A DNA stretch of 64,000 nt. Origin: a virus. The notes beneath the pieces are model-generated. The model ran no database searches. It saw only the letters and a program-made list of their open reading frames with translations, and was not told the DNA's origin. The DNA is taken from IMG/VR virus record IMGVR_UViG_3300021478_000794, positions 1 through 64,000 of that record; one strand, written 5' to 3'. The translations under genes were made by a program, and so were the position numbers. Positions within the stretch are counted from its first letter, which is position 1. Each line of letters opens with the position of its first letter. Positions 1 to 64,000 of the stretch are shown here, one piece after another.

Positions 1-24
1 AGCCCCGATACTAAGATCTTAAAA

Positions 25-606
25 ATGAGTACCTCCTCGCGAATCGATTGGATCTCGTACGCTATGGGACTGGCGTGGATGGCGTCCCAACGCTCCGAAG
101 CCCGCTCGGTCGGCCCGGACGGGACGGAAGCGAGCCGGAAAGTAGGGGCCTGTATCCTCGCGAAGGATAATAACCGGGTTCTCTCCCTCGGCTATAACGG
201 CTTTCTCCCCGGCTTTAAGCCGCCGATCGATTTCTATAAGGACCCGGTTAAGCGCAGTACTCATATTATTCACGCCGAGACGAACGCCCTCGTAAACGTC
301 CGCCGGGGCGAGGCCGGGATAATCGCCCTTACCCGGGCTCCCTGCGCGACGTGTGCGCAGCAGATCGTCGCGAGGCAGATCCCCGTCGTCGCCTACGGCG
401 AGGAGTACAGCTCCAACGAAGGCCTCGATATCCTCCGCTTCTTCGGGACGAACGTTATCTATACCCCGCTAATCCGGGTAATGGAGGACTGGATCGTCCC
501 CGCCGTCGAATCGTTTCTCGCCGCTTCGCCGGTACCCGAAACCGAGAACCCCGCCGACGAAGCCGCCGATGCAACTCCCAAATCAAGTCTTTCTACTATC
601 CCTTAA
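25..606 (+). CDS. Deoxycytidylate (dCMP) deaminase-like protein
   Basis: Zinc-dependent cytidine/deoxycytidylate deaminase fold, expected to turn dCMP into dUMP and so feed thymidylate or hydroxymethyl-dUMP synthesis. The two signature motifs are present: HAE at residues 83-85 (zinc His and catalytic Glu) and PCATC at 106-110 (zinc Cys107 and Cys110). A GYNGF segment near residue 57 matches the substrate loop usual in this family. At 193 aa it is slightly long because of a Pro/Ala-rich tail after about residue 170. The next gene overlaps its 3' end. In a phage with other thymine-modification candidates (2200-3216, 41905-45273) a supply of dUMP makes sense; that link is inference. Confidence 0.9.
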   Translation: MSTSSRIDWISYAMGLAWMASQRSEARSVGPDGTEASRKVGACILAKDNNRVLSLGYNGFLPGFKPPIDFYKDPVKRSTHIIHAETNALVNVRRGEAGIIALTRAPCATCAQQIVARQIPVVAYGEEYSSNEGLDILRFFGTNVIYTPLIRVMEDWIVPAVESFLAASPVPETENPADEAADATPKSSLSTIP

Positions 607-808
607 CGGAAACCCGGTTACCGAGCTACGCTTCGACTCGACCGGGATCCCCTCGATCGGGGATAATCTAAACGTCGACGCGATGAAGACCTTCTGCGCG
701 GTAATGACGCTACTGCTCGGGGAGTTACCGCCTCCGGAGACCGATCTCGTTCTAAGGGTCGAGCGGGCCCGGCGCGGGCCGCCCACGCCCCCGAAACTTT
801 ACCCGTAA
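569..808 (+). CDS. Small hypothetical protein
   Basis: A 79-residue reading frame overlapping the deaminase gene by 38 bases and ending six bases before the next ATG. No domain recognised. It fills the only space between two genes on the same strand and its codons avoid TG/CA like the neighbours, which is why I accept it; the start could be the ATG at 699 instead. Confidence 0.5.
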   Translation: MQLPNQVFLLSLNGNPVTELRFDSTGIPSIGDNLNVDAMKTFCAVMTLLLGELPPPETDLVLRVERARRGPPTPPKLYP

Positions 809-814
809 AGGGAA

Positions 815-1264
815 ATGTGGAAATTCGAATACGCGGCGATCTCGGAACTTAAGCTATCCTTAAGCTCGGCCCGGAACCGGGCGGAGGAAGAACTCGCCGC
901 CCGGAAATTTACCTTCTTAAAAGCGACCGGCCCCTTCCTCTACGTCGCCTATCTCCGGGGGAACCCGCCCGGCCCGTTCCCGGTTAGCGCCCCGTTCGCC
1001 TGGCCCCGGGTGGACCGGGACGCGCTGAAGATGGTAATGGACGTCGCTTTTTCGAGCCTTTCGGCTCAGGCCCTCTACGCCGGTTACCGCCTTTCGGCGA
1101 AAGACCCGCTAGGATCGATTTTAAGCCCCGCCGGACGGGTCGACCTCCTACTCGGTCGCCGGATCGCCTCCGCACTCCCAGACGACCACCCCGCACGTCA
1201 CCGTCCACCCTATATCGAAACCGTTAACCCAGTACTTTTCTACAATGACCCCGACGACGAATAG
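815..1264 (+). CDS. Hypothetical protein
   Basis: 149 residues, no recognised domain. The N-terminal third is helical and charged (RNRAEEELAARKF near residues 20-32); the rest is Pro/Ala-rich. Codon use matches the phage core (few GTG, CTG, GCA). The 3' end overlaps the HNH gene by 20 bases, suggesting that the HNH gene was inserted against, not into, this gene. Confidence 0.55.
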   Translation: MWKFEYAAISELKLSLSSARNRAEEELAARKFTFLKATGPFLYVAYLRGNPPGPFPVSAPFAWPRVDRDALKMVMDVAFSSLSAQALYAGYRLSAKDPLGSILSPAGRVDLLLGRRIASALPDDHPARHRPPYIETVNPVLFYNDPDDE

Positions 1265-1745
1265 TAAAACCGGTTATTCGTCGAACTACCGGGGCCGAGT
1301 TTTTGGCGACCTAACCGTCATACAACAAGAAGACGACAAAAAACTAACTTGTCGTTGTATTTGCGGGAAAGAAGTCCAACATCGCCTCCCCCGATTAGCG
1401 TCCGGACACGTTTTATCCTGCGGTTGTCGAAAAAAGCGCGTTAGCGGTCGAACGCACGGAATGTCCCATACATCGGAATACCGTTCTTGGTATGGGATGA
1501 AAACTCGCTGTTTGAATCCGAATAACTTTGATTTTAAGGATTACGGAGGGCGCGGTATTACGATCGACCCGACTTGGATAGCTTCTTTCATCGCTTTCTA
1601 TCGCGATATGGGTCCGAAACCGGATCCGTCTCTTACGATTGATCGGAAGGATCCCGACGGAAATTATTGTAAAGACAATTGCCGTTGGGCGACTCGCGCC
1701 GTTCAAATAAAGAATACTCGAAGGAGTAAAAATGCAGAAGAATAA
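1245..1745 (+). CDS. HNH/AP2-type homing endonuclease
   Basis: 166 residues. An N-terminal zinc-ribbon-like part holds CRCIC (about residues 36-40) and SCGC (about 58-61), followed by the block HGMSHTSEYRSWYGMKTRC and then LTIDRKDPDGNYCKDNCRW near the C-terminus, the usual layout of free-standing phage HNH nucleases with AP2-like DNA-binding elements. Such proteins nick or cut DNA and spread their own gene. Base composition is unlike the neighbours: TG and CA dinucleotides are frequent here (3 TG and 4 CA in 1321-1380) and rare around it, a sign of recent transfer. It overlaps both neighbours by short stretches. Confidence 0.85.
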   Translation: MTPTTNSKTGYSSNYRGRVFGDLTVIQQEDDKKLTCRCICGKEVQHRLPRLASGHVLSCGCRKKRVSGRTHGMSHTSEYRSWYGMKTRCLNPNNFDFKDYGGRGITIDPTWIASFIAFYRDMGPKPDPSLTIDRKDPDGNYCKDNCRWATRAVQIKNTRRSKNAEE

Positions 1746-2001
1746 ACCCCTCCCGCCGGGACCGAAAACGGTCGCCGAAGAAATTCTCGAAGCCGTGCAA
1801 ATGGCGAAGACGGAAGAGCGAAGCGTCGAAGTTACCGGGCTCGATATGGTTAAGGTTAAAAAATTCCTTAAAAATATGGCTTACACGTTCTCGGAATCGA
1901 AGGACGGGAAATCGGTCGTCCTAAATTTCCCCCAACGCGGCGAAGACGGAAAGCCGGTTCCTTTAGGGACGAAACCCAAATACCAGATCAGTATTCATTA
2001 A
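1732..2001 (+). CDS. Small hypothetical protein
   Basis: 89 residues with a good ribosome site (AAGGAG, six bases before the ATG) inside the end of the HNH gene. Two parts: a helix around residues 14-28 (AEEILEAVQMAKTEE) and a short alpha/beta region with VKKFLKNMAYTF. No family recognised. Confidence 0.6.
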   Translation: MQKNKPLPPGPKTVAEEILEAVQMAKTEERSVEVTGLDMVKVKKFLKNMAYTFSESKDGKSVVLNFPQRGEDGKPVPLGTKPKYQISIH

Positions 2002-2009
2002 GAAAGCGA

Positions 2010-2219
2010 ATGCTAACTCTTCTCGTCGGCGGCTACGCGTTTAACGACCGGATCGATTCCCGTCTAGGAGCCGACGATTTCGCGTTTATCGGCGGCTTCG
2101 GCGTCGTCCTCCTAATCCTCATCGGACTTTATTTAGCCAATGTCTTTTGTACTTTCTCAAACTACCGAATTCTTAAACGAATCGAAAAACGACTTAACGA
2201 TGAATCCGCTCCCCGATGA
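2010..2219 (+). CDS. Small single-span membrane protein
   Basis: 69 residues. One clear hydrophobic segment at about residues 27-49 (GGFGVVLLILIGLYLANVF) followed by a basic tail (RILKRIEKR), so the C-terminus should stay in the cytoplasm. No family recognised. Its last 20 bases overlap the start chosen for the next gene. Confidence 0.5.
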   Translation: MLTLLVGGYAFNDRIDSRLGADDFAFIGGFGVVLLILIGLYLANVFCTFSNYRILKRIEKRLNDESAPR

Positions 2220-3216
2220 ACTCCGCGACCTAGAGCCGACCCCGGTTTTCAGGACCTACTGGCGGTTCGTAAAGGAACGCTACGACCTTTACCTCCGGCG
2301 GCTCGCCGGGGAGGAGCCCTGGACCGGGTTCGCCCCTTTCCTCCAGTATAAGTTTACGAACGTCTTCCGGGCGACCGATAGGGTTAGTCAGGCTTGTATA
2401 GAAGTCGCGAACGCCTCCGCCTCGAACGATCTCCGGAACGCCTTTTTCCGGATCCTCCTCTTTAAGTTTTTTAATAAGATCGAGACCTGGGACCTCCTAA
2501 CCGAGGCCCTCGGGGAAGAACCGAGTTTAAAGAACTACGATTTTTCGCGTTACGATTCGATCCTAACGAAGGCGAAAAAGGAAGGGGCGAAACTCTATTC
2601 GAACGCCTATATGATGCCCTGTCCGGCGACCTACGCGAAGCCCGGGATCCTTTTAAAGCATTCGATGCACCTGGACATGATCGAGGCGATGATAAAAAAC
2701 GACGTCCCGGGAGAGATGCTGGCCGCCGGATCGCTCGCCGGAGCTTACGCGATCCTCCGGAAGATCCGGATGCTGGGAGATTTCATGGCCTACCAGTTTA
2801 CGATCGATTTTAACTATAGTCCCCATCTCCACTACCCCGAGTCGAGCTTCGTCGTCGCCGGGCCGGGCGCTCGGGAAGGGATCGAAAAATCGTTCGCCGC
2901 CCCGGGTAAACGGAAGCCGGAAGAGATAATCGATCTCGTCTTCCGGAACGCGACCGCCGCCTCCCTTTTCTACGTCGGCGAACCGCCGCCCCGCCTTTTC
3001 GGAACCCGGCCCCTCCAGCCGATCGACATTCAGAACTGCTTCTGCGAAACCGGAAAGCTCGCCCGGGTCCTCCATCCCGAATTTAATACGGGCCGGACCC
3101 GGATTAAGACGAAGTATACCGGTTACTTACCCGGTCTCGCGAAACCGCTTCCCCGCCCGGTCTTCCCGCCGGACTGGAAAATAGAGGTCGGAACGATCGG
3201 GAATAATGGGAGCTAA
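2200..3216 (+). CDS. Thymine-hypermodification protein (HMUDK_hel / aGPT-Pplase-like)
   Basis: 338 residues from the ATG at 2200; an upstream in-frame ATG at 2140 would lie deep in the previous gene. Residues 20-66 hold the block RFVKERYDLYLRRLAG ... PWT ... QYKFTNVFRATDRVSQ, which I recognise as the signature of the helical domain shared by 5-hydroxymethyl-dU DNA kinases and the alpha-glutamyl/putrescinyl-thymine pyrophosphorylase proteins of phages with modified thymine. The rest is mainly helical, with a Pro-rich C-terminus. No P-loop kinase domain is attached. Expected role: a step in post-replicative modification of hmU in phage DNA. The family call rests on motif memory, and the exact reaction is inference. 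Confidence 0.65.
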   Translation: MNPLPDELRDLEPTPVFRTYWRFVKERYDLYLRRLAGEEPWTGFAPFLQYKFTNVFRATDRVSQACIEVANASASNDLRNAFFRILLFKFFNKIETWDLLTEALGEEPSLKNYDFSRYDSILTKAKKEGAKLYSNAYMMPCPATYAKPGILLKHSMHLDMIEAMIKNDVPGEMLAAGSLAGAYAILRKIRMLGDFMAYQFTIDFNYSPHLHYPESSFVVAGPGAREGIEKSFAAPGKRKPEEIIDLVFRNATAASLFYVGEPPPRLFGTRPLQPIDIQNCFCETGKLARVLHPEFNTGRTRIKTKYTGYLPGLAKPLPRPVFPPDWKIEVGTIGNNGS

Positions 3217-3364
3217 GTCGCTAATCCTCGGAATCTGGGCGGGGTTAGGGATTCTCGGAGGGCTCCTCGCCTACGGGGAACTCCCCGAAACCCTTCCTTA
3301 CCTCCTTATCGTCGCGGTATGGCTCGTTATCGCCGTTTCGGTACACGCCAGAATCAAAGATTAG
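3206..3364 (+). CDS. Small two-span membrane protein
   Basis: 52 residues starting MGAKSLILGIWAG and ending HARIKD; it overlaps the preceding stop by 11 bases. Two hydrophobic segments, about residues 5-23 and 31-48, are separated by a short turn with GELPET. Size and topology fit a class II holin or a small inner-membrane protein, and it sits directly before the tape measure that carries cell-wall hydrolase domains. The holin reading is only context. Confidence 0.5.
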   Translation: MGAKSLILGIWAGLGILGGLLAYGELPETLPYLLIVAVWLVIAVSVHARIKD

Positions 3365-3395
3365 AGGTCCCCGGGCCGCCGCGTAATTCTACGTC

Positions 3396-6300
3396 GTGGC
3401 GGCTACTAATACCAACGTCCCCGGTAATCCCCAAGGCTACAACGCGGCCCAGCACGTAATCAACCAACGCGCCGTCCAGCGCGAAGATAATGAGAAGACG
3501 GTAAAAGCGTTAGTGGATATGGGGAAAGCCATGGAAGGGGCCCATACCGGCCTAACCCGCCTTACGAAGGCGGTCCAAGAGACCGATAAGATTTTCGAGC
3601 GAGCGGCCCGCCGAGGCGATCTCTTCGCGGGCCGGGCGATGATCGACTTCTACCGGACGAGCGATAGTCTTAATAAGGCCTTTACGAAGACCTATTCGAC
3701 GCTCGGTTCGGGCTTCTCCTCCCTCCAGGCGCACGGCCTAAAAGCGACCTCGACCCTCGCTTCTCATTCTAAGGAACTCCTCCACTTCTTCGAACTCTCC
3801 GGGAAACAAAAAACCGAGACGGTCCGGCTCGCCGAAGAGGAAGCCCGGATTAACGAGGAAGTAACGCGGCAGATGCGCTTCCAAGGGGGCCTAATCGACG
3901 AGGAGCTTAAAGAAAAGCGCGACCGTCTCTCCCTCCAGAAGACCTACCTCGCCTCGGAAAAAGAGCTTCTAAAGGTCGAGAAGATGGGGGCGATAACCGT
4001 CGCGGCTTTCGCGGCGACCGTCGGCCAGGCCCTCGCCCTTAGTTACGAGTACCAGAAGACCTTTAAATCGATCGCCCTCGATTTTAAAAGCTCGCTCGGC
4101 TTTATCGATAACCTCGTCTCCGTCGCCGCCTCGGCCCGGGGACTCGCCTCGATCGCCGACGCAGCGAAGGCCATGACGGCGTTAAGGAAAGCCGGGACGA
4201 GCTACTACGCAGATAAAGACCTCCAGAAGTCCATTATCCAGCTCTCCTCCGCGACCGATCTTTCCGCCGAATCGGCGACCGCCTTAGCGCAGCAGTTTAA
4301 GATTCTCGGCGGGACGACCGAAGAATTTAAAACCCTCGGGAACGTCTTTACCTTCTTCTCGCAGCAGACGGAGCTTACCGCCGACGAGGTCGCGAACCTC
4401 GTTACCGCCGCGAAACCCCTTATAACCGATTTCCCGAAAGACCTCCAGAGCAAGACGATTACCTCCGTCCTCGCGGTCGGGGACGCCTTTAAGAAGGCGG
4501 GCCTTAACGCCGACGAGCTACTTAAGACGCTCGACGAAATGAAGGATTTTACGAGCGGGGAAGGGATGAAAAGCGCGGCTATGATCGCCCGGTTTAGCGG
4601 GGTCTCGTTCGCGGAGATGACCCGGGGGACCGACGTCGGGCTCCAGGCCGGAGCGGCCCTTACCGCCCGGTACAACTTCATGAAACAGATGATGTCGCGG
4701 GGGATGGGGGCGGCAACGGCGGCTTCGATGGGGTCGAAGATGGGGCTCGGGTCGGCGGCAGAACTTAAGATCGAGGGCCGGTGGACTCCGGCGGATCTCG
4801 CGGCCCGTAAGGAGCAGATCCGTACCGACGAGGAGGAAGCGACCGCGAAGGAGCATCTCCAGGACGCGATTAACCGGCTCCTCTCGAACCCGATCGCCCG
4901 GCTCGTCGCCATGTTCCACGGCCTCGAACGCTTCTTCCTCTCCGTCGGGACGAAAGCGCTCGAAGACGTTACCGGTTTTTTCGATAATTTCGGAAAATTC
5001 CTTAATAACCGGGGCCTCCTCTCGCCGATAACCGACTTCTTTAAAATGATCGGCGATATCGCCGCGAATCCGGTCGTCGGGTCGACCTTAACGACGATCG
5101 CGACGACCCTCCTTTTCGCTCTCCCGATCAATGCAGCGAAGACCTTCGCGGTCTTCGTACGAGGATTTAGCGACGTTATTTTTAAGTTCGCGAAGTTAGG
5201 GACCGCGACCTCCCGGGTTATCCAAGGGCTCGACGAGCAGATCGCCGCTAATAAACGTCTCGCGCTTTCCTCGGAAGAAGCCGCCGCCGCGACTAAGCGG
5301 CAGACCACCGCCAACGAACTCTCCGAACTCGCCGGAGGCGTCGGCGGAGGCCCGGTCGGGGGAGGGGTAAAAGGAGCGGCCTCGGCGGTAAAAGCGGAAG
5401 AGGAAGCGGTCGCGGCGGGGAAAGCGACCGGCTTCTTCTCGAAGCTCGCCGGAACCGTAAAAGGATCGAAGGTCGGACGGGTCGCGACCGGACTCGGAAA
5501 TACCCTAAAGAGTAAGATAACCGGACTCGCCGGAGGAGCGACGGGATTACTAAAATTTGGAGGAGAATGGGGGTTAAAATTCGTCCCGATTCTCGGCGGG
5601 ATTATCGGGACGGTCGCCGGTCTTACGACGGCGGGATCCCGGATCGGCGAGGAAGGCTTTAATATTAAAACCGCTATCCAAGGGGTCTTCGATGTCGTCG
5701 GAGGGTTACTAATGGGGTTCGGATGGGTCGGGGCGGCGATTTCCGCCGTCCTAATGGGGCTAAACTCCTTAATCGACTGGTTATTCGGGAGTAAGAAGAA
5801 GGAGGAAAATAAAGGGACGACGGTTAAACCGACGACCGAATCCCAGGAGGCCGCCGCTTCCGGAACCCTCGGAAAATACCAGTTCGATACCCGAGGCGGG
5901 AAACAAACGATTAGTACCCCCGGCGGGACGAGGCCGCTCGGCGGAAACGCCGGACTCCACGGCGGCCTTTCGACGACCGCCGCCGCCGCGAACGGCGGAA
6001 GAGGCGGCGGAAGCGAAAGCGCTAGTAAAAGCTCCATCTACCAGAAGCTCCTAACCGCTTACTCTAGCTCGGGCCTCGTAAACGTCATCCCGAACGACGG
6101 CGCTAAATTCGGAATTACGACCGGCTCCGCCGAGGAGTGGGCCCGGTTCGGGACCGCCGTCGCGGAGGCGGAATCGGGCTTCGATCCGCGCTCGCAAAAT
6201 CTAAGCGATCCCGGAGGTTCGTTCGGCGTTTTCCAGTACGCCCACGGCCAGGTCCCCGGCGGAAACGCTTTCGATATCGACTCCTCGGTCGCGGCCTTCG

Positions 6301-7247
6301 TCCGCGATTCCGTTGCCTCCCAGAGCGACCTCGAAAGCGGGCTTTTAGGTCAACGGTTTTCGACGATCGGAAGACACCCCGAACGGACGATTTCGAAGAT
6401 CGGCGGAGTAAGCGGGACGAGAAACGTTGCCTCGTCGCGAGAAAGCGGAGGACCCCCGCCGCCGACGTCTTCTTCGGGAGGCGTCGCGACGAGCCGGGCT
6501 ATCGCGGACGTCTCCTCCGATACCTCCACCTATCAAAACCCAAATAAAACCGCTTTCCCGGCTCGCCTCCAAGCGGTCGGAGGCGTCGATCCCGCCGCTT
6601 TTATCGCCCACCATACCGGCGGTCGGGGAACGGTGCAAAGCTTGCAAGATACCTTGCATCAACGGGGTCTCGGGGTCGAATTTGCAATGGACCGGGAAGG
6701 CAACATCTCCCAAATAGGTCAAGCGGGGGCCGCCAATATCCTTTCCGGGTCCAAATTCTTTAAAAGTAGCGATCCAAGATCCGGGCTTAGTAATAAAAAC
6801 ATTATCGGGATGGAGATCATCGCGAAGGACGACGCCGATATAACCGACGCCCAGCGAAAATCGTTCGCCGAATTTATCGCCGCCCGTTACCCGAATACCC
6901 CCGTCCTAGGGCACGGCGAAGTTAACCCCGGGCATAAAGAAGCCGACGAAGGGCAGTCGACCTCGCGGGCGGCGCTCGCCCTCCGCTCTAAACTTAGTAC
7001 CCACGTCTCCACCGTCCAGACTCCTCCCCCCTCGACGAGTATTAGTACCCGCCTCTTCGAACGCCATCTCCGCGACCTTCAAAAGGGTGACTTTCATAAA
7101 CTCCCCGATACCCAGAAAGAGATGTTAACCGAAATGAAAAGTTCGGGCCGAAGTTCCCGCGAATACTTCTCGCACCAGATGCGGAAGGATTTCCTCGGCC
7201 CTTCCCTTCTCCCCGACTCGGCGGAAGAACTTTACCGGGTAGTCTAA
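3396..7247 (+). CDS. Tail tape measure protein with transglycosylase-like and amidase domains
   Basis: 1283 residues, GTG start. Residues 1-500 are long helices typical of a tape measure; 560-790 hold hydrophobic and Gly-rich segments (such as VPILGGIIGTVAGLT) thought to enter the membrane during DNA injection. Around 895-990 lies a lysozyme-like fold with AEAESGFDPRSQ, whose Glu near 925 fits the catalytic acid, and GGSFGVFQ. About 1060-1190 is an Amidase_2 (N-acetylmuramoyl-L-alanine amidase) domain with zinc-ligand candidates HH (about 1070) and GHGEVNPGHK (about 1172-1180). It should set tail length and cut peptidoglycan at entry. The DNA of the amidase part is rich in CA/TG, unlike the rest of the gene. 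Confidence 0.85.
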   Translation: MAATNTNVPGNPQGYNAAQHVINQRAVQREDNEKTVKALVDMGKAMEGAHTGLTRLTKAVQETDKIFERAARRGDLFAGRAMIDFYRTSDSLNKAFTKTYSTLGSGFSSLQAHGLKATSTLASHSKELLHFFELSGKQKTETVRLAEEEARINEEVTRQMRFQGGLIDEELKEKRDRLSLQKTYLASEKELLKVEKMGAITVAAFAATVGQALALSYEYQKTFKSIALDFKSSLGFIDNLVSVAASARGLASIADAAKAMTALRKAGTSYYADKDLQKSIIQLSSATDLSAESATALAQQFKILGGTTEEFKTLGNVFTFFSQQTELTADEVANLVTAAKPLITDFPKDLQSKTITSVLAVGDAFKKAGLNADELLKTLDEMKDFTSGEGMKSAAMIARFSGVSFAEMTRGTDVGLQAGAALTARYNFMKQMMSRGMGAATAASMGSKMGLGSAAELKIEGRWTPADLAARKEQIRTDEEEATAKEHLQDAINRLLSNPIARLVAMFHGLERFFLSVGTKALEDVTGFFDNFGKFLNNRGLLSPITDFFKMIGDIAANPVVGSTLTTIATTLLFALPINAAKTFAVFVRGFSDVIFKFAKLGTATSRVIQGLDEQIAANKRLALSSEEAAAATKRQTTANELSELAGGVGGGPVGGGVKGAASAVKAEEEAVAAGKATGFFSKLAGTVKGSKVGRVATGLGNTLKSKITGLAGGATGLLKFGGEWGLKFVPILGGIIGTVAGLTTAGSRIGEEGFNIKTAIQGVFDVVGGLLMGFGWVGAAISAVLMGLNSLIDWLFGSKKKEENKGTTVKPTTESQEAAASGTLGKYQFDTRGGKQTISTPGGTRPLGGNAGLHGGLSTTAAAANGGRGGGSESASKSSIYQKLLTAYSSSGLVNVIPNDGAKFGITTGSAEEWARFGTAVAEAESGFDPRSQNLSDPGGSFGVFQYAHGQVPGGNAFDIDSSVAAFVRDSVASQSDLESGLLGQRFSTIGRHPERTISKIGGVSGTRNVASSRESGGPPPPTSSSGGVATSRAIADVSSDTSTYQNPNKTAFPARLQAVGGVDPAAFIAHHTGGRGTVQSLQDTLHQRGLGVEFAMDREGNISQIGQAGAANILSGSKFFKSSDPRSGLSNKNIIGMEIIAKDDADITDAQRKSFAEFIAARYPNTPVLGHGEVNPGHKEADEGQSTSRAALALRSKLSTHVSTVQTPPPSTSISTRLFERHLRDLQKGDFHKLPDTQKEMLTEMKSSGRSSREYFSHQMRKDFLGPSLLPDSAEELYRVV

Positions 7248-7250
7248 AAA

Positions 7251-8426
7251 ATGGCCGATACTATCGAATTACCTCCTATTACCGTCGTCGGAGAAGCGCC
7301 GATAACCCAAATGGTCGCCGCCGAAACTTACCCGACGATCCGGATCTCAACCGTCTCGGCGAACGCCTTCGCCGACGATACGGTCGCCGTAACCGTCGAG
7401 TTCGAATACCTCCCGGAAAGCCTCTCTTTCGGGGTAACCGCGAACTACGAGAAGCATCCCCTCCCCCTAACCTCGGCCCAGTGGGTAATGTATAGCTATA
7501 CGACGATCGACGATATTAGTCTTTCGGTTAAGGTCGTCGCCGGGTGTAATAACGCGATCGTTAACTATTCGAGTACCGAGGATATGTCGTGGGGGTTATT
7601 CGCCTCGCTTAAAGCGACGAAAACGGTTCGGAATAACCTAATAACCCTCGCGAAACTTCTCTACGCCCTAACCCTCCCTCCGACGAACGATCCGGGGGCG
7701 GGCTCGGTTCCGCCGAACTGTAACCTAACGATCGGGCCCTACTGCCGGGTTATGGGCTACTTCGGATCGGTTAATATTAAGTTCTCCGGGCCCTACGATT
7801 GGGATGGGTCGCCGACCGAGATGGACGTCGACCTAAACTTTACCCCGACCGAGTTTACCGCGCTTAACGATCCGAAACAGGCCACCGGAGCCGACGGCGC
7901 GGCGATTAACCCCTCGGTCCTCCAGACCATGTCCGGGATCTCCGAAATAAAACCGATTAATAATCCGTATGCGATCTGGGTCGGACAGAATACCAACCCC
8001 GCCGCTCCCGCCGCGCCGCCCCCCTCCTCGACCCCCTCGTCTCCCTCGACTTCCTCGATCCTTTCCGCCGAAGGCGTCCAGAATATCGCCCAACGCGACG
8101 CCGGTCTCGCTCCCGGTCCCGCTACGAGCCAAGAGGTTACCCAGAAGACCGGAACCTATACGAGCGCCAATATCGCCGAGGCCTACGGGCTTCCGCTCGA
8201 TCTTAATAACCCCGACGAGGTCAATAATCAGATCCGCCGCTACCAGAACGTCGACCCGACGACCGGAACGCCCTCCGGTCCCTACTTCTACGATATCGGG
8301 TCGACGAAAGGAGTCCCCGAATCGGTCGTTAACGATAACGTCGCCCGTTACGACGCGACGACCGGGCTTACCACTTCGACCAATACCACTTTCACGGCCA
8401 CGAAAACTTCCTCCGGCTATCAATGA
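7251..8426 (+). CDS. Putative tail/baseplate protein next to tape measure
   Basis: 391 residues, three bases after the tape measure stop. The central part (about 150-210) has PNCNLTIGPYC ... GYFGSVNIKFSG ... GSPTEMDVDLNF, a pattern resembling the tube-like domain of LysM-type tail proteins and of T4 gp48/gp54 tube-initiation proteins. The C-terminal 140 residues are Pro/Ser/Thr-rich and probably disordered. Position between tape measure and a gp53-like gene supports a baseplate hub or tube-initiator role. Family assignment is tentative. Confidence 0.5.
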   Translation: MADTIELPPITVVGEAPITQMVAAETYPTIRISTVSANAFADDTVAVTVEFEYLPESLSFGVTANYEKHPLPLTSAQWVMYSYTTIDDISLSVKVVAGCNNAIVNYSSTEDMSWGLFASLKATKTVRNNLITLAKLLYALTLPPTNDPGAGSVPPNCNLTIGPYCRVMGYFGSVNIKFSGPYDWDGSPTEMDVDLNFTPTEFTALNDPKQATGADGAAINPSVLQTMSGISEIKPINNPYAIWVGQNTNPAAPAAPPPSSTPSSPSTSSILSAEGVQNIAQRDAGLAPGPATSQEVTQKTGTYTSANIAEAYGLPLDLNNPDEVNNQIRRYQNVDPTTGTPSGPYFYDIGSTKGVPESVVNDNVARYDATTGLTTSTNTTFTATKTSSGYQ

Positions 8427-9160
8427 TTAGCAATACTAGTACGATCGCTCCGGTCTCCCTTTTCGTCCCTTCCCTCTCCCGCTACGTCGGGACCCGTATC
8501 TACCAGGACGCCTCTTCGGGGGAGCCGTTCTATGGCCCTTGGCGGGCGGTCGATTTCCCGCCCGCCCTCGATGATACCTGGGTCCAAATCCGGGACCTCG
8601 ACGGGCTCCGGCTCGATTTCCTCTCGGTCCGGGAATACGGGACGCCGGACCTATGGTGGGTAATAGCGCGGGCGAACGATATCCAGAACCCCTTCACCCA
8701 GCTCTACGGCTACGCTTCTTACGCGAAGTCGCCGACGATCTTCGCGGCGGACGGACGCCCGACCTTTTACGCGACGTCCTACGCGACCGGCGAGAATTAT
8801 AACGTCGATAACTCGAAGGGCTTAACCTTCGTAACGACCGAGACGACCCTAACGGTTTACGTCCGGAACCTTCTCGCCGAAACCTTTACCGATCTTTCCC
8901 CTTATCCCTTAGACGAAGCGGGCGAGGTCGACCTAAAGTTCTGGGGGGCGCTACCGTCGTCCTGGATCGTAGTCCACTGGATCGCGACCGACGTCCTCCG
9001 GCCTTCCCTTACCGGGATCGAAGGGCCCCGGCCCGCCCCGACGAAGTCCTACCTAACCGGCGGAGTCGATCCCCGGTACCTTTCGCTCCGGATCCCTTCC
9101 CGGGAGACGATTAGCGCGGTTCTCGACGCCTTAAAGATCCCGCCGACGGCGGGAACGTAG
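8423..9160 (+). CDS. Baseplate wedge protein, gp53-like
   Basis: 245 residues, coupled to the preceding gene by an ATGA overlap. Residues 69-91 read VREYGTPDLWWVIARAND followed by IQNPF, the hallmark of the T4 gp53 baseplate wedge family and related tail proteins (a D-x-WW-x-I core and an N-x-I-x-x-PF core). The remainder is beta-rich. In T4, gp53 ties wedges together around the hub. Length is close to T4 gp53 (about 200 aa). Confidence 0.7.
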   Translation: MISNTSTIAPVSLFVPSLSRYVGTRIYQDASSGEPFYGPWRAVDFPPALDDTWVQIRDLDGLRLDFLSVREYGTPDLWWVIARANDIQNPFTQLYGYASYAKSPTIFAADGRPTFYATSYATGENYNVDNSKGLTFVTTETTLTVYVRNLLAETFTDLSPYPLDEAGEVDLKFWGALPSSWIVVHWIATDVLRPSLTGIEGPRPAPTKSYLTGGVDPRYLSLRIPSRETISAVLDALKIPPTAGT

Positions 9161-9192
9161 AGCGGGGACGTGATTCGGTTTTTTAGGGGGCC

Positions 9193-9200
9193 GGTACTTT
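9193..9200 (+). promoter_or_regulatory. GGTACTTT start-proximal motif (family B)
   Basis: CCGGTACTTTTCCCGC directly precedes the sheath ATG, leaving six bases between the listed octamer and the start codon. It is one of about ten GGTA[CT]TT sites found just upstream of genes on the coding strand in this window; promoter role is inferred. Confidence 0.45.
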
Positions 9201-9206
9201 TCCCGC

Positions 9207-10784
9207 ATGGCCACCTATATCGCTGCCGGCGTATACATCGAAGTCCAAGATAACTCGGCTTACGCCGCCCCGATTTCGCTGACGACCTGCGGGGTCGTCG
9301 GCGCGGCGACGAAGGGGCCGGTCCTCGGGAAATACGAAGGCGATAATAATACCTTCAACCTCCCAACTTTCATTACCACCCAACAGGAGTTCGTCTCGAT
9401 CTACGGAAACCCCTCCCCGGAGTACCAGGCCCCCTACGCCGCCCTCCTCTATTTACAGCAGGGGAGGCAGCTCGTCTTCGGGCGGGTCGTCGGCTCCGGC
9501 GCGGCAACCGCGACCAAGGTTTTCGACTCCGTTTTAACCGTAAGCGCCCTAAACGAGGGGGAATGGGGGAACGCGGTTAACGTCTCGATCGTCGACTCCT
9601 TTATTAACGGGGCGAAGATGCTGGTCGTTTATCAGATTATCGGCAACCAGATGATTACCGAGGAGACCTACGACGGCCTCGTAACCGACCCGACCTCCGA
9701 CCGCTTTTACGACTCCGTTATTAACGGTACCTCCCAGTTCGTTACCGTCGCCTACGATACCCTTAATACGAATCAGCCCTCCAATACGACCGGCGATAAC
9801 CCGTCGGTCGGGGTAATGGAGGCGCTCGCCGACGGAAACGACGGGGCTCCTCCGGGCGACGCCGAGATTATCGGCGAGATCCAGTCCGGGTTCGCGACCG
9901 GGCTCTGGTCGTACGCGGATATCGATACCGTCGATATCTCGATGCTCTCCGCGCCCGGCTATACCTCGCCCGCCGTCGTTACGGCGATTAATACGATCGT
10001 CGGGATCCGGGGCGATTGCCTCGGGGTTATCCACGGCCCCCAAGGGCTCAACGCTCAGGAGATTGTCGACTGGCACAACGCCGCCGGAGCCTTCGAAGCG
10101 GGCGGCTCGACGCCCTCGGTTCTTATTAATAACTCGCAGATGGCCCTGTACTGGCCCTGGGTCCAGATCTACGACGCCTATAACGCCCAGAACGTCTGGG
10201 TCCCGCCGGTCGGGTTCGTTTTACAGGCGATCGCCTACAACGATCAGGTCGGGGAAGCCTGGTTCGCCCCCGCCGGAGTTAACCGGGCCCGGTGCGGGTC
10301 GGCCCTCGCCCTCGAATACCGCCCGACCCTCGGCGACCGGGAATTTATCTACGGCCCCGGGAACGGGAACGCGGTTAACCCGCTCGTCGACCTTCCGCTC
10401 GACGGAATTACCATTTACGGGCAGCGCACAATGCAGCGCTTCCCTTCCGCGCTCGACCGGATTAACGTCCAGCGCCTCATCTTTTACTCCGCGAAGGTCC
10501 TCTCGAACGCGACCCGGGTCCTCGTCTTCGAACAAAACGATCAGGTCCTATGGAACGAGTTTAAATCGATCGTCTCGCCCTACATGGCCGATATAAAGGC
10601 CCGCCGGGGCGTGGAAGATTATAAAATAATCTGCGACGAGACGACCAATACCCCCTACCGCCGGAATAATAACGAGATGTACGGAGTGATCATGCTCATC
10701 CCGACGAAATCGGCGGAGAAAATTATTATCCAATTTTCCGTTAACGCTTCCGGGGCCGACCTCTCCGCTCCGCAACTTGGTTAA
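9207..10784 (+). CDS. Contractile tail sheath protein (gp18-like)
   Basis: 525 residues. The N-terminus (ATYIAAGVYIEVQDNS) and the GVVGAATKGPVLG segment are typical of phage tail sheath proteins, as is the C-terminal domain with IVSPYMADIKARRGVEDYKIICDETTN split by short gaps, which forms the interlocking sheath handshake. It polymerises around the tail tube and contracts at infection. T4 gp18 is longer (659 aa); phage Mu-type sheaths are about this size. The tube gene follows at once, the normal order. A GGTACTTT motif lies upstream. Confidence 0.92.
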   Translation: MATYIAAGVYIEVQDNSAYAAPISLTTCGVVGAATKGPVLGKYEGDNNTFNLPTFITTQQEFVSIYGNPSPEYQAPYAALLYLQQGRQLVFGRVVGSGAATATKVFDSVLTVSALNEGEWGNAVNVSIVDSFINGAKMLVVYQIIGNQMITEETYDGLVTDPTSDRFYDSVINGTSQFVTVAYDTLNTNQPSNTTGDNPSVGVMEALADGNDGAPPGDAEIIGEIQSGFATGLWSYADIDTVDISMLSAPGYTSPAVVTAINTIVGIRGDCLGVIHGPQGLNAQEIVDWHNAAGAFEAGGSTPSVLINNSQMALYWPWVQIYDAYNAQNVWVPPVGFVLQAIAYNDQVGEAWFAPAGVNRARCGSALALEYRPTLGDREFIYGPGNGNAVNPLVDLPLDGITIYGQRTMQRFPSALDRINVQRLIFYSAKVLSNATRVLVFEQNDQVLWNEFKSIVSPYMADIKARRGVEDYKIICDETTNTPYRRNNNEMYGVIMLIPTKSAEKIIIQFSVNASGADLSAPQLG

Positions 10785-10787
10785 ACC

Positions 10788-10795
10788 GGTACTTA
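10788..10795 (+). promoter_or_regulatory. GGTACTTA start-proximal motif (family B)
   Basis: Lies across the end of the sheath gene, five bases before the tube ATG at 10801. Same motif family as upstream of the sheath. It helps to choose 10801 over the TTG at 10777 as tube start. Confidence 0.4.
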
Positions 10796-10800
10796 AAGCT

Positions 10801-11400
10801 ATGCCCATCGAAGGTAACACTATTCTCGCGGCCCAGGGCGGTTTCGAACCCCAGCGGACCAATAACTGGCTCGTACAAATTAACGGGACGACCCTTCCCG
10901 GTTTAAGCGCCTCGGATTTCTATCTCTCGCTTAAGACCTTCCCGTTCCCGGTCGAGTCGAACCCGGTACAGAGGATCCGGTGGTATAACGAGTCGCGGAC
11001 CTACGCCGGGTCGCTCGCCGACTTCGGGGACCTCAATATGCAGGTCCACGATTACCTCGACCGGGCTACCGCCCAGATTCTCTACAACTGGCGCCGGTTA
11101 ATCTGGAACCCGGGGAACCTAACGATCGGGCTCGCCTCGCAGTATAAGATGACCGGGATGCTCTATCTCGGGCCGCCGAACGCGGTAAGCGTCGCCGATA
11201 TTATGGGGCATTCTCGGACTTGGTATCTACAGGGGATCTGGCCGACGAACTTGGATATGGGCGCGTTCGATATGGACGGGATGGGGGAGAACGTCCTAAT
11301 CTCCTGCACTCTCGCGGTCGACCGGGCTTATCCGGGCGACGCCGACGGGACCTCCGATCCTTCGAAAGCCGGTCCCCAAGGGATTCCCGTCGGGCTCTAA
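10801..11400 (+). CDS. Tail tube protein (gp19-like)
   Basis: 199 residues from the ATG at 10801; a TTG 24 bases earlier inside the sheath gene is less likely. RTNNWLVQINGTTLPGL near residue 20 and the C-terminal TWYLQGIWPTNLDMGAFDMD block match T4 gp19-type tube subunits, which stack as hexameric rings inside the sheath. Gene order sheath-tube is conserved in myoviruses. A paralogue lies at 12525-13250. Confidence 0.88.
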   Translation: MPIEGNTILAAQGGFEPQRTNNWLVQINGTTLPGLSASDFYLSLKTFPFPVESNPVQRIRWYNESRTYAGSLADFGDLNMQVHDYLDRATAQILYNWRRLIWNPGNLTIGLASQYKMTGMLYLGPPNAVSVADIMGHSRTWYLQGIWPTNLDMGAFDMDGMGENVLISCTLAVDRAYPGDADGTSDPSKAGPQGIPVGL

Positions 11401-11424
11401 GCGTCTCTCTCTCTCTCTCCCGAT

Positions 11425-11949
11425 TTAGCGATTCGTAAAGCGGGTTTGAAACTGCGCGATCGCGTCCTGAATTAAGGTCGGATGGTTCGCGAGGTAAGCG
11501 ATCCCGTCTAGGTTAGCGAATCCAAGATACGGAAGGAAAGTTCCGCCTCCGAAATCGGCGAGTCCGTTAACGAGGGTGTAATTCCAATCCTTCGATACCA
11601 TCGTCATTCCGCCGCTAGAATCCTTAGTTGACGGCTGCCAAGCGTCGAGCGACGCGTAAAAGCCGGGTAAGTTCCGGGCCGATAAAGCCGCGATATCCTC
11701 CGCGTTTATCGCCGATTCGCGCTTGTAATAGCCGGTCATAACCTCGATCCCCCGGTCGTCAAAAACGTCGAGCAGGAACCAGCCCCGGTTAAACCACATT
11801 TGCAGATGGTCAGTTCCGATTAACTTAGTCATTCCCGTATAGGAATGGCCCCGAGTTCCGGTAATTAGATCCGCTCGGGCGACTCCGGCGGCGAAGGTAA
11901 AGCTAGCGACGAGAAGAAGAATTCCCTTTTTCAATTTATTTAGTTTCAT
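11425..11949 (-). CDS. Secreted hypothetical protein
   Basis: 174 residues with a clear Sec signal peptide: KLNKLKKG then a hydrophobic stretch and AGVARA, cleavage likely after residue 26. The mature part is Tyr/Trp/Gly-rich with no known domain. It is on the opposite strand to the tail genes around it and has its own CGAAATGTA motif 17-9 bases upstream, embedded in a C5/G5 inverted repeat. This looks like a moron exported by the infected host cell. Function unknown. Confidence 0.65.
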   Translation of the reverse strand: MKLNKLKKGILLLVASFTFAAGVARADLITGTRGHSYTGMTKLIGTDHLQMWFNRGWFLLDVFDDRGIEVMTGYYKRESAINAEDIAALSARNLPGFYASLDAWQPSTKDSSGGMTMVSKDWNYTLVNGLADFGGGTFLPYLGFANLDGIAYLANHPTLIQDAIAQFQTRFTNR

Positions 11950-11957
11950 ATACCCCC

Positions 11958-11966
11958 TACATTTCG
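11958..11966 (-). promoter_or_regulatory. CGAAATGTA motif (family A)
   Basis: On the coding strand the site reads CCCCCGAAATGTAGGGGGTATATG, shown here in parts: CGAAATGTA, then GGGGGTAT, then the ATG. The C5...G5 arms flank the motif and could form a hairpin at the start codon. One of eleven related sites. Confidence 0.5.
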
Positions 11967-11976
11967 GGGGCTTTCC

Positions 11977-12213
11977 CTACGCGTCCCAGCCGCTTACCTC
12001 GTGCATCGTCTCGATGTCGAGGCCGAACTTAAAAAGTTTCGCCGAAGCGTAGAAGGTATTCTTCCCGTCGACCTGGATCATGCAGGTCCCGTTCCGGGAC
12101 CGATCGCTCCATCCGATAAAGGTTACCGGATAGAACTTCCCCTTTTCGAAGACCGAAAGGAGATCGCCTTTCTTTAAGAGGGGGAAATCGGAATCCGTCA
12201 GCGGTACTTGCAC
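11977..12213 (-). CDS. Small protein with C-terminal ETMHEVSGWD tag
   Basis: 78 residues, GTG start. The body looks like a small beta-barrel (KKGDLLSVFEKGKFYPVTF, then IQVDGKNTFYASAKLF), similar in style to SH3-like domains. The last 12 residues are IETMHEVSGWDA, the peptide shared by five unrelated proteins of this window. No family recognised for the body. It lies between the secreted protein gene and a divergent gene. Confidence 0.65.
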   Translation of the reverse strand: MQVPLTDSDFPLLKKGDLLSVFEKGKFYPVTFIGWSDRSRNGTCMIQVDGKNTFYASAKLFKFGLDIETMHEVSGWDA

Positions 12214-12264
12214 CCCGTATATTCTCTCCGGGTGTTAAATGAAAAAAAGCGTTCTATTTAAAAT

Positions 12265-12513
12265 ATGGGCGTACGAAAGAACGACGACGAAAATTCTCCC
12301 GAAGAGATCCCCGCGAAGAACTCCGAAACTCCGAAACCTAAACTCTTCCGAATCTTGAATACTGGCGCGCAAACCCTCTACCTAACCCTCCCGGGCCGGA
12401 CCCTGGTCCTCGAAGCGGGCGGGAGCCGGGACGTCCCGGAAACCGACATCGCCGGGAACCCGCATATCAAGGTAATGGTCCGGCGGGGTCATATCGCCCT
12501 CTTCGAACACTAG
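12265..12513 (+). CDS. Small hypothetical protein
   Basis: 82 residues. A charged, disordered N-terminus (to about residue 27) precedes a compact beta-rich part with FRILNTGAQTLYLTLPGRTL. Probably a virion or assembly factor, judging by position just before the second tube gene; no family recognised. Confidence 0.55.
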   Translation: MGVRKNDDENSPEEIPAKNSETPKPKLFRILNTGAQTLYLTLPGRTLVLEAGGSRDVPETDIAGNPHIKVMVRRGHIALFEH

Positions 12514-12524
12514 GAATATTTTTT

Positions 12525-13250
12525 ATGCCGATCGCCGGATTAGTCGACCTTATCGCTAGCGCCAACGGCAAGTTTATCGAGCCGGTTAAACGGAATAACG
12601 CCCGGCTCCGGATAACGACGGGTAACCTCGTTAAAGTCCTCCAATCCCAATTTCCCGACGATACCGGCTATCTTACGGCGATCGGGAAAGCGCTCGCGGG
12701 CGACGTTTACCCGCTCGACGTCTCCTTTACTCCTCCTTCGATCTCGACCGAGACCCGGAAGACGATCGGGATAAATAATATCCCGGTAAATTACGGCGGT
12801 TATACGACCTTCGGGCCCTGCTCCTGCGTCTTCAATAATTTTATCGCCGCCGATACCTTTAAGTTCTTTTACCGCTGGGGGCTACTACCGGGCGGGATCC
12901 GCTTAAACTCGACCGGGACCGCCCTCGACCCGGTCGCCCCTTCCGCCGCTCTCCCGCTCCCCGACCTCTCGGGAGCGCTTAATAACGGCTATAAGGTAAA
13001 CGGGATTATCTCCCAGTACTACACCTACAATACCGCCGCCGGAGACGAGACCGAGTACGGGACCTGGATCCTGCAGGGGATGTGGCCGTCGTCGGTTACG
13101 ACGACCGGGTTCGATCTCGGGAACGATTACGGATCGATGGTACTGACGAACGTCGAATTTACCGTCGACCTCGCCCTCCCGGTCGCGAGCGTCCTCCCGG
13201 GGAACGCTACGACTCAAAGCGTCCCCGTCGCTCAGGCTTCCCGTACGTAA
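12525..13250 (+). CDS. Second tail-tube-like protein
   Basis: 241 residues. The C-terminal block TWILQGMWPSSVTTTGFDLG parallels TWYLQGIWPTNLDMGAFDMD of the tube protein at 10801-11400, and the overall order of strands appears the same, so I read it as a divergent tube paralogue. It carries extra sequence in the middle (PSAALPLPDLSGALNNGYK). It could form a specialised ring (tube initiator, terminator or hub) rather than the bulk tube. The following gene is a gp26-like hub gene. Confidence 0.65.
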   Translation: MPIAGLVDLIASANGKFIEPVKRNNARLRITTGNLVKVLQSQFPDDTGYLTAIGKALAGDVYPLDVSFTPPSISTETRKTIGINNIPVNYGGYTTFGPCSCVFNNFIAADTFKFFYRWGLLPGGIRLNSTGTALDPVAPSAALPLPDLSGALNNGYKVNGIISQYYTYNTAAGDETEYGTWILQGMWPSSVTTTGFDLGNDYGSMVLTNVEFTVDLALPVASVLPGNATTQSVPVAQASRT

Positions 13251-13276
13251 CCGAAAAATAGAAAAACTCCTCTCCT

Positions 13277-14293
13277 ATGTCCCTAAAGCTTAAAAAACCG
13301 CCCGGCCCGACCAACCGGACGATTACCCTCCCGACCTCCGGTTATCCCTACCGCGCTTTCCCCGAACTACGCGGCGGGATAATTAACGTCCGGGCCTTTA
13401 CCTACGAAATCGAGTCGTTAATGTTCGGGACGGCGGGCGAGAATACCGCGAAGCAGTACGCGAAGCTTTGCCTCCTACTCTCGAAACTAGTCGATTGGCC
13501 GAAAGGGTTTAACCCCGGCGACCTTCTCGAAGGAGACTCGGCCTTTATCGTAATGACGGCGCGAGCCCTAACCTACCCGGAGCAATATCATACGTTCGAG
13601 ACGACCTGTACGGCGTGCGGCGAGAAGGAGACCCATAACCTTAAGATCCCCGACCATTTACCGCAGAACCGCTACCCGGAAGATTTCCGGGGCTTCGCGA
13701 CCTTTACGACCTTTAACGAGAACGTTATCGATATGCGCTTCCTCTCCCTCGGCGAGGATACGGAATGCCTAAGGATGTCGCGGAACCGGGCCGCGAAAGG
13801 GATTATTACCGACGACGCCCAGGATAACGACTACCAGCTCAACCGCCTAAGTCTCGCTCTCCTAACCGCGAACGGGGAAAAACCGGCGACCTTAGAGGAG
13901 GCCCGGACCTTCTTTAAGGATATGCCGACCGACGAACGGGAGGAAATTATCCGGGCCCTCCGGCTAAACGCCCCGGGATTAAACTCGCGGCTAACGATCC
14001 GGTGCCCTAAATGTAACGAAACCTACGAAGATTTCATCCCCATAACGATGGACTTTTTTCGTTCTCGGTCCAGAACAATTCGAACAGAGTTGCCGGGAGG
14101 TGTTCTACTTAGTGTACCTGGGCCGGATCAGCAACGCCTTTCAACTAACGGTACCGGAGCGGCGGATGATGTTAGCGATCCTAGACGAAACGAAGGAGGA
14201 GGAAACGAAAGCCTCGGCGGAAGCGGCGGCGGCCTCGCGACGCCGGTAACCCCTCCCGCGCCGAAACCCCCTACCGTCGTCCAGACTTCATGA
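13277..14293 (+). CDS. Baseplate hub assembly protein, gp26-like (zero-frame product)
   Basis: 338 residues. Layout matches the T4_baseplate (gp26-like) family: IESLMFGTAGENTAKQYAKL near residue 47, a first zinc pair CTACGE (Cys111, Cys114), a second pair CPKCNE (Cys243, Cys246), and an IPITMDFF end to the conserved part at about residue 259. After that the zero frame turns into low-complexity Gly/Pro sequence with codons unusual here (AGA, ACA, TTG). A T6 run at 14054-14059 sits at the switch, where another frame continues in protein-like sequence. The stop overlaps the next ATG (ATGA). Confidence 0.75.
   Translation: MSLKLKKPPGPTNRTITLPTSGYPYRAFPELRGGIINVRAFTYEIESLMFGTAGENTAKQYAKLCLLLSKLVDWPKGFNPGDLLEGDSAFIVMTARALTYPEQYHTFETTCTACGEKETHNLKIPDHLPQNRYPEDFRGFATFTTFNENVIDMRFLSLGEDTECLRMSRNRAAKGIITDDAQDNDYQLNRLSLALLTANGEKPATLEEARTFFKDMPTDEREEIIRALRLNAPGLNSRLTIRCPKCNETYEDFIPITMDFFRSRSRTIRTELPGGVLLSVPGPDQQRLSTNGTGAADDVSDPRRNEGGGNESLGGSGGGLATPVTPPAPKPPTVVQTS
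14054..14249 (+). CDS. Predicted frameshift extension of the gp26-like gene
   Basis: From the T6 run the +1 (equivalently -2) frame stays open to a TAA at 14247-14249. It encodes FVLGPEQFEQSCREVFYLVY, LGRISNAFQLTVPERRMMLA and ILDETKEEE plus an Ala-rich end, which resembles the small helical hub/tail chaperone domains (gp51-like) that follow gp26-type proteins. The frame is closed upstream by a TAA at 14043-14045 and holds no ATG until the pair near 14166, so a separate start is unlikely. Codons here fit phage usage better than the zero frame. Predicted by reading only. Confidence 0.6.
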
Positions 14294-14844
14294 GCGGTAG
14301 CGGGAACGGGAACGGGAACGGTCGGAACGGGAACTCGCCCTTCCCGCTCGACGGCCTCGGGCAGCGCCCCTTCTTCCTCGCCCCGGAGACCTACGACCTC
14401 CTCGTTTACCCGGCGGAATGGTACGGGGATATCGATCTCGCGGGGAACCTCTTAAGCGAACTTTCCGATATCTTCTACGTCCGTCCGTACGGGCGGTCGT
14501 CGGTCTATAATCTATGGACCCTTTTCGTACGAGCGCCCTACGCCTACTGGTTCGAAGACGACGTCGCCCTCGGGTACCGGAATATGTTAACCGACGCTAA
14601 CCCGGACGAACTCGCGAACGCCTTTTATACCGAAGCGCTTTCTCTCCTCCAAAGCGCAAAATTAAAGGAACTCCGGACCGACCTCCATACTTATCGGCAG
14701 GTTCTCTCCGGCGACTACCTCGCGATCCCGCTTATCCCCGCCGCCCTAACGATTACGACGATCGATACCCTCTCGCTCCAGGAGTCGCTCGACTCGGCGA
14801 CGATTACCGCCCGCTTAGAGGAATTTAAGAATTTCCTAGAGTAG
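14290..14844 (+). CDS. Hypothetical tail/baseplate protein
   Basis: 184 residues, coupled to the hub gene by ATGA. Starts with a Gly/Asn/Arg-rich flexible stretch (residues 1-16), then a folded part with PETYDLLVYPAEWYGDIDLAG and a helical C-terminus. No family recognised; position in the tail cluster suggests a structural or assembly role. Confidence 0.5.
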   Translation: MSGSGNGNGNGRNGNSPFPLDGLGQRPFFLAPETYDLLVYPAEWYGDIDLAGNLLSELSDIFYVRPYGRSSVYNLWTLFVRAPYAYWFEDDVALGYRNMLTDANPDELANAFYTEALSLLQSAKLKELRTDLHTYRQVLSGDYLAIPLIPAALTITTIDTLSLQESLDSATITARLEEFKNFLE

Positions 14845-14848
14845 CGCT

Positions 14849-16360
14849 CTAGTTCGGAAGAACCTTAATAATATAAGTTACCCCGGCGAAGGGAGGCATA
14901 ATCGAGTGGGCCGCGCCGCCGCCCGCCGCCGCGATACTAATCCCGGTTCCCGCCGCGTAAATACCGATCCCGGTTCCCGCCCCGTAGATCCCGATCCCGG
15001 TTCCCGCCGCGTAAACGCCGATCCCGATCGTATTGGCCTGAATATTAGCGTAACCGACTCCGGTATTCGCCGCTACCGGGCGTACCGCCCAATCGCCCCC
15101 GCCGGATTGGATCTGGGGGCCGGGAATAGGGGCTTGACTATAAACATGGGTATGACCGGCGTCGGAGTGGGTATGGGCGTTTTGAGCTAAACTATGGGCG
15201 TGCCCCGGATCGGAAATCGAGTGGGCGTGCCCCGGATCGTAAATCGAGTGGGCGTGAGTTGGGTCGGAGACCCCGTGGGCATGACTCGGCATTTCCGCCG
15301 TCGTAAGGACGTGGGTCTCCGCGCCTCCGACGGTCCCCGGATAAGCTCCCGTCGTTCCCGGACCCGGATTCGCTAACCAGGTCCCGGTCGCCGTATTATA
15401 GTAGGACGCCCCGAGCGGGAACCGTCCGCGCATTTCCGGAATATTAAAGGTCGTCGACCCGTCCCCGTTCCCCCAGTATCCCCCGAGATAAGCGTAAAGC
15501 GTCGAGTAAGCGGTCCGGCTAATCGCCGATCCGATACAGGGTAACCAATTCGGAAAAACGACCGAAGTATTCGGTCCGGCGAAGGGGACCATCGTCCCGA
15601 CCGGAACCCCGGCGTTATCCCGGGCCCAGTTAGAAACGCTCGCCGAAAACTTCGTCGGATCGACCGCTCCCGCCGCGATAATCGGGCCGGTTACGGAAGC
15701 GGCGGCGAGCGCGGCGGTATTAACGCTCGCGTTTACGAGCTTACTCGCCGGAAGGGTATTATCCGGGATCGAGAGCGGGTTAAGCCGACCGGCGTTATCG
15801 ATAATAAGGGTCGAGCCGCCGGTCCCGGTAATCGTATTAAGACCGTTCGCGTTCGCGTAGATCGCGATCCCGAGAGCGCCGACCGCCGCCCAGCCGATCG
15901 AGGGCGGCGAATCGCCCGAACCGGTATTCGAGACGAGAACCTGGGCCGAGAGGTAGAGCGACGCGGAGACGGCGGGCGGCTTATAGGAGACGGTAACCGC
16001 CCCCGAAAGGGTTCCCCCGGCGAGATTAAGCTTCGTGGCGATGAGGTTGCTAATACTCGCGGTATGAGACGAGAGGGTATTGGTATTGGCCGTGACGTTG
16101 GCGTTGGTAATCGTCAGCTGCTGATTGAGCGTCGAAACGGACCCCTGGAGAACGGTAATATTCGCGGAGTTGTTATTACTGACGTAGGTAATCGAGGCCG
16201 GGACCGGAGAGTTGGTGGTCCCGAGGTAGGACTGGATCGCCCGCATCGCGTCGTTAATATTGACGTGCTGTAAGTCGTGCTCGAACCCGGGCGCGGCCAT
16301 CGAGGTCGTCTGGGTCGGATTAGCGGGAGCGTCGAGCCCGGTCGGGTAAAGAGTCGGCAT
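14849..16360 (-). CDS. Tail fibre with phage tail collar domain
   Basis: 503 residues. The N-terminal third is beta-rich with short coiled repeats; about residues 255-320 form a Tail_Collar domain (VGTMVPFAG ... NWLPCIGSAISRTAY ... GDGSTTFNIPEMRGRF). Downstream come His repeats of the type DPGHAHSIS (HAHS four times), as in metal-binding fibre tips of the T4 gp37 and gp12 type, then AAGTGIGIY glycine repeats and a MPPFAGVTYIIKV end typical of collar proteins. Probably a short fibre or receptor-binding part. It is on the opposite strand to the hub genes. Confidence 0.8.
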   Translation of the reverse strand: MPTLYPTGLDAPANPTQTTSMAAPGFEHDLQHVNINDAMRAIQSYLGTTNSPVPASITYVSNNNSANITVLQGSVSTLNQQLTITNANVTANTNTLSSHTASISNLIATKLNLAGGTLSGAVTVSYKPPAVSASLYLSAQVLVSNTGSGDSPPSIGWAAVGALGIAIYANANGLNTITGTGGSTLIIDNAGRLNPLSIPDNTLPASKLVNASVNTAALAAASVTGPIIAAGAVDPTKFSASVSNWARDNAGVPVGTMVPFAGPNTSVVFPNWLPCIGSAISRTAYSTLYAYLGGYWGNGDGSTTFNIPEMRGRFPLGASYYNTATGTWLANPGPGTTGAYPGTVGGAETHVLTTAEMPSHAHGVSDPTHAHSIYDPGHAHSISDPGHAHSLAQNAHTHSDAGHTHVYSQAPIPGPQIQSGGGDWAVRPVAANTGVGYANIQANTIGIGVYAAGTGIGIYGAGTGIGIYAAGTGISIAAAGGGAAHSIMPPFAGVTYIIKVLPN

Positions 16361-16405
16361 ATCTCGCCCCTTAATTACGGGCGACCCGAGTTTAAAAAAC
16401 CGTCA

Positions 16406-16414
16406 CGAAATGTA
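16406..16414 (+). promoter_or_regulatory. CGAAATGTA motif (family A)
   Basis: TCACGAAATGTATACGGT immediately precedes the ATG at 16421. The same 18-base string occurs before the DUF932 gene on the other strand (35918), the best-matched pair of the family. Confidence 0.6.
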
Positions 16415-16420
16415 TACGGT

Positions 16421-16696
16421 ATGAAAAGCAAAAATATCCAATTACTCGTCACTTCCCTCCTCGCCTTCTCCACGCTGTCGATGTTTAGCTTCGGAAAAGA
16501 CCGGGCGGAAACCGCTACCGTCTTTAACTCGTTCGGGAAAAGCTTTGAGGCCCTTTACATCTACAACGGCGCGCAGTGCAAAGAAGTAGATTTAGCTCCG
16601 TCCGTCGGGGGCTACATTAAAATCGATATCGAACCCGGAACCAGTAACGAGACCGTCGACCGAGTGGTCTTGAGAATCGCCGATACCCTAAACTAA
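16421..16696 (+). CDS. Small secreted hypothetical protein
   Basis: 91 residues from the ATG right after the CGAAATGTA motif; the frame is open further upstream but without phage-like codons. Signal peptide: KSKNIQLLVTSLLAFSTLSM, cleavage probably near residue 25. The mature part is a small beta-rich domain with one Cys. Single gene between two minus-strand genes; moron-like. Confidence 0.6.
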   Translation: MKSKNIQLLVTSLLAFSTLSMFSFGKDRAETATVFNSFGKSFEALYIYNGAQCKEVDLAPSVGGYIKIDIEPGTSNETVDRVVLRIADTLN

Positions 16697-16721
16697 CCGA
16701 TTCCCCCCGGAACGCCTTTCT

Positions 16722-17897
16722 CTAAGGGATCGCGACTTCGTAGGGGAGCTTCGGCGGGACCGGCTCTTCGTTCGCGTCGAGTAAATAACGGGGCCGGAAC
16801 CCGAGCGTAAGGTTGCGGCGGAGAAGGATCTCGACGTAAAAACCGGACCCGCCGAGAAGGAAGGTCTGCCCCGAGGAGATAAAAAGGGGCGGTAAGGTAT
16901 CGAGCGACGATAAGACCCGGGAAGCGGTAAGACCGGCCTGATTCGCGTTCCCGTTATAATCGTACGCCCAGTTATTAACGTTCGGCGGGAGCGCGGTCGA
17001 AAACTGGTCGAGGACGAAGCCCCGGTTAAAGACGAGGATCTTCTTTCCGAAATAGTGGGTTACGGGGTTCGGGGGAGCCCCGACCGCGATTACGTTTAAC
17101 GCCCCCCGGGCGGTCGCGGCGATCTTAAAAAGCCTCTTCGAAGGAGCCTCTAGATAGATTGCGGGGAAATGGACCGGCTCGACGTAGTAAAGGTCCTGGA
17201 GATGGGAGACGAGCGTATCGAGAGTTGTCTTATGGACGGTAAGATCCTTCTCCGGAGGATAAAACGCCCAGGCCTCAATCCGGAGGCTAATCGTATGCCG
17301 TAAGGTCCGGTCCTTCTCCCCGGCTTCTAGCTCGGAGTTATCGGTAATCCCGTTTAGCTTTATTGGCATCCAAACCGTCCCCCAGAACCAATCGTCGATA
17401 ACGACTTCGTCCCACGCCATATAAGGATCGAACTGGAGTTGGAAGGCGGTTATAAGGGCGTTCATCGTCGACCGCGTCTTCGTCCATAGCTCCGCCGTAT
17501 ACGTTAACCAGATCGGAAGCGGAGGCCGGGAGACGTAGCGTTCCCGCTGCGAGGGGTCGGTCCCGGGGAGCGAGGTCCGGAAAAGGTTCGGGACCGGGGT
17601 TAGACGCTGGTTCTCGCGGGGTTCGGGAGCGCCCGGCTGAATAGAGACGAGGGGGAGCGGAACGAGCGCTTCCCGGTTTAGGTTATTATTCCCTTTCGAA
17701 GCGGGGAGGGTCGTCTCCGGGTTTACGAGCCCCTTCGCGACCATGGCCGCCGCCTCGCCGAAGGCCCGCTGGGGAGTGGACTGGATAACGAGGGTCGTCG
17801 GCTCGACCGCCGTCATTACCTTCCTCATCCACTTATTTACGGCGAGGTCGTAGCTGCCGTAGATTCCGAAGGGAGTTAAGAGATCCGCCGCGCCCAT
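16722..17897 (-). CDS. Putative tail sheath stabiliser / tail completion protein (gp15-like)
   Basis: 391 residues from the ATG at 17897, ten bases after a GGTATTT motif; the frame is open upstream but that part runs over the divergent gene. The block LPIWLTYTAELWTKTRSTMN, then ITAFQLQFDPYMAWDE and later a segment ending SLRIEAWAFYPPEKD is the arrangement of gp15-type terminators, where two strands and a helix dimerise at the tail end. Longer than T4 gp15 (272 aa). Assigned from pattern and context near the portal. Confidence 0.55.
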   Translation of the reverse strand: MGAADLLTPFGIYGSYDLAVNKWMRKVMTAVEPTTLVIQSTPQRAFGEAAAMVAKGLVNPETTLPASKGNNNLNREALVPLPLVSIQPGAPEPRENQRLTPVPNLFRTSLPGTDPSQRERYVSRPPLPIWLTYTAELWTKTRSTMNALITAFQLQFDPYMAWDEVVIDDWFWGTVWMPIKLNGITDNSELEAGEKDRTLRHTISLRIEAWAFYPPEKDLTVHKTTLDTLVSHLQDLYYVEPVHFPAIYLEAPSKRLFKIAATARGALNVIAVGAPPNPVTHYFGKKILVFNRGFVLDQFSTALPPNVNNWAYDYNGNANQAGLTASRVLSSLDTLPPLFISSGQTFLLGGSGFYVEILLRRNLTLGFRPRYLLDANEEPVPPKLPYEVAIP

Positions 17898-17906
17898 TAT
17901 TCCCGC

Positions 17907-17914
17907 TAAATACC
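17907..17914 (-). promoter_or_regulatory. GGTATTTA motif (family B)
   Basis: Coding-strand GGTATTTAGCGGGAATA precedes the ATG of the gp15-like gene; nine bases separate the octamer from the start. Confidence 0.45.
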
Positions 17915-17957
17915 GAACCCGGCAAAGGCGGGAATTCGAACGTAATTTTAGAATACT

Positions 17958-18248
17958 ATGAGCAAAGAGAAAGAAGAGCAACCAGCGAAAGAGTACGAAG
18001 TTAAAGAGATAAACCCGATGGAGTTCCAAATCCTGGAAGACGGGAGGGTCCTCCAAACCGTCCCCTCGAAGGAGCAAGCCGACGAACTTCTCGTCCATAT
18101 TAAAGAGCTAGAAGCGGGCGGCGGAGCGCAAGCCCAGACCGGCGGAACCGGCGGCGCGGGCGACGTCGGTAACCCGACTCAACCCGGCGCGGTTAACGAA
18201 ACGAAAAGCTCGACCGAGGAAGACCGGAAGAAAGGGAAACGCCCTTAA
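17958..18248 (+). CDS. Small acidic hypothetical protein
   Basis: 96 residues. Charged N-terminus (SKEKEEQPAKEYEVKEINP), a short folded middle (FQILEDGRVLQTVPSKEQADELL) and a Gly-rich disordered tail. Divergent from the gp15-like gene. No family recognised. Confidence 0.55.
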   Translation: MSKEKEEQPAKEYEVKEINPMEFQILEDGRVLQTVPSKEQADELLVHIKELEAGGGAQAQTGGTGGAGDVGNPTQPGAVNETKSSTEEDRKKGKRP

Positions 18249-18267
18249 ACGGTCCCCGAAAAACTAG

Positions 18268-18310
18268 GGGCCGGGGAGACCGATTTATGCACGTCGTCTT
18301 ACCCCGGCCC
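18268..18310. terminator. Long stem-loop between convergent genes
   Basis: GGGCCGGGG at 18268-18276 pairs with CCCCGGCCC at 18302-18310, with an inner AGAC/GTCT pairing. It lies between a plus gene ending at 18248 and a minus gene ending at 18337. No clear T-run follows on the plus strand, so termination is likely but not certain. Confidence 0.5.
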
Positions 18311-18336
18311 TTAGCTCGTGAAGAAAATATCGCTTT

Positions 18337-18720
18337 TTAGAGAGTCCCGTTCCGGCTCGCGTTCCCGGCTAAGGCTCCGGCGTTATCGCCGTAAGCGTTC
18401 TTATTCCCGGTCGGCGGATTCTCGTCTTTCGTAAGGAAGATACAGGGTACAAACCAAAAGTTCCCCATGTTCCCGGAGACGGTCGCGAAGCCCTGCTTAA
18501 TTTCCTTTAGGATCCCCCGGTAACCCGCGCCCGGCCCGGCGACGATGTAAACCTTCGAGCCGGTCGTAAAATCGGTAAAATTAACCGTCGCTTCGGTGAG
18601 CGCCTTCGCCATCTCCTTAACGCTCGCCCGGCCTTTCGAGATCTCCCGTAACCCGGCGAGGATCTGGTTCGGGGTAATCGGACTAAGCTTTTCCGAAACG
18701 GCGGCGGAAGGGTTTTTCAT
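18337..18720 (-). CDS. Hypothetical protein with KOW/SH3-like segment
   Basis: 127 residues. Helical N-terminus (ILAGLREISKGRASVKEMAK), then TTGSKVYIVAGPGAGYRGIL, which has the look of a KOW/SH3 strand pair, and a Gly/Asn-rich tail. A GGTATTTA motif lies 13-20 bases upstream. Function unknown. Confidence 0.55.
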   Translation of the reverse strand: MKNPSAAVSEKLSPITPNQILAGLREISKGRASVKEMAKALTEATVNFTDFTTGSKVYIVAGPGAGYRGILKEIKQGFATVSGNMGNFWFVPCIFLTKDENPPTGNKNAYGDNAGALAGNASRNGTL

Positions 18721-18732
18721 AAATTCGCCCGG

Positions 18733-18740
18733 TAAATACC
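18733..18740 (-). promoter_or_regulatory. GGTATTTA motif (family B)
   Basis: CGGGTATTTACCGGGCG on the coding strand, between the stop of the upstream gene (18757) and the ATG at 18720. Confidence 0.45.
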
Positions 18741-18756
18741 CGCTACGATTCCGGAA

Positions 18757-19164
18757 CTAGAGTAAGCGGTTTTTCGAGGTAAAGACGATCGTCGATAAGG
18801 CGACCGATTCCGTTAAGTAACCGACGAGGGTATGGATCGGGCGGACGGTCGGAATCTCCCGGGTCCCGTAATGGAGGGCCCGCTCTAACTCGTTATCCGA
18901 GGAAGAGATTAAGACGCTCCCGTCGACCTTATCGATCTCGTACCGGAGCCCTCTCGCGAAAACCTCGACCCGGAGGGCGAGCGTCGGATCCGAGGGGAAA
19001 AGAGGGAGTAACCGCCGGAGCGTCCGGTCTAGCCGTTCGACCGCCCGGGGGAAGGCGATCTCTAGAAGCGGGGCGAGCGCGACCGTCCGGGTCCGATCCC
19101 ATTCGGACCTTAAAACTAAATCCGGGAGCGCTAACCCCCGTCCAATCGCTTTCGTATCCCACAT
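18757..19164 (-). CDS. Hypothetical structural-region protein
   Basis: 135 residues, ribosome site GAGGAGAT right before the ATG. Arg/Leu-rich helices in the middle (VERLDRTLRRLLPLFPSD), and the C-terminus is beta-rich. It is divergent from the portal gene. The size would fit a baseplate or head-completion protein, but I cannot place it in a family. Confidence 0.5.
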   Translation of the reverse strand: MWDTKAIGRGLALPDLVLRSEWDRTRTVALAPLLEIAFPRAVERLDRTLRRLLPLFPSDPTLALRVEVFARGLRYEIDKVDGSVLISSSDNELERALHYGTREIPTVRPIHTLVGYLTESVALSTIVFTSKNRLL

Positions 19165-19199
19165 ATCTCCTCTCGGGGTAAATATAAGGTAACCCGTAT

Positions 19200-21374
19200 A
19201 TGGCCGACGACTTTATTAAAAACCCCACGAACTTTTCCCGGGTCGGGAAGTTACTAACGATCTTCGGCTACGGGCAGCTCGCCCCGTATAACGCGAACGC
19301 CTTAAAGATGGCGTTAAACCCGGCGAACCGAGATAAGCGGATGGCCTCGGGAAAGAGCGTCCGCGATTGGTACCAGGAGCGGGTAAACGACGGCCAATCC
19401 TTTCAGCAACAGCTGCAGGACTGGTCGGAGATGGTTAACTATTCGCCGATCGCCGCCGGGATCCGGATTATCGTCGAGGAATGCCTCCAAACGGAACAGG
19501 CTTCCCCGGCGACCCTCTGGGTCGAGGGCGGGAATACCGAGACCGAGAAAGAACTAAACGAATTCATCGTCGGGCGGCTCGCGATGGAGGACGTTATCCG
19601 CTCCCAATTCAAGGCCGTTATCTCTTACGGGAATAACTTCGAGCGTCTCCATCTAGGGCCCGAAGGGATCCATGGGTGGCATTTCCGGGACGTCGAAAAG
19701 GTCGAACGCTTCTCGGACGAGTTTAAGCGGTTAATCGGCTTCGTCGACGAGGACGAGCCGCCCTCGCCGACCCCGGAGGCGGTAATCTGGGGGGATGAGA
19801 ACGACCCGAAACGGTTACATAAGCCCTGGGACTTTATCCATTTTAGGCTCATGATGGACGACCGGAAATCCGATTACGGGCAGTCGCTCCTTAAGCCCGC
19901 CGTCCAGACCTACAAGCGGCTGCGGATGGCCGAGGATCAGATGTCGATCTACCGGCTCCAGATGCAGCCGACCCGCTACCTCGTAAAGATCGATACCGGA
20001 ACGGCGGGGGTCCCGGAAGTCTGGCGCATGGTAAACCAGTGGATAAACAAGATGCGGACCAACCGGCTTATCGACGCCCGGAACCAACAGTACGAACCGC
20101 GTAATAACCCCTGGTCGATCGACGATATCATTGTTCTCCCGACCCGTAAGGACTCGCAGACGGATCTCCGGAAGCTCGACGGCGACCACGATATCCCGGA
20201 TATCGAGGATATTCAGTATCTCCTAAGGCAACTGGGGTCGATGATGAATATCCCGCCCGAGTACCTCGGGGCCCAGCCGGACCAGAACCAGGGCCTCTCC
20301 CCGAAGTCGCCCCTTTACATGCAGGACCTCCGCTTCCAGCGTTCGATTAAGACGCTTCGGGCGGTCGTTATGCAGGGGTACGATAAGGCCTGTCGGATCC
20401 ACTTAGCTCTCCTCGGAAAGAACCCTTTCTTACCGTTCCGGATTAAGATGTCGAATATTGTCGCGCTCGAAGCCGAGTCGCAAATCGAGCTTCTTACCGC
20501 CCAGGCCACCCTCGCCGATCAGGTTATCGCTTTAGGGACGAATATCCAAGCGCCCAAGGAGGAGTGGCTCCGGATGGTCTTTACGAAGTTTTTCCCGTTA
20601 CCGCCGGAACTCGTCGATATAATCGCGATCGGCTCGCTTTTACCGCCTCCGGCGGGCGCGGAAGGGGGCGGGGCGGGCGGCGGCGGAGGAATGCCCGGAG
20701 GAGGAATGCCCGGAGGCGAGGAAGATTTCGGGGTTCCGGAAGGACCGGAACTCGATTTAGGCGCGGCGGGCGGAGGCCCGGCGGCTCCGGGCGGCGCGGG
20801 AGCGGCGGCTCCGGCGGCCCCGGGCGAAGCGTTCGATCCCGATCCGGTAAAACGGAAGCGGGCCCTACTGGAATGGCGGGTAAAATCCGCTAGGTGGCAT
20901 AAACGCTATTTCTCTTTCTCCGAATCGGCAAAACGCTATTTTATCCGAGCCGGAAAAGAAATGAACGAGAGTTCCCTAGCGGAAGCCGAAAAATCGCTCG
21001 TCGAGACCCGGACGAAACTCTCGAAATTCGGGGAAAGCCTCCGTTCCCTTAAAGAGAACCCGTCGCCTTCGGACCGGAAGCTTTACGAATCGGGGACGCA
21101 GCTCGCCTCCCTCTGGGGCCGGATCGTTAATATCCTCGACGGTTATACGCCCGACTGGGCGTTTTTACGCGACTACTCCTCGTATCTCGCCGAATATCGG
21201 GGCCGGGGCGGAGCGAAACCGACCCGATTTATCCTCGAAAACCGTTATGAACGAAGCGCGAAACCGGAAACCGAAACGAACGACGCCCCGCACGAAGTCC
21301 TTACCGTTCTTAAAGAGAGCCGGAAGCGGCGGAACGGCCTAAACGGCTCTTCTCCCCCTAATTCTAAACGTTAA
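19200..21374 (+). CDS. Portal protein (gp20-like)
   Basis: 724 residues. Recognised by VNYSPIAAGIRIIVEECL near 79, WDFIHFRLM, then a block ending QSLLKPAVQTYKRLRMAEDQ and MQPTRYLVKID, which match the T4 gp20 portal core. Residues about 485-550 are a Gly/Pro/Ala linker (GGGMPGGGMPGG), and a helical C-terminal domain follows. The portal forms the dodecameric ring for DNA entry and exit and nucleates the prohead. It is longer than T4 gp20 (524 aa), mainly through the linker and tail. Unlike in T4, the protease-scaffold and capsid genes lie about 40 kb away on the other strand. Confidence 0.88.
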   Translation: MADDFIKNPTNFSRVGKLLTIFGYGQLAPYNANALKMALNPANRDKRMASGKSVRDWYQERVNDGQSFQQQLQDWSEMVNYSPIAAGIRIIVEECLQTEQASPATLWVEGGNTETEKELNEFIVGRLAMEDVIRSQFKAVISYGNNFERLHLGPEGIHGWHFRDVEKVERFSDEFKRLIGFVDEDEPPSPTPEAVIWGDENDPKRLHKPWDFIHFRLMMDDRKSDYGQSLLKPAVQTYKRLRMAEDQMSIYRLQMQPTRYLVKIDTGTAGVPEVWRMVNQWINKMRTNRLIDARNQQYEPRNNPWSIDDIIVLPTRKDSQTDLRKLDGDHDIPDIEDIQYLLRQLGSMMNIPPEYLGAQPDQNQGLSPKSPLYMQDLRFQRSIKTLRAVVMQGYDKACRIHLALLGKNPFLPFRIKMSNIVALEAESQIELLTAQATLADQVIALGTNIQAPKEEWLRMVFTKFFPLPPELVDIIAIGSLLPPPAGAEGGGAGGGGGMPGGGMPGGEEDFGVPEGPELDLGAAGGGPAAPGGAGAAAPAAPGEAFDPDPVKRKRALLEWRVKSARWHKRYFSFSESAKRYFIRAGKEMNESSLAEAEKSLVETRTKLSKFGESLRSLKENPSPSDRKLYESGTQLASLWGRIVNILDGYTPDWAFLRDYSSYLAEYRGRGGAKPTRFILENRYERSAKPETETNDAPHEVLTVLKESRKRRNGLNGSSPPNSKR

Positions 21375-21473
21375 ATTCTCCCGATCCCCGTTCTAAGATT
21401 AAAAGAAAAACGAAGCTAAAGAACGATCTCTTATAAAAACTGCCGCTCCACTTACAAACTTCTTGAAAATCAA

Positions 21474-22571
21474 ATGGACATAAACGAACTCAAAGCGAAA
21501 TACGCCGCGATTTCCGGTAAAGTCATTACTAACCGGCGCGATAATTTTTTTAAACTCGAAGCGAACCGTCCCGCTACTTTCTTCGTCCTTTTATCCGAAT
21601 ACTCGTCGCGAGGCGTTTGGATTCACCCCATCGCGACCCACTTTCTCGGACGCCGGTATAGCTGTTCGAATATTACGGAGGCGAACTCCTGCTATATTTG
21701 CGAGCAACTTCTCGTTCTCGAAGAAGAACTCGCCTCGCTAAAGGCGGAATGCGACGAGAAGGCGAAATCTAACCCGAACGAAGCCGCCGCGCTTGGGGTC
21801 CAGATTAACGAATTCGAAAAGCGGATCTCTTCCGCCCGGGCCCAGGAGAAGTACGCCTTTAATATCCTCGTTAAAGGGGAAGAAATTCCCCGGATCTTCG
21901 AGGCCCCGAAGAGCGTCGCCGGTCCCATTGTTCAGGTCTTCGAGACCGTTCTCGAAGAAGAGAATATTAACATCTTCGAGCCGACCGCCGCGACCGCCTT
22001 TACGGTTACGAAAGAGGGCGACAACCTTCTTACCCGCTACAAGGTTATAACCGCCCCCCGGCCCGTCCCGATCCTTACGGGAGAAAACCGGGACGAACGG
22101 ATCGCCAAGGTTATCGCCGCCGGGTTTAACCTCGACGAACGCTATAAGCTCCCTACCGCCGACGAGCTACGGACCGCCTGGGATAACTATCTAAACGGAA
22201 CGGAGACGTCGTCCTCTCCGGCGGGCTATCATCCCCAAGCTTCCTCTCCGGGCTACTATCCTCCCCAAACCCATACTACCCAATCCCCGCCGCCCTCGCC
22301 CCGGGCTCCGATCGGGCCGGTCCCGATGTCGAGGATAGGGGGACGAGCGGTCGTTCCGAAACCCGCCGTTACCGTTCCGCCTCCTCCGCCGCCGGTCGAA
22401 GAGAAAGCCGAGGAAACCGTTCCGATCGCCGAGACCGTCGCCGAGACCGTCGAAAAACCGTTGGAGAACGGGAAGAACGGCGGCTCCGTTAAACCGGTTA
22501 TTAAACCCGATTCGGAAGCGGTAAAGAGCGGCCTTCTTAACCGCCTAAAAGCGGCCTCGGTTAAAAGATAA
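21474..22571 (+). CDS. Single-stranded DNA-binding protein (gp32-like)
   Basis: 365 residues. The zinc-binding core of gp32-type proteins is visible: His51/His56, Cys64, Cys73 and Cys76 in segments HPIATHFLG and CSNITEANSCYIC. The core ends near residue 245; a long Pro-rich linker follows and the protein ends KSGLLNRLKAASVKR, which is basic. Most such proteins end in an acidic tip that recruits partners, so this end is unusual. The recombinase gene follows after a strong terminator. The AT-rich leader (TTATAAAA near 21430) may hold its promoter. Confidence 0.8.
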   Translation: MDINELKAKYAAISGKVITNRRDNFFKLEANRPATFFVLLSEYSSRGVWIHPIATHFLGRRYSCSNITEANSCYICEQLLVLEEELASLKAECDEKAKSNPNEAAALGVQINEFEKRISSARAQEKYAFNILVKGEEIPRIFEAPKSVAGPIVQVFETVLEEENINIFEPTAATAFTVTKEGDNLLTRYKVITAPRPVPILTGENRDERIAKVIAAGFNLDERYKLPTADELRTAWDNYLNGTETSSSPAGYHPQASSPGYYPPQTHTTQSPPPSPRAPIGPVPMSRIGGRAVVPKPAVTVPPPPPPVEEKAEETVPIAETVAETVEKPLENGKNGGSVKPVIKPDSEAVKSGLLNRLKAASVKR

Positions 22572-22596
22572 TCTCTCCCCCCGTTCCCCGTTCTAT

Positions 22597-22634
22597 AAGG
22601 GCGTCGGAGTAAGTTTTACCCGACGCCCTTTTTC
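22597..22634 (+). terminator. Intrinsic terminator after the gp32-like gene
   Basis: Perfect 11-bp stem AAGGGCGTCGG / CCGACGCCCTT (22597-22607 with 22620-22630), 12-base loop, then a T-run. It sits only ten bases before the recombinase ATG, so that gene needs its own promoter. Confidence 0.9.
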
Positions 22635-22641
22635 TGTACTT
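22635..22641 (+). promoter_or_regulatory. TGTACTT motif (family B)
   Basis: Between the terminator and the ATG at 22645; three bases separate it from the start. If it is the promoter -10 region the transcript would be nearly leaderless. Confidence 0.35.
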
Positions 22642-22644
22642 CTT

Positions 22645-23769
22645 ATGAATACCGACGCCGCTAGAATCCCTTTTAAAGAAACCGCGAAACTCATCGGAGC
22701 TTTTAAGAAAAACGGCCTAAAGAATTATAAGCAAGCCTTCGCCGACGGAGAACTCGAATTTACGACCGTTAAGCTCTACGTCCCGACCGGAATCGTCCCG
22801 CTCGACGAAATCCTCGGCGGCGGCTTCCCGGCGGGCCGGATTAGCGAGATTTTCGGTCCCGAGCAGTCGTTTAAGACCGGACTCGCCTCGATGGCCATGG
22901 AAGCGCTAATCTATATGGGCGGGTACGGGATCTATTACGATAACGAGGAGACCTTCGACGAAGGTAAATCCGTCCTCCAGAATCAGGAATGCTTCCTCTA
23001 TAGTATTATCCATTCGCTCGAATCCTTCTACGTCGACGTTAAGGCGAAGCTAAAGGTCGTCGCCGAGGTCCCGGAAGCGAAGTCGTTAATCCTCTGGGAT
23101 TCGATGCCCGCGACCTTACCGAACCAGCTCCTTAAATCCGACGAGGGCGACCGGACCCTCGGGGAAGCCGCTCGGATTCACGCGATCGAACTTCCCCGGA
23201 TTAAGACCCTCGTCCGGGAATCCCTTTGCGCCTTCATCGCCATTAATCAGGTCCGGGCGAATATGAACATGACGAATCGGTGGGATAATCCGTTTACGAC
23301 CCCCGGCGGGTACGCCCCGAAGTTCTGGGCGACGCTAAGGCTCTTCGTCGCGAAGAAGGGCCGGTTCCAATGGTTCTCGGAATCGAAGACGACCGACGGC
23401 GTTTACGTCGAAGCGAAGGTCGAGAAGAATAAAAACTCTCAGCCCTTTATTAAAGCCTCTTTCCCGATCGTCTACGCCGATAAACGGGGCGGGGATCCGG
23501 CGATGTCCTTTTTCGACTGGTTAATCGAGACGAAAGCGATCTCGCCGACCGGCGGCGGGCGCTGGAACCTAAGCGAAATCGTCGGCGATCTTAAGGTAAC
23601 GAAAATGGAATTCCATTCCGCTTACCTAGAAAACCTCGACGCTTTCCTCGGCTTCTTCGAAAGTAAGACAAACTTTAAGTACGGCGAGTTACCGCTTCTT
23701 GGGGTCCGGGAACTAACGAAACGGATGTACTCGAATACGACGAAGATCGAACGGGAAAGATTACGATAA
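22645..23769 (+). CDS. UvsX/RecA-like recombinase
   Basis: 374 residues. Walker A is GPEQSFKT at 71-78, the variant typical of T4 UvsX; Walker B-like LILWDSMPA follows near 147-155, and INQVRANMNM near 225 fits the DNA-binding loop 1 region. It should form filaments on gp32-coated single strands and drive strand exchange and recombination-dependent replication. Length is close to UvsX (391 aa). Preceded by a terminator and family B motif, followed one base later by the Lar-like gene. Confidence 0.9.
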   Translation: MNTDAARIPFKETAKLIGAFKKNGLKNYKQAFADGELEFTTVKLYVPTGIVPLDEILGGGFPAGRISEIFGPEQSFKTGLASMAMEALIYMGGYGIYYDNEETFDEGKSVLQNQECFLYSIIHSLESFYVDVKAKLKVVAEVPEAKSLILWDSMPATLPNQLLKSDEGDRTLGEAARIHAIELPRIKTLVRESLCAFIAINQVRANMNMTNRWDNPFTTPGGYAPKFWATLRLFVAKKGRFQWFSESKTTDGVYVEAKVEKNKNSQPFIKASFPIVYADKRGGDPAMSFFDWLIETKAISPTGGGRWNLSEIVGDLKVTKMEFHSAYLENLDAFLGFFESKTNFKYGELPLLGVRELTKRMYSNTTKIERERLR

Positions 23770-23770
23770 A

Positions 23771-24190
23771 ATGCTAGGAAACTGTCCCTTTTGCGGCGGC
23801 GAAGCCGCTCGCGCTACCCCCCATCCCCACGATTCTTATCCGGCGGAACATATTTTTTGTACTAAATGTCGGGCCAGCGCTCCGACCGAGGAGGCCTGGA
23901 ACCGGAGGGCGGCGTTTTCGTTCCCGGAGATCCTAATGATCTGGATTAAAATAGACGATCGGCTAACGGAGATCCGGGGGAAGGAGTGCCTTATAACGAT
24001 CGAACCGCGTCCGGCCTATTGCGACCGGGGAAACTTTATCGCGAAACTTTTCCCGACCGGCGACCTCGTCTACGAGATCGACGAGGCGGATGGATGGCCC
24101 CGGTACTACTTCGACGAGACCCGGGCGAAGCTCGAAATCGAAGCCTGGTTAACGAAGCGGGGGCAAGCGGTCGAGCTACTTAAAGAATGA
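23771..24190 (+). CDS. Lar-like zinc-ribbon protein with extra C-terminal domain
   Basis: 139 residues. Residues 1-46 are a Lar-type (restriction alleviation) zinc ribbon: CPFCGGEA with Cys5/Cys8, Cys30/Cys33, then EEAWNRRA. Lar proteins are about 60 aa and modulate type I restriction. Here a second domain of about 85 residues follows (IWIKIDDRLTEIRGKE, YYFDETRAKLEIEAWL), which I do not recognise. The fusion is read from one open frame; function in restriction evasion is inference. Confidence 0.6.
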   Translation: MLGNCPFCGGEAARATPHPHDSYPAEHIFCTKCRASAPTEEAWNRRAAFSFPEILMIWIKIDDRLTEIRGKECLITIEPRPAYCDRGNFIAKLFPTGDLVYEIDEADGWPRYYFDETRAKLEIEAWLTKRGQAVELLKE

Positions 24191-24447
24191 GCATCGACGA
24201 AGAGAGCGAAGAGGCGAAAAAACTCGATCATAAGATCGACTACCTAGACCGTATTGAGAAGCTAGAGGAAGAGTTAAAGAATATGACGGATCAGGCGGCG
24301 AAATTCCGCGATCTCGCCCAATCCCAAGCCTCCCTCCTCGACCGGGCCGCCGAGGCGCTTAAGACCGCCCGGGAAGGGGGCTCGATGCACACGGTTTACT
24401 ACGGGAGCTTAATCGCCGAACTCCACGAGGCGGCGAAAGACGAATAA
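24187..24447 (+). CDS. Small coiled-coil protein
   Basis: 86 residues, ATGA overlap with the previous gene. Residues 8-65 are a continuous heptad-like helix (IEKLEEELKNMTDQAAKF). No family recognised. Confidence 0.6.
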   Translation: MSIDEESEEAKKLDHKIDYLDRIEKLEEELKNMTDQAAKFRDLAQSQASLLDRAAEALKTAREGGSMHTVYYGSLIAELHEAAKDE

Positions 24448-24453
24448 GGAGAT

Positions 24454-24702
24454 ATGTCCCTCTCGGAGTTCGATGATAACTGTCCCGGCTGTCGACCGGC
24501 GATAATCGACGTTAAAACGAAGAAGATCCTTCCGGACGACGATCCGGTTATGGTCGCCATGATGAAAATCTGGGGCGAGACGAGTATCTATGAGCGACGC
24601 GCCTACCACCGGGTAATGTGCCTAAATTCCCGGGACGCGATCGATCTTTTTATCGTAAACGGCGTTGTCTCGAAGTTAAAAGGCGAGACCGAGAAACGCT
24701 AA
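24454..24702 (+). CDS. Small hypothetical protein
   Basis: 82 residues with a strong ribosome site (AAGGAG, three bases from the ATG). Contains NCPGC near residue 9-13, PDDDPVMVAMMKIW and ERRAYHRVMCLNSRD; three cysteines. No family recognised. Its stop overlaps the stop region of the convergent gene. Confidence 0.6.
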   Translation: MSLSEFDDNCPGCRPAIIDVKTKKILPDDDPVMVAMMKIWGETSIYERRAYHRVMCLNSRDAIDLFIVNGVVSKLKGETEKR

Positions 24703-25235
24703 GGCGTTTCGCCCTTCGACCGGCGGTACTGCCGGATAAGCTCGTCGAGCTGCGCGTTTCCCGGCGTCGGCGTCGGGACGGGCGTAACCGCGACGGGCGG
24801 CGGCGTCGGGGAAGGGAAAACGACCGTTTTCGGCGGCTCGGCCTTCTTCTCCGCCGCGACCGGCGCGTAGTGCCAATGTTTCCGGTCGGCGTCCCATACC
24901 TTAACGTGGGTCCGGTACCATTCGGGCGGTAACGTCCGCTCCTCTTCCCGCTTCCGTCGGGGCGGAGCCGGAGTCGGAGAAGTCGCGGCGAGCCTCGCCG
25001 CTATCTCGTACCGCACCTTCCCCCATCCGGTCGCGCTATTCGTATCGCCCCGGGCTAAGGCGGCGGAAATCTCGTTATCGCACCGTATTCCGAAGATCCG
25101 TAACTCGTCCGGCGTATAGAGGCTTAGATCCATCGGGATAACGGCGGCGGACGGCGTCGAGCGCGGCGTCCCCGCGCTGCTGCTAACCGTTACCGTTCCC
25201 GCCGCGATTAAAACCGCTAACGTTATTTTTCGCAA
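24699..25235 (-). CDS. Secreted Pro-rich hypothetical protein
   Basis: 178 residues. TTG start with an AAAGGAGG ribosome site five to six bases upstream. Signal peptide RKITLAVLIAAGTVTVSSSAG, then a small helical domain (YTPDELRIFGIRCDNEI) and a long Pro/Thr/Val-rich tail (about 135-165). Exported single-gene cassette on the strand opposite its left neighbours. Function unknown. Confidence 0.6.
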   Translation of the reverse strand: MRKITLAVLIAAGTVTVSSSAGTPRSTPSAAVIPMDLSLYTPDELRIFGIRCDNEISAALARGDTNSATGWGKVRYEIAARLAATSPTPAPPRRKREEERTLPPEWYRTHVKVWDADRKHWHYAPVAAEKKAEPPKTVVFPSPTPPPVAVTPVPTPTPGNAQLDELIRQYRRSKGETP

Positions 25236-25275
25236 AATATCCTCCTTTTCGGCGACGAGTATATTTCTCCGCCTT

Positions 25276-25704
25276 ATGGAAAGAGAACGTCTAAATTTTA
25301 GTAGCGCAAACGCCGTAAGCGGGAACGTAAGCGTTAATCCAACCTACCCTTACGTAGGAGACCCGCTCCCCGCGTCGAACGCCCCTCCGCTCATTACGGG
25401 AGTCGGAACGGCCTATCCGACGACCTGGACTCCTCCTCCGTCGATCGCCGGATCGGTTAGTAACCTCGGCGTCTGGACGAACCCGTCCTCCGCTTTAAGC
25501 GATTTCCTTAACGTCCAGTACCTTTCGGTCGAGGCGGTTTGCGCGGTTACCCGGGCGAGGATTAAACCGGGCGAGCCGGTCCTCATCCTTGACGAGCATA
25601 TTATCTCGAAACCGGCCTTTACCCGGTTACTCCGGGAAAGCTTCGAGAAAATGATTACGCCGAAGGTCGAGACGATGCACGAAATCTCGGACTACGATAG
25701 TTAA
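25276..25704 (+). CDS. Protein with C-terminal ETMHEISDYD tag
   Basis: 142 residues. Asn/Pro/Ser-rich first half and a folded second half (LSVEAVCAVTRARIKPGEPV). Ends VETMHEISDYDS, a variant of the shared tag with Asp-Tyr in place of Gly-Trp. An AGTATATTTC element lies 18 bases before the ATG. Function unknown. Confidence 0.65.
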   Translation: MERERLNFSSANAVSGNVSVNPTYPYVGDPLPASNAPPLITGVGTAYPTTWTPPPSIAGSVSNLGVWTNPSSALSDFLNVQYLSVEAVCAVTRARIKPGEPVLILDEHIISKPAFTRLLRESFEKMITPKVETMHEISDYDS

Positions 25705-26465
25705 GCCGTTACGGTAAAGTTAACCGTCGCGCTGGCCTGACGGTCGACGCCCCGGACGTAAACCGGGACGGTCCCGACGATTAGATCGTACGCCGGTACT
25801 ACCACCGTCATTAAGGTCGGATTAACGAACGTCGGCGTCTTCGTCTTTCCGGCCCATTTTACGATATCCCCGTCGACGAAATTATTCCCGACTAGATTGA
25901 GCGTTAGCGTCCCGAGCGCGGCGCTCGCGGTCGACGGCGAAAGGCTACTTAGAACCGGCGCGGGGCCTAAGGCCGCCCGGAGATCTAAATAAAGCGGATT
26001 ACTCGTAATCGCCGGGCCGCCGGTATTGTCCTGGACCGTAACGAGGATAACCCGGGAGGCTCCTAAGGTCGTCGGATCGAGTCCCGCGACCGTTAAGGTA
26101 TTCGGATCGGTTAAGGTCGTCGGATAAGAGATCCCGTCTAGGAGGACGACGCAGCCGCTATCGAACCGCCCGCTCCCGTCTCCTTTTACGACGAACGAGA
26201 AAGGCGCTCCGTTCGTTCGCGCTACCCGGGGAGTAACCGAAGAAAGGTAAATCGGAAAAGTCGGAGCTGGGTCGAGGGAAGGAACGAAGGAAGTAAATAA
26301 CCCCGAAACCTTCATCGGATTAAACAGACTCGTCGCATCCACAACATCCGTCACCCGTAAGGTACCCGGGGATTGAACCGTAACGGGAGGGAGGAGGTTA
26401 AGCTGACGGAGGAACTCTTTGACCTGATTGTCAGCCGTCGGCGAATAAGTAATCGTGTAAGGCAT
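25701..26465 (-). CDS. Virion fibre/decoration protein with IPT/TIG Ig-like domains
   Basis: 254 residues from the ATG at 26465, chosen because a GGTATTTA motif lies seven bases upstream and the longer frame runs into the divergent gene. Two or three IPT/TIG-type beta-sandwich repeats: one around 85-165 and one around 170-254 (APVLSSLSPSTASAALGTLT, then NLVGNNFVDGDIVKWAG). Such domains decorate phage heads, fibres or necks and may bind carbohydrates. Confidence 0.65.
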   Translation of the reverse strand: MPYTITYSPTADNQVKEFLRQLNLLPPVTVQSPGTLRVTDVVDATSLFNPMKVSGLFTSFVPSLDPAPTFPIYLSSVTPRVARTNGAPFSFVVKGDGSGRFDSGCVVLLDGISYPTTLTDPNTLTVAGLDPTTLGASRVILVTVQDNTGGPAITSNPLYLDLRAALGPAPVLSSLSPSTASAALGTLTLNLVGNNFVDGDIVKWAGKTKTPTFVNPTLMTVVVPAYDLIVGTVPVYVRGVDRQASATVNFTVTA

Positions 26466-26471
26466 GGACGA

Positions 26472-26479
26472 TAAATACC
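26472..26479 (-). promoter_or_regulatory. GGTATTTA motif (family B)
   Basis: CGGGTATTTATCGTCC runs straight into the ATG of the IPT-domain gene on the minus strand. Confidence 0.45.
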
Positions 26480-26504
26480 CGCGTTCTAGATAATTAGAGG
26501 GACT

Positions 26505-26966
26505 ATGAGTTACGACAGTACCCCCGACACCCAAGAGCATATTTTTAAGGTCGCCTCGAACCTCGACGCTATCATATTTAATTTAAGCCATCGCTCCCTC
26601 GTCCACGACCGATCGAAATTCGGGCCGGTCGAGAAGGAGGCCTTCGACCGGCTAACTCCCCGGCTTAAAAATTTAACATACGGGAGCGAGGAGTACCGGG
26701 CTTCCCTCCGGGAAATGAAACCGGCCCTCGCGCATCATTACGAGCATAATTCCCACCATCCCGAACATTACCCCGGCGGGGTTCTCGATATGAGCCTCCT
26801 CGATATCCTAGAAATGTTGGCCGACTGGAAGGCGGCGGGTGAGCGGCACGACCCCCCTAACCCCCTCGATAAATCGATCGCCTACAACGCCGAACGCTTT
26901 AAACTCTCGCCTGAGATGACGAAAATCTTATCGACGACGGCGCGGGAACTGGGATGGATCGTATGA
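26505..26966 (+). CDS. DUF5662-family phage protein
   Basis: 153 residues. HDRSKFGP near residue 34, YGSEEYRASLREMKPALAHH and NSHHPEHYPGGVLDMSLLDI are the conserved blocks of DUF5662, a small helical family common in phages; the many His/Asp residues suggest an HD-like metal site. Activity unknown. The next small gene starts inside its stop (ATGA). Confidence 0.75.
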   Translation: MSYDSTPDTQEHIFKVASNLDAIIFNLSHRSLVHDRSKFGPVEKEAFDRLTPRLKNLTYGSEEYRASLREMKPALAHHYEHNSHHPEHYPGGVLDMSLLDILEMLADWKAAGERHDPPNPLDKSIAYNAERFKLSPEMTKILSTTARELGWIV

Positions 26967-27124
26967 CGAGGGACGAACTTTTTATCGTTATCGCGAAGCT
27001 AAAGGAAGAGCACGGGGAGGCCTTCGATCGTTGGTACGATCAGGCCAATTTCCCGGATATCGAAGATTATTGCAAAACCGGCTTCGTCTTAGAACGCTTT
27101 TTCGAAGGAACGAGCGCCCTCTAA
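26963..27124 (+). CDS. Small hypothetical protein
   Basis: 53 residues, MTRDELFIVIAKLKEE at the start and GFVLERFFEGTSAL at the end, coupled to the DUF5662 gene by ATGA and ending just before the bidirectional terminator. Helical, acidic. No family recognised. Confidence 0.6.
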   Translation: MTRDELFIVIAKLKEEHGEAFDRWYDQANFPDIEDYCKTGFVLERFFEGTSAL

Positions 27125-27132
27125 AAATGAAA

Positions 27133-27165
27133 AAAGGCCGCCCCGGTTAAGGAGCGGCCTCTTTC
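27133..27165. terminator. Bidirectional intrinsic terminator
   Basis: AGGCCGC (27135-27141) pairs with GCGGCCT (27154-27160), with A-run before and TTT after, between a plus gene ending at 27124 and a minus gene ending at 27180. Confidence 0.8.
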
Positions 27166-27179
27166 TAAAGGGTTAAATT

Positions 27180-27902
27180 TTACTCTTTATCTTTAGGTTC
27201 CGGAACGGTCGGCTGGATCGGGTGGGCCGGTCCGATCGCTTCCGGATCGGTCGGGGGTGGGGTCGTTCCGCCGTTTCCTCCGTTCGGGGGAGGAGTCGTG
27301 GTCGGTAGTTGCGGAACGCGGGCCCACATCCACCCATAACCGGGAACGAAACACCAGACCCAACCGCTACCTTCCGGATCTTGGGCCGGGAGTTGCCCCG
27401 GTAGACCGCCCGGTTTCGGAGGTCTAACTTCGGGAATCCCGTAACCCGGATCGACCGGTCTTTCGGGATAGCCGTAACCGGGATCGACGGGACCTTGGGG
27501 AGGTCGAGAAGGCCAAGGAGGTTGCGGCATTGGAAATCCGATATCGACGTAAGGAGGTCGAGGCCGTGCCCAAGGCGGCGAGTAACCCGGGTCGACCGGC
27601 GGTCGAGCCCAAGGCGGGGAATAACCCGGATCGACCGGTCGGATAGGATACCCGTAACCGGGATCGACGGGCCTTTCCGGATACCCATAACCGGGATCGA
27701 CCGGCCCTTGGGGCGGTTTCGGTCGGATAGGTACCCCATAGCCGGGATCGACCGGTCTTTCGGGATATCCATAACCGGGATCGACCGGTCTTGAGGGAGG
27801 TTGCGGTTGAGTAGGGGGAGGACCGCCGGGCATAGGACCGCCGCCGACTTGGGTATCGGAATAAGTCAGAACGCCTTGGAAGATTACGGGGATAGCTGCC
27901 AT
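27180..27902 (-). CDS. Proline-rich repeat protein (RPVDPGYG repeats)
   Basis: 240 residues. Residues about 38-170 hold some nine copies of a unit like RPVDPGYGYPE or ARPPVDPGYSPPW, then a Trp-rich segment WVWCFVPGYGWMWARVP and a Pro/Gly/Thr tail ending in KDKE. The repeats are also repeats at DNA level, producing long open frames on other strands that I reject. No signal peptide. Possibly a virion surface or fibre protein; function unknown. Confidence 0.65.
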   Translation of the reverse strand: MAAIPVIFQGVLTYSDTQVGGGPMPGGPPPTQPQPPSRPVDPGYGYPERPVDPGYGVPIRPKPPQGPVDPGYGYPERPVDPGYGYPIRPVDPGYSPPWARPPVDPGYSPPWARPRPPYVDIGFPMPQPPWPSRPPQGPVDPGYGYPERPVDPGYGIPEVRPPKPGGLPGQLPAQDPEGSGWVWCFVPGYGWMWARVPQLPTTTPPPNGGNGGTTPPPTDPEAIGPAHPIQPTVPEPKDKE

Positions 27903-28028
27903 AATTTAATCTTTTCGTGTAGTATGAGGTATAGGGGAGTAGGGATTATAGCGACGAGGTTTGACGCTACGATTAAACTACCGATGAAGATAGATTAAAG
28001 GAAAAAGCTTCGTTAGTAGTTAAGGGAC

Positions 28029-28529
28029 GTGACGAACGATGTACTCGGTTTCGGAGGGGCCGTTCTCAACTTTAAAGTCGAGCGGCTCGGCCCGAGCGGC
28101 GAGCTTAAATTCTATCTAACGGCGGATCGACCCGGCTTCCGTTGGACTATCACCTACAACGGGGTCACTACCAAAAACGTAACCATGCTAGCCCTACAAA
28201 ACGACCAACAAGTAACCGCCTCGATTCAACCGGTCGACGCGAAAGGAAATCCGGCGAAAGTCGACGGCGCTCCGGAATGGAGTTCCAGTAGCGAAGACGT
28301 CGCCGTCGTAAAGGCCGCTCCCGACGGACTGTCGGCGACTGTCGCCGGAGTCGATATCGGAACCTGCCAGATCAACGTTAAGGCGGACGCCGACCTCGGG
28401 GAAGGAACGACGGCGCTTACCGGTACGCTCGACGTCGAAGTAGTGGCGGGCTCGGCGGTAGCGCTCTCGATTACGACCGGTACTCCCGAACCGAAGAAGG
28501 AAATAAATCCGCTCGGACCGAGAAAATAA
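28029..28529 (+). CDS. Ig-like (Big_2-type) decoration protein
   Basis: 166 residues, GTG start after TAAGGGA. N-terminal part binds unknown target; residues about 55-148 form a bacterial Ig-like domain (IQPVDAKGNPAKVDGAPEW, later VAGVDIGTCQINVKADAD, then TLDVEVVAGSAVAL). These domains are frequent on phage capsid and tail surfaces. Ends in a short charged tail. Followed by a perfect terminator. Confidence 0.7.
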   Translation: MTNDVLGFGGAVLNFKVERLGPSGELKFYLTADRPGFRWTITYNGVTTKNVTMLALQNDQQVTASIQPVDAKGNPAKVDGAPEWSSSSEDVAVVKAAPDGLSATVAGVDIGTCQINVKADADLGEGTTALTGTLDVEVVAGSAVALSITTGTPEPKKEINPLGPRK

Positions 28530-28545
28530 TTTTAACCAATAAAAA

Positions 28546-28580
28546 GAAGCGGCGGAGGTCGAACCTCCGCCGTTTTCTTT
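28546..28580. terminator. Bidirectional intrinsic terminator
   Basis: CGGCGGAGGT (28550-28559) pairs with ACCTCCGCCG (28563-28572), a 3-base loop, A-run on the left and T-run on the right. Separates the Ig-like gene from the convergent minus operon. Confidence 0.9.
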
Positions 28581-29116
28581 TAAATTAAGCCTCCGAACGC
28601 CTCGGGGGTAACCGGCTCCCCGTTATACGGGTTCTTCGCCCCCCATCCGAACGCGACCGCGTCGAGAAGGGTCGCCGAGTCGACCATCTCCGCTTCCATT
28701 AGAACCTTATGATCGATATTGAGAGGGATATCGCCGGTTCCGTCGTCCACGAACCAGAGGGAGTTAACCCCCCGATGCTTCATAATCTCTTGTATCGGCC
28801 AGCAATGCGCTTCCCGTAAAGCGCCGAGATTCCGGAAGACGACCCGGACCGGCTTCCCGTCCGCCGTATCTTTTAAAACTTGAATCTGGGAGTGGAGATG
28901 TTCCGGGGTAAAATTCGATCCGTCGACGAGAAGGGTATTCTTAACCCCGAGCGAATTCGTTAATTCCTCCCCGCTACCCGGACGGGCGTTTACGACGTGG
29001 AAGATACGAGCCATTCGTTCCATCGCGTCTAAACCGAGGGCCGGGAGGGCGTGAACCGAGGTAATCGCTTCGGGATCTACCTCCATGTCCGAAAGATCGA
29101 CTAGTTCCTCATCCAT
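28580..29116 (-). CDS. Hypothetical protein of the MoxR/VWA cluster
   Basis: 178 residues, last gene of the MoxR-metallopeptidase-VWA run, 15 bases after the VWA gene. Alpha/beta look: KNTLLVDGSNFTPEHLHSQI, KPVRVVFRNLGALREAHCWP, GVNSLWFVDDGTGDIPLNID. The repeated strand-Asp pattern recalls a small Rossmann-like fold. No family recognised; context ties it to the ATPase system. Confidence 0.55.
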   Translation of the reverse strand: MDEELVDLSDMEVDPEAITSVHALPALGLDAMERMARIFHVVNARPGSGEELTNSLGVKNTLLVDGSNFTPEHLHSQIQVLKDTADGKPVRVVFRNLGALREAHCWPIQEIMKHRGVNSLWFVDDGTGDIPLNIDHKVLMEAEMVDSATLLDAVAFGWGAKNPYNGEPVTPEAFGGLI

Positions 29117-29131
29117 ATTCTCTTCTCTTTT

Positions 29132-30382
29132 TTACTTCTTTACGCCTACCCCGGCGAAGATGTCCTTCCCTCGCCCTTTCTCCTCCTGGCCCTTAATCCA
29201 GTTCGGATCGTCGACGTAGGTCCGGATAATCTTACACCCCACCGGAATCGCCTCGGTCGAATGCTGAGAGGTTAGGACGAAGCACCACTTCGGCGGTACG
29301 ATTAACTTCGGCGGAGGATTCGCGAACGCCCCGTCCGTTAGCATCATGTATCCATCCATATCCTTATAGAAGGGCTGCTTTAAAACCGCCGCGATCCCTT
29401 CCCAAGGGCTCGTCCCGCCCCCTCCCTCCATAGGGACGTAATTATGCGGCCGCATCGGGCCCTGCCGGATCCCGTCGTCGAAGGTAAAGATATAAAGCTC
29501 CGCGACGTCCGGCTTAACGCTCTTTAGAATCGAGGTAAAATCGAATTGAATCCCGATATCGAAAACCGAACCGGAGACGTCGACGAAAACCGCCATCTTA
29601 CAAATCTTCGACCGCATTACGGGGACGTTCCGGGCCGGTAACCGGACGTTCGACCCGCTTATCTCGCCGAGCTGGGCGCGGACGCTCTGGAGCTTAGTTT
29701 CCTCCCGCGTCCACATATCCTCGTAAACTTCCGCTTCCCGGCTCTTAAACCAGTCCCGAACCGCCGCTTTCCAGAGTCCCGTCTCGATCGGTCGGTAGCC
29801 GGTCTGATTTAACTCGCGGCCCGCGCCGCCGCCCCGGCTTAGGCGTTTATCTTTTCCGTAACCGGGATGCAGTTCCGACATCCGGGTAATCGGGTTCCGC
29901 TGTATCCGCTCAACGGCTTTCCGGACTTCGTCCTGAATAATCGGGTTCCCGTCTTCCCCGAGCGTTTTATTCCGCTCTTCGTCCGCTTCTTTCGAGGCCG
30001 AATGGGCGTACTTCTCCCCGAGCTTATCGTATTCCGGATCGTCCGCTCCGGACGGATCTCCCACTCCCGTTCCTTCGCCCTCGCCCTCGCCCGGTTCACC
30101 GCCCTCTCCCTCGCCTTCTCCCTCGCCCTCTCCCGGTTCGCCCGGTTCGCCTTTTTCGCCCTTTTTAGGTTTCGGCTTCTTCTTACCGCCCGGACCCGCG
30201 CCGCCTCCTCCGCCCTTCTCCTGATCGCGCCAATCTTCGGTCGACGTTTCGTAGGACGGAATAACCGCTCCCTTACCGTCCGGAGTAGCGTCGATCGCGC
30301 CCGATCCCTTCGGGATTTCCATCCCGGGCGCTAAAACGAGCCGTAAATCGCCGATCGTCGTCTTTAAGGAATTAAAAGGCAT
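29132..30382 (-). CDS. VWA (MIDAS) domain protein, DUF2201 C-terminal type
   Basis: 416 residues. N-terminal third is low-complexity (GEGEGEG and KPKPKKGEKGEPG). The C-terminal VWA domain begins near residue 258: FVDVSGS gives the MIDAS D-x-S-x-S motif, GGGTSP supplies the Thr, and LTDGAF near 346 the last Asp. Such VWA proteins bind a metal-dependent partner and work with MoxR-type ATPases to remodel or load metals into targets. The gene has a CGAAATGTA motif upstream and lies directly downstream of the metallopeptidase gene, which in cellular homologues is fused to this domain. Confidence 0.8.
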   Translation of the reverse strand: MPFNSLKTTIGDLRLVLAPGMEIPKGSGAIDATPDGKGAVIPSYETSTEDWRDQEKGGGGGAGPGGKKKPKPKKGEKGEPGEPGEGEGEGEGEGGEPGEGEGEGTGVGDPSGADDPEYDKLGEKYAHSASKEADEERNKTLGEDGNPIIQDEVRKAVERIQRNPITRMSELHPGYGKDKRLSRGGGAGRELNQTGYRPIETGLWKAAVRDWFKSREAEVYEDMWTREETKLQSVRAQLGEISGSNVRLPARNVPVMRSKICKMAVFVDVSGSVFDIGIQFDFTSILKSVKPDVAELYIFTFDDGIRQGPMRPHNYVPMEGGGGTSPWEGIAAVLKQPFYKDMDGYMMLTDGAFANPPPKLIVPPKWCFVLTSQHSTEAIPVGCKIIRTYVDDPNWIKGQEEKGRGKDIFAGVGVKK

Positions 30383-30388
30383 ATCGAA

Positions 30389-30397
30389 TACATTTCG
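30389..30397 (-). promoter_or_regulatory. CGAAATGTA motif (family A)
   Basis: CGAAATGTATTCGATATG on the coding strand leads into the VWA start codon, inside a 21-base gap between genes. Confidence 0.5.
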
Positions 30398-30403
30398 TTT
30401 TCT

Positions 30404-31966
30404 CTAACGCTGCCCCTGTAACCGTATAAGCCAGCTAACCATTCCCTTAAGGTCCGCCGGAGTTTTAAAGATTTCGGTCGGGCCGAAGGTAAACTCTTCC
30501 ATCCCCTTCGCCGCGAGAAGGGCGGCCTGACGTCGAAAGTCGCGGACGGTCGTCTTAAACGGAACGGGCCCCTTTTCCGCCGCGATCTTTTGGAGCGCGA
30601 TAATATTTGGCGAAAGCGGGATCCGGGGTATCGCCGAGCCTCCCGGCTCTTCCGCCGGAGCTTCCGCCGCCGGAACTTCTTCGGGCGTTAGAGGAGCTTC
30701 GGGAACCGCCGCCGGAGCTTCCGCTTCCGGAGCCGCCGCCGTAGCTTCCGGAGCTTCCGGAGCCGTCGGCGGTTCTTCGATCCCTCCTAACGTTCGCTCC
30801 GCTTCCCGGGCGACGTCCGCCGCTAACTTTTTATTAAGGTCTTCTTGGGCCTCGACGACCGCTAAGTCGTCGGCATCGTCCCGCTCCTTAATTAAGCGGT
30901 CGATCTCGTCGAGATTCGCGATCTCCGGGATCCCGACCGCCGCCGCGAACGGCTCCCAAGTCATCGGGCGCGTTCCCGCCGCCTTCATCCTCGCGTACGT
31001 CTCGACGATCTTCCGGGAGGTCGGGAAAGACTTTTTCCCGAGCTGGGTCGTTATCCCGATCGCCCGCGAGAGCCAGACCCACTCGGGCTGGGTAATATCG
31101 TCGGTATAAAAAATATCCGCTTCGCCTTCCTGATCGGCGACCCGCTTTAGTTTCTCGATAAGCCCGTAGGTATCGTGGGACTTAACGAAGACGACGTCGC
31201 CCGGCTCGACGTAAACCTTCTGGCTGACGACCTCTTCGGAAGATTCCTCGCCCCGGTCGACTTTCCGCTTCCGCTTAACCTGGCGACCGAAGGATTTATT
31301 CTCAACGGCTTTTTCGAATTGGTTCGGGTCGATCCCCTTCGACTCCATATCGGTAATCATCGCCTGATATAGTTCGAGGCAAGTCTGATCGATTTCGACC
31401 GTTCCTTTTACCTCGCCCGGCTTAACGGGATACTTCTCCCGAACCGCTTTCGGGAGGTCCTTCCAGTAGATCCCGTTCTGGAGCGTCCAATCCTGTCGCT
31501 CCTCGGTCCGGAGCCCCGAGGACCACTTCAGCGTCCGCTTTAGGAACTCGTTAATGTAGGCGTCCGTAACGATATTCCAGATCTGCATATACTCGATCTG
31601 AAACATCTTAATCTGGCGGACGTGACCGAAAATAAGGTGCATAGCCTCGTGAGCGATAACGAAGGCGATATCGCCCGCCGAGAGGCTCGCCGCGAACCAG
31701 ACGTTAAAGTAGTAATCGATTTTACTATTAACCGGGTTAAACCCGACGCAAGCGGTCGAGATCTCCGGATCGGTCGTCAGGATCGGTTTCCCCATTAAGG
31801 CCCCCTTCCACCCCAGCCACCAATGGGCCGAGGCTAAGATCCGGGCCGCGAATTCGAGACGTTTATCGGCGAGCTGAAAAGTTCTTTCGGTCGCCGCTTG
31901 CTCCTCGGGAGTATGATATTTGTACTTCTCCCGTAGCTCCTCTAATTCTGTAATTGAGTGACCCAT
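30404..31966 (-). CDS. DUF2201-type putative metallopeptidase
   Basis: 520 residues. HEAMH at 106-110 within FVIAHEAMHLIFGH is a zincin-type H-E-x-x-H site; the surrounding region (ILASAHWWLGWKGALMG, VTDAYINEF) matches the N-terminal domain of DUF2201 proteins. Residues 395-450 are Ala/Pro/Glu-rich linker. In cells this domain usually precedes the VWA domain in one chain; here they are two adjacent genes. Probably works with the MoxR ATPase at 31990-33750. Protease activity is not shown by sequence alone. Confidence 0.75.
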   Translation of the reverse strand: MGHSITELEELREKYKYHTPEEQAATERTFQLADKRLEFAARILASAHWWLGWKGALMGKPILTTDPEISTACVGFNPVNSKIDYYFNVWFAASLSAGDIAFVIAHEAMHLIFGHVRQIKMFQIEYMQIWNIVTDAYINEFLKRTLKWSSGLRTEERQDWTLQNGIYWKDLPKAVREKYPVKPGEVKGTVEIDQTCLELYQAMITDMESKGIDPNQFEKAVENKSFGRQVKRKRKVDRGEESSEEVVSQKVYVEPGDVVFVKSHDTYGLIEKLKRVADQEGEADIFYTDDITQPEWVWLSRAIGITTQLGKKSFPTSRKIVETYARMKAAGTRPMTWEPFAAAVGIPEIANLDEIDRLIKERDDADDLAVVEAQEDLNKKLAADVAREAERTLGGIEEPPTAPEAPEATAAAPEAEAPAAVPEAPLTPEEVPAAEAPAEEPGGSAIPRIPLSPNIIALQKIAAEKGPVPFKTTVRDFRRQAALLAAKGMEEFTFGPTEIFKTPADLKGMVSWLIRLQGQR

Positions 31967-31976
31967 TCTACTTTAA

Positions 31977-31985
31977 GACATTTCG
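31977..31985 (-). promoter_or_regulatory. CGAAATGTC motif (family A variant)
   Basis: One-base variant of the family A motif, ten bases before the metallopeptidase ATG on the minus strand. Confidence 0.35.
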
Positions 31986-31989
31986 GTCT

Positions 31990-33750
31990 TTAAGGACGAA
32001 CTCCCGTCGTCGCGGGAGCGGGAGTCCCGCCGACCGGCGCGGGAGCGCCGGGCCTCGTAGCCGGAGCGCCCCCTAACCCTCCGGCGACTTTCCCTTTTCC
32101 GGGCGCGGTCGCGACTTTCGCCGGAGTACCCTTCTTTTCGATTCCGTACTCGATATTCCCTTGGATCGTCGCGTCGATCTGGGTCTTACACTTATTGTAG
32201 ATATCAGTTTCGCCCCGGGTCGGAGGGAGGACGTGGGGGAGATCGGGCTGGCCCTGACTTGTCGCCCAAGCCTTCCGCCACTCTTCCGGCTTATTCTGCT
32301 TCACCCACAGGTACCAGCACAAATCCTGCCGGAGAACGATCCCCGCGACTTCGGGATGCATCGCGCAAATAATCCGCGAAAAATTCCCGATATCGTCGAG
32401 CGGGATTTTCGCCTCCCCGTCGAGCGTCGTCTTCCTTAAGCCCGCCTCGATTACCCCGGCGATCTTCGCCCCCTTAGCTTGGTCGCCCTTTACTTCGGCG
32501 ATCTTCGTCTCTAGCTCGGGAGCGTCGTTCCGGAGCGACGAAAGCGCCGCCGTCGCGTCGCCGAGGACCGCCCGCTTTAACTGTTCGAAAGGCATATTTA
32601 CGCCCGTCGTTTTCGAAGAAATCTTATGATGTTGGGCGATCATATTAAACCCCCGGTTCCACCACGCCATACTCTCCGCCTTTTCCCCGGGCCGGGGATT
32701 AAAGACGTCGTTATTAAGGCGCTGAATCTTGCGCATTATATAATAAAGAACCCGAGGGGTAATAATATCGCGTAAATAGACCGGCTGGCCGTCTTTACCT
32801 TCCTGAGGGTCGGCGTTTAAGATCTCCTTATACCACCATCTTAGGCATTCCCGGGCGACGCTCATACCGACCTGCCCCTTACGGCCCGGCCCGACGTAGT
32901 GATGAATTTTGGGAGCCGCCTCGACCGTTATAATCGCGTCGAACCGTCCGCCGAGCGCCGACTCTAGCTCCTGGACCGCCCGGACGATATCTTCCCGGGG
33001 CGGGTTAATCGCCGCCCAAACCGCCTTCAACTTCCGGAACGGAACGCCGTTAATCGTCCGGGCGTGCACTAGCTCGAAAAGCTGGTTCTGGGTGGCGTGA
33101 GAGACGCGGTTAATTTCGTCGAGGAAAATCATATCGACGTGCTCTAGGTCGTGCTTCCGGACGAATTCAAGGCACGCCTTCCCGGTCTCGTCCCGCCGGA
33201 CGTTCGGGATACCGACGAGGTTTAGGTACGGGTCCATCGTCGGAGCGTTAAAATAAGCGACCTTCCATTGGACAGTTTCCGCCGATTGCTCGATCATGGT
33301 CGTCTTCCCGACTCCCGACTCCCCGATTACGAGGACGGCTTGGTCGACGTGCTTCATGGCGATCCGCATCTGCGTCTCCCATTCCGCCTCTTCCATATCG
33401 AAAAAGATCCGGTCGAGAGAGTTCCCCTTCTCCTGCCCTTTAGGGATATCCTCCATCGTCTGGGGGACGTCGGGCGTCCGGTCGTCGAACCCGTAATCCG
33501 GTATCTCCCACTCCTCCCCCGTCTCCTCTTCCCGGTATTTCTTTCCGGCTTCGTCGATTCCGACCCGGCTCCGGGGAAAGGTAATGGACGGGAGCTTACT
33601 TTCTCGCTCAATTCTTTTCGCGATAAGCGCCGCTCGCTCTTCTTCGAGCGAAAGTTTCGGCTTATCCCCGTTCGAGGGCTTCGGCTTACCCTCGTTTAGA
33701 AAGGAGTCGATATCGTTAATTATGGAGGAGGAACCCTCTTCGTTTTTCAT
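31990..33750 (-). CDS. MoxR-type AAA+ ATPase
   Basis: 586 residues. A charged, disordered N-terminus (1-115) precedes the AAA+ module: Walker A GESGVGKT at 143-150, Walker B MIFLDE at 207-212 with NRVSHATQNQLFELV after it, as in MoxR/RavA-type and BchI-type ATPases. The last 40 residues are Pro/Ala/Gly-rich. With the downstream HEAMH protein and VWA protein it forms a complete MoxR-VWA module. Role in infection unknown; candidates are virion assembly, host-protein remodelling or defence. Confidence 0.85.
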   Translation of the reverse strand: MKNEEGSSSIINDIDSFLNEGKPKPSNGDKPKLSLEEERAALIAKRIERESKLPSITFPRSRVGIDEAGKKYREEETGEEWEIPDYGFDDRTPDVPQTMEDIPKGQEKGNSLDRIFFDMEEAEWETQMRIAMKHVDQAVLVIGESGVGKTTMIEQSAETVQWKVAYFNAPTMDPYLNLVGIPNVRRDETGKACLEFVRKHDLEHVDMIFLDEINRVSHATQNQLFELVHARTINGVPFRKLKAVWAAINPPREDIVRAVQELESALGGRFDAIITVEAAPKIHHYVGPGRKGQVGMSVARECLRWWYKEILNADPQEGKDGQPVYLRDIITPRVLYYIMRKIQRLNNDVFNPRPGEKAESMAWWNRGFNMIAQHHKISSKTTGVNMPFEQLKRAVLGDATAALSSLRNDAPELETKIAEVKGDQAKGAKIAGVIEAGLRKTTLDGEAKIPLDDIGNFSRIICAMHPEVAGIVLRQDLCWYLWVKQNKPEEWRKAWATSQGQPDLPHVLPPTRGETDIYNKCKTQIDATIQGNIEYGIEKKGTPAKVATAPGKGKVAGGLGGAPATRPGAPAPVGGTPAPATTGVRP

Positions 33751-33770
33751 ACGCTTTAAAAATTGAATTC

Positions 33771-33778
33771 TAAATACT
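33771..33778 (-). promoter_or_regulatory. AGTATTTA motif (family B)
   Basis: Twenty bases upstream of the MoxR ATG on the minus strand; starts at the stop codon of the preceding small gene. Confidence 0.4.
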
Positions 33779-33900
33779 TAACCGACCGAGGAGTACATTT
33801 CGGGCTCCGGTAAGCCGAACTCTAACTGGGTTTCGAAGATGAAAACGATTTGACCGTCTTCTTCTAGAACGAACTGAATCCCGGAGTCTCGATCGTTCAT
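33778..33900 (-). CDS. Very small hypothetical protein
   Basis: 40 residues, MNDRDSGIQFVLEEDGQIVF at the start, coupled by ATGA to the gene upstream. Two or three strands; its C-terminal EPEMYSSVG is encoded over a CGAAATGTA motif (33794-33802). No family recognised. Confidence 0.5.
   Translation of the reverse strand: MNDRDSGIQFVLEEDGQIVFIFETQLEFGLPEPEMYSSVG
33794..33802 (-). promoter_or_regulatory. CGAAATGTA motif (family A), inside a 3' coding end
   Basis: Located about 44 bases upstream of the MoxR start, overlapping the end of the 40-residue gene. With the family B site at 33771 it could serve the MoxR operon. Confidence 0.35.
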
Positions 33901-34205
33901 AATTTTTCGATCCGGATCTGGAAGTAGCCCTTACCGGCGTCTACTTTAATTAAGGAACGGGTAAAGGATTGGCGTTTAATCCGGGCCGCGTCCGGGGTCT
34001 CCGCGCTCGCGACGACCGTATCGGTCCGGGTATCGACGATCCGGTAGATTTTCTTCTCCGGCCTCTCCGCGACCCAGGCTTCCGCCTCTTTCTCCCGGCC
34101 TCCGCCTTTTAGGAAAACGACCGTCTTCCAGGCGCACGCGATCGGCTGATACTCCTGGAGGAGGAGCGTCCCCGTACTCGCGGTAATCCATCTTCTTTTC
34201 ATCAT
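33897..34205 (-). CDS. Small basic hypothetical protein
   Basis: 102 residues; two adjacent ATGs open the frame directly after a family A motif. Contains GREKEAEAWVAERPEKK and IKVDAGKGYFQIRIEKL. Basic, alpha/beta. No family recognised. Confidence 0.55.
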   Translation of the reverse strand: MMKRRWITASTGTLLLQEYQPIACAWKTVVFLKGGGREKEAEAWVAERPEKKIYRIVDTRTDTVVASAETPDAARIKRQSFTRSLIKVDAGKGYFQIRIEKL

Positions 34206-34211
34206 ACCCTC

Positions 34212-34220
34212 TACATTTCG
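34212..34220 (-). promoter_or_regulatory. CGAAATGTA motif (family A)
   Basis: TCACGAAATGTAGAGGGT precedes the ATG at 34205 on the minus strand. Confidence 0.55.
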
Positions 34221-34233
34221 TGAATCGCGAGGG

Positions 34234-34503
34234 CTAATTGAGGCCGATGATTTGCGGACGACGATCGGTATCGCCGAGCCGGGTTACCGGCGCGAAGCTT
34301 TCTAGCTCGGCCCGGGAAAGGAGCCGGTTTACCGGGAACGGGTTATTCGAGATCGGACCGCCGAGAACCGCGCCGCCCGGATTAATCTTTAACGCCCAAG
34401 CGTTCCGGAGCGCGTCCCCCATATCGTCCCCCTCGACGACCGCTCCGCCGAGGAACCGCTCCGGCGGACCGGGCTCGACGAACGATAGATACCAGAGACT
34501 CAT
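34234..34503 (-). CDS. Small conserved-looking phage protein
   Basis: 89 residues from the ATG at 34503 (ATGA overlap with the gene upstream; the longer frame is rejected). Opening SLWYLSFVEPGPPERFLGGA and NPGGAVLGGPI are of a type I have seen in many phages without known function. Ends RPQIIGLN. Confidence 0.6.
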   Translation of the reverse strand: MSLWYLSFVEPGPPERFLGGAVVEGDDMGDALRNAWALKINPGGAVLGGPISNNPFPVNRLLSRAELESFAPVTRLGDTDRRPQIIGLN

Positions 34504-34670
34504 CGGTTTTCCTCCTTCTCCTTCTCTTTTCGGGTCTTCGCCCGGACTTCCCGCCGGACGAGTTCCTCGCCGTACCACTTCTCAAACTGTCCCGGGGTCA
34601 TCGACATCTTAATTAAGCAGATCGCGAGATCGTACTTTTCTAAGTCTTCCTTAGTAATCGGCGTCAACAT
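34500..34670 (-). CDS. Small basic helical protein
   Basis: 56 residues from the ATG at 34670, which has GGAGAGGAG four bases upstream; five codons further up there is another ATG with no site. Helical, with a highly charged C-terminus (RAKTRKEKEKEENR). Confidence 0.55.
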   Translation of the reverse strand: MLTPITKEDLEKYDLAICLIKMSMTPGQFEKWYGEELVRREVRAKTRKEKEKEENR

Positions 34671-34690
34671 TTTTCTCCTCTCCAAAAATG

Positions 34691-34714
34691 AGCCGGGAGT
34701 ATTACCTCCCGGCT
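34691..34714 (-). terminator. Intrinsic terminator of the DUF932 transcript
   Basis: AGCCGGGAG (34691-34699) pairs with CTCCCGGCT (34706-34714); on the minus strand the stem is followed by CATTTTTGG. It ends transcription from the DUF932 gene after the pentamer repeat. Confidence 0.8.
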
Positions 34715-34717
34715 CCC

Positions 34718-34787
34718 CTGCCGCACCAGGCCTTACCCCGCCATGCCTTATCTCGCCATGCCAGGTCTCGCCTTGCCTTACCGTGCT
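34718..34787 (-). repeat. Pentamer repeat (GGCNN-type) in a 3' UTR
   Basis: On the minus strand 14 consecutive five-base units read as GGYNN or close variants, for example GGCAT GGCGA, GGTAA GGCCT and GGCAA GGCGA. The array lies wholly between the DUF932 stop (34806) and its terminator, so it should be transcribed as RNA but not translated. Five-base period rules out a coding repeat. Function unknown. Confidence 0.7.
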
Positions 34788-34805
34788 CCGGCTTTCCGAA
34801 GATCG

Positions 34806-35918
34806 TTAAGAAAGAAGAGCTTTCCAAGCTTCTTCCAACTCTCTGGCTGAAGTCCCGTTCATCGTACTATTCGCTCGGGACTCTTCCGCCGAGATAAAGT
34901 TCTTGGTCTTCATAACCGGGACCGTCCGCGACCGGTCGTAAGAGACCGCTAGCGCCATCGCCAGTTTCGTATTCCCCCCGGCGATCGCCTTCCGGAAGGC
35001 CTCCATTATACGGTCGTGGGCCGCTACCTTCATAAAGTGGACCGTTACGTCGGGTTGCGAAGGATAGTCGAGGAAGTTCTTCAGCCAGTTCGAGGCTTCC
35101 TCGTTCGACATCGTTTCGTTGGCCAATTTCCCAACTTTTTCAATCAACTCCTTATTAAAGGTATCCTTCATCTCCAGGATCCGGACGACTTCTTTCGTTC
35201 GGATATGGACGAGTTTCGTATGACGGAAGGCGTACCCTTTCGACATCTTCAGTAAGTCCCCGTCGATCGTCGCCGCGACCTTAATTTCGAGGCACTTCGA
35301 GCCGTCGTGCGAGGAGTTTAGAAGGAGGTGCTGCTGGACTTCCTTCCCGCCGGGAAGAACGAGCTTCTCGTTAAGGGTAATAAAGGCGAAGACCTGGGCC
35401 CCGTTATTAAAGGAGCCGACCCGGGTAAACTCGCCCGAAGTCGCTTCGAGGAGCGGGATAACGTATTCGAGGATCTGTCGGTTCTGGACCGGAGTGTAGG
35501 TATCGCGCATTACCGCGAAGACCGTCTTCCGGTCGTCGGCCCGGCGGATCCCGGTAAAGGAGGGGACTACCCACTCGGCGTCCGGCTCGTCTTCGATTCC
35601 GGTAAGGACCGGCTTAATCCGGAAGGTTTCGACTTCGTAGTCGAGGCCGCCGAAGGCGAGGGCCTCTTCGATTTTTACCGTCGCCGGGATCGCTCCGAAA
35701 ACTCCCGAGGAGGGAGCCGGTTCCGCCGGAATAAGGTCGACCTGTACGGTAGCGGGAGCGCCGACTTCGATTACTTCGGCCTCGTCCGCCGGAGCGGTTT
35801 CGGGAAGTTCGAGGACGGGGGTTAAATTAAACCGACCGTAGAGCGAAAAATCGTTAAAAGCTTCGTCCGCTCGTTCGTCGTTTAGATCTAAGTTCGTTTC
35901 GTTATTTATATCGTTCAT
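34806..35918 (-). CDS. DUF932-family protein
   Basis: 370 residues. An acidic N-terminus (1-85) precedes the DUF932 domain: TGIRRADDRKTVFAVMRDTY, then TPVQNRQILEYVIPLLE, VFAFITLNEKL and the LLLNSSHDGSKCLEIKVAAT block. DUF932 proteins are common on plasmids and phages and have no proven activity. It has the best family A motif upstream and a repeat-bearing 3' UTR with its own terminator, so it is probably expressed alone. Confidence 0.8.
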   Translation of the reverse strand: MNDINNETNLDLNDERADEAFNDFSLYGRFNLTPVLELPETAPADEAEVIEVGAPATVQVDLIPAEPAPSSGVFGAIPATVKIEEALAFGGLDYEVETFRIKPVLTGIEDEPDAEWVVPSFTGIRRADDRKTVFAVMRDTYTPVQNRQILEYVIPLLEATSGEFTRVGSFNNGAQVFAFITLNEKLVLPGGKEVQQHLLLNSSHDGSKCLEIKVAATIDGDLLKMSKGYAFRHTKLVHIRTKEVVRILEMKDTFNKELIEKVGKLANETMSNEEASNWLKNFLDYPSQPDVTVHFMKVAAHDRIMEAFRKAIAGGNTKLAMALAVSYDRSRTVPVMKTKNFISAEESRANSTMNGTSARELEEAWKALLS

Positions 35919-35924
35919 ACCGTA

Positions 35925-35933
35925 TACATTTCG
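35925..35933 (-). promoter_or_regulatory. CGAAATGTA motif (family A)
   Basis: TCACGAAATGTATACGGT before the DUF932 ATG is identical to the site before 16421 on the other strand. Just upstream a CGTGA/TCACG inverted repeat with a six-base loop overlaps the motif. Confidence 0.6.
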
Positions 35934-35982
35934 TGAGAAAATTCACGTTTTATATACAAAGAACGACCGGGGATAAATCTAA

Positions 35983-36282
35983 CTAGAAAAAGAGAGCGGT
36001 AACCTTCGACTTTAAGATCGCGAGCCGTTCGGAATCGACGAGACTCGTAACCTCGTCGGCGTTAAACATCCGTTCGACGACCGCTTCGAGGAAGGAAACG
36101 GTAATCTCCCCCATTAACTTCCGGATAACGAAGTTACTACAGAACTTCTCGACCCGGGCCGGATAGTTCTGCTTATCGGGGTCCGCAATCGGGTTCACCT
36201 CGATCAATAGCGCCAGTACTTCGGGACCCCGGCACGCCGGGATCTCCTGCATCGAATCCGCTTTTTGTAGATCAAAGGTCAT
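35983..36282 (-). CDS. Hypothetical protein
   Basis: 99 residues, coupled to the Nudix gene by an overlapping start and stop. Helical (VERMFNADEVTSLVDSERLA). Two Cys. No family recognised. Confidence 0.55.
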   Translation of the reverse strand: MTFDLQKADSMQEIPACRGPEVLALLIEVNPIADPDKQNYPARVEKFCSNFVIRKLMGEITVSFLEAVVERMFNADEVTSLVDSERLAILKSKVTALFF

Positions 36283-36938
36283 ATTGCCTCGCCGGGAAGA
36301 ACCTTCTCCTCGCGAATTACCCGTACCATTTCGTTCCCGACGAGGGGACGTAATCCCGTTTGAAAGATGTATTTAAAAACGATCTTCGACCAATTCTCCA
36401 TCGCCTCATAATTTTCGGCCAATACCTCCCAAGGCGTTAACCGCGCTTTCGAAATATTAAGATCGTCGGTCTCCTCCCCGTTCCAGCGGAGGAGCTTTAC
36501 TTCGTAGTAGAGGCCGAGATGGACCCGACCGAGCGGGTTCGAGTCGTCGTTTATTAACCCGACGAGTTCGATCCCCCGGATAAGCGAGGGTCCGACTTCT
36601 TCGAGGATCTCCCGGAGAACGGCGCTTAAAAAGGAGGGGTCCCCGGTATTGACGTGTCCGCCGAAGCCGAAACTAAACTGACGATGGAGCCGGGGGTCGC
36701 CTCCCTTCGGGCTCCGCCAATAGGAGAGGAATTGGAGCCGGTCGTGGACGGTAAAGTAAACGACGAGCTGCTTAAAGGAGGGGTCGTTCTCCGCTTTCGG
36801 GCGGGAGATCGGGACGAAGTTCCGCCGGTCGAGGAGGGGGAGATGCTCCGGGGCGAAAGGGACGATCCCCTGAAAGGCCCCTACGTCATCGAGAAGTTTC
36901 CGAGGGATCGTAAGGAGGGTTTCTATTTTCTCGGGCAT
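36279..36938 (-). CDS. Nudix hydrolase
   Basis: 219 residues from the ATG at 36938 (another ATG at 36965 is possible; both overlap the upstream gene). GGHVNTGDPSFLSAVLRE and ILEEVG at 92-116 form the Nudix box, with REILEEVG intact and the first Glu of the canonical G-x5-E replaced. Nudix enzymes cut nucleoside diphosphates linked to another group, such as modified dNTPs, ADP-ribose or RNA caps. Substrate cannot be told from sequence. Neighbours are small unknown genes and a helicase operon. Confidence 0.75.
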   Translation of the reverse strand: MPEKIETLLTIPRKLLDDVGAFQGIVPFAPEHLPLLDRRNFVPISRPKAENDPSFKQLVVYFTVHDRLQFLSYWRSPKGGDPRLHRQFSFGFGGHVNTGDPSFLSAVLREILEEVGPSLIRGIELVGLINDDSNPLGRVHLGLYYEVKLLRWNGEETDDLNISKARLTPWEVLAENYEAMENWSKIVFKYIFQTGLRPLVGNEMVRVIREEKVLPGEAI

Positions 36939-37455
36939 AATCTTCTTTTTCCGTCTCCGTTCCATTATTACCCGCCGTCGGCGGCGCGGCGACGATAATC
37001 TCCGGCTTTACCCCCGACCGCCGTAAGATCCCTTCGAGCCGTTTATAAAGAACCTCCATGTACTCGTCCCCGAGCCCGTTCTCCTCGAAGGAGGTAATCT
37101 GCTCCGAGTTCTTAAGATCGAGGAGAATTTCCGGTCGCCCGTTAACGAGGATCTTTTTCCTTAAGGAGCCGTTCGTCGGATGGGGCTCGTTCTCTAGTTC
37201 GAGCTTAAATTCCCGGTCTTTAAATTTTTCGGAAAGCCGCCGGAGTAAAATATCGTCCGATTTAACCTTCGATAGCAGGGTCAACGAAAGATTAACGATT
37301 AACGAATGGTTTATCTCGGTGCAACCTCGAAGGGCGACCCCGGGTAGAGCGGTAACCGCTTGTTCGGCGATCCCTCGGGCGTCGGTTTCGTCTTTCCCGG
37401 CGACGACGATAAAAGCCGTCGAATTATCCGTCGTATAGAGAAAAGTCTTAGACAT
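36886..37455 (-). CDS. Hypothetical protein
   Basis: 189 residues. Alpha/beta with SKTFLYTTDNSTAFIVVAGK at the start and long helices around 65-85; the last 30 residues (NNGTETEKEDYARENRNPP) overlap the Nudix start and look disordered. No family recognised. Confidence 0.55.
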   Translation of the reverse strand: MSKTFLYTTDNSTAFIVVAGKDETDARGIAEQAVTALPGVALRGCTEINHSLIVNLSLTLLSKVKSDDILLRRLSEKFKDREFKLELENEPHPTNGSLRKKILVNGRPEILLDLKNSEQITSFEENGLGDEYMEVLYKRLEGILRRSGVKPEIIVAAPPTAGNNGTETEKEDYARENRNPPYDPSETSR

Positions 37456-37497
37456 CTCTTTATACGTACGCCCCGACTTATTTCCTGATTCTTCATG

Positions 37498-37818
37498 TTA
37501 GAACGGTAAACCCTCTTCGTTCGTTTCTTCGTTCGGTCCGATTATTACCTCGATAATTTCGACCTCGCCGCTATCCAGGGCGAGCTGGAGTTTAGCGGCG
37601 AGATCGAGCGCCTTTTTAAAGTTCGGGATCGGTTTAAAATGTAAAATTACGGTCTCCTCTTCCGGCGCGAAAAAAATCGCGGCGAGATTAAGCGAAACGA
37701 CGTGCAGTTCGAGGGAATTACCGGAAGGGCTCTCGAAGGTCGCCGCGACTTTTAAATCCTTATTCCCGCCCCGGAAGACGACCGCTTGGAGGCGGGCGAT
37801 TAACTCTAAGACGCCCAT
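37498..37818 (-). CDS. Small hypothetical protein
   Basis: 106 residues from the ATG at 37818. Leads with a helix (GVLELIARLQAVVF) and then beta strands (SLELHVVSLNLAAIFF); Glu-rich end. No family recognised. Confidence 0.5.
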   Translation of the reverse strand: MGVLELIARLQAVVFRGGNKDLKVAATFESPSGNSLELHVVSLNLAAIFFAPEEETVILHFKPIPNFKKALDLAAKLQLALDSGEVEIIEVIIGPNEETNEEGLPF

Positions 37819-37823
37819 TACGC

Positions 37824-38069
37824 TTATCGATCGTCCCAATTAACCGGTTCGGATTGCGCGGGGCGGGTCCCGAGTAAAGCCGCGACCGCCCGGATCCGGA
37901 CCGGATCGAGATCGAACCGGTACCCGTAACATCCCGGGCAAAAGTTCTTCCCCCGGACGACAATCGATTCGCATCCCTCGCAAACGGCGTACCCCTGGGG
38001 GTGGGCGATAATTTCCTCGGCGCGTTTTTTCCGGTCTAGCGGAGGCGGCGGCATAACAACGGCTTCCAT
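37824..38069 (-). CDS. Small zinc-ribbon protein
   Basis: 81 residues. CEGCESIVV and FCPGCYG give two C-x2-C pairs (about residues 30/33 and 44/47), a treble-clef or ribbon. Sits five bases upstream of the next small gene and just downstream of the helicase. Possibly a DNA- or RNA-binding accessory. Confidence 0.6.
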   Translation of the reverse strand: MEAVVMPPPPLDRKKRAEEIIAHPQGYAVCEGCESIVVRGKNFCPGCYGYRFDLDPVRIRAVAALLGTRPAQSEPVNWDDR

Positions 38070-38077
38070 ACTCTCGG

Positions 38078-39763
38078 TTAAATTACCCTCGTCGTATTCC
38101 CGGAATACTTATTATGTAGATAGGCGAAGAAGGAAGGCCAATCCCCCCGGTTTTCCTCGGTCGTAATCTCCGCTCGCGAGAGGTAACGGATCCGGGCTTC
38201 GGTATGTTCCCGGCTAAAGCGGGTTAGGAAATCGACCGGCATCCAGACCGGGGTATAATTCCCGGTTTCCCCGCTCTTCGCCCGGACCCCGCGCCCGATC
38301 CGCTGGACGACCCGGACGAGGCTCGCTCCGCCCGCCGCGAGAACGACCGAACCGATCCCCCGGATATCCTCCCCTTCGTCGAAGATCGTCGAGGCGAGAA
38401 GAACCGGGGTCTCGCCCGCTTCGAAGGCGGCGACGATCGCCCGGCGTTTCTTAGTAGTATGGGAGCCGTGGATAATCCCGATCTTCGCGGCCTCGATCGG
38501 GTCGCTCGCCCGGGTAAAGTAGCCCCGGAGGTAGTAGAGCTGGGCGATCTTCTCGGCGAGGACGAGGGCGGGCCGCCCGGCGGCGAGCGAGGCCCGGACG
38601 AAATCGAGGAGATCGGCGTTCCGCTCCTCCGCGAGAATAAGCATATCCCGCCCATAATCGGGATAAAGGTAGGTCTCGTCGTCGTCCGGGTTTAAACCTT
38701 TTTCCCGGTCGACCTTTACCCGCTCCGTCCAGAGCGTCCCGTCCTCCCGGTCGACCCGTAACCCGGTAACGTAATAGTCGCTCGCCTCTTTTTCCGGCGA
38801 CCAGCGGATCTTCCGCCGTTTCCCCGGCCCGTCGAGCGATTCCGGGAATTCCCGGGCGCAAGCGACCGCTTCAGCGATAAACCCGATTTTCTCCATCTCC
38901 GACCGCCGGACCCGGGTAACGATCGGTCCTCCGATCCCGATTATCGTCCAGTCGGAAACCGGGTCGTCGACCTCGGGGGTCCCGGTAAACTGGAAGATCG
39001 GAGCCTCCTCGACCCGCCGTAAGATCCGGAGGTAAGCGTCGCCGGTAACCCGGTGGGCTTCGTCGATTATTACCGCTCCCGCTCCGGCCCAGAGCTTCGC
39101 GAGGTCCTTATCCCGGATCGTCCCCTTCGTAAAACCGTGGATCGAACTGAGCGTCTGAACGGTACTAAAGATAATTTTATCGGTCGGTCGCGGGCGTTCG
39201 CCGTCCCCGAGGAGCCCGACGAGATCCGCGATCTCGGGGCAGCGCATCTTTACCCGCTCCGCCGCTCCCCGCATTAGGCCGGTCCGATGGACTAAAAAGA
39301 AGACCGGCTCGGTATACTCTAGGAGGATCCGGGCGAGGAGGGTTATCGATTCCGTCTTCCCGCTCCCGGTAACCCCTTCGACGGTCCCGCCGCCCGCCCG
39401 GAGTAGCTCCCGGGTCATACGGCGCTGGTGTTCCGCAAGCGTTATCCCCTCTAGGGCGAGACTTTCGACGAGCGGAAGGTAAGGAGCCGCGACCCCGGCC
39501 CATTCGGCCTCGTAGGGGCGGTAATCGACGGCGTATCCCTCTTTCCGGGCCTCGGCGACGATCTCCGAAGCGAGCCCCCGGAGAAATTGGCCTCCTTCGC
39601 TAATCATGTGCACTCGCCCGTCCCAGTACCCCTTCCGGAAAGCATCGATCTTATACCGGTCCGGGTTTAACCAGGAGAACCGGAACCGGAGCGTCTTAAA
39701 AATCGACCATTCGCTCGGTTCCCGCTCGATACAACCGAAAAGGCCTTTAAACACGATCCTCAT
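38078..39763 (-). CDS. UvsW-like superfamily 2 helicase
   Basis: 561 residues. Walker A VTGSGKTE at 131-138, DEAH box VIIDEAHRV at 231-239, TGTPE motif near 258, a conserved VLLASTIFDEGEDI motif V, and QRIGRGVRA motif VI. The N-terminal 110 residues resemble the UvsW N-terminal domain (KIDAFRKGYWDGRV). UvsW unwinds R-loops and branched DNA and drives fork regression during recombination-dependent replication. It lies close to a RuvC-type nuclease and the polymerase. Confidence 0.85.
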   Translation of the reverse strand: MRIVFKGLFGCIEREPSEWSIFKTLRFRFSWLNPDRYKIDAFRKGYWDGRVHMISEGGQFLRGLASEIVAEARKEGYAVDYRPYEAEWAGVAAPYLPLVESLALEGITLAEHQRRMTRELLRAGGGTVEGVTGSGKTESITLLARILLEYTEPVFFLVHRTGLMRGAAERVKMRCPEIADLVGLLGDGERPRPTDKIIFSTVQTLSSIHGFTKGTIRDKDLAKLWAGAGAVIIDEAHRVTGDAYLRILRRVEEAPIFQFTGTPEVDDPVSDWTIIGIGGPIVTRVRRSEMEKIGFIAEAVACAREFPESLDGPGKRRKIRWSPEKEASDYYVTGLRVDREDGTLWTERVKVDREKGLNPDDDETYLYPDYGRDMLILAEERNADLLDFVRASLAAGRPALVLAEKIAQLYYLRGYFTRASDPIEAAKIGIIHGSHTTKKRRAIVAAFEAGETPVLLASTIFDEGEDIRGIGSVVLAAGGASLVRVVQRIGRGVRAKSGETGNYTPVWMPVDFLTRFSREHTEARIRYLSRAEITTEENRGDWPSFFAYLHNKYSGNTTRVI

Positions 39764-39769
39764 TTTATA

Positions 39770-40198
39770 TTAGCTATCCCATCCCGAGATTTCGTGCATC
39801 TCCGCGATCTCGATTTCGTACCGGACCGCTCCGGCGAGCGAGTCGCCTTCGGAAACGGTAAAAAGCCGGTATCCGGCCCCGGTCGCATACGTATTTATTA
39901 CCCGGACGACTTCCTCTAACGAGGGAGCGCTCTTCTCCCAAAAGCGCTCGCTAAAAATCCGGTTCCAATTTAGTAAGAAATTAAGCGCCTCCGACCCGTT
40001 AATAACGGCCTTTAAACCGCTCGACGAATTCCAGAGGATCCGTTTTTCTAAAACTTTAAATTCGCCGTTCGCGATCTCTCCCGAAACGATCGCGAGATCG
40101 GTATTACTTAAGACGATATTTAACGCCGGGTTGAGCGGTCGCCGGTAGACGACCGATTCGGTTTTTAGAAGCTTTAAAACCGTCTCGGAATTAGGCAC
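39770..40198 (-). CDS. Protein with C-terminal AEMHEISGWD tag
   Basis: 142 residues from the GTG at 40198; the longer frame runs into the RuvC gene. Mixed alpha/beta body with LLNWNRIFSERFWEKSAPSL and AVRYEIEIAEMHEISGWD, ending in Ser. The tag here has lost the usual ET before MHE (AEMHE). The body shares no obvious similarity with the other tagged proteins. Function unknown. Confidence 0.6.
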   Translation of the reverse strand: MPNSETVLKLLKTESVVYRRPLNPALNIVLSNTDLAIVSGEIANGEFKVLEKRILWNSSSGLKAVINGSEALNFLLNWNRIFSERFWEKSAPSLEEVVRVINTYATGAGYRLFTVSEGDSLAGAVRYEIEIAEMHEISGWDS

Positions 40199-40205
40199 GG
40201 GCTTT

Positions 40206-40682
40206 TTAGAGGGCGAATTTAAAGTCCCGGGCCGCCAGCGCCAGTAACCAGAGGGCGTCGGCGTGATTGTCGTCGAGAATTGCGACCCCGGGAAATTTAC
40301 TTCGCGCCCCTTTAAGCATCGCCTCCTTATTGGAGTTCCCCTTTCCGGTCGCGAAACGCTTAATCTCGGTCGGAGAATAGCCTTTATAATCAATCTCCCG
40401 CGCCGTCGCCCACCGCTCAATAATCGCCTGGAGCTTGGCCTGGTGGACGAGGGCCCCCTGCATTTTCGGCATAGCGTTCCGGGCCGCTTCGAAAACGACG
40501 AGTTTTAAAGGCGATTTCCCGCCCTCTAACGTGACCGCGATTTCGTTAAGCTTCGCTTCGAGCCGGAGCAGTTTCATCCCCCCACTCTCGTCGCGTCGGA
40601 TCGATAGATCCCAAACTCCGCTCATCTCCGGCGTAACCGCCCAACCGCACGACGTCGCCGGATCGAGAGCTAGACAACTCAT
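40206..40682 (-). CDS. RuvC-type Holliday junction resolvase
   Basis: 158 residues; the ATG at 40682 has AGGGAG six bases upstream. RNase H-like fold: LALDPATSCGWA with Asp7, VVFEAARN with Glu65, and DDNHADALWL with Asp142, the catalytic acid set of RuvC-like resolvases. GYSPTEIKRFATGKGNSNKE is the usual RuvC-like segment before the last motif. It should resolve branched recombination intermediates before packaging. It overlaps the end of the HD gene upstream. Confidence 0.82.
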   Translation of the reverse strand: MSCLALDPATSCGWAVTPEMSGVWDLSIRRDESGGMKLLRLEAKLNEIAVTLEGGKSPLKLVVFEAARNAMPKMQGALVHQAKLQAIIERWATAREIDYKGYSPTEIKRFATGKGNSNKEAMLKGARSKFPGVAILDDNHADALWLLALAARDFKFAL

Positions 40683-40684
40683 AA

Positions 40685-41401
40685 TCATCTCCCTAATGAA
40701 CGCCCATTCTGGCAATCCGAAGAGATAAAATCCGCCGTATGGAGAAGGATCCCGAGCGGCGTCGGGGCGACCGAATACTTACTCCCGGTAACTAACGTCG
40801 ACCAGCCCCCGTGGTGGAGACAGATCGCGCTTAAAGCCTGTTCGCTAAGGATAATCCCGTTCTTCGCGCAGATCCCGGCGACGATCGCCCCGTCGTCGAC
40901 CGGTAGCCGGTTCGGACGGGCGATAAACCGGGGAACTTTAAACGGATCGATCGGCTCCCCGTTCTTTACGGCGTCGATCTTATAGGAAATCGACGACTTC
41001 GTATCGTCAACCTCGACCGTAACCCCGAGTTTAAGGGCGTACTCGATCTGGGGGTTGGTCGCCGGTTCGGTATCGAAAACGTAGCGGTAACTTTCCCCGA
41101 AAACGTAGCTACAGGCCTTATCGATATCGTGGAAGTAAGTCGCGGTAAAGACGTCGTCGATCGTAAACCGGCATTCGTCCAGTATACAGAGCGGTAAGAT
41201 CGTCTGGACGTTATTCGCGACCTCTAAAATATGGTCGTAATAGCCGCCAGGATAACAATGGTGGTTAGCGCGACTAGCCGGAAAAGTCCGGATCGCCTCG
41301 ATATTTTCCTTATGGAAAGCGATAATCCGGTCTTTCGTTTCCCCGTCGGAAAGAAAGTGGACTAAAACTTCGAGAAGAGGGTCGGGCTCGGCGTAAGTCA
41401 T
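40685..41401 (-). CDS. HD-domain phosphohydrolase-like protein
   Basis: 238 residues from the ATG at 41401. HD-type metal motifs: ANHHCYPGGYYDHILEV near 46-63, YFHDIDKA near 93, HHGGWS and LLHTADFI near the end. Such domains hydrolyse phosphate esters of nucleotides or RNA. Substrate unknown. A family A motif lies 19-27 bases upstream inside the preceding gene. Confidence 0.75.
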   Translation of the reverse strand: MTYAEPDPLLEVLVHFLSDGETKDRIIAFHKENIEAIRTFPASRANHHCYPGGYYDHILEVANNVQTILPLCILDECRFTIDDVFTATYFHDIDKACSYVFGESYRYVFDTEPATNPQIEYALKLGVTVEVDDTKSSISYKIDAVKNGEPIDPFKVPRFIARPNRLPVDDGAIVAGICAKNGIILSEQALSAICLHHGGWSTLVTGSKYSVAPTPLGILLHTADFISSDCQNGRSLGR

Positions 41402-41403
41402 AC

Positions 41404-41895
41404 TTAGTGCGTCTCTTCGTACATTTCGGCTCGCGCTCCCGCCGGTTTGTATTGAGCCGACCGGGTTAACGCGCAAATCTCCTTAATCGCCTCGAACTTC
41501 CGTTCAACGGTCTTTTGTATCCCCCAGAGCTGATCGACGATTTCCTCTAGATCGGAGAGGGTCGTCGAAAGTTCTCGGTAAGTTTTATCGTCCCAGATCG
41601 CCTGTTTTAACGATTCCTCGGTCGGGCGGGACCCCTTATATTTCGCCGCGTAACCGCCGTCGATTTTTAACTGGTGATAAAGGCGGCCCGCGTAGACGCA
41701 GATCTCCTGCTCGGCGACCCGCTTCCGTTTCCGCATCGTCGAGAGCCAGAACGCCGAGACGCTATACTGCTTAATCGCCGCTTCGAAGGACTCCTGGGGG
41801 TTCTCGCCGAGGGCTTGATACTCCGAGGGGTCGAAGGAAATCGCTTTCCCGTTATGGACGAAATTAATTATGTAAGTTGGAGCTTTCGTATGCAT
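41404..41895 (-). CDS. Helical hypothetical protein
   Basis: 163 residues, between polymerase and HD gene. Contains a basic segment (LSTMRKRKRVAEQEICVYAG), GGYAAKYKGSRPTEESLKQA and a long C-terminal helix with WGIQKTVERKFEAI. It might be a recombination mediator or loader, judged by place only. Confidence 0.55.
   Translation of the reverse strand: MHTKAPTYIINFVHNGKAISFDPSEYQALGENPQESFEAAIKQYSVSAFWLSTMRKRKRVAEQEICVYAGRLYHQLKIDGGYAAKYKGSRPTEESLKQAIWDDKTYRELSTTLSDLEEIVDQLWGIQKTVERKFEAIKEICALTRSAQYKPAGARAEMYEETH
41420..41428 (-). promoter_or_regulatory. CGAAATGTA motif (family A), inside a 3' coding end
   Basis: Encodes part of the AEMYEETH end of the preceding protein, 19 bases before the HD-gene ATG. 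Given the motif's use elsewhere it may promote that gene. Confidence 0.35.
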
Positions 41896-41904
41896 AAGGC
41901 CGGG

Positions 41905-44900
41905 CTACTCTTTCTTCTTAGAACCGTCGTTCCAATCCCAGAACGCTTCTACCTCGACGAATAAATCCTCTTTTGCCCCGTTCTCGACCGATTCGACGAG
42001 AAGCTTCCCATCCCGGTACGGGTACGATACCCCCCAGCTCGGCCCGATCTCGACGTCCGTCTCGAACGGAACCTTAATCCAGCTCGTATCGAATTCCGGG
42101 AGTAACTCGGCGAAGTTCTCCTTAACCGAAGAAAGCCGGGTCCGGGCGAGTTCGGCGACCTCTTTCGCCTCTTCGAGCGGCGTATCGAAAAGGAGGGAAT
42201 CGTGGACCGCCGCGAAGCTTAAGCTCCGGAGCGACCGTTTCGCGAACTCGGCGTGGATCGCGGCGAGGGCGACGATCGTTATATCGCTCGCGGCGCTCTG
42301 GACCGGGAAATTCTGGGCCTGACGCTTGGCCTCGTTCTGATCCGAGACGTCGCCGGAGTTAATACTCGCCGATAACCGCCGGATCCGCCCGAACGGGGAC
42401 GGGTAATAGCCCTTCTTCGTTAGAAAGGCATGCACCTCATCCGTCCATTTCTTTAAATCCGGGTAGGCGACGTAAAACTTCTTTAAAAGATTTTCCGCGA
42501 CGTCGGCCCGGATCGCGTCCACCATTTCCTCGATCGCGCCGTAAGCGTACGGATCTTTTAGATTGAGCTTTAGTTCGTCCGCCGTTAGCTCGTAAATTTC
42601 CGACGGCGTATAGCCTCCGGCGACGAGGAGTTCCGCCCCCTCCTTCTTACAGGTAATAACGAGCCCTTGGGCTCCGGAACCGTAAATAATTCCGAAGTTA
42701 AACCGTTTCGCGAGCGCCCGCATCTCCCGTTTTACCTTCGGCTCCGTACTCTCGGTAAACCGCTCCCCGAAAAGGAGAACGCTCGTTATCTTATGGAGAT
42801 CTTCGCCTCGGAGATACGCCTCGATCATCTTCTTTTCGTTCGCTAAGGAGGCGACGACCCGTAGCTCGGCCTGACTCATGTCGGCCTGAACGATTAGGCC
42901 CCGCTCGAACCGGGAGACGTACATATTCTTTACCTTCCCTTTCCGGGGAAAAGTCTGAAGCCTCTGGGCCCGGGTCCGTCCGGTAACCGTCCGTCCGGTC
43001 TCGATTTCGAGATGACTAAAGCCGTACCGGTCGAGTTCGTTCGTATCCGCGCCCCGGTCGAGTTCCCGGAAGGCTTTAATGAGCGGCTTAAAATAGCCGG
43101 AGTATTCCTTAACGATATCCTTATAGGTAAAGAAATCGGTGAGGGTGGGGTGGAGACCGATGAGCTGCGGCCGGGCTTCCTTCGAGAGGGAAGGAGCCCC
43201 GGTCTTCTCGGAGCGATAGTTTACCGGGAGCTTAAGATGGGTAAAAAAGAACTCGCCCATCTCCCCGCCCCCGTGGGTATTAAAGTTCGGCTTATAACCG
43301 GTCCCGGCGTTCGCCTTATAGTAAAGTTCCTCCTCCTCGTCGGCCTGGTACTCCTCGTCCTTAAGCCAGGGCTTCCATTTTTCGAGGTCGTCCTTCGCCG
43401 GATCGAGCGCCTCGTACCGGTCGGTATAGACGGCGTTAAAGACCGCTTTTACGAACTCGTTATCCTCGTACGGCGTCCCGTCCGCTAACCGGATCTCGCC
43501 CTCCTCGGTTAAAGTTCCGAGATTCGCTTTTAAGAGCTTTACGAACCGGGAGATCGCGCTCCGGACGTCCGGGGAAGCCGGAAAAAGCCGGACGAATTCC
43601 CGGTTTAGGTTCTTCGGCTGAAACATGAGTTCCCGGGCCTCTTTCCCGGCCTTCTCCCGCCGCTTAAGCTTAATAAAATCGATAATCGCCGGAGCCGACA
43701 TTAGCTTATTGACCGCTTCCCGGAGAGCGATCTCGTGGTTCCGGCCCTCCCGGAAGCAAATTTCCCGGTCGACCTTTTGCCCGTTGAAGGCCATCTCCTC
43801 TAGCGCTTGCCCCTGAACCGACATTAGCCGGAACGCGATCTCTAGGAACGGTCCCCGGGGATCGGCCTTTAACTTCGCGATTAAAGCGTTCCGGATCCGG
43901 AAGTTAGCGATCGCGTCGTAAGCGTTATAAGGACCAAGAATAGCTAACGGGATCCGGGCGTACTCGCTCGCTTTAATCTTATTCTCCCGCTTATAATCCT
44001 CTAGGGTATCGTCGTAACAGTGGAGGTCGGTATAAAGGTTGCAGAGTTCCTTTAACCCCTGCGGGCCGGTCTCGTCGTTTACATAGGCGAGATACATGGT
44101 CTCCTGCCGGAGGCCGGGAAGCGGCTTCTTCCCCATCCCTAACCAAGGGTCGAACCGCGAGACGAGATTATCGAAAAGGAGGTTATGCCCTAAGGTTACC
44201 TTCCGCTCTTTCCGGAGAAGCCGCCCGATTAGGGCGGAAAGGGCGACTCGTTCGTTATGGGAAAAGAGGACCCCGACCCGGTGCCAGGTGGGGATACAGT
44301 ACCCATGCTCCGGGTCCCGGGCGACCCCGAAGCTTAAGGTAATCGATTCGCGATGGAGGGCCGGGGTAATCGAGGTCGTCTCCCAGTCGTAACTTAGTTC
44401 CGTTAAGTTAGGATCGTCGATTAGTTCGGTTAGGAAATTCCGGGCCCGGTCGAAGGAGTCGAAGACGGTAATTTCCGCGTCGACGACGGTAATCTTCTTC
44501 CCGAGCGATCCGGCGAGCTTTTTAACCCGTTCCGCCCATCCGGTTATCTCCCGGACGTTCGTTAGAAGGATTGCGGGATGGAGGTCGGTACTAACGACCG
44601 CTTTCGGGACCGTCTCGCTTAATCGCCGTAATTCCGGATCTAAGTTCCCGGCGGCGAGCGCCCGGGCGAGGATCGTCGGAAAGATATAGTCGAGGGTCGC
44701 GCCCGCCGAGGCTCCGGCGCTCGCCCGCCCGAGAAGCGGCCCGGTCGCCCCGTTCCCGAGGAGGAGGATATGTTCCGGACGGAGGAGGGTAACGAGTTCG
44801 GCGAACCGGGCGGCGTAAAAGAAGCTCTCCTCTTCCGTCGGCGGAATAATCTTATTATCCGGCCCGTAGCGGGGAGCGGTATTGAGATGGTAGAAGAAGA

Positions 44901-45273
44901 CTTCCCCGGGATCGGTAACCTCCCGGATCTCGGCGACCCGGGTCCGGTCGGCCCGGGAAAGCTTATCGTAGGTCTCTAGAAAATTCCCGGTCGCGATCCC
45001 GGCCTCCCGGAGGACCATCTCGGTTAGCCGCCCGGCGTCGGAAGCGAACCCGAAGTTCGCGGTTAACTCGAAGTTCGTCGGCGCTTCCGTTACGACGATT
45101 AACCGGGGCCCGGTCGCGTTCCCCCGCCAGGCGAAATCCGGGACGCAGCTTAGGTCCGTTCCTTCGAGAACGAGGTTTCTAAGAGGCGATTCCGCTTCCG
45201 GACGGCGTTTCCTCGGCGCTAAAGGCGGCCTTAGAAAGGTCGCCGTCGTTACTAACGTTGTTTTTGGTATCAT
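41905..45273 (-). CDS. Family A DNA polymerase with N-terminal UDG-like domain
   Basis: 1122 residues. Residues 35-250 look like a family 4 uracil-DNA glycosylase: VVTEAPTNFE at 61-69, FFYHLNTAPRYGP, HILLLGNGATGPLLG, and TDLHPAIL at 229-236. A 3'-5' exonuclease follows (SYDWETTS, Asp296/Glu298). The polymerase domain has motif A QADMSQAELRV near 795, motif B-like RFNFGIIYGSGAQG and motif C VHDSLLFD near 1022. SPO1-type phages with hydroxymethyluracil DNA have the same UDG-polymerase layout. The main replicase of this phage. The first 95 bases overlap the upstream gene; the true start may be downstream. Confidence 0.9.
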   Translation of the reverse strand: MIPKTTLVTTATFLRPPLAPRKRRPEAESPLRNLVLEGTDLSCVPDFAWRGNATGPRLIVVTEAPTNFELTANFGFASDAGRLTEMVLREAGIATGNFLETYDKLSRADRTRVAEIREVTDPGEVFFYHLNTAPRYGPDNKIIPPTEEESFFYAARFAELVTLLRPEHILLLGNGATGPLLGRASAGASAGATLDYIFPTILARALAAGNLDPELRRLSETVPKAVVSTDLHPAILLTNVREITGWAERVKKLAGSLGKKITVVDAEITVFDSFDRARNFLTELIDDPNLTELSYDWETTSITPALHRESITLSFGVARDPEHGYCIPTWHRVGVLFSHNERVALSALIGRLLRKERKVTLGHNLLFDNLVSRFDPWLGMGKKPLPGLRQETMYLAYVNDETGPQGLKELCNLYTDLHCYDDTLEDYKRENKIKASEYARIPLAILGPYNAYDAIANFRIRNALIAKLKADPRGPFLEIAFRLMSVQGQALEEMAFNGQKVDREICFREGRNHEIALREAVNKLMSAPAIIDFIKLKRREKAGKEARELMFQPKNLNREFVRLFPASPDVRSAISRFVKLLKANLGTLTEEGEIRLADGTPYEDNEFVKAVFNAVYTDRYEALDPAKDDLEKWKPWLKDEEYQADEEEELYYKANAGTGYKPNFNTHGGGEMGEFFFTHLKLPVNYRSEKTGAPSLSKEARPQLIGLHPTLTDFFTYKDIVKEYSGYFKPLIKAFRELDRGADTNELDRYGFSHLEIETGRTVTGRTRAQRLQTFPRKGKVKNMYVSRFERGLIVQADMSQAELRVVASLANEKKMIEAYLRGEDLHKITSVLLFGERFTESTEPKVKREMRALAKRFNFGIIYGSGAQGLVITCKKEGAELLVAGGYTPSEIYELTADELKLNLKDPYAYGAIEEMVDAIRADVAENLLKKFYVAYPDLKKWTDEVHAFLTKKGYYPSPFGRIRRLSASINSGDVSDQNEAKRQAQNFPVQSAASDITIVALAAIHAEFAKRSLRSLSFAAVHDSLLFDTPLEEAKEVAELARTRLSSVKENFAELLPEFDTSWIKVPFETDVEIGPSWGVSYPYRDGKLLVESVENGAKEDLFVEVEAFWDWNDGSKKKE

Positions 45274-45733
45274 ATTTCGGACTCCGGCGGAACGTATCGA
45301 CGAAGCGGGTTAAATCCTCCTCGAACCACTTCTTAAAGAGAACGGGATACTTTTCCGTAACCCAGCTCGATAAATATAACCCGCAGTAGACCAGTAGATC
45401 CCCCGCCCCGTCGATCCTCGGCCCGGGATCGTTATGACCGTGGTTCTCCATATCTTCGAACGACTTCGAGAGCCGGTCGTATTTCCGGTCGATATTGGCG
45501 GCGATCCCCCGGATCTCCCCCCGTTTCCGCCAGGAGTCCCCGTACCCGACCCCTTTACAAAAGGTCTGAACGTAAAGGTAAAAAAGAAGTTTCCCGAACT
45601 CGAACGACTTAAAACCGAGCGAGGCGTCGGTAACGTGGTCCGGGACCTCGATCTCGTCCGCGAGTTCGAGCTTCTCCGGCCCGTCGGTCCGTCCCTCCCA
45701 ATTTACCGTTAACCGGAAACTAATTTTTTTCAT
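45179..45733 (-). CDS. DUF1599 (nucleotide modification associated domain)-like protein
   Basis: 184 residues. The segment KGVGYGDSWRKRGEIRGIAA, then NIDRKYDRLSKSFEDM and later RIDGAGDLLVYCGLYLSSWV follows the pattern of DUF1599/Nmad1 (all-helical, MazG-like), which is found with base-modification genes in phages. Probably acts on a dNTP or modified nucleotide. It overlaps the polymerase start by 95 bases. Assigned from the pattern, without a search. Confidence 0.6.
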   Translation of the reverse strand: MKKISFRLTVNWEGRTDGPEKLELADEIEVPDHVTDASLGFKSFEFGKLLFYLYVQTFCKGVGYGDSWRKRGEIRGIAANIDRKYDRLSKSFEDMENHGHNDPGPRIDGAGDLLVYCGLYLSSWVTEKYPVLFKKWFEEDLTRFVDTFRRSPKYDTKNNVSNDGDLSKAAFSAEETPSGSGIAS

Positions 45734-46169
45734 CCCGTATTTTCTCCATGATATCCTTCGTTTTTCCGTAAACCGCTAACTCCTGTAAATGAGAATAGAG
45801 AGAACCCCAATCCTCATAAACGAGAACCCCCTCTAAACTATGAAAAACGTTCTCTAGCGCGGTCCCGAACTTTCCGACGACGTAGCAAACCTTCCCCCGT
45901 TCGTAGGCCATACCAAACTCGGTATGCCGCGATCCCCGGGGATAATCGACCTCCTTCGGTTCGGCGAAATTAATCACAATATCCGCTCCGAGTAAATCGA
46001 GCCGATCCATAGTAGCGAACGTTTTCGTCTCGCTCGGGCTCCCGACGATATCCCGCTCCCCGAAAACCCAGGTACTAGCGATTTCGAAGCCTAGGGCCTG
46101 TAAGGTGTGGGCGTATTTTTCGATATCCTCCCGCCGGGCGTACCGGGAGGCTAAGTAGACTTTTATCAT
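45720..46169 (-). CDS. Nucleoside 2-deoxyribosyltransferase-like protein
   Basis: 149 residues. VYLASRYARREDI at the start, GADIVINFAEP, and RGSRHTEFGMAYERGKVCYV with Glu in HTEFG as the likely catalytic residue; then a VFH segment as in this family. Family members cut or exchange bases on deoxynucleosides, or hydrolyse dNMPs (as DNPH1 does with hydroxymethyl-dUMP). In this context removal of unwanted dNMPs is plausible but unproven. Confidence 0.72.
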   Translation of the reverse strand: MIKVYLASRYARREDIEKYAHTLQALGFEIASTWVFGERDIVGSPSETKTFATMDRLDLLGADIVINFAEPKEVDYPRGSRHTEFGMAYERGKVCYVVGKFGTALENVFHSLEGVLVYEDWGSLYSHLQELAVYGKTKDIMEKIRDEKN

Positions 46170-46198
46170 TCTCCTCCTTAGAACGGGAAAGGAAGAGA

Positions 46199-48616
46199 TT
46201 AATTCGTCGTCGCCGCGATATAGTTTAGGTAATACCCTTCGACGGTTACCGGAGCCGCGAGAGTAACCGTAAAGCCGTAAGCGCTAATCGAGTCGTTCGC
46301 GACGCTCCACCCGATCGTCGGGTTTCCCGCCGGGACCGTAATCGAAGGGATAACGATCGGGACGGTCGTAAAATTCGGGTTAAAAGAGATCGCGAAGACG
46401 GTTATTCCGAGCGGGATCGGGAGAGCCGCCGCCTGGGTAACGTCGAGCGAGGTAATCGGAGTCGGGGTCGAGGCGTCTTCCGCCGCGTTAAGGGAAGCGA
46501 TAACGAAGTCGAGATGTTCGACCGAGAGAACCGGCTCCGGGATCGAGACCCGGACGGTATTCGCGGCGATGTAGCTGTAGGTCATCGGCAAATTCGCCGA
46601 AACGGTCGAAAGATGGAGGTTATCGAGCCCGGCGTCGGCGACGAAGGATAATACCGTCCAAGACCCAAAGTTCGGGTTAAAAATATCGATATAAGTCGTT
46701 CCCCCGGAGAGCCTAACGTAGAGCGTCGTATAGGAGATATTAAGCGCTTCCCGGAGGGCCCGGGGATTCGAGACGGAAAAGGAGGCCCCTTGGATAATCG
46801 TCGCTTCCGACGGATCCCCGAGGTAAAGGGGACCGAATCTATTCGCGATCTGATTAACGTAGGTAACGGAGCGGAGGCCGGGATCGCGGGTCGTTACCGT
46901 CTCGGTCGGGAACCGGCCTCCCGCCGAAATAAAGATATGGGCGTCGGCGGAAACGTTAAGACTCGGCGGGACGGAAGGGAAGAAGGGCTGGGAGAAGGGG
47001 CCGTGGGCGGTAAATTCGGAGTTCGAGACGTAAACGTACCGGTTCGGGGTCGTCCCGAGATCGGCGAAGGGGGCGTCGAGGATGCCCTGGCTCTTAACGC
47101 CCTGAATTAGGACCGGGGCCGGGATATCGTTCGCGAGCGGGCCCGCGATATTAACGTCCGGGTAGCGGGTCGCCGAGAGAAGGTTATTCGTAAAGAAGGG
47201 CTGGGATAAAAACGAGTGATCCCGGAGGACGGCCTGTCGGGTCGGGTTCCCGAGCGAGGCGAGGTTCGAGAGCCCGTAGGAGGTCCCGCCGATTACCGTC
47301 CCGCAGAAGACCCCCGCCGGGTTAACCGAATAGAAGAGGAGGTAGCTGAGGTTACAGTTAAAGAACTTCGCCGCGACCGCTCCCGAGGCGGTAAGAAGGG
47401 CGGAGTTATCGGAAACCGATAAGAGCGGGGAGATCGTCCGGACGTTAACGAACTCGGTCGCGGCGGTCGCCGCGACGACGTTAAGGAAGACGTCGCCGAC
47501 CGTATTAAAGAGCCGGAGCCCGTCGAGGGTTATCGTTATACTCGAAAGGGAGAGTTTTACGAAGGTCGAGTTCCGGAAATCGCCGGTAAAGGAGGCGTCG
47601 GTAAAGGGAGACGGATTTACGACGAGGGAGGCCGCGCTTTCGATCCGGTTCCAGTTTACCGTATTGTAGCGGGAATTATTTAAGAGCTTTAGCGGATAGA
47701 CGTTGAGCGGGACGGAGTTCCGGACGAGTAAGCCGTCGATCTCGGTAAAGGTAATCCCGCTACTAGAGTAGGAGCCGAAGAGGCTCGCGGTCCCGCCGCC
47801 GAGAAGGAGCGCGGAATCGCGGATCTTAATCCCGAGATAGTTTAATCCCTCGAAGATCGTCCCGGTCCCGGCGCTCGTTAAAATCGCCGAATCCTCGACG
47901 ACGGCGACCAGCGGGTTCGGGTTCGAATTCGGGTCGAAATAGACGAGCGGACGGTTATTAAGCCGGACTTCGCAGCGATCGAGGACGAACGGCGCGTTCG
48001 CGGGAGCGTGGAGATCGAGGAGCCCTTCCGTAATCGTCGCCGGAGCCCCGATATTCGAGATCGTACATTCCCGGAAAGTCGCCCCTTTCGGCATCGCCGT
48101 CCCCGCCGGGACCGAGAGGAGGGGAGCGTTATTCGAGATAAACTCGATCCCCTCGATTAACATTCCGCTCCCGGCGCACGCGGAAAAGACCGGCGAGCCC
48201 GCCGCTCCCGAGACGACGGAGCCCGCCGCCCCGTAAATATCGACGTAATCGGAGCAGAGTTCAATCGGCCCCGTTTCGACCGTATTCGCCCCGATAACGA
48301 GGACCGCAACCTTCGCCCCCGAACCCGGAGTCCCGAACCGGGAGTTCGCCGCGACGTACCCCTCGTTTAAGGTACTAAAAGGCGAATCGAGATACCCGGC
48401 GATACTACTCCCGGTCTCGTCGAGAAAGTAGGAAAGCTGTTGGCCGACGAAGACGACCCCGGCGTAGGAGCCCATTCCCAAGAGATCCTTTATCCGGGCT
48501 AACTCGAAGGCCGAGGTCGGATCGCTCGCTTTCTTAAGCGGAACGTCCGGAGTTAGATACGAGTTCGCCGGATTAAAAGTAACGCTAATGCGTTTATCAC
48601 CAGGGAGCAACGGCAT
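46199..48616 (-). CDS. Large beta-rich virion fibre/tailspike protein
   Basis: 805 residues. A helical N-terminal adaptor (1-60) is followed by hundreds of residues of short strands and turns typical of a right-handed beta-helix (YVDIYGAAGSVVSG, LIEGIEFISNNAPLL, VEDSAILTSAGT, LDGLRLFNTVGDVF), and a compact C-terminal part. Likely a tail fibre or spike that touches the host surface. No catalytic motif recognised. Confidence 0.6.
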   Translation of the reverse strand: MPLLPGDKRISVTFNPANSYLTPDVPLKKASDPTSAFELARIKDLLGMGSYAGVVFVGQQLSYFLDETGSSIAGYLDSPFSTLNEGYVAANSRFGTPGSGAKVAVLVIGANTVETGPIELCSDYVDIYGAAGSVVSGAAGSPVFSACAGSGMLIEGIEFISNNAPLLSVPAGTAMPKGATFRECTISNIGAPATITEGLLDLHAPANAPFVLDRCEVRLNNRPLVYFDPNSNPNPLVAVVEDSAILTSAGTGTIFEGLNYLGIKIRDSALLLGGGTASLFGSYSSSGITFTEIDGLLVRNSVPLNVYPLKLLNNSRYNTVNWNRIESAASLVVNPSPFTDASFTGDFRNSTFVKLSLSSITITLDGLRLFNTVGDVFLNVVAATAATEFVNVRTISPLLSVSDNSALLTASGAVAAKFFNCNLSYLLFYSVNPAGVFCGTVIGGTSYGLSNLASLGNPTRQAVLRDHSFLSQPFFTNNLLSATRYPDVNIAGPLANDIPAPVLIQGVKSQGILDAPFADLGTTPNRYVYVSNSEFTAHGPFSQPFFPSVPPSLNVSADAHIFISAGGRFPTETVTTRDPGLRSVTYVNQIANRFGPLYLGDPSEATIIQGASFSVSNPRALREALNISYTTLYVRLSGGTTYIDIFNPNFGSWTVLSFVADAGLDNLHLSTVSANLPMTYSYIAANTVRVSIPEPVLSVEHLDFVIASLNAAEDASTPTPITSLDVTQAAALPIPLGITVFAISFNPNFTTVPIVIPSITVPAGNPTIGWSVANDSISAYGFTVTLAAPVTVEGYYLNYIAATTN

Positions 48617-48632
48617 ACGGTTTAGGCGTTAA

Positions 48633-49160
48633 TTACGATTCGGAGAGGCGACGGTTTAATTTCCGAACGAGCGCCGCTTCGTCCCATCCGCTCATCGTAT
48701 GCATCGTTTCGACTTCCGGGACCTCCACCCAAAACTCCCCCAGTTGAGCGTTTTCCGGATCGTCCTTATTTTCCTCGTAATCGTTCATAACCGCCCAGGT
48801 CATATCCTCGATGAACCAGGCGGCAATTAACGAGCCGATATCGGCGAGCTGCTTAATACTATCCGCGCCGGGAAAACTCGCGACGAGATGGAGGACGTTC
48901 GGCTCCTGGCGCGGGATCTTTTTCGTCGAAAAACTCCCGGCGTTCGGGTCGGGAAGCGAGATCGTCTCCCGGGCGAACTCGTCCGCCGCCGCCCAAAGCT
49001 CCTTCCCGAAGCGCTGGTAGAGGCGGTAGAGTTCCTTATTATTCTTAATTCCGGGAATCTTGCACGCCAGGACGTTCCCGTTATTTTTCTTAATAAATTC
49101 GAACGTTTTTAAATTGAACCGGTACGCCCGGGCGATTTTTAGAGCGAGATCGACGTCCAT
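48633..49160 (-). CDS. Protein with ETMHTMSGWD tag near the C-terminus
   Basis: 175 residues. Helical body (RLYQRFGKELWAAADEFA and LVASFPGADSIKQLADIGSL). VETMHTMSGWDEA begins near residue 147 and is followed by a basic helix (LVRKLNRRLSES), so the tag is not strictly terminal here. It sits between the fibre gene and a structural-type gene, all on the minus strand. Confidence 0.62.
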   Translation of the reverse strand: MDVDLALKIARAYRFNLKTFEFIKKNNGNVLACKIPGIKNNKELYRLYQRFGKELWAAADEFARETISLPDPNAGSFSTKKIPRQEPNVLHLVASFPGADSIKQLADIGSLIAAWFIEDMTWAVMNDYEENKDDPENAQLGEFWVEVPEVETMHTMSGWDEAALVRKLNRRLSES

Positions 49161-49165
49161 AAGCT

Positions 49166-49786
49166 TTAAAAGGAAGAATCGGGAATGTAGCCGCGTAAGA
49201 TCGTCGGGTCGGCCTGGATCTTCCGGATCGTCTCGTTTTTCGCGTCGCCGAACCGGTAGATAACCGAGTCGATTGTAATATGGAGCGGGAGGCCGGTCTG
49301 GATGAAGACGTCTTCCGGGCGGACGTAGACGTCGAGGACCGTATAACGGAGTTCGAGGTAATCGAACTGATCCCCGATGGACGGGAAAAGGTCGTCCCGC
49401 TTTAGTTCGAGAAGTCCGACGCTCAACCGGATAAGCTGTTCGATTTCGAGACCCCGGGCGGTAAGCTGGTGCTTACGGCCTTCCGAATAGGACGGGTAAC
49501 CGATTAAATTTAGTTTCCGAGAAAATTCGAGCCCGCCGACCTGTTCGCCCCAGATCGCCGCGATTTCGGAAGCTTTCGACACGCCTTTTTCTCCGGCGAT
49601 AACTCCCGCCGAGTTCGCCGAGGTCGCCCGTTTATCTAGCTCGTAGTAGGGGAGCGAGGGACAGTGGACCCGGTAAAACTCGTCCCCATATTTCAAAAGA
49701 GTCGCGTAATCGGGCGAGATTTTAAGCGGGTCGAATTCTTCGAATTTAATCGGGTAAGCGGGATTCGAGTAAGCGCCGAACTTCAC
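49166..49786 (-). CDS. Putative virion structural protein
   Basis: 206 residues in the neck/fibre cluster, five bases upstream of the tagged gene. Contains YYELDKRATSANSAG, WGEQVGGLEFSRKLN and a beta-rich end (YTVLDVYVRPEDVFIQTG). No family recognised; place in the cluster suggests a head-completion or tail part. Confidence 0.45.
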   Translation of the reverse strand: MKFGAYSNPAYPIKFEEFDPLKISPDYATLLKYGDEFYRVHCPSLPYYELDKRATSANSAGVIAGEKGVSKASEIAAIWGEQVGGLEFSRKLNLIGYPSYSEGRKHQLTARGLEIEQLIRLSVGLLELKRDDLFPSIGDQFDYLELRYTVLDVYVRPEDVFIQTGLPLHITIDSVIYRFGDAKNETIRKIQADPTILRGYIPDSSF

Positions 49787-49884
49787 GTCCTAGAATTACG
49801 GGGCAACCTTTCCGATAGCTTTTAAAGAGAAAACCGCTATAACGACTACCTTTGACCCATGAAATGAAATGAAAATCCCAAATA

Positions 49885-51111
49885 ATGAAAAACCCTAAAT
49901 TCTTACTTCTAACCGCAACCTCTCTCTTAACGCTTACTTCTCTCGTTCTCCCGGCCCGGGCGGGGAACTATTACGTCGCGACGAACGGTAACGATTCGTC
50001 CGGCGGTACCTCCTCGTCGTCCCCTTTCCGGACGATCGGGAAAGCCGCCTCGATCGCCTCTTCCGGGGATACCGTTAACGTCGCCGGAGGCTCGTATAAT
50101 GAAACCGTAACGCTCGGGAAAAGCGGGACGAGCGACGCTCCGATTACCTTCCAAGGGTCCGACTCGACCGTTCTCGTCGGGAATTTATCCGTCGCCGGTA
50201 ATAACCTCGTCGTTAACGGCTTTACCGTCTCTCCTCCTTCGGCGGGCCGGTTCGCGGCGATCTACATTCCGGGAACGAATAATCAAGTCGTCAACTGTAC
50301 GGTCGTAAACTATGGAGCCGCCGCGAGCGACCAGGCCACGGCTATTTCCATAGACGGTTCGTTTAATCTCGTAAGCGGAGCCCTCATCCACGACCTTAAC
50401 GATATCGACGTTTTCCATCTCTTCGGCCACGACAATACCCTCTACAATTGTACCGTCTATAATATCCGCCTCCTCAACTACAACGCCAATCATACGGACA
50501 TATTCCAGACTTGGGATATCGGGAGCGCGAGCTATAATATCGTCGTCGATAGCTGCACGGTAACCAATTGTCAGTGCCAGCTCGGGAATACCGAGACCAC
50601 CTCCGCCGGGCGGATCCACGATTGGACCTTCCGGAATAACGTCTTCTCGAACATTAGTTACGCTCTCTATTCGGGAATTCCCGGGACCGTTTTTTACAAT
50701 AACCTTTTCGACCGGGTTGGGACCGTTTTCGGTTACTCGGTAAGCTTATACGGAACCGCGCCCCGTTATAACTCCGACGGGGACGAGTTTATTAACAACG
50801 TCTTCCTAAATAACCGCGAGGATATCCATATCCACGATAGTAACGCCTCCGCGCCTAAAAACCAGAATAACCGCTTTAGCGCTCAAGGCGGAAACTACAA
50901 CTTCGTTAACGCCGCGAACGGCGATTACCATATCCGCCCGGGAAGCGTCCTAATCGGCGCGGGAGCGAATTTATCTTCCCTCTTTACTCAGGATAAAGAC
51001 GGAAATAATAACCCGTCGAGCGGGGCCTGGAATATTGGGCCGTACGACGGCGGCGGAACCGTCTCCTCCTTACATTGGGATCGCGCTCAAATCGCCTTGA
51101 ACACTAAGTAG
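49885..51111 (+). CDS. Secreted right-handed beta-helix protein (pectate-lyase-like fold)
   Basis: 408 residues. Sec signal peptide KNPKFLLLTATSLLTLTSLV with PARAG cleavage near residue 26, then a DUF1565-like opening NYYVATNGNDSSGGTSSSSP, and stacked beta-helix rungs (NNLVVNGFTV, NNQVVNCTVVN, YNIVVDSCTVTNC, WTFRNNVFSNI). This fold is common in polysaccharide lyases; DIFQTWD and NREDIHIHD are Asp/His-rich but I cannot assign catalysis. TG/CA are more frequent here than around, hinting at transfer. It stands alone on the plus strand and its 3' end overlaps the convergent gene by 42 bases. Exported by the host cell rather than packed in the virion, if the signal works. Confidence 0.7.
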   Translation: MKNPKFLLLTATSLLTLTSLVLPARAGNYYVATNGNDSSGGTSSSSPFRTIGKAASIASSGDTVNVAGGSYNETVTLGKSGTSDAPITFQGSDSTVLVGNLSVAGNNLVVNGFTVSPPSAGRFAAIYIPGTNNQVVNCTVVNYGAAASDQATAISIDGSFNLVSGALIHDLNDIDVFHLFGHDNTLYNCTVYNIRLLNYNANHTDIFQTWDIGSASYNIVVDSCTVTNCQCQLGNTETTSAGRIHDWTFRNNVFSNISYALYSGIPGTVFYNNLFDRVGTVFGYSVSLYGTAPRYNSDGDEFINNVFLNNREDIHIHDSNASAPKNQNNRFSAQGGNYNFVNAANGDYHIRPGSVLIGAGANLSSLFTQDKDGNNNPSSGAWNIGPYDGGGTVSSLHWDRAQIALNTK

Positions 51112-51789
51112 GTATTCGTTCAAGTCCTTAAGCTCTTCGCGGGCCTCGGAGACGAGGTTATCGCCGTTTAGAGTAAGGTTCTGGGCCGGGCCGGGTAAGA
51201 CCCCCTGAAACTTGGAGCGGGTCTTCCCGAGCTGGAGCTTAGAGGAGGCGAGGCTATAGTCGCGGATCCAACGCTGATGCTCTAAACGGACCTCGGAGAG
51301 CTTCCGGGGCATATGCCAGTAGTAAGCCGCCCGGAGGTTAAAGACCGGCGCGTAGACGAGGAGAGTATTATCTTGTTCTATCCAGTCCCACTTCGGCTCG
51401 ACCGAGGTCGCCCTCATCATCGTTTTCCGGTACCGTAAAAAGGTATCGTAATCGGCGAGCATAACCGAGTTAAGGGGGACCTGATCCCCTAAAAGCCCCA
51501 TATAAAAGACGCTCGCCGGACGGACGTCGTCGGTAATAAACTGGACGTCGAAAACCCCGTACCCGCAATCGTGATCGAGCGGGTAAGAGCGGCATTCGGG
51601 CGAAATCGCGAGGATCCGCGAATAAATTAGCGGAATCCGCATCCCGTACGTTAAAAGGGCGTCGGTAATCGCGTTGTTAATCTGTTCGTCGGAAAGCTCG
51701 ACCTGAAAAAGGCCCGAGCCGAGCTGGGAACGGACGTAGCTCCGGATCTCGGAAACGTTGTACCTATGGACCGCGAGATCGTTACTCAT
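51070..51789 (-). CDS. Putative neck-type structural protein (gp13/14-like)
   Basis: 239 residues. Opening VSEIRSYVRSQLGSGLFQVE then LSDEQINNAITDALLTYGMR resembles phage neck or head-completion proteins; the end has LNLTLNGDNLVSEAREELKD. Coupled by ATGA to the small gene upstream. Family call is by resemblance only. Confidence 0.45.
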   Translation of the reverse strand: MSNDLAVHRYNVSEIRSYVRSQLGSGLFQVELSDEQINNAITDALLTYGMRIPLIYSRILAISPECRSYPLDHDCGYGVFDVQFITDDVRPASVFYMGLLGDQVPLNSVMLADYDTFLRYRKTMMRATSVEPKWDWIEQDNTLLVYAPVFNLRAAYYWHMPRKLSEVRLEHQRWIRDYSLASSKLQLGKTRSKFQGVLPGPAQNLTLNGDNLVSEAREELKDLNEYLLSVQGDLSAIPM

Positions 51790-51962
51790 GTTCCGACCGT
51801 ATTAAGCTGGTTTAGATTTTCGGCGTAAGCGATCGCGTCGTTCTGGTCGACGAAACCGGTCGTGACCTGGCCGTTAAATAAAACGATCCAGGTCTGATCC
51901 GATTGTCGGACGACGAGGTAATCGTTCGTATCGGTTACGTAGGTCTGAATAATCCAGTTCAA
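51786..51962 (-). CDS. Small hypothetical protein with TTG start
   Basis: 58 residues, MNWIIQTYVTDTNDYLVVRQ at the start, ending LNTVGT. TTG start with AGGGG three to four bases upstream; ATGA overlap with the neck-type gene. A single beta-sheet with a short helix (NDAIAYAENLNQ). Confidence 0.6.
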   Translation of the reverse strand: MNWIIQTYVTDTNDYLVVRQSDQTWIVLFNGQVTTGFVDQNDAIAYAENLNQLNTVGT

Positions 51963-51978
51963 AATCCCCTTAAAATAC

Positions 51979-52554
51979 CTACTTCGAGGCCGGAGAAGTC
52001 TCGGGTTTCGCCGAGTGCGGACGCCACTCGACCGTCTCTAGGTAATCCTCCCCGTAAGCCTTCTTAATATGGTGCTTTACCTTAGCCGGGTTGAGGCTTT
52101 CGAACCCGTCCTTATTGAGGATCCAGAGCCCGTCCGCATCTTGCCAGACCAGGTCCGCCTTATCCGTATTCGGGTTATCCTCCCGGTCGAGATGACTTAG
52201 CGGGGGAGGCGGTTCCCCGCTCTCTTTTAGCGGGTCGGGGATAAAAGCGGCGACGGTAGGCCGTTTAAGCGTCGCCTCGTGGGCCTCCATTAGGGCGGCG
52301 TCGTCGAGGATAACCTCCTCTCGCGGGAGTCCCTCTTCTTTAAGCGTCTCGACGTCGGCGTAAACCGGCTTAATCCCGAGCCGTAGGAGCCAAGGCCACT
52401 CCGCTTTATCCGGGATAATCGGGTTCCCTTCCCGGTCCTGAATCCGCTGATCCCGCCAGAGGGTTATCTTAATTGGACGTTTATTGAAGCGGATATCGAC
52501 GCTAATCGGGTAATCGTGCGTATTGACGAAAGCGACCACTACTTTTTCGGACAT
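51979..52554 (-). CDS. Hypothetical structural-cluster protein
   Basis: 191 residues. Small beta domain at the N-terminus (VAFVNTHDYPISVDIRFNKR), a Pro-rich middle (GEPPPPLSHLDRED) and a helical end (NPAKVKHHIKKAYGEDYLET). The end resembles a short DNA-bridging or H2TH-like helix pair. No family recognised. Confidence 0.5.
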   Translation of the reverse strand: MSEKVVVAFVNTHDYPISVDIRFNKRPIKITLWRDQRIQDREGNPIIPDKAEWPWLLRLGIKPVYADVETLKEEGLPREEVILDDAALMEAHEATLKRPTVAAFIPDPLKESGEPPPPLSHLDREDNPNTDKADLVWQDADGLWILNKDGFESLNPAKVKHHIKKAYGEDYLETVEWRPHSAKPETSPASK

Positions 52555-52564
52555 AATACTTTTC

Positions 52565-55500
52565 CTATATAGACCGGAGATAGAACCGAGGAGAGGACGA
52601 ACTCGCGTTCGGCGTCTTCGCCGCGTTAAGTACGTCCGAAGGGGAGAGGAGCTTCGAGAGACATCCCAACTTCGGGTCGAGATGGAACGGGTTCTTTAAA
52701 CCGGCGAACGGGTTTTTAATCGCCAGGCTCGCCCCGAAATTCGTCAGCCAGGAGTTAATCGGCGCGAGAAGCTTATTGAGGTTGATCGAGAAATCGAAGC
52801 TCATGCAGGTACAGTTTACGCCGAGGTTTATCGACCCCATATTACCGAGCCCCGAAATAAGGGTCGTTAGTTTCCCAACGAGGCCGTAAATCTGACTATT
52901 GATCGCGCCGATCGCGTTATTAATCCCGCCGATAACCGCTCCAGTCGCGACGTCGGTTACCCCGTTTAACTGAGTAATGAGGTTGAAGAGGGTATCCATC
53001 TTACAAATCGCATTCTGTAGCGCGTCGGTATTAAACCCGCCGCCGCTCGAATTAAAGTCGGAAGCGAAATCCGCTTGCGTCGAGGGAGAGCTAACGTCGG
53101 GATAATAGCCGAGAACCCCGTCGGAAGAGGATAAGCGGGCGGTCGAAAACCCGTTAAGCGGCTGTTCCCCGCTATAGGTATAATCGGCGGGATCGTAGAT
53201 CGCTTGACTGACGACGTCGCAATGTCCCGTCGGGTAGTACGATTTAAAATAGGGGTTCGGGGAGGAACCCTTCTGATATATGATCGTATTCCCGATATTA
53301 CTTAGGACCCGGCCCCCTTGGACCGAGAGGTTCGAGGCGGAGGTAACGAGCCCGGCCTGATACTCGTTTATCTTCGAGAAGAGGATTAGCGGATAGAAGC
53401 CGACTTCCGCCGCCGTCGGCGCGGCGGCGGCGACCGCCGAAAGGACCGCTTCGTAAGCGGAGGTTAAATCGGGGTTACCCGAAATAATACTGGTTACGAA
53501 GGCCGTCTCTTCCGCGACCGTCTTCGGGGTCTTCGCGTAAGCGGTTAAAGCGCGGTAGATCGCGAGGACGTTCGCGACGTCCGCGAGATCGGTTAACGCC
53601 CCGAGCGCGGCGGTATCGGTCGCGATTATCGACGCCCGGGCCGCCGGATCGGTAACCGTATTAAGGGTCCGGGAAAGAACGATCGCGTTCGCGAGGGCGG
53701 TCGCGGCGACCGGGTCGACGACCGAGGTCCAGTAGGCGTCGAGCGCTTTCCCGCCGGTCCCGATCGGGGACGGGCCGGAAGTAATCGCTTCGAGATCCAT
53801 TTCCGAAAAGAAATCGCCGGTAACCCTCTGAAGCTCCGTAAGGATTTCGTTAAGGAAAAAAGGATTAAAAGCCGCGTTCCCGAAGGCCGATAACTCGGCG
53901 GAAACCGACTCCGGGGTCCCGAGCCCGAGCCGGACCGCTTCGTCGTAGAGGACTTGGTAGTTAGCGACGTATTCCGCGTCCGCGAGGTATCCTCCTCCGA
54001 CGAGGAGATCGACGTAAATCCGGAAATCGGGTAACGGGGAGGTATTACTGAGACGCTGCCCTAAGTCGCGGATCCGCTCGAATTGGGTAAAACGGTCTTC
54101 CGGGGTTACCGCGACCGTCGCGATCCGATTAAGGGCGTCGGTAAAGGTCGCCGGATCGTCCGCCGTTAAGCTCGTCCCGGGGTTATCGAGATCGTTCGTT
54201 AGGATCGCTAAAGCCGCCGTTTCCGCCTCGGCTAGATCGGACGCGGTCGTAAAGGCCTCGTCGACGTACGATTTTAGGATCCAGTAGGTATCCGGCATAT
54301 TCACGGCATACTTATCTAAAACGGTCCATGTATAGGCGTTCGCGTCGATTAACCGGTTCGCCGCAATCCAGAGTAAATTCTCGACCTCCGCGTAGAGCGT
54401 TCCCGCCGCGACCGGGACGAGTCCTTCCCGTAAAGCAACGAGCCCTTCCCGCCGCCGGACCCCGGTTAACCGGGGATCCGCCGTAACGACGACGGCGGTC
54501 CGGAAGTTCGGCGAAGCTTTCGGCCCGAAATTCGCTTCGCTCATCTCCAAGAAATCGTTCGCCGCCGATTCGACCGCTAAAAGGAGCGCCGTCGGGTCCG
54601 GTCCCCCGTAAACGTCCATTACGTACTGCGCGGCCTCTTTAATCGCGAGTAAGACCGGGTCGTCCGGGGTCCCTTTCGGGGTTAGTTCCGCCGCGACCTC
54701 GGCGAGAATATCGGGATCGGTCGCGTTCGCCGCGACTTCGGCCTCCGCCTCGGAGATCCCTTCCGGGGAATGTAAGGAAGGGAGGAACCGGACGGCGGTA
54801 TCGAGCGCCGCCTTATTCCCGTCGATCTCTTCCGGAGTAAGCGGGACGAAGCAGTTCGTTAACCCGGTCGTATCGGTATTCCCGTTTATCTCGTCGAGGA
54901 GCGAGTTCGCAGCGTCGGTATCGAGGCTCGACGGCGGGGTCCGGAGAAGGATCCGCTGCCCCGTGAGGGTCTGGCCCGGCGGGGAATAATCGTCGATCTC
55001 GACCGACATTAAGAAGGAGGTTAAAACGTAGCCGAGAAGTTGCCGGGCCCGGTCGTCGCCGTCTCCCGCCTCCCAGGCCAGCTGCAGGATCCATTCCCGG
55101 ACCGGAGGAGCGAGGATCCGGAGGGCGTCGAGGAGGGCCGGAACCTGCTTCTCAACCTCTTCGGCGAGCGCCTCGATAACGGAAAAATTTAAGGTTTCGT
55201 TCGTCTGGGTCGGGAGAATCGACTGAATCGTCGAGAGGTAGGCGTTCGCCTCGACCGCCGAAGACGGGTTATAACCGGACCCGGAGAGATAGGTATAGTA
55301 ATCGTTCCGGAGCGCGGTCCGGGACGGGAGAAAGATCCGGTACTCCTCTAAGCCCGCCGTGTCCATGACCTGGAGGACGGGAGTCGCGCTTCCGGTAATC
55401 TTCTTATCGGCGAGCGTCGGCTCCCCGGCGAGGAGCGAGTCGATCTCCGAGAAGACGTTCGCGAGCGCGACCCGTTCTAAGGCGACGGCGGTCGTCGTTA

Positions 55501-55588
55501 GCGTCGCGACGCCCGTCTGGGCGGAATTAAGCTGATTTAAGGCGGAATTCGCCTCGGTTAGGTAGTAATTGTAAGCCGCCGTACTCAC
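52565..55588 (-). CDS. Large helical virion protein
   Basis: 1007 residues, almost all Ala/Leu-rich helices in the first 700 (EVEKQVPALLDALRILAPPV, ALAILTNDLDNPGTSLTADD), then a beta/Gly-rich part and a Cys pair NCTCMSF near 950. Size and place beside neck and spike genes fit an internal or baseplate structural protein. No known family recognised. Confidence 0.5.
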   Translation of the reverse strand: MSTAAYNYYLTEANSALNQLNSAQTGVATLTTTAVALERVALANVFSEIDSLLAGEPTLADKKITGSATPVLQVMDTAGLEEYRIFLPSRTALRNDYYTYLSGSGYNPSSAVEANAYLSTIQSILPTQTNETLNFSVIEALAEEVEKQVPALLDALRILAPPVREWILQLAWEAGDGDDRARQLLGYVLTSFLMSVEIDDYSPPGQTLTGQRILLRTPPSSLDTDAANSLLDEINGNTDTTGLTNCFVPLTPEEIDGNKAALDTAVRFLPSLHSPEGISEAEAEVAANATDPDILAEVAAELTPKGTPDDPVLLAIKEAAQYVMDVYGGPDPTALLLAVESAANDFLEMSEANFGPKASPNFRTAVVVTADPRLTGVRRREGLVALREGLVPVAAGTLYAEVENLLWIAANRLIDANAYTWTVLDKYAVNMPDTYWILKSYVDEAFTTASDLAEAETAALAILTNDLDNPGTSLTADDPATFTDALNRIATVAVTPEDRFTQFERIRDLGQRLSNTSPLPDFRIYVDLLVGGGYLADAEYVANYQVLYDEAVRLGLGTPESVSAELSAFGNAAFNPFFLNEILTELQRVTGDFFSEMDLEAITSGPSPIGTGGKALDAYWTSVVDPVAATALANAIVLSRTLNTVTDPAARASIIATDTAALGALTDLADVANVLAIYRALTAYAKTPKTVAEETAFVTSIISGNPDLTSAYEAVLSAVAAAAPTAAEVGFYPLILFSKINEYQAGLVTSASNLSVQGGRVLSNIGNTIIYQKGSSPNPYFKSYYPTGHCDVVSQAIYDPADYTYSGEQPLNGFSTARLSSSDGVLGYYPDVSSPSTQADFASDFNSSGGGFNTDALQNAICKMDTLFNLITQLNGVTDVATGAVIGGINNAIGAINSQIYGLVGKLTTLISGLGNMGSINLGVNCTCMSFDFSINLNKLLAPINSWLTNFGASLAIKNPFAGLKNPFHLDPKLGCLSKLLSPSDVLNAAKTPNASSSSPRFYLRSI

Positions 55589-55905
55589 CTTAGATTCTCG
55601 TTAAAATTCGCCGGTTTCCATTGCGCGTCCCCCGGCCATTTATACCAAGGGCAGACGGCGTGTAGCGTCCCGGCTTTAAGATGGAGGAGACAGTTACATA
55701 CCCCGCACTTCCAGATCGGCCCGACCGCGACCCGTTTCGGGCAGGTCTCGCAGACCCTTAGCCGCGACTCGTAAAGCTCCGGCGGCGAGAAAGCGGGATC
55801 GCCCCGAACCTGGGCCGCGAGGGTCTCTTTCGCGGTATTAAAGAGCGACCGCATCGACTCGATAAAAGTGTACCGCTGAGGGGCGTTAAATCGATGGTCT
55901 ATCAT
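55585..55905 (-). CDS. Small zinc-ribbon phage protein
   Basis: 106 residues. Two C-x2-C pairs (VCETCPKR and KCGVCNCLL) plus a late Cys in AVCPWYKWPGD make a double zinc ribbon of a kind common next to phage structural genes. ATGA overlap with the PAAR gene upstream. Confidence 0.6.
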   Translation of the reverse strand: MIDHRFNAPQRYTFIESMRSLFNTAKETLAAQVRGDPAFSPPELYESRLRVCETCPKRVAVGPIWKCGVCNCLLHLKAGTLHAVCPWYKWPGDAQWKPANFNENLR

Positions 55906-56192
55906 GGATTACAGAAAGTATCCGGCGACCCGTTACAAGACCGGTCGCCGCAAGTTAGCGAATTCGTCTGAACCTGAATCGCCTTATTATTCGCGAAGAC
56001 GTTCGACCCGTTCCCGATCGCCGCCCCGGTATGACAGGTGTTCCCGCAACAATGGGGCGGGATATGGTCGCCCTGCCGGACGATGCTCTGATTATTGACG
56101 ATAACGTCCGGACTCCCTTGGATAAAAGGGATCGGCGAATAGCAATGTCCGCAAGTCTTATCGACGTGCCACCGAATTACTGGGAGGCCAAT
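55902..56192 (-). CDS. PAAR-type tail spike tip protein (ATT start)
   Basis: 96 residues. The PAAR pattern is clear: FIQGSPDVIVNNQSIVRQGD, HIPPHCC, then AAIGNGSNVFANNKAIQV, TCGD and NGSPDTFCN; His and Cys residues can bind the tip metal. The frame has no ATG, GTG or TTG in front; AAAGGAG stands six bases before an ATT codon at 56192, which I take as a rare start. PAAR proteins cap the beta-helical needle of contractile tails and pierce the host envelope. The spike gene lies just upstream and the next gene starts in its stop. Confidence 0.75.
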   Translation of the reverse strand: MGLPVIRWHVDKTCGHCYSPIPFIQGSPDVIVNNQSIVRQGDHIPPHCCGNTCHTGAAIGNGSNVFANNKAIQVQTNSLTCGDRSCNGSPDTFCNP

Positions 56193-56206
56193 ATAACGCT
56201 CCTTTC

Positions 56207-56614
56207 TTAGTACTCTTTTAGTTCTTCCGGGATCGCGAGCGGTAAAGGGCCCCGAAGCTCCTCGGGATTAAAATGAATCTTCGGCCCGGTAACGGCGACG
56301 TACCCGCTATCGCTCCGGATAATATTCGGGCCGGAGGCGTCCGAGATCGCGTTCCGCATCGTTATCTCCGTCGCCGAACCCATGACGATCCGGACGTAGT
56401 TCCCTTGGATAAGCTCGGTAACGTTCCCTTCGTCGTCGACCGTAAGGGAGTAGCCGTTCTTTCCGGCGGTCTGAACCTCTAGGGAAACTTCCCCGTCGGT
56501 TTTCCGGAGGTTAACGATCCAGCCCCACTCTTCAAGCCGGAGGGCGTGCGTTTCCTTTACTGGCGTAGGCGGGGTCGTCGACGTAGAGGATGGCGTTGTA
56601 GAAGTTCCAGACAT
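56207..56614 (-). CDS. Central spike/needle-like protein
   Basis: 135 residues from the ATG at 56614; the longer frame is out of step with the real upstream gene. Thr/Pro/Ser-rich N-terminus, then short regular strands (WGWIVNLRKTDGEVSLEVQT, YSLTVDDEGNVTEL, YVRIVMGSATEITM) in the manner of the gp5/VgrG beta-prism. Followed by the PAAR tip gene, so it is likely the shaft. No lysozyme domain is attached; the hydrolases are in the tape measure. Confidence 0.6.
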   Translation of the reverse strand: MSGTSTTPSSTSTTPPTPVKETHALRLEEWGWIVNLRKTDGEVSLEVQTAGKNGYSLTVDDEGNVTELIQGNYVRIVMGSATEITMRNAISDASGPNIIRSDSGYVAVTGPKIHFNPEELRGPLPLAIPEELKEY

Positions 56615-56819
56615 GGGTAATGATACGTTCGGGGTCTTTAACTCCGTGCATCCGGAGAAGCCGTTCCGCCCGGTCCGACGGGACATACTCCTCCGAACCA
56701 TTCGGAAGAATAAGCGTAATCGAGTCATCATACGGAACCCGGCTAACCCGGAGAATAAGCTTACCCGGAATTTTTTCCGGCTCCGAATTTTCGTCGTCTT
56801 TAGGAAGGTCAATTAGCAT
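56532..56819 (-). CDS. Hypothetical protein
   Basis: 95 residues; it overlaps the spike gene by 83 bases and the preceding gene by 11. Contains ITLILPNGSEEYVPSDRAER and DPERIITHVWNFYNAILYVD. Codon use is phage-like in this frame upstream of 56614. No family recognised. Confidence 0.5.
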   Translation of the reverse strand: MLIDLPKDDENSEPEKIPGKLILRVSRVPYDDSITLILPNGSEEYVPSDRAERLLRMHGVKDPERIITHVWNFYNAILYVDDPAYASKGNARPPA

Positions 56820-57057
56820 TTTTTCGAGTAACCCGGAAATGACCGGGTTCTTCGAAAAATACGCCCCAGACTACATCGAAGCAATTCGGGTCGACGAGGC
56901 CGTGGGTACGGAGGCTCTCCCGGAGGACGGTTTTTAGGGCGTCGAGCGGATCCTTCGCGCTTATCGCGACCGCCGCCGGACAGATCGGATAGAAGATCTC
57001 GACGGTCCAGACCGGCTCTTCTTTTAGGCGGCGTCGGAAAGGGCGGAATAGGTTCAT
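56809..57057 (-). CDS. Small hypothetical protein
   Basis: 82 residues right after a family A motif. WTVEIFYPICPAAVAISAKD then PLDALKTVLRESLRTHGLVD. Alpha/beta; no family recognised. Confidence 0.55.
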   Translation of the reverse strand: MNLFRPFRRRLKEEPVWTVEIFYPICPAAVAISAKDPLDALKTVLRESLRTHGLVDPNCFDVVWGVFFEEPGHFRVTRKNAN

Positions 57058-57063
57058 ACCCTA

Positions 57064-57072
57064 TACATTTCG
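57064..57072 (-). promoter_or_regulatory. CGAAATGTA motif (family A)
   Basis: GGGCGAAATGTATAGGGT precedes the ATG at 57057. It lies just downstream of the in-frame continuation of the lipoprotein gene. Confidence 0.55.
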
Positions 57073-57074
57073 CC

Positions 57075-57230
57075 CTAGTAGAGATTAAATTCCGAGTGGA
57101 CGAGCGGCGGCGGTCCCGAATAATAAGCCGGAGCCGGAGCGATTAGGCTCCCGTCCGAATCGTAATAGCCGCGACTCCGGTCGTTGTAGTTTCCCGAAGG
57201 ATAACGGTAGGTCGAAGGGGGCGGGAAGGA
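57075..57230 (-). pseudogene. In-frame continuation of the lipoprotein gene past its TAA
   Basis: After the TAA at 57231-57233 the same frame stays open for 51 codons to a TAG at 57075-57077. It encodes SFPPPSTYRYPSGNYNDRSR and more Tyr/Gly/Pro/Ser-rich sequence ending HSEFNLY, alike in style to the end of the lipoprotein (STYPEYNGYPGSGRRY). No start codon of its own. Either a recent nonsense change, stop readthrough or a sequencing error. Confidence 0.5.
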
Positions 57231-57458
57231 TTAATAACGGCGACCGCTTCCGGGATAGCCGTTATACTCGGGATAGGTCGAGGTAGGGTAAGGAAGGATC
57301 GCGCCGGTACTCTGGACGGCGGTTACCCCGTGCCCTTCCCCGCCGCCGACGACGGCGAGCTGGCTTCCCGCTTTACCGTTTTGTTGCTGGGTTACGTTAT
57401 AGGTGCATCCGGTCACCCAAAAAAGGGCTCCGGCGAGAACGAAAGAGAGAGGTTTCAT
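57231..57458 (-). CDS. Small lipoprotein
   Basis: 75 residues. KPLSFVLAGALFWVTGC is a lipoprotein signal with the modified Cys at 18, so it should be anchored in a host membrane. The mature part is Gly/Tyr/Pro-rich. A variant family A motif (CGAAATGGA) lies upstream. Phage lipoproteins often act in superinfection exclusion or lysis, but nothing in this sequence decides. Stop may be premature (see the continuation at 57075-57230). Confidence 0.6.
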   Translation of the reverse strand: MKPLSFVLAGALFWVTGCTYNVTQQQNGKAGSQLAVVGGGEGHGVTAVQSTGAILPYPTSTYPEYNGYPGSGRRY

Positions 57459-57468
57459 TTTCCCCTCT

Positions 57469-57476
57469 CCATTTCG
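57469..57476 (-). promoter_or_regulatory. CGAAATGG motif (family A variant)
   Basis: CGAAATGGAGAGGGGAAA before the lipoprotein ATG. It abuts a divergent family B site for the plus-strand gene at 57494, giving a compact two-way promoter region. Confidence 0.4.
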
Positions 57477-57477
57477 C

Positions 57478-57485
57478 GGTACTTT
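57478..57485 (+). promoter_or_regulatory. GGTACTTT motif (family B)
   Basis: GCGGTACTTTATAGTCTT leads to the ATG at 57494. Confidence 0.45.
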
Positions 57486-57493
57486 ATAGTCTT

Positions 57494-57682
57494 ATGCCCT
57501 CCTCCGAAGAGGTCGACCCCAAGGAAATGAGCCGCGAAGAGCTAATGCGGGAGCTAGATAAAGCGGGCGAAGATACGGCGGCCCTCGAACTTAACGGTTT
57601 AATCGCTCAGTCTCAGATCCGGTACGCGACGTTTTCGGATCTCCGTAAAAGCTTATCCCTTCCTCCCAAAGCCGCTCCTTAA
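57494..57682 (+). CDS. Small acidic helical protein
   Basis: 62 residues, EVDPKEMSREELMRELDKAG at the start. Its last 92 bases overlap the convergent gene at 57591-57917, so one of the two ends may be wrong, but both starts have supporting upstream signals or codon use. Confidence 0.5.
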   Translation: MPSSEEVDPKEMSREELMRELDKAGEDTAALELNGLIAQSQIRYATFSDLRKSLSLPPKAAP

Positions 57683-57917
57683 AGAGGGAGGTTTTTCCCC
57701 ACGGTATCATAACCGTAAAGTACCACTCCTCCCCTTCCGGGAGCGAGCGGGGCTGAACGGTCGTACGTCCGCCGACTTCCCCGACGATCGCCGCCGACTC
57801 CCAGAGTCGCCCCCGGACGGTATAAACGACGAACTCGACCCCCGGATTCGGGTCGTTAGCCGGAGCCTCCGGCGGAGGATCGGGAATCGGGCGTAACCGG
57901 TCGAAGGCGCTTCTCAT
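57591..57917 (-). CDS. Hypothetical protein
   Basis: 108 residues. Pro-rich start, then VEFVVYTVRGRLWESAAIVG and EEWYFTVMIPWGKTSLFKER, a small alpha/beta domain. Convergent overlap with the plus gene. No family recognised. Confidence 0.5.
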   Translation of the reverse strand: MRSAFDRLRPIPDPPPEAPANDPNPGVEFVVYTVRGRLWESAAIVGEVGGRTTVQPRSLPEGEEWYFTVMIPWGKTSLFKERLWEEGISFYGDPKTSRTGSETERLNR

Positions 57918-57935
57918 TTTAGATAAGTACGTTAA

Positions 57936-57972
57936 AAAGCCGTTCCCCCAGTTTTACTAGGGAAACGGCTTC
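57936..57972 (-). terminator. Intrinsic terminator after the capsid gene
   Basis: AGCCGTTCCC (57938-57947) pairs with GGGAAACGGCT (57960-57970, one-base bulge); on the minus strand a TTTTT run follows. It ends the strong capsid transcript. Confidence 0.85.
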
Positions 57973-57996
57973 TCTTAAAAGATCCTAACTTCGTTT

Positions 57997-59424
57997 CTAC
58001 GGACCGAAACTGAAGTTGGTAGGATAGTTCTGGATGTTGCCCTTCGCGTAGTAGCGCGAGTTAACCGGCTTCTTCCCGAACTGGCTCGCCCACGCGGCCC
58101 GGTTCGTAAAATCGTCCAGCATTATCGTCGGAGTACGGTAGAGTAGAAGCCAGGGGGCAAAAATATAACCGGTTCTCATCCAGTTATCCCCTTTATACCC
58201 GAGGAGGTATTCGGTCGGGTCGGCGTGCGGGTCGGCGTAGACCTTGTATTTCCCGAGGAGGGTCCCGATAAAGGTAATACCGTCGACCTCATTTTTATGA
58301 GGAGCCGGATCGAACTGCGGATGGGTCGCGAGGAGGGCCATTCCCTGCACCCCGACTACCAACCAGTTCGCCATGACCCGGTCGGTCGCCCGGAAGATAA
58401 AGGCATCGAGTTCGATAATCGCGTCGACGAAGGAGAGCTTATGCTCGGTCCAGGAGACCCCGCTCGGTAGCGTCGAATCCCAGGAGTTAACCCCGGCCCC
58501 GGCCATATTATGGAGCTGGGTGAGGATATGTCGATCGATCTCAAACTGAATCTCAGAAGCGACCGCCGCCGACATCTGGGCCTCGACCTTCAGGCCGTGA
58601 AGGGACTTGAGGACCTGTTCGGCTTCTTGCGACCAGCGGGCGCGTAACGCGTACCGTTGGGCGGTAATAACCGAGGAACTGAGGGTAAAGTTGACCTGCG
58701 GGAGGTTGGTCGAACCTTCCGAATTCCAGGAGTAGGAGACCGTAACGACGTTCCCGGTATTCCCGGTAAGGGTTAGGCTAATCGCCCCGGTAACGTAATT
58801 AATCGTCCCGGCGGAAAGACCTCCGACGGCGGGGAAATTTCCGTTCGAATCGTCGACGTAGGTATCGCTCCCGTTCGTTAGAATAACGGTACCGGGACGG
58901 ATCGGGGTAAAGGCGATCGTCGCGTTGGTCGTACCGGTTCCGGCGGCGGTAAGCTGCTCGGAAGTAATCTGCTCCGAAGCGAAATCGCGGTTTGGGCCGT
59001 GACCTCCTCGGGAATCCCAGAGTTTATCCCCCTTCGTTACGTCGCCCTTAGTCGTTCCGGCGATGTAGTCGAGGAAAAAGACGTTGCCGCTGGGGCCTTC
59101 GAGGGGCTGTACGGTTACGAGTTCCGGCGTAATAAGATTCTCCGCCACCATCGAGATAACCGGGAAACCGAACTTTTCCCAAGCGCCGACGTTGATCGTC
59201 TGGGAATCTTCGTTAATCGCGTCCTTCGCGAAAACGCGGGCATTTTCGAGCATTGCGGCGACGAAGATCTTTTTCTCGTCGCCCGGGATCGCGGCGACGA
59301 TCTCCTTCCAGCCTCTAGCTTCGAGGATCGATTGGCCCTTCTTGAGGCCCCACGGGGTCTCAATCAGCTTTTCGAGCCTCTCCTGTTTCTCGCGGATAGC
59401 GCGAGATGAGATGTAATTTTGCAT
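57997..59424 (-). CDS. Major capsid protein (gp23-like)
   Basis: 475 residues. The N-arm and INVGAWEKFGFPVISMVAEN, LITPELVTVQPLEGPSGNVF, and the late NWLVVGVQGMALLATHPQFD blocks match T4 gp23-type HK97-fold capsid proteins. Residues about 165-245 (IRPGTVILTNGSDTYVDDSN, then INYVTGAISLTL) are a beta-rich insertion domain. T4 gp23 is 521 aa and loses its N-terminus to the prohead protease; the protease gene here is at 61462-63522. The leader of about 100 bases has a stem-loop. Confidence 0.9.
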   Translation of the reverse strand: MQNYISSRAIREKQERLEKLIETPWGLKKGQSILEARGWKEIVAAIPGDEKKIFVAAMLENARVFAKDAINEDSQTINVGAWEKFGFPVISMVAENLITPELVTVQPLEGPSGNVFFLDYIAGTTKGDVTKGDKLWDSRGGHGPNRDFASEQITSEQLTAAGTGTTNATIAFTPIRPGTVILTNGSDTYVDDSNGNFPAVGGLSAGTINYVTGAISLTLTGNTGNVVTVSYSWNSEGSTNLPQVNFTLSSSVITAQRYALRARWSQEAEQVLKSLHGLKVEAQMSAAVASEIQFEIDRHILTQLHNMAGAGVNSWDSTLPSGVSWTEHKLSFVDAIIELDAFIFRATDRVMANWLVVGVQGMALLATHPQFDPAPHKNEVDGITFIGTLLGKYKVYADPHADPTEYLLGYKGDNWMRTGYIFAPWLLLYRTPTIMLDDFTNRAAWASQFGKKPVNSRYYAKGNIQNYPTNFSFGP

Positions 59425-59435
59425 TTAGAAAACGA

Positions 59436-59467
59436 GGTTGTTCTTTTTAAGTTTTTCCGCAACAACC
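59436..59467 (-). promoter_or_regulatory. Stem-loop in the capsid mRNA leader
   Basis: GGTTGTT (59436-59442) pairs with AACAACC (59461-59467), 18-base loop, ending 11 bases before the capsid ATG. No clear ribosome site is visible in front of the ATG. It could guard translation or mRNA stability. The rest of the 59425-59635 gap shows an AAGTA/TACTT inverted repeat (59563-59578) and no gene. Confidence 0.4.
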
Positions 59468-59619
59468 ACCGTCCATTCTTCGGCTGAGACGTCCCTCGTA
59501 AAAGGAGTCGCTTACTAGCCGGGGCTGATAAATGAAAGGGGGATCTCTCCTCCTTCACTTACAAGTACAGATATACTTCGATGGGCGAGAAAATGAAGGA
59601 GGGTGGGAAAAAGGGGGGC

Positions 59620-59627
59620 GGTATTTC
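59620..59627 (+). promoter_or_regulatory. GGTATTTC motif (family B)
   Basis: GGGCGGTATTTCTCCCCCGT precedes the ATG at 59636; the G-run and C-run flank the motif and could form a hairpin, as at 11949. Confidence 0.45.
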
Positions 59628-59635
59628 TCCCCCGT

Positions 59636-60985
59636 ATGGAAGAAGATTTCTTTCGATCCCTAGAGGCGGAGGACCTTCGTCTCCTAAACGGTTACGACGA
59701 AGCCCGGCGGGGTACGCCCCGGGCGACCCTTTCCGACGACATAAACGAACTCGTTAAAGATTACGACTCCGCTAAGGCGATTAAGGGCCAGCTAGACGCC
59801 TTAAATTATTTCGGCTCGGTTATCGCCCGGTACGGTTCGATCGAAGCTTGGAAGAATTTCGATTTCGAAAAACGCGATAAAAGCGTCTTCGGACAGGATT
59901 GGTTCGAACAGGGGTTTAAGGAGATCAGCCTCTATTTCGTTATCGAATCGTCCCGGGGGAAGATTAAAAGCTTAGAGTTTTCGGATAAAATTCTCCGGAT
60001 CCGTATCATGGTTTACGGGAAATCGGGCGTAAGTAAGGCGGAAAATCTTCCCTCCTATTATTGGCACGAGAAGAAGAGCTATTTTCCCGCGAAAGCGATC
60101 CCGGTAAGTTGGCCGGGGCCGAGCTTACTCGCCGCTTCGCTCGACCCCGAAGTCCGGAAGCGAGCCTCGGAACTCGTCGGCGAAGCGTACGGGAAATTTT
60201 TAAGCGGCCTCCTTCCGCCCGCTCCGGATATCGAAACGATGCATACGATAAGCGGCTGGGACGAGGCGAGGACCGCGCTCCCCCGGACGACCGTCGATAC
60301 GACCCCGATCCTTAAAGACCCGGAAGAAACGAAAAAAGTTGAAGACCGGTTAAAGGCCGCGAATTACTTCGATAGCGCTTTTACCCGTTCCTCCGAAATC
60401 ACCGTTCAGAAATATTTTAAGCCCGGCGCGACGGAAAAAGATTTCCGGTCCGCTCGCCTTTATATGCGGATCGGACTCCGGCGCGGACGTTCCGGTTATC
60501 GTCCGGCTCTCCATATCGAAACCGACATTAGCGGAACCTACGCTCCCGGAGAGGATGTAACCTATCGACCGGTCCTTAAAAAGGATTACCCGGCGTCGGA
60601 AATCCCGGCGGTTTGGCCGGGGTACGCCTTAACTAGCCCTTCTCTCGTTCCCGAAGTTAGGAAGAAGGTTAGCGTTCTCTTCGCCGAGGCTTATAAGGTT
60701 TTCCTAAAAGCGCTCTCTCCGCCGCCTCCGGATATCGAAACTATGCATACTATTAGTAACTGGGACGAAGCTATAATCGGGAAATTCGAAGCGCCGGACG
60801 CCGATTCGAAGCCGTTTTCGATGTGGTCGAATACCGATAAATATGTCCCGGTCGGGAGCGAGGAAGACCGGGAGCTTCTTTACGGGATCGAAGAATCGGA
60901 AGAATCGGAAGCGACGGTCGGAGCTTTTCTCGCGGTCGGGAAGTTAATGGAAAGTATAAAAAGTAAAACCCCGCCCGAAATGTAG
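59636..60985 (+). CDS. Tandem-repeat protein carrying two ETMHTIS tags
   Basis: 449 residues from the ATG at 59636. Two copies of a domain of about 150 residues, each starting near LDALNYF or LKAANYF and ending in AIPVSWPGP...VRKRAS or IPAVWPGY...VRKKVS followed by PDIETMHTISGWDEA (about residue 200) and PDIETMHTISNWDEA (about residue 365). A degenerate LNGYDEARR opens the protein, so the unit may be tag-linker-domain repeated three times. The two tag copies use different codons. Function unknown. It lies next to capsid and scaffold genes. Confidence 0.65.
   Translation: MEEDFFRSLEAEDLRLLNGYDEARRGTPRATLSDDINELVKDYDSAKAIKGQLDALNYFGSVIARYGSIEAWKNFDFEKRDKSVFGQDWFEQGFKEISLYFVIESSRGKIKSLEFSDKILRIRIMVYGKSGVSKAENLPSYYWHEKKSYFPAKAIPVSWPGPSLLAASLDPEVRKRASELVGEAYGKFLSGLLPPAPDIETMHTISGWDEARTALPRTTVDTTPILKDPEETKKVEDRLKAANYFDSAFTRSSEITVQKYFKPGATEKDFRSARLYMRIGLRRGRSGYRPALHIETDISGTYAPGEDVTYRPVLKKDYPASEIPAVWPGYALTSPSLVPEVRKKVSVLFAEAYKVFLKALSPPPPDIETMHTISNWDEAIIGKFEAPDADSKPFSMWSNTDKYVPVGSEEDRELLYGIEESEESEATVGAFLAVGKLMESIKSKTPPEM
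60976..60984 (+). promoter_or_regulatory. CGAAATGTA motif (family A) with ribosome site
   Basis: CGAAATGTAGGAGGTAATG: the motif overlaps the stop of the repeat protein and runs into an AGGAGG ribosome site for the gene at 60992. The case shows that the GG part of the motif can double as a ribosome site. Confidence 0.5.
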
Positions 60986-60991
60986 GAGGTA

Positions 60992-61405
60992 ATGAATAAT
61001 ATTACCGACTCGGAAATTTCTACCTTAACCCAATTCGTCGAAACGGTCCGTACTTTCGCGGGAGATCTTTCCGCTTACTTTACTAACCTTCGCGAAAAAT
61101 TCTTACCCTTAACCGAACATAAGTTTGAGATTTGGGAGGACGATCTAAAGGCGAATACCTTTCTTTACCGCCTTCTCGACTCCGCTTCGACGGGCCGTTC
61201 CCGAATCGATCCCGCGCTCTTAGAAGAAATCCGGGGCTTTATTGGCCCTTGGACCCCGAAAAAGGGCGAAGAAGAACTCGCGGCGGGCCGGGCTTCTTGG
61301 AAAGAGGTTCTCGCCTCGGTCCGAAAAAATCTAACGACGGGCGGCGATACTCTAAAGATCGCGATCGAGACTTCGGAAGAACTACTAACGGTTTTAGAGT
61401 ACTAG
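60992..61405 (+). CDS. Hypothetical protein
   Basis: 137 residues with strong AGGAGG. Helical throughout (TLTQFVETVRTFAGDLSAYF, LREKFLPLTEHKFEIWEDDL). No family recognised. Followed by a terminator. Confidence 0.6.
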   Translation: MNNITDSEISTLTQFVETVRTFAGDLSAYFTNLREKFLPLTEHKFEIWEDDLKANTFLYRLLDSASTGRSRIDPALLEEIRGFIGPWTPKKGEEELAAGRASWKEVLASVRKNLTTGGDTLKIAIETSEELLTVLEY

Positions 61406-61410
61406 AACGA

Positions 61411-61445
61411 AAAAAGAGGAGTCCGGTTACCCGGGCTCCTCTTTC
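61411..61445. terminator. Bidirectional intrinsic terminator
   Basis: AAAGAGGAG (61413-61421) pairs with CTCCTCTTT (61436-61444), with inner CCGG/CCGG, between convergent genes. Confidence 0.88.
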
Positions 61446-61461
61446 TCGATGCAAATATTAT

Positions 61462-63522
61462 TTAAAGCTGGCTGAACGGGTTCGTCCGGTGCCGAGTCAT
61501 AATCCGGAGGAGATCGTGCTCCTCGGCCTTCGACTCTTTTAGCTTCTTCGATTCGCTCGCCGATCCGGAAGGCCCGATGACCTTACAGTCGCCGGGGCCG
61601 AGCGAAGATTTTCCGCTTCCCTTCGTCCCGTCCTTTACCTTCTGGTCCTCGCCGCCGACCTTCGTCGCCGTCTCCCCGGTCCCGTCTTCTAGATCTTCGT
61701 CGGTATCCGCCGCTTTCTTTCCGTCGCCCGGTCCGGCCATATCGCAGTCGCCCGGCCCGATCGCCGCCGTTCCCGATTTCCCGCCCTTCGTCCCGTCGGT
61801 CCCGGTTAGATCCTCTCTAATCCGCGACTCGTCTTCTTTCTCTTTCTTCGGCTTATTATCCGCCGTCGCTCCGGCTTTCGGTTTTTCTCCGGCCTTCTCC
61901 TTCTTCTTCGCGAGGATCTTCTTCATGAACTCCGGATCCCCTTCCGCGATCTTACTCGCGTCCTTAACGCCGTGTTCCCGACAGAGCGCGACGAGCGCGG
62001 TCGAAATCTCTTTCTCCTCGCTAAGGGCGGTCTGAAGCGTCCCGATCTCGGTCTTCGCCCGGGCGAGAAGGGCCTTATTCCGTTCGATCCGCGCCTCCCA
62101 CTCTTTCGACCCTTCGACCGTCGCGAGCTTCCGCCGGGCTTCTTCGAGTTCTTTAAGAAGGGGATGATGCACTCTAATCCGTTCCTTTAGCTCGTCGGCG
62201 AAATTCCGCCAGCGTTCCCCGTAAACCGCGCTCTCCCGGAGCCGGGCGATAACCTGGACCGCCGCTTTAAGTTCTTTCGATTCGAACGAAGTTTCCTTCC
62301 CGAAATCCTCTTCTCCGCCGCCTTCGTCGCCGTTCCCGCCGATCGGCGCTTCCGCGAAATCGTCTTCGCCGCCTTCCCCGCCTTCTTCCCCGCCCGATTT
62401 AGCGCTAGAGATTAGGCCGTGAACGTCGACTTCGCCTTTATCTAAAAATTCCTGATAAGCACCGGAAAGATCGGCGGTCTCTTCGGTTCCCGGGCTCATC
62501 CCCTTTAGGACCGCCTTTAGGACCTCGTCGAAAGCGCCCTGATCGACGGAGGAGCCTTCCATTCCCTCCTCGCCGCCGTTCTCTTCCCCTTCGACGCCCG
62601 GCGGAAGATCCGAGCCGCCTTCGGTCGGTTCGTCGACCTTATCCTCGAAACCGGCGCTAAAATCGTCCATCTCCTTTAGGAGCTTATTCCCGTAGGCCGA
62701 TACGGCGCGATCTTCGGCGATATAGTTAGTGATCGTCGTCCTCATGTCGTCGAGTTCTTCGGTGAGGCCGACTTTCTCTTGAAAGCCGAGTTTTCGAACG
62801 TTGGTGGAGGTGATCCGCTTAAGAGCGACACCTACCTTACGCATTTCACCAATTAAATTTTTGGACATAGGACTGGTTTGGGAAGTTGGAACTAAATACT
62901 CTCGACTCTCGGCAGTTTCACTCGATTCTCTTTTCGCCGCTTTCGACGACCGGTTTTCTCCCGCGACCGGTTTAACCCGCGCTCCCGGGACGGAGTTATC
63001 GGCGACGAAGTCCCAGGTAATAAGGGTAAACGACTCGGGGATAACCCGCTGGACCCCTTCGTTCATCGCCTCCTCGACTTCCCCTTCGCCCCGGGAAGAG
63101 ATCCCGACCGGTACTCCGGCCTCTAGTAAAGCCCCGGCCTTCCGTCCGTCGGGGGTATTAAGAACCGTCGCCTCGCCCCAAATTTCCCCGTTCCCTTTAT
63201 CCCAGGCCTTCGTAACGATATGCGAAATCGGGCCGGTTAACCGGGTTATCCCGTCTTCCGGATGCTCTAGCATCCCGACGACGCTATTTTCCCGGATCCG
63301 GTTCGTCCAGCTCTCCTCGTTTAGGACCCGATCGAAGAGCGCCTTCGGATAAATCCGGTTATTGGCGTTTTTCTCGTCGTACTTCTGAAATAAGCCGCGC
63401 ACCTTCATGAGCGGCTTAACGACGTCCGAGTTACCTTGGATTTCGATATCCTCCGTTAAATCGTCTTTAACGATTTCGAAACGGAAAGGGATCGGAGCGG
63501 ATTCTAGAATTTGACGTCCCAT
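61462..63522 (-). CDS. Prohead protease fused to scaffold (gp21-gp22-like)
   Basis: 686 residues. Residues 1-190 are a gp21-type prohead protease: VVGMLEHPEDG with His87 and VPVGISSRGEGEVEE with Ser142/Ser143, plus ITWDFVADNSVPGA near 168. From 190 on it is a long acidic, helical scaffold (DEPTEGGSDLPPG, GEEGGEGGEDDF, then coiled coil AKTEIGTLQTALSEEKEIST), with Gly/Lys/Asp-rich end. In T4 these are two genes (212 and 269 aa). The chain should build the prohead core and then digest itself. A GGTATTTA motif lies upstream. Confidence 0.82.
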   Translation of the reverse strand: MGRQILESAPIPFRFEIVKDDLTEDIEIQGNSDVVKPLMKVRGLFQKYDEKNANNRIYPKALFDRVLNEESWTNRIRENSVVGMLEHPEDGITRLTGPISHIVTKAWDKGNGEIWGEATVLNTPDGRKAGALLEAGVPVGISSRGEGEVEEAMNEGVQRVIPESFTLITWDFVADNSVPGARVKPVAGENRSSKAAKRESSETAESREYLVPTSQTSPMSKNLIGEMRKVGVALKRITSTNVRKLGFQEKVGLTEELDDMRTTITNYIAEDRAVSAYGNKLLKEMDDFSAGFEDKVDEPTEGGSDLPPGVEGEENGGEEGMEGSSVDQGAFDEVLKAVLKGMSPGTEETADLSGAYQEFLDKGEVDVHGLISSAKSGGEEGGEGGEDDFAEAPIGGNGDEGGGEEDFGKETSFESKELKAAVQVIARLRESAVYGERWRNFADELKERIRVHHPLLKELEEARRKLATVEGSKEWEARIERNKALLARAKTEIGTLQTALSEEKEISTALVALCREHGVKDASKIAEGDPEFMKKILAKKKEKAGEKPKAGATADNKPKKEKEDESRIREDLTGTDGTKGGKSGTAAIGPGDCDMAGPGDGKKAADTDEDLEDGTGETATKVGGEDQKVKDGTKGSGKSSLGPGDCKVIGPSGSASESKKLKESKAEEHDLLRIMTRHRTNPFSQL

Positions 63523-63540
63523 ACGAAAGAAATTGCTACC

Positions 63541-63548
63541 TAAATACC
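63541..63548 (-). promoter_or_regulatory. GGTATTTA motif (family B)
   Basis: CCGGGTATTTAGGTAGC on the minus strand, 18 bases before the protease-scaffold ATG, in the short gap after the next gene's stop. Confidence 0.45.
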
Positions 63549-63557
63549 CGGCGGGAA

Positions 63558-64000
63558 CTAATTCTTCATTAGGCTCCGGTCGACTTCCTCGGCCATCTCT
63601 TTTATCACCCCCGTCCGAATTATCCTTTCGGCGTCAATTTCATCGCTCTCTTCGAGGTAAGCCTCGATCTCGTCCTCGATCGATTCGGACTTCTGGCTCC
63701 CGCCGAGCGAATCCTTTGCTCCGCGCATCGCGAGATTAATCTTCCGGGCGATCGACGATAAGGAGGCGTCGCTTACGACGATATGGGGCATCTGCTCGTG
63801 CATCGCGTCTTTTATTTCCCGTCTAATCGCGTAGGCGCTCGGAACGTTACAAGTCGCCGTAACCGTATGGGTATAAAGCTCGAACTTCCCGTCGACCCGC
63901 TCCGACGGTAGAAGCCATAGATGGACCCAAACGCCCCGGGTAACGTTCTTAGCCTCTAGGTCGAACTCGATAATCGCGTTCGCTTTTAAAAGTTTCCGCC
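63558..64000 (-). CDS. Hypothetical protein, cut by the window edge
   Basis: At least 146 residues; the frame is open to the right edge, so the start lies outside. Visible part begins RKLLKANAIIEFDLEAKN and goes through a beta-rich VWVHLWLLPSERVDGKFELY to helical IRREIKDAMHEQMPHIVVSD and a Glu/Ser-rich end. An inner ATG at 63803 is probably not the start. Just upstream of the protease-scaffold gene, so likely head-related. Confidence 0.6.
   Translation of the reverse strand, partial: RKLLKANAIIEFDLEAKNVTRGVWVHLWLLPSERVDGKFELYTHTVTATCNVPSAYAIRREIKDAMHEQMPHIVVSDASLSSIARKINLAMRGAKDSLGGSQKSESIEDEIEAYLEESDEIDAERIIRTGVIKEMAEEVDRSLMKN

Follow-up and report, generated by a model that had tools for sequence, protein, structure and literature searches.

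Probable programmed +1 frameshifting at UUU_CGN in a gp26-like tail assembly chaperone gene of a T4-related phage and its relatives

The window analysed here, a stretch of 64,000 nucleotides, belongs to the record of a T4-related phage (89,390 bp) and contains a gp26-like gene whose conserved protein is followed, in another frame, by a second conserved domain. As judged from the sequence, a programmed +1 frameshift at UUU_CGU in a tail assembly chaperone gene is very probably the best explanation for this arrangement. According to the proposed mechanism, most ribosomes would read the zero frame and produce a short form (G), whereas a minority would stall when CGU, a rare Arg codon, occupies the A site. 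The P-site tRNA-Phe would then re-pair from UUU to UUC, one base forward, and the shifted ribosomes would stay in the +1 frame to produce a long form (GT) of 323 amino acids with a helix-loop-helix T domain. On the model of lambda G/GT, the tape measure protein would be coated with the short form, and the long form would serve to recruit tail tube subunits. We infer the occurrence of slippage, its efficiency and the chaperone function.

Reading frames and the T domain

The ORF from 13277 to 14293 (plus strand, as are the neighbouring genes described below) is gp26-like, as it matches the Pfam family T4_baseplate (PF12322) with an E-value of 4e-9 and 36.9 bits, compared to a curated cut-off of 24.5, and phrog_150 'baseplate hub' with an E-value of 8e-14. 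The bases GAC TTT TTT CGT are found in its frame at 14051-14062. The conserved zero-frame protein stops at the Phe-Phe, and a low-complexity tail comes after it. The G part, i.e. the gp26-like chaperone domain of 261 amino acids up to the shift site, extends from 13277 to 14059, and the putative shift site UUU_CGU (P-site Phe codon and rare A-site Arg codon) occupies positions 14057-14062, with another UUU before it at 14054-14056. Past the site, the zero frame contains 77 further codons (14060-14293) and ends with a TGA at 14291-14293, which overlaps the ATG at 14290 of the next gene in an ATGA arrangement. The 184-amino-acid product of this next gene (14290-14844) had no family match in the Pfam and phrog profile comparisons. 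In the +1 frame, a stop at 14043-14045 precedes an open stretch that begins at 14046 and continues for 62 codons beyond the site (14061-14246) to a TAA at 14247-14249; this continuation reads VLGPEQFEQSCREVFYLVYLGRISNAFQLTVPERRMMLAILDE... up to the TAA at 14247. The -1 frame of the window is closed after 17 codons, and that of most relatives after 2-6; the continuation in the -1 frame expected for a canonical -1 heptamer (X_XXY_YYZ) was thus not found. An earlier note on this DNA had proposed a shift of +1 or -2 on the T6 run of a gp26-like hub gene, and the features on which it relied, namely the GAC TTT TTT CGT sequence, the long shifted frame to 14247 and a zero frame open to 14293 and coupled to the next ATG, were all found to be present.

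By comparison with the relatives described below, the +1 frame from 14061 to 14246 encodes the C-terminal, gp51-like T domain of a tail assembly chaperone (14061-14249 with its TAA), as indicated by profile, alignment and AlphaFold2 analyses. A profile HMM made from the +1 extensions of the relatives, with the window excluded, was searched against all 1541 stop-to-stop segments of the six frames. The sole significant match was the segment 14046-14246 (E 4e-6), the next best segment having an E-value of 0.024. The AlphaFold2 model of the window's +1 extension, based on an alignment with 21 relatives, is a helix-loop-helix with a mean pLDDT of 92.7. A structure search of the T domain against the PDB gave no match. 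By itself, the T domain was too short a query for tblastn, which found nothing among phages.

The T domain might alternatively be a separate small gene translated from its own start or by re-initiation, similarly to the gp51 ORFs of cyanophages. Cyanophage and KVP40 gp51 do carry separate-ORF annotation, and a GGGAGG is present shortly 5' of a GTG at 14112 in the window. However, all the starts of the window are located inside the domain, i.e. the GTGs at 14100 (the first in this frame) and 14112 and the ATG at 14166. The earlier note had argued against a separate gene from the stop at 14043 and the missing ATG, and both points were upheld, since no ATG occurs before 14166. Moreover, the extension of one relative, L039, is devoid of any ATG, GTG or TTG, those of LIS04 and L036 have none before codons 41 and 35, respectively, and the frame is open across the shift site in the aligned relatives. 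A separate gene is therefore extremely unlikely.

Relatives and conservation of the +1 site

Searches by tblastn first gave Streptococcus phage GXN1 and Listeria phage LIS04, and then Bacillus phage SP-15, Flavobacterium phage immuto and two huge uncultured phages. With a three-phage alignment as query, the scan of IMG/VR yielded 33 loci, an earlier multi-sequence alignment having been too diverged for scanning. This comparison of sequences established the site and its codon constraint, the conservation of the +1 domain and the distribution over clades. The same layout is found in about 20 diverse phage loci, including the isolates SP-15, LIS04 and GXN1, nearly all of them at UUU_CGN. In essentially all relatives the zero frame ends 3-15 codons past the Phe-Phe, and the +1 frame, in which a shared domain can be recognised, goes on for about 54-97 codons. 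This frame is unbroken in 21 of 22 relatives; the extension of L038 (3217 onward) is broken after 47 codons and then resumed in another frame, which is probably due to an assembly indel. The earlier note had looked to relatives for a plain fused reading frame or for a shifted frame without conservation, and neither was seen in the 20-odd relatives. In the records of SP-15, LIS04, GXN1 and immuto the T domain is unannotated, fragmentary or mis-annotated. As to close relatives of the window, the gp26 search gave one near-identical contig only and genome_contigs gave none; a tail-sheath search gave four loci, of which that contig was one, and a usable gp26 was adjacent in no case. L061 and L062, which match PF12322, showed no gp26 with an extension on three-frame reading.

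A frame change at a homopolymer is located at a typical error site, and might instead reflect an indel introduced by sequencing or assembly, a gene in decay, or slippage during transcription of the T run. However, the bases at the site are shared by the second contig, which is 99.93% identical over 8.8 kb, and the out-of-frame layout is repeated in 20-odd diverse loci and three isolates. Polymerase slippage is also unlikely where the run is UUU_C only, as is the case for seven loci. The likelihood of such an origin is close to nil.

The putative +1 site comprises TTTCG, the most conserved stretch of the region. Over 23 aligned loci, UUU is present in all 23, with C as the next base in 21 and CGN in 19. 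Among the 22 aligned Phe-Phe relatives, the last Phe codon is always TTT (22/22), whereas seven of them have TTC for the first of the two; the base after TTT is C in 20 and the following codon is CGN in 18, of which 14 have CGT. Wherever the A-site codon encodes Arg it is CGN (18/18 loci), which gives a naive product of 5e-15 without correction for kinship. Most of these relatives, whose genomes are AT-rich, use mainly AGA for Arg, and the choice of CGN at every Arg site is thus not a matter of codon usage. The Val codon formed in the +1 frame may be a partial source of the preference for CGT, and CGA, CGC and CGG are also found at the site, where the +1 codon is then one for Asp, Ala or Gly. 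CGT represents 7% of the Arg codons of the window, and apart from this site TTT_CGT is absent from the 13,941 main-gene codons.

Some loci depart from UUU_CGN. The sequence is UUU_AGU in LIS04, and UUU_UGG, UUU_CUA or UUU_CUU in the immuto-like group. A subclade composed of L045, L046, L047, L051, L052 and L058 has lost both Phe-Phe and UUU_CGN, with TTT or TTC AAT CCC_AGT instead, and probably shifts +1 at CCC_AGU (CCC_A). No obvious Shine-Dalgarno stimulator was seen upstream of the site, and downstream RNA structure was not significant in the window (z -0.99) or in most of the 10 relatives tested, L044 alone having a z of -2.3.

A Mu-like -2 shift on the run of six T would reach the same frame with one extra amino acid, and the TTTTTT of the window does permit -2 re-pairing of tRNA-Phe on UUU. 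At the seven loci with UUC UUU (GXN1, L033, L036, L041, L048, L054 and L057), however, the tRNA-Phe would land on UCU, and a -2 shift is therefore rejected there and, by homology, also for the window. The C found directly after UUU in 21 of the 23 loci is required for re-pairing from UUU to UUC but not for -2, and its conservation thus favours +1. A -2 shift is accordingly very unlikely. Of the '+1 or -2' frameshift originally suggested at the T6 run, the frameshift itself is strongly supported and the +1 direction retained, whereas the -2 direction is discarded on these two grounds.

The gp26/gp51 chaperone family and its routes to a long product

The earlier description of the gene as gp26-like agrees with the PF12322 and phrog_150 matches, but 'hub' is a legacy name, since the alignment with T4 gp51 and the work of Vladimirov, Gautam and Davidson (2022, PMID 34826709), in its outline, indicate a T4-like tail assembly chaperone. 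According to that outline, gp26/gp51 constitute the T4-type chaperone, and some T4-like phages possess a short gene together with a fused one that is separate from it. The zero-frame protein of the window corresponds to gp26 (PF12322), and the T domain is a homologue of the C-terminal end of gp51. Unlike the window, T4-type phages (ime09) have two separate genes, gp26 and a pre-fused gp51, without frameshift; gp51, on the opposite strand, aligns to a conceptual gp26+T fusion, T domain included (E 6e-17). The two T4-type genes of Vladimirov and colleagues are presumably gp26 and gp51, which agrees with this alignment. The gp51-type homology was also seen with a profile of the -1 extensions, which matched T4 gp51 (E 6e-11) and most +1 relatives (E 6e-11 to 0.03). 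The window's extension was not significant against the -1 profile alone (E 1.3), in contrast to its match with the +1 relatives (E 4e-6).

The AlphaFold2 model of the G part has a pLDDT of 86 and the SP-15 'baseplate hub subunit' as top structural match, and the BFVD structure matches of the gp26-like protein are T4-like hub subunits. The HK97 chaperone (2ob9) and YqbN (3klu) were within the top five PDB structure matches, but with E-values of about 2, and a sequence search of gp26 against the PDB gave no match. The G part contains two zinc-ribbon-like CxxC pairs (C111/C114 and C243/C246), whose four cysteines are invariant in 20 aligned relatives.

In the window, the chaperone gene comes after the tail sheath gene (9207-10784; phrog_23, E 8e-66; PF17482) and two tail-tube-like genes, one coding for a tail tube protein (10777-11400; phrog_45, E 3e-10; phrog_4542, E 1e-7) and the other for a tail-tube-like protein located directly 5' of the gp26-like ORF (12525-13250; phrog_45 tail tube, E 8e-4). 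A tape measure-like ORF (3396-7247) is located upstream of the sheath and the chaperone genes and not directly downstream of the latter. In SP-15, LIS04 and immuto the chaperone gene is flanked by those for the tail tube and the tape measure, which is the classic chaperone slot and the position known from lambda G/GT. The location of the tape measure-like gene 5' of the sheath gene indicates that the tail module of the window is rearranged compared to SP-15.

Low-level G-T frameshifting is general among long-tailed phages, 'except T4' (PMC5009743), in agreement with the earlier note's statement that tail assembly genes of many phages use recoding. The arrangement proposed here resembles lambda G/GT (Xu, Hendrix and Duda 2004; PMC5009743) in that short and long forms would come from one gene by a low-level shift, with the T domain in the alternative frame. 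In lambda and most other phages, however, the shift is -1 on a heptamer, compared to +1 on UUU_CGN here, and no sequence match was seen between the window's chaperone and lambda G/T. Poly-T -1 sites have been described for the chaperones of T4-like phages and Vandenendeviridae (PMC12846349). In Kyanoviridae and non-Tevenvirinae Straboviridae, the gp26-gp51 shift likewise occurs at the terminal Phe-Phe and leads into a homologous T domain, but these phages and the Vandenendeviridae use -1 on poly-T. The same domain was found in the -1 frame, at U_UUU_UUC or U_UUU_UUU, in cyanophages, Melnitz, KVP40, Ah1, S13, VmeM-32, Mendera, Cr30, C48C1, Atu_ph07, XacN1 and LR756511.

The shift-direction labels cluster on the gp26 tree, in which the -1 Kyanoviridae and Straboviridae group together and the +1 sites form another large group. 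The latter includes the window, which is on a long branch (support 93/87) with a nearest identity of 25%. The huge phage LR756511 (L006), which has a -1 site (GGT TTT TTC; 3601-3720), is nested beside the +1 locus L036 (support 98/94), indicating that the direction of the shift changed more than once. It is likely that T4-related contractile phages of a wide group, most of them uncultured, make their tail chaperone by a +1 shift at UUU_CGN and that the direction was switched within the family, being mostly +1, with -1 in the cyanophage and KVP40 types and in one nested huge phage, and with a duplication in T4, so that the long form would matter rather than its route. One family would thus obtain the same long product in three ways, by -1, by +1 and by gene duplication.

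The same P-site and A-site sequence, UUU_CGU, has been proven by experiment as a +1 site in influenza A PA-X (PMC3498833), and UUU_CGN has been reported as a +1 site for plant amalgaviruses (PMC5052127). The logic of re-pairing from UUU to UUC and the slow Arg codon are also common to these systems and the site described here, where they are predicted from the sequence. As the former are eukaryotic RNA viruses with 80S ribosomes and unrelated proteins, the likeness is convergent and not homologous. A +1 shift was considered 'very likely' in the chaperone of the archaeal myovirus HSTV-2 (PMC5009743), whose gene is likewise of the G-T type but which infects haloarchaea. No description of UUU_CGN in phages was found in the open-access literature, where absence constitutes weak evidence. 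What appears to be new is the use of +1 at UUU_CGN, the fact that it is conserved, and a shift direction that changed inside one family. Frameshifting in tail chaperone genes is among the most widespread recoding events in biology, whereas conserved intragenic +1 sites are rare and hard to spot. The loci assembled here amount to an extensive natural alignment for a single +1 signal in bacteria, UUU_CGN, including phages of the cultured hosts Bacillus, Listeria and Streptococcus.

The zero-frame tail and dinucleotide composition

In addition to the +1 frameshift, and not as an alternative to it, both frames past the site might be functional, the 77-codon zero-frame tail being of use in the short product; this appears rather unlikely. 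The first 42 codons of the +1 extension contain 12 CA/TG compared to 7.0 expected (z 5.2), a value equalled by 0.7% of 603 control segments. Inspection of both frames showed that several avoidable CA/TG are fixed by the zero frame and that one could be removed only by creating a stop. However, a zero frame opposite a +1 gene would remain open over 62 codons by chance in 9-12% of cases in this genome, relatives have only 3-15 codons at this place, and the tail is of low complexity. Its openness is thus mostly compatible with chance. The dual coding of about 190 bases claimed by the earlier note is therefore weakly suggested, in that the CA/TG usage hints at an added constraint, whereas the missing tail in relatives and the possible openness by chance argue against it.

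The window as a whole (1-64000) is strongly depleted in CA/TG, with an observed/expected ratio of 0.30, ranging from 0.19 to 0.37 across 4-kb blocks and reaching 0.31 in non-ORF stretches. CG is raised to 1.54. Related phage contigs have values near 1.0. The depletion looks like a DNA-level pressure rather than codon usage, and is possibly more unusual than the frameshift finding itself. The avoidance of TTT_CGN throughout the genome, considered as support for the shift site, was set aside, as it is explained by the general CA/TG bias together with a codon-junction bias.

A motif, MH(T/E)(I/V/M)S(G/N)WD, is present in several otherwise different ORFs, mostly near the C-terminus, and the reversed control pattern gave no match. 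Its copies in the window are located at 11984-12006, 39777-39799 and 48682-48704 on the minus strand and at 60239-60261 and 60743-60765 on the plus strand, and another copy is found at 84723-84745 (minus strand) of the 89-kb record. This motif could be a packaging or targeting tag.
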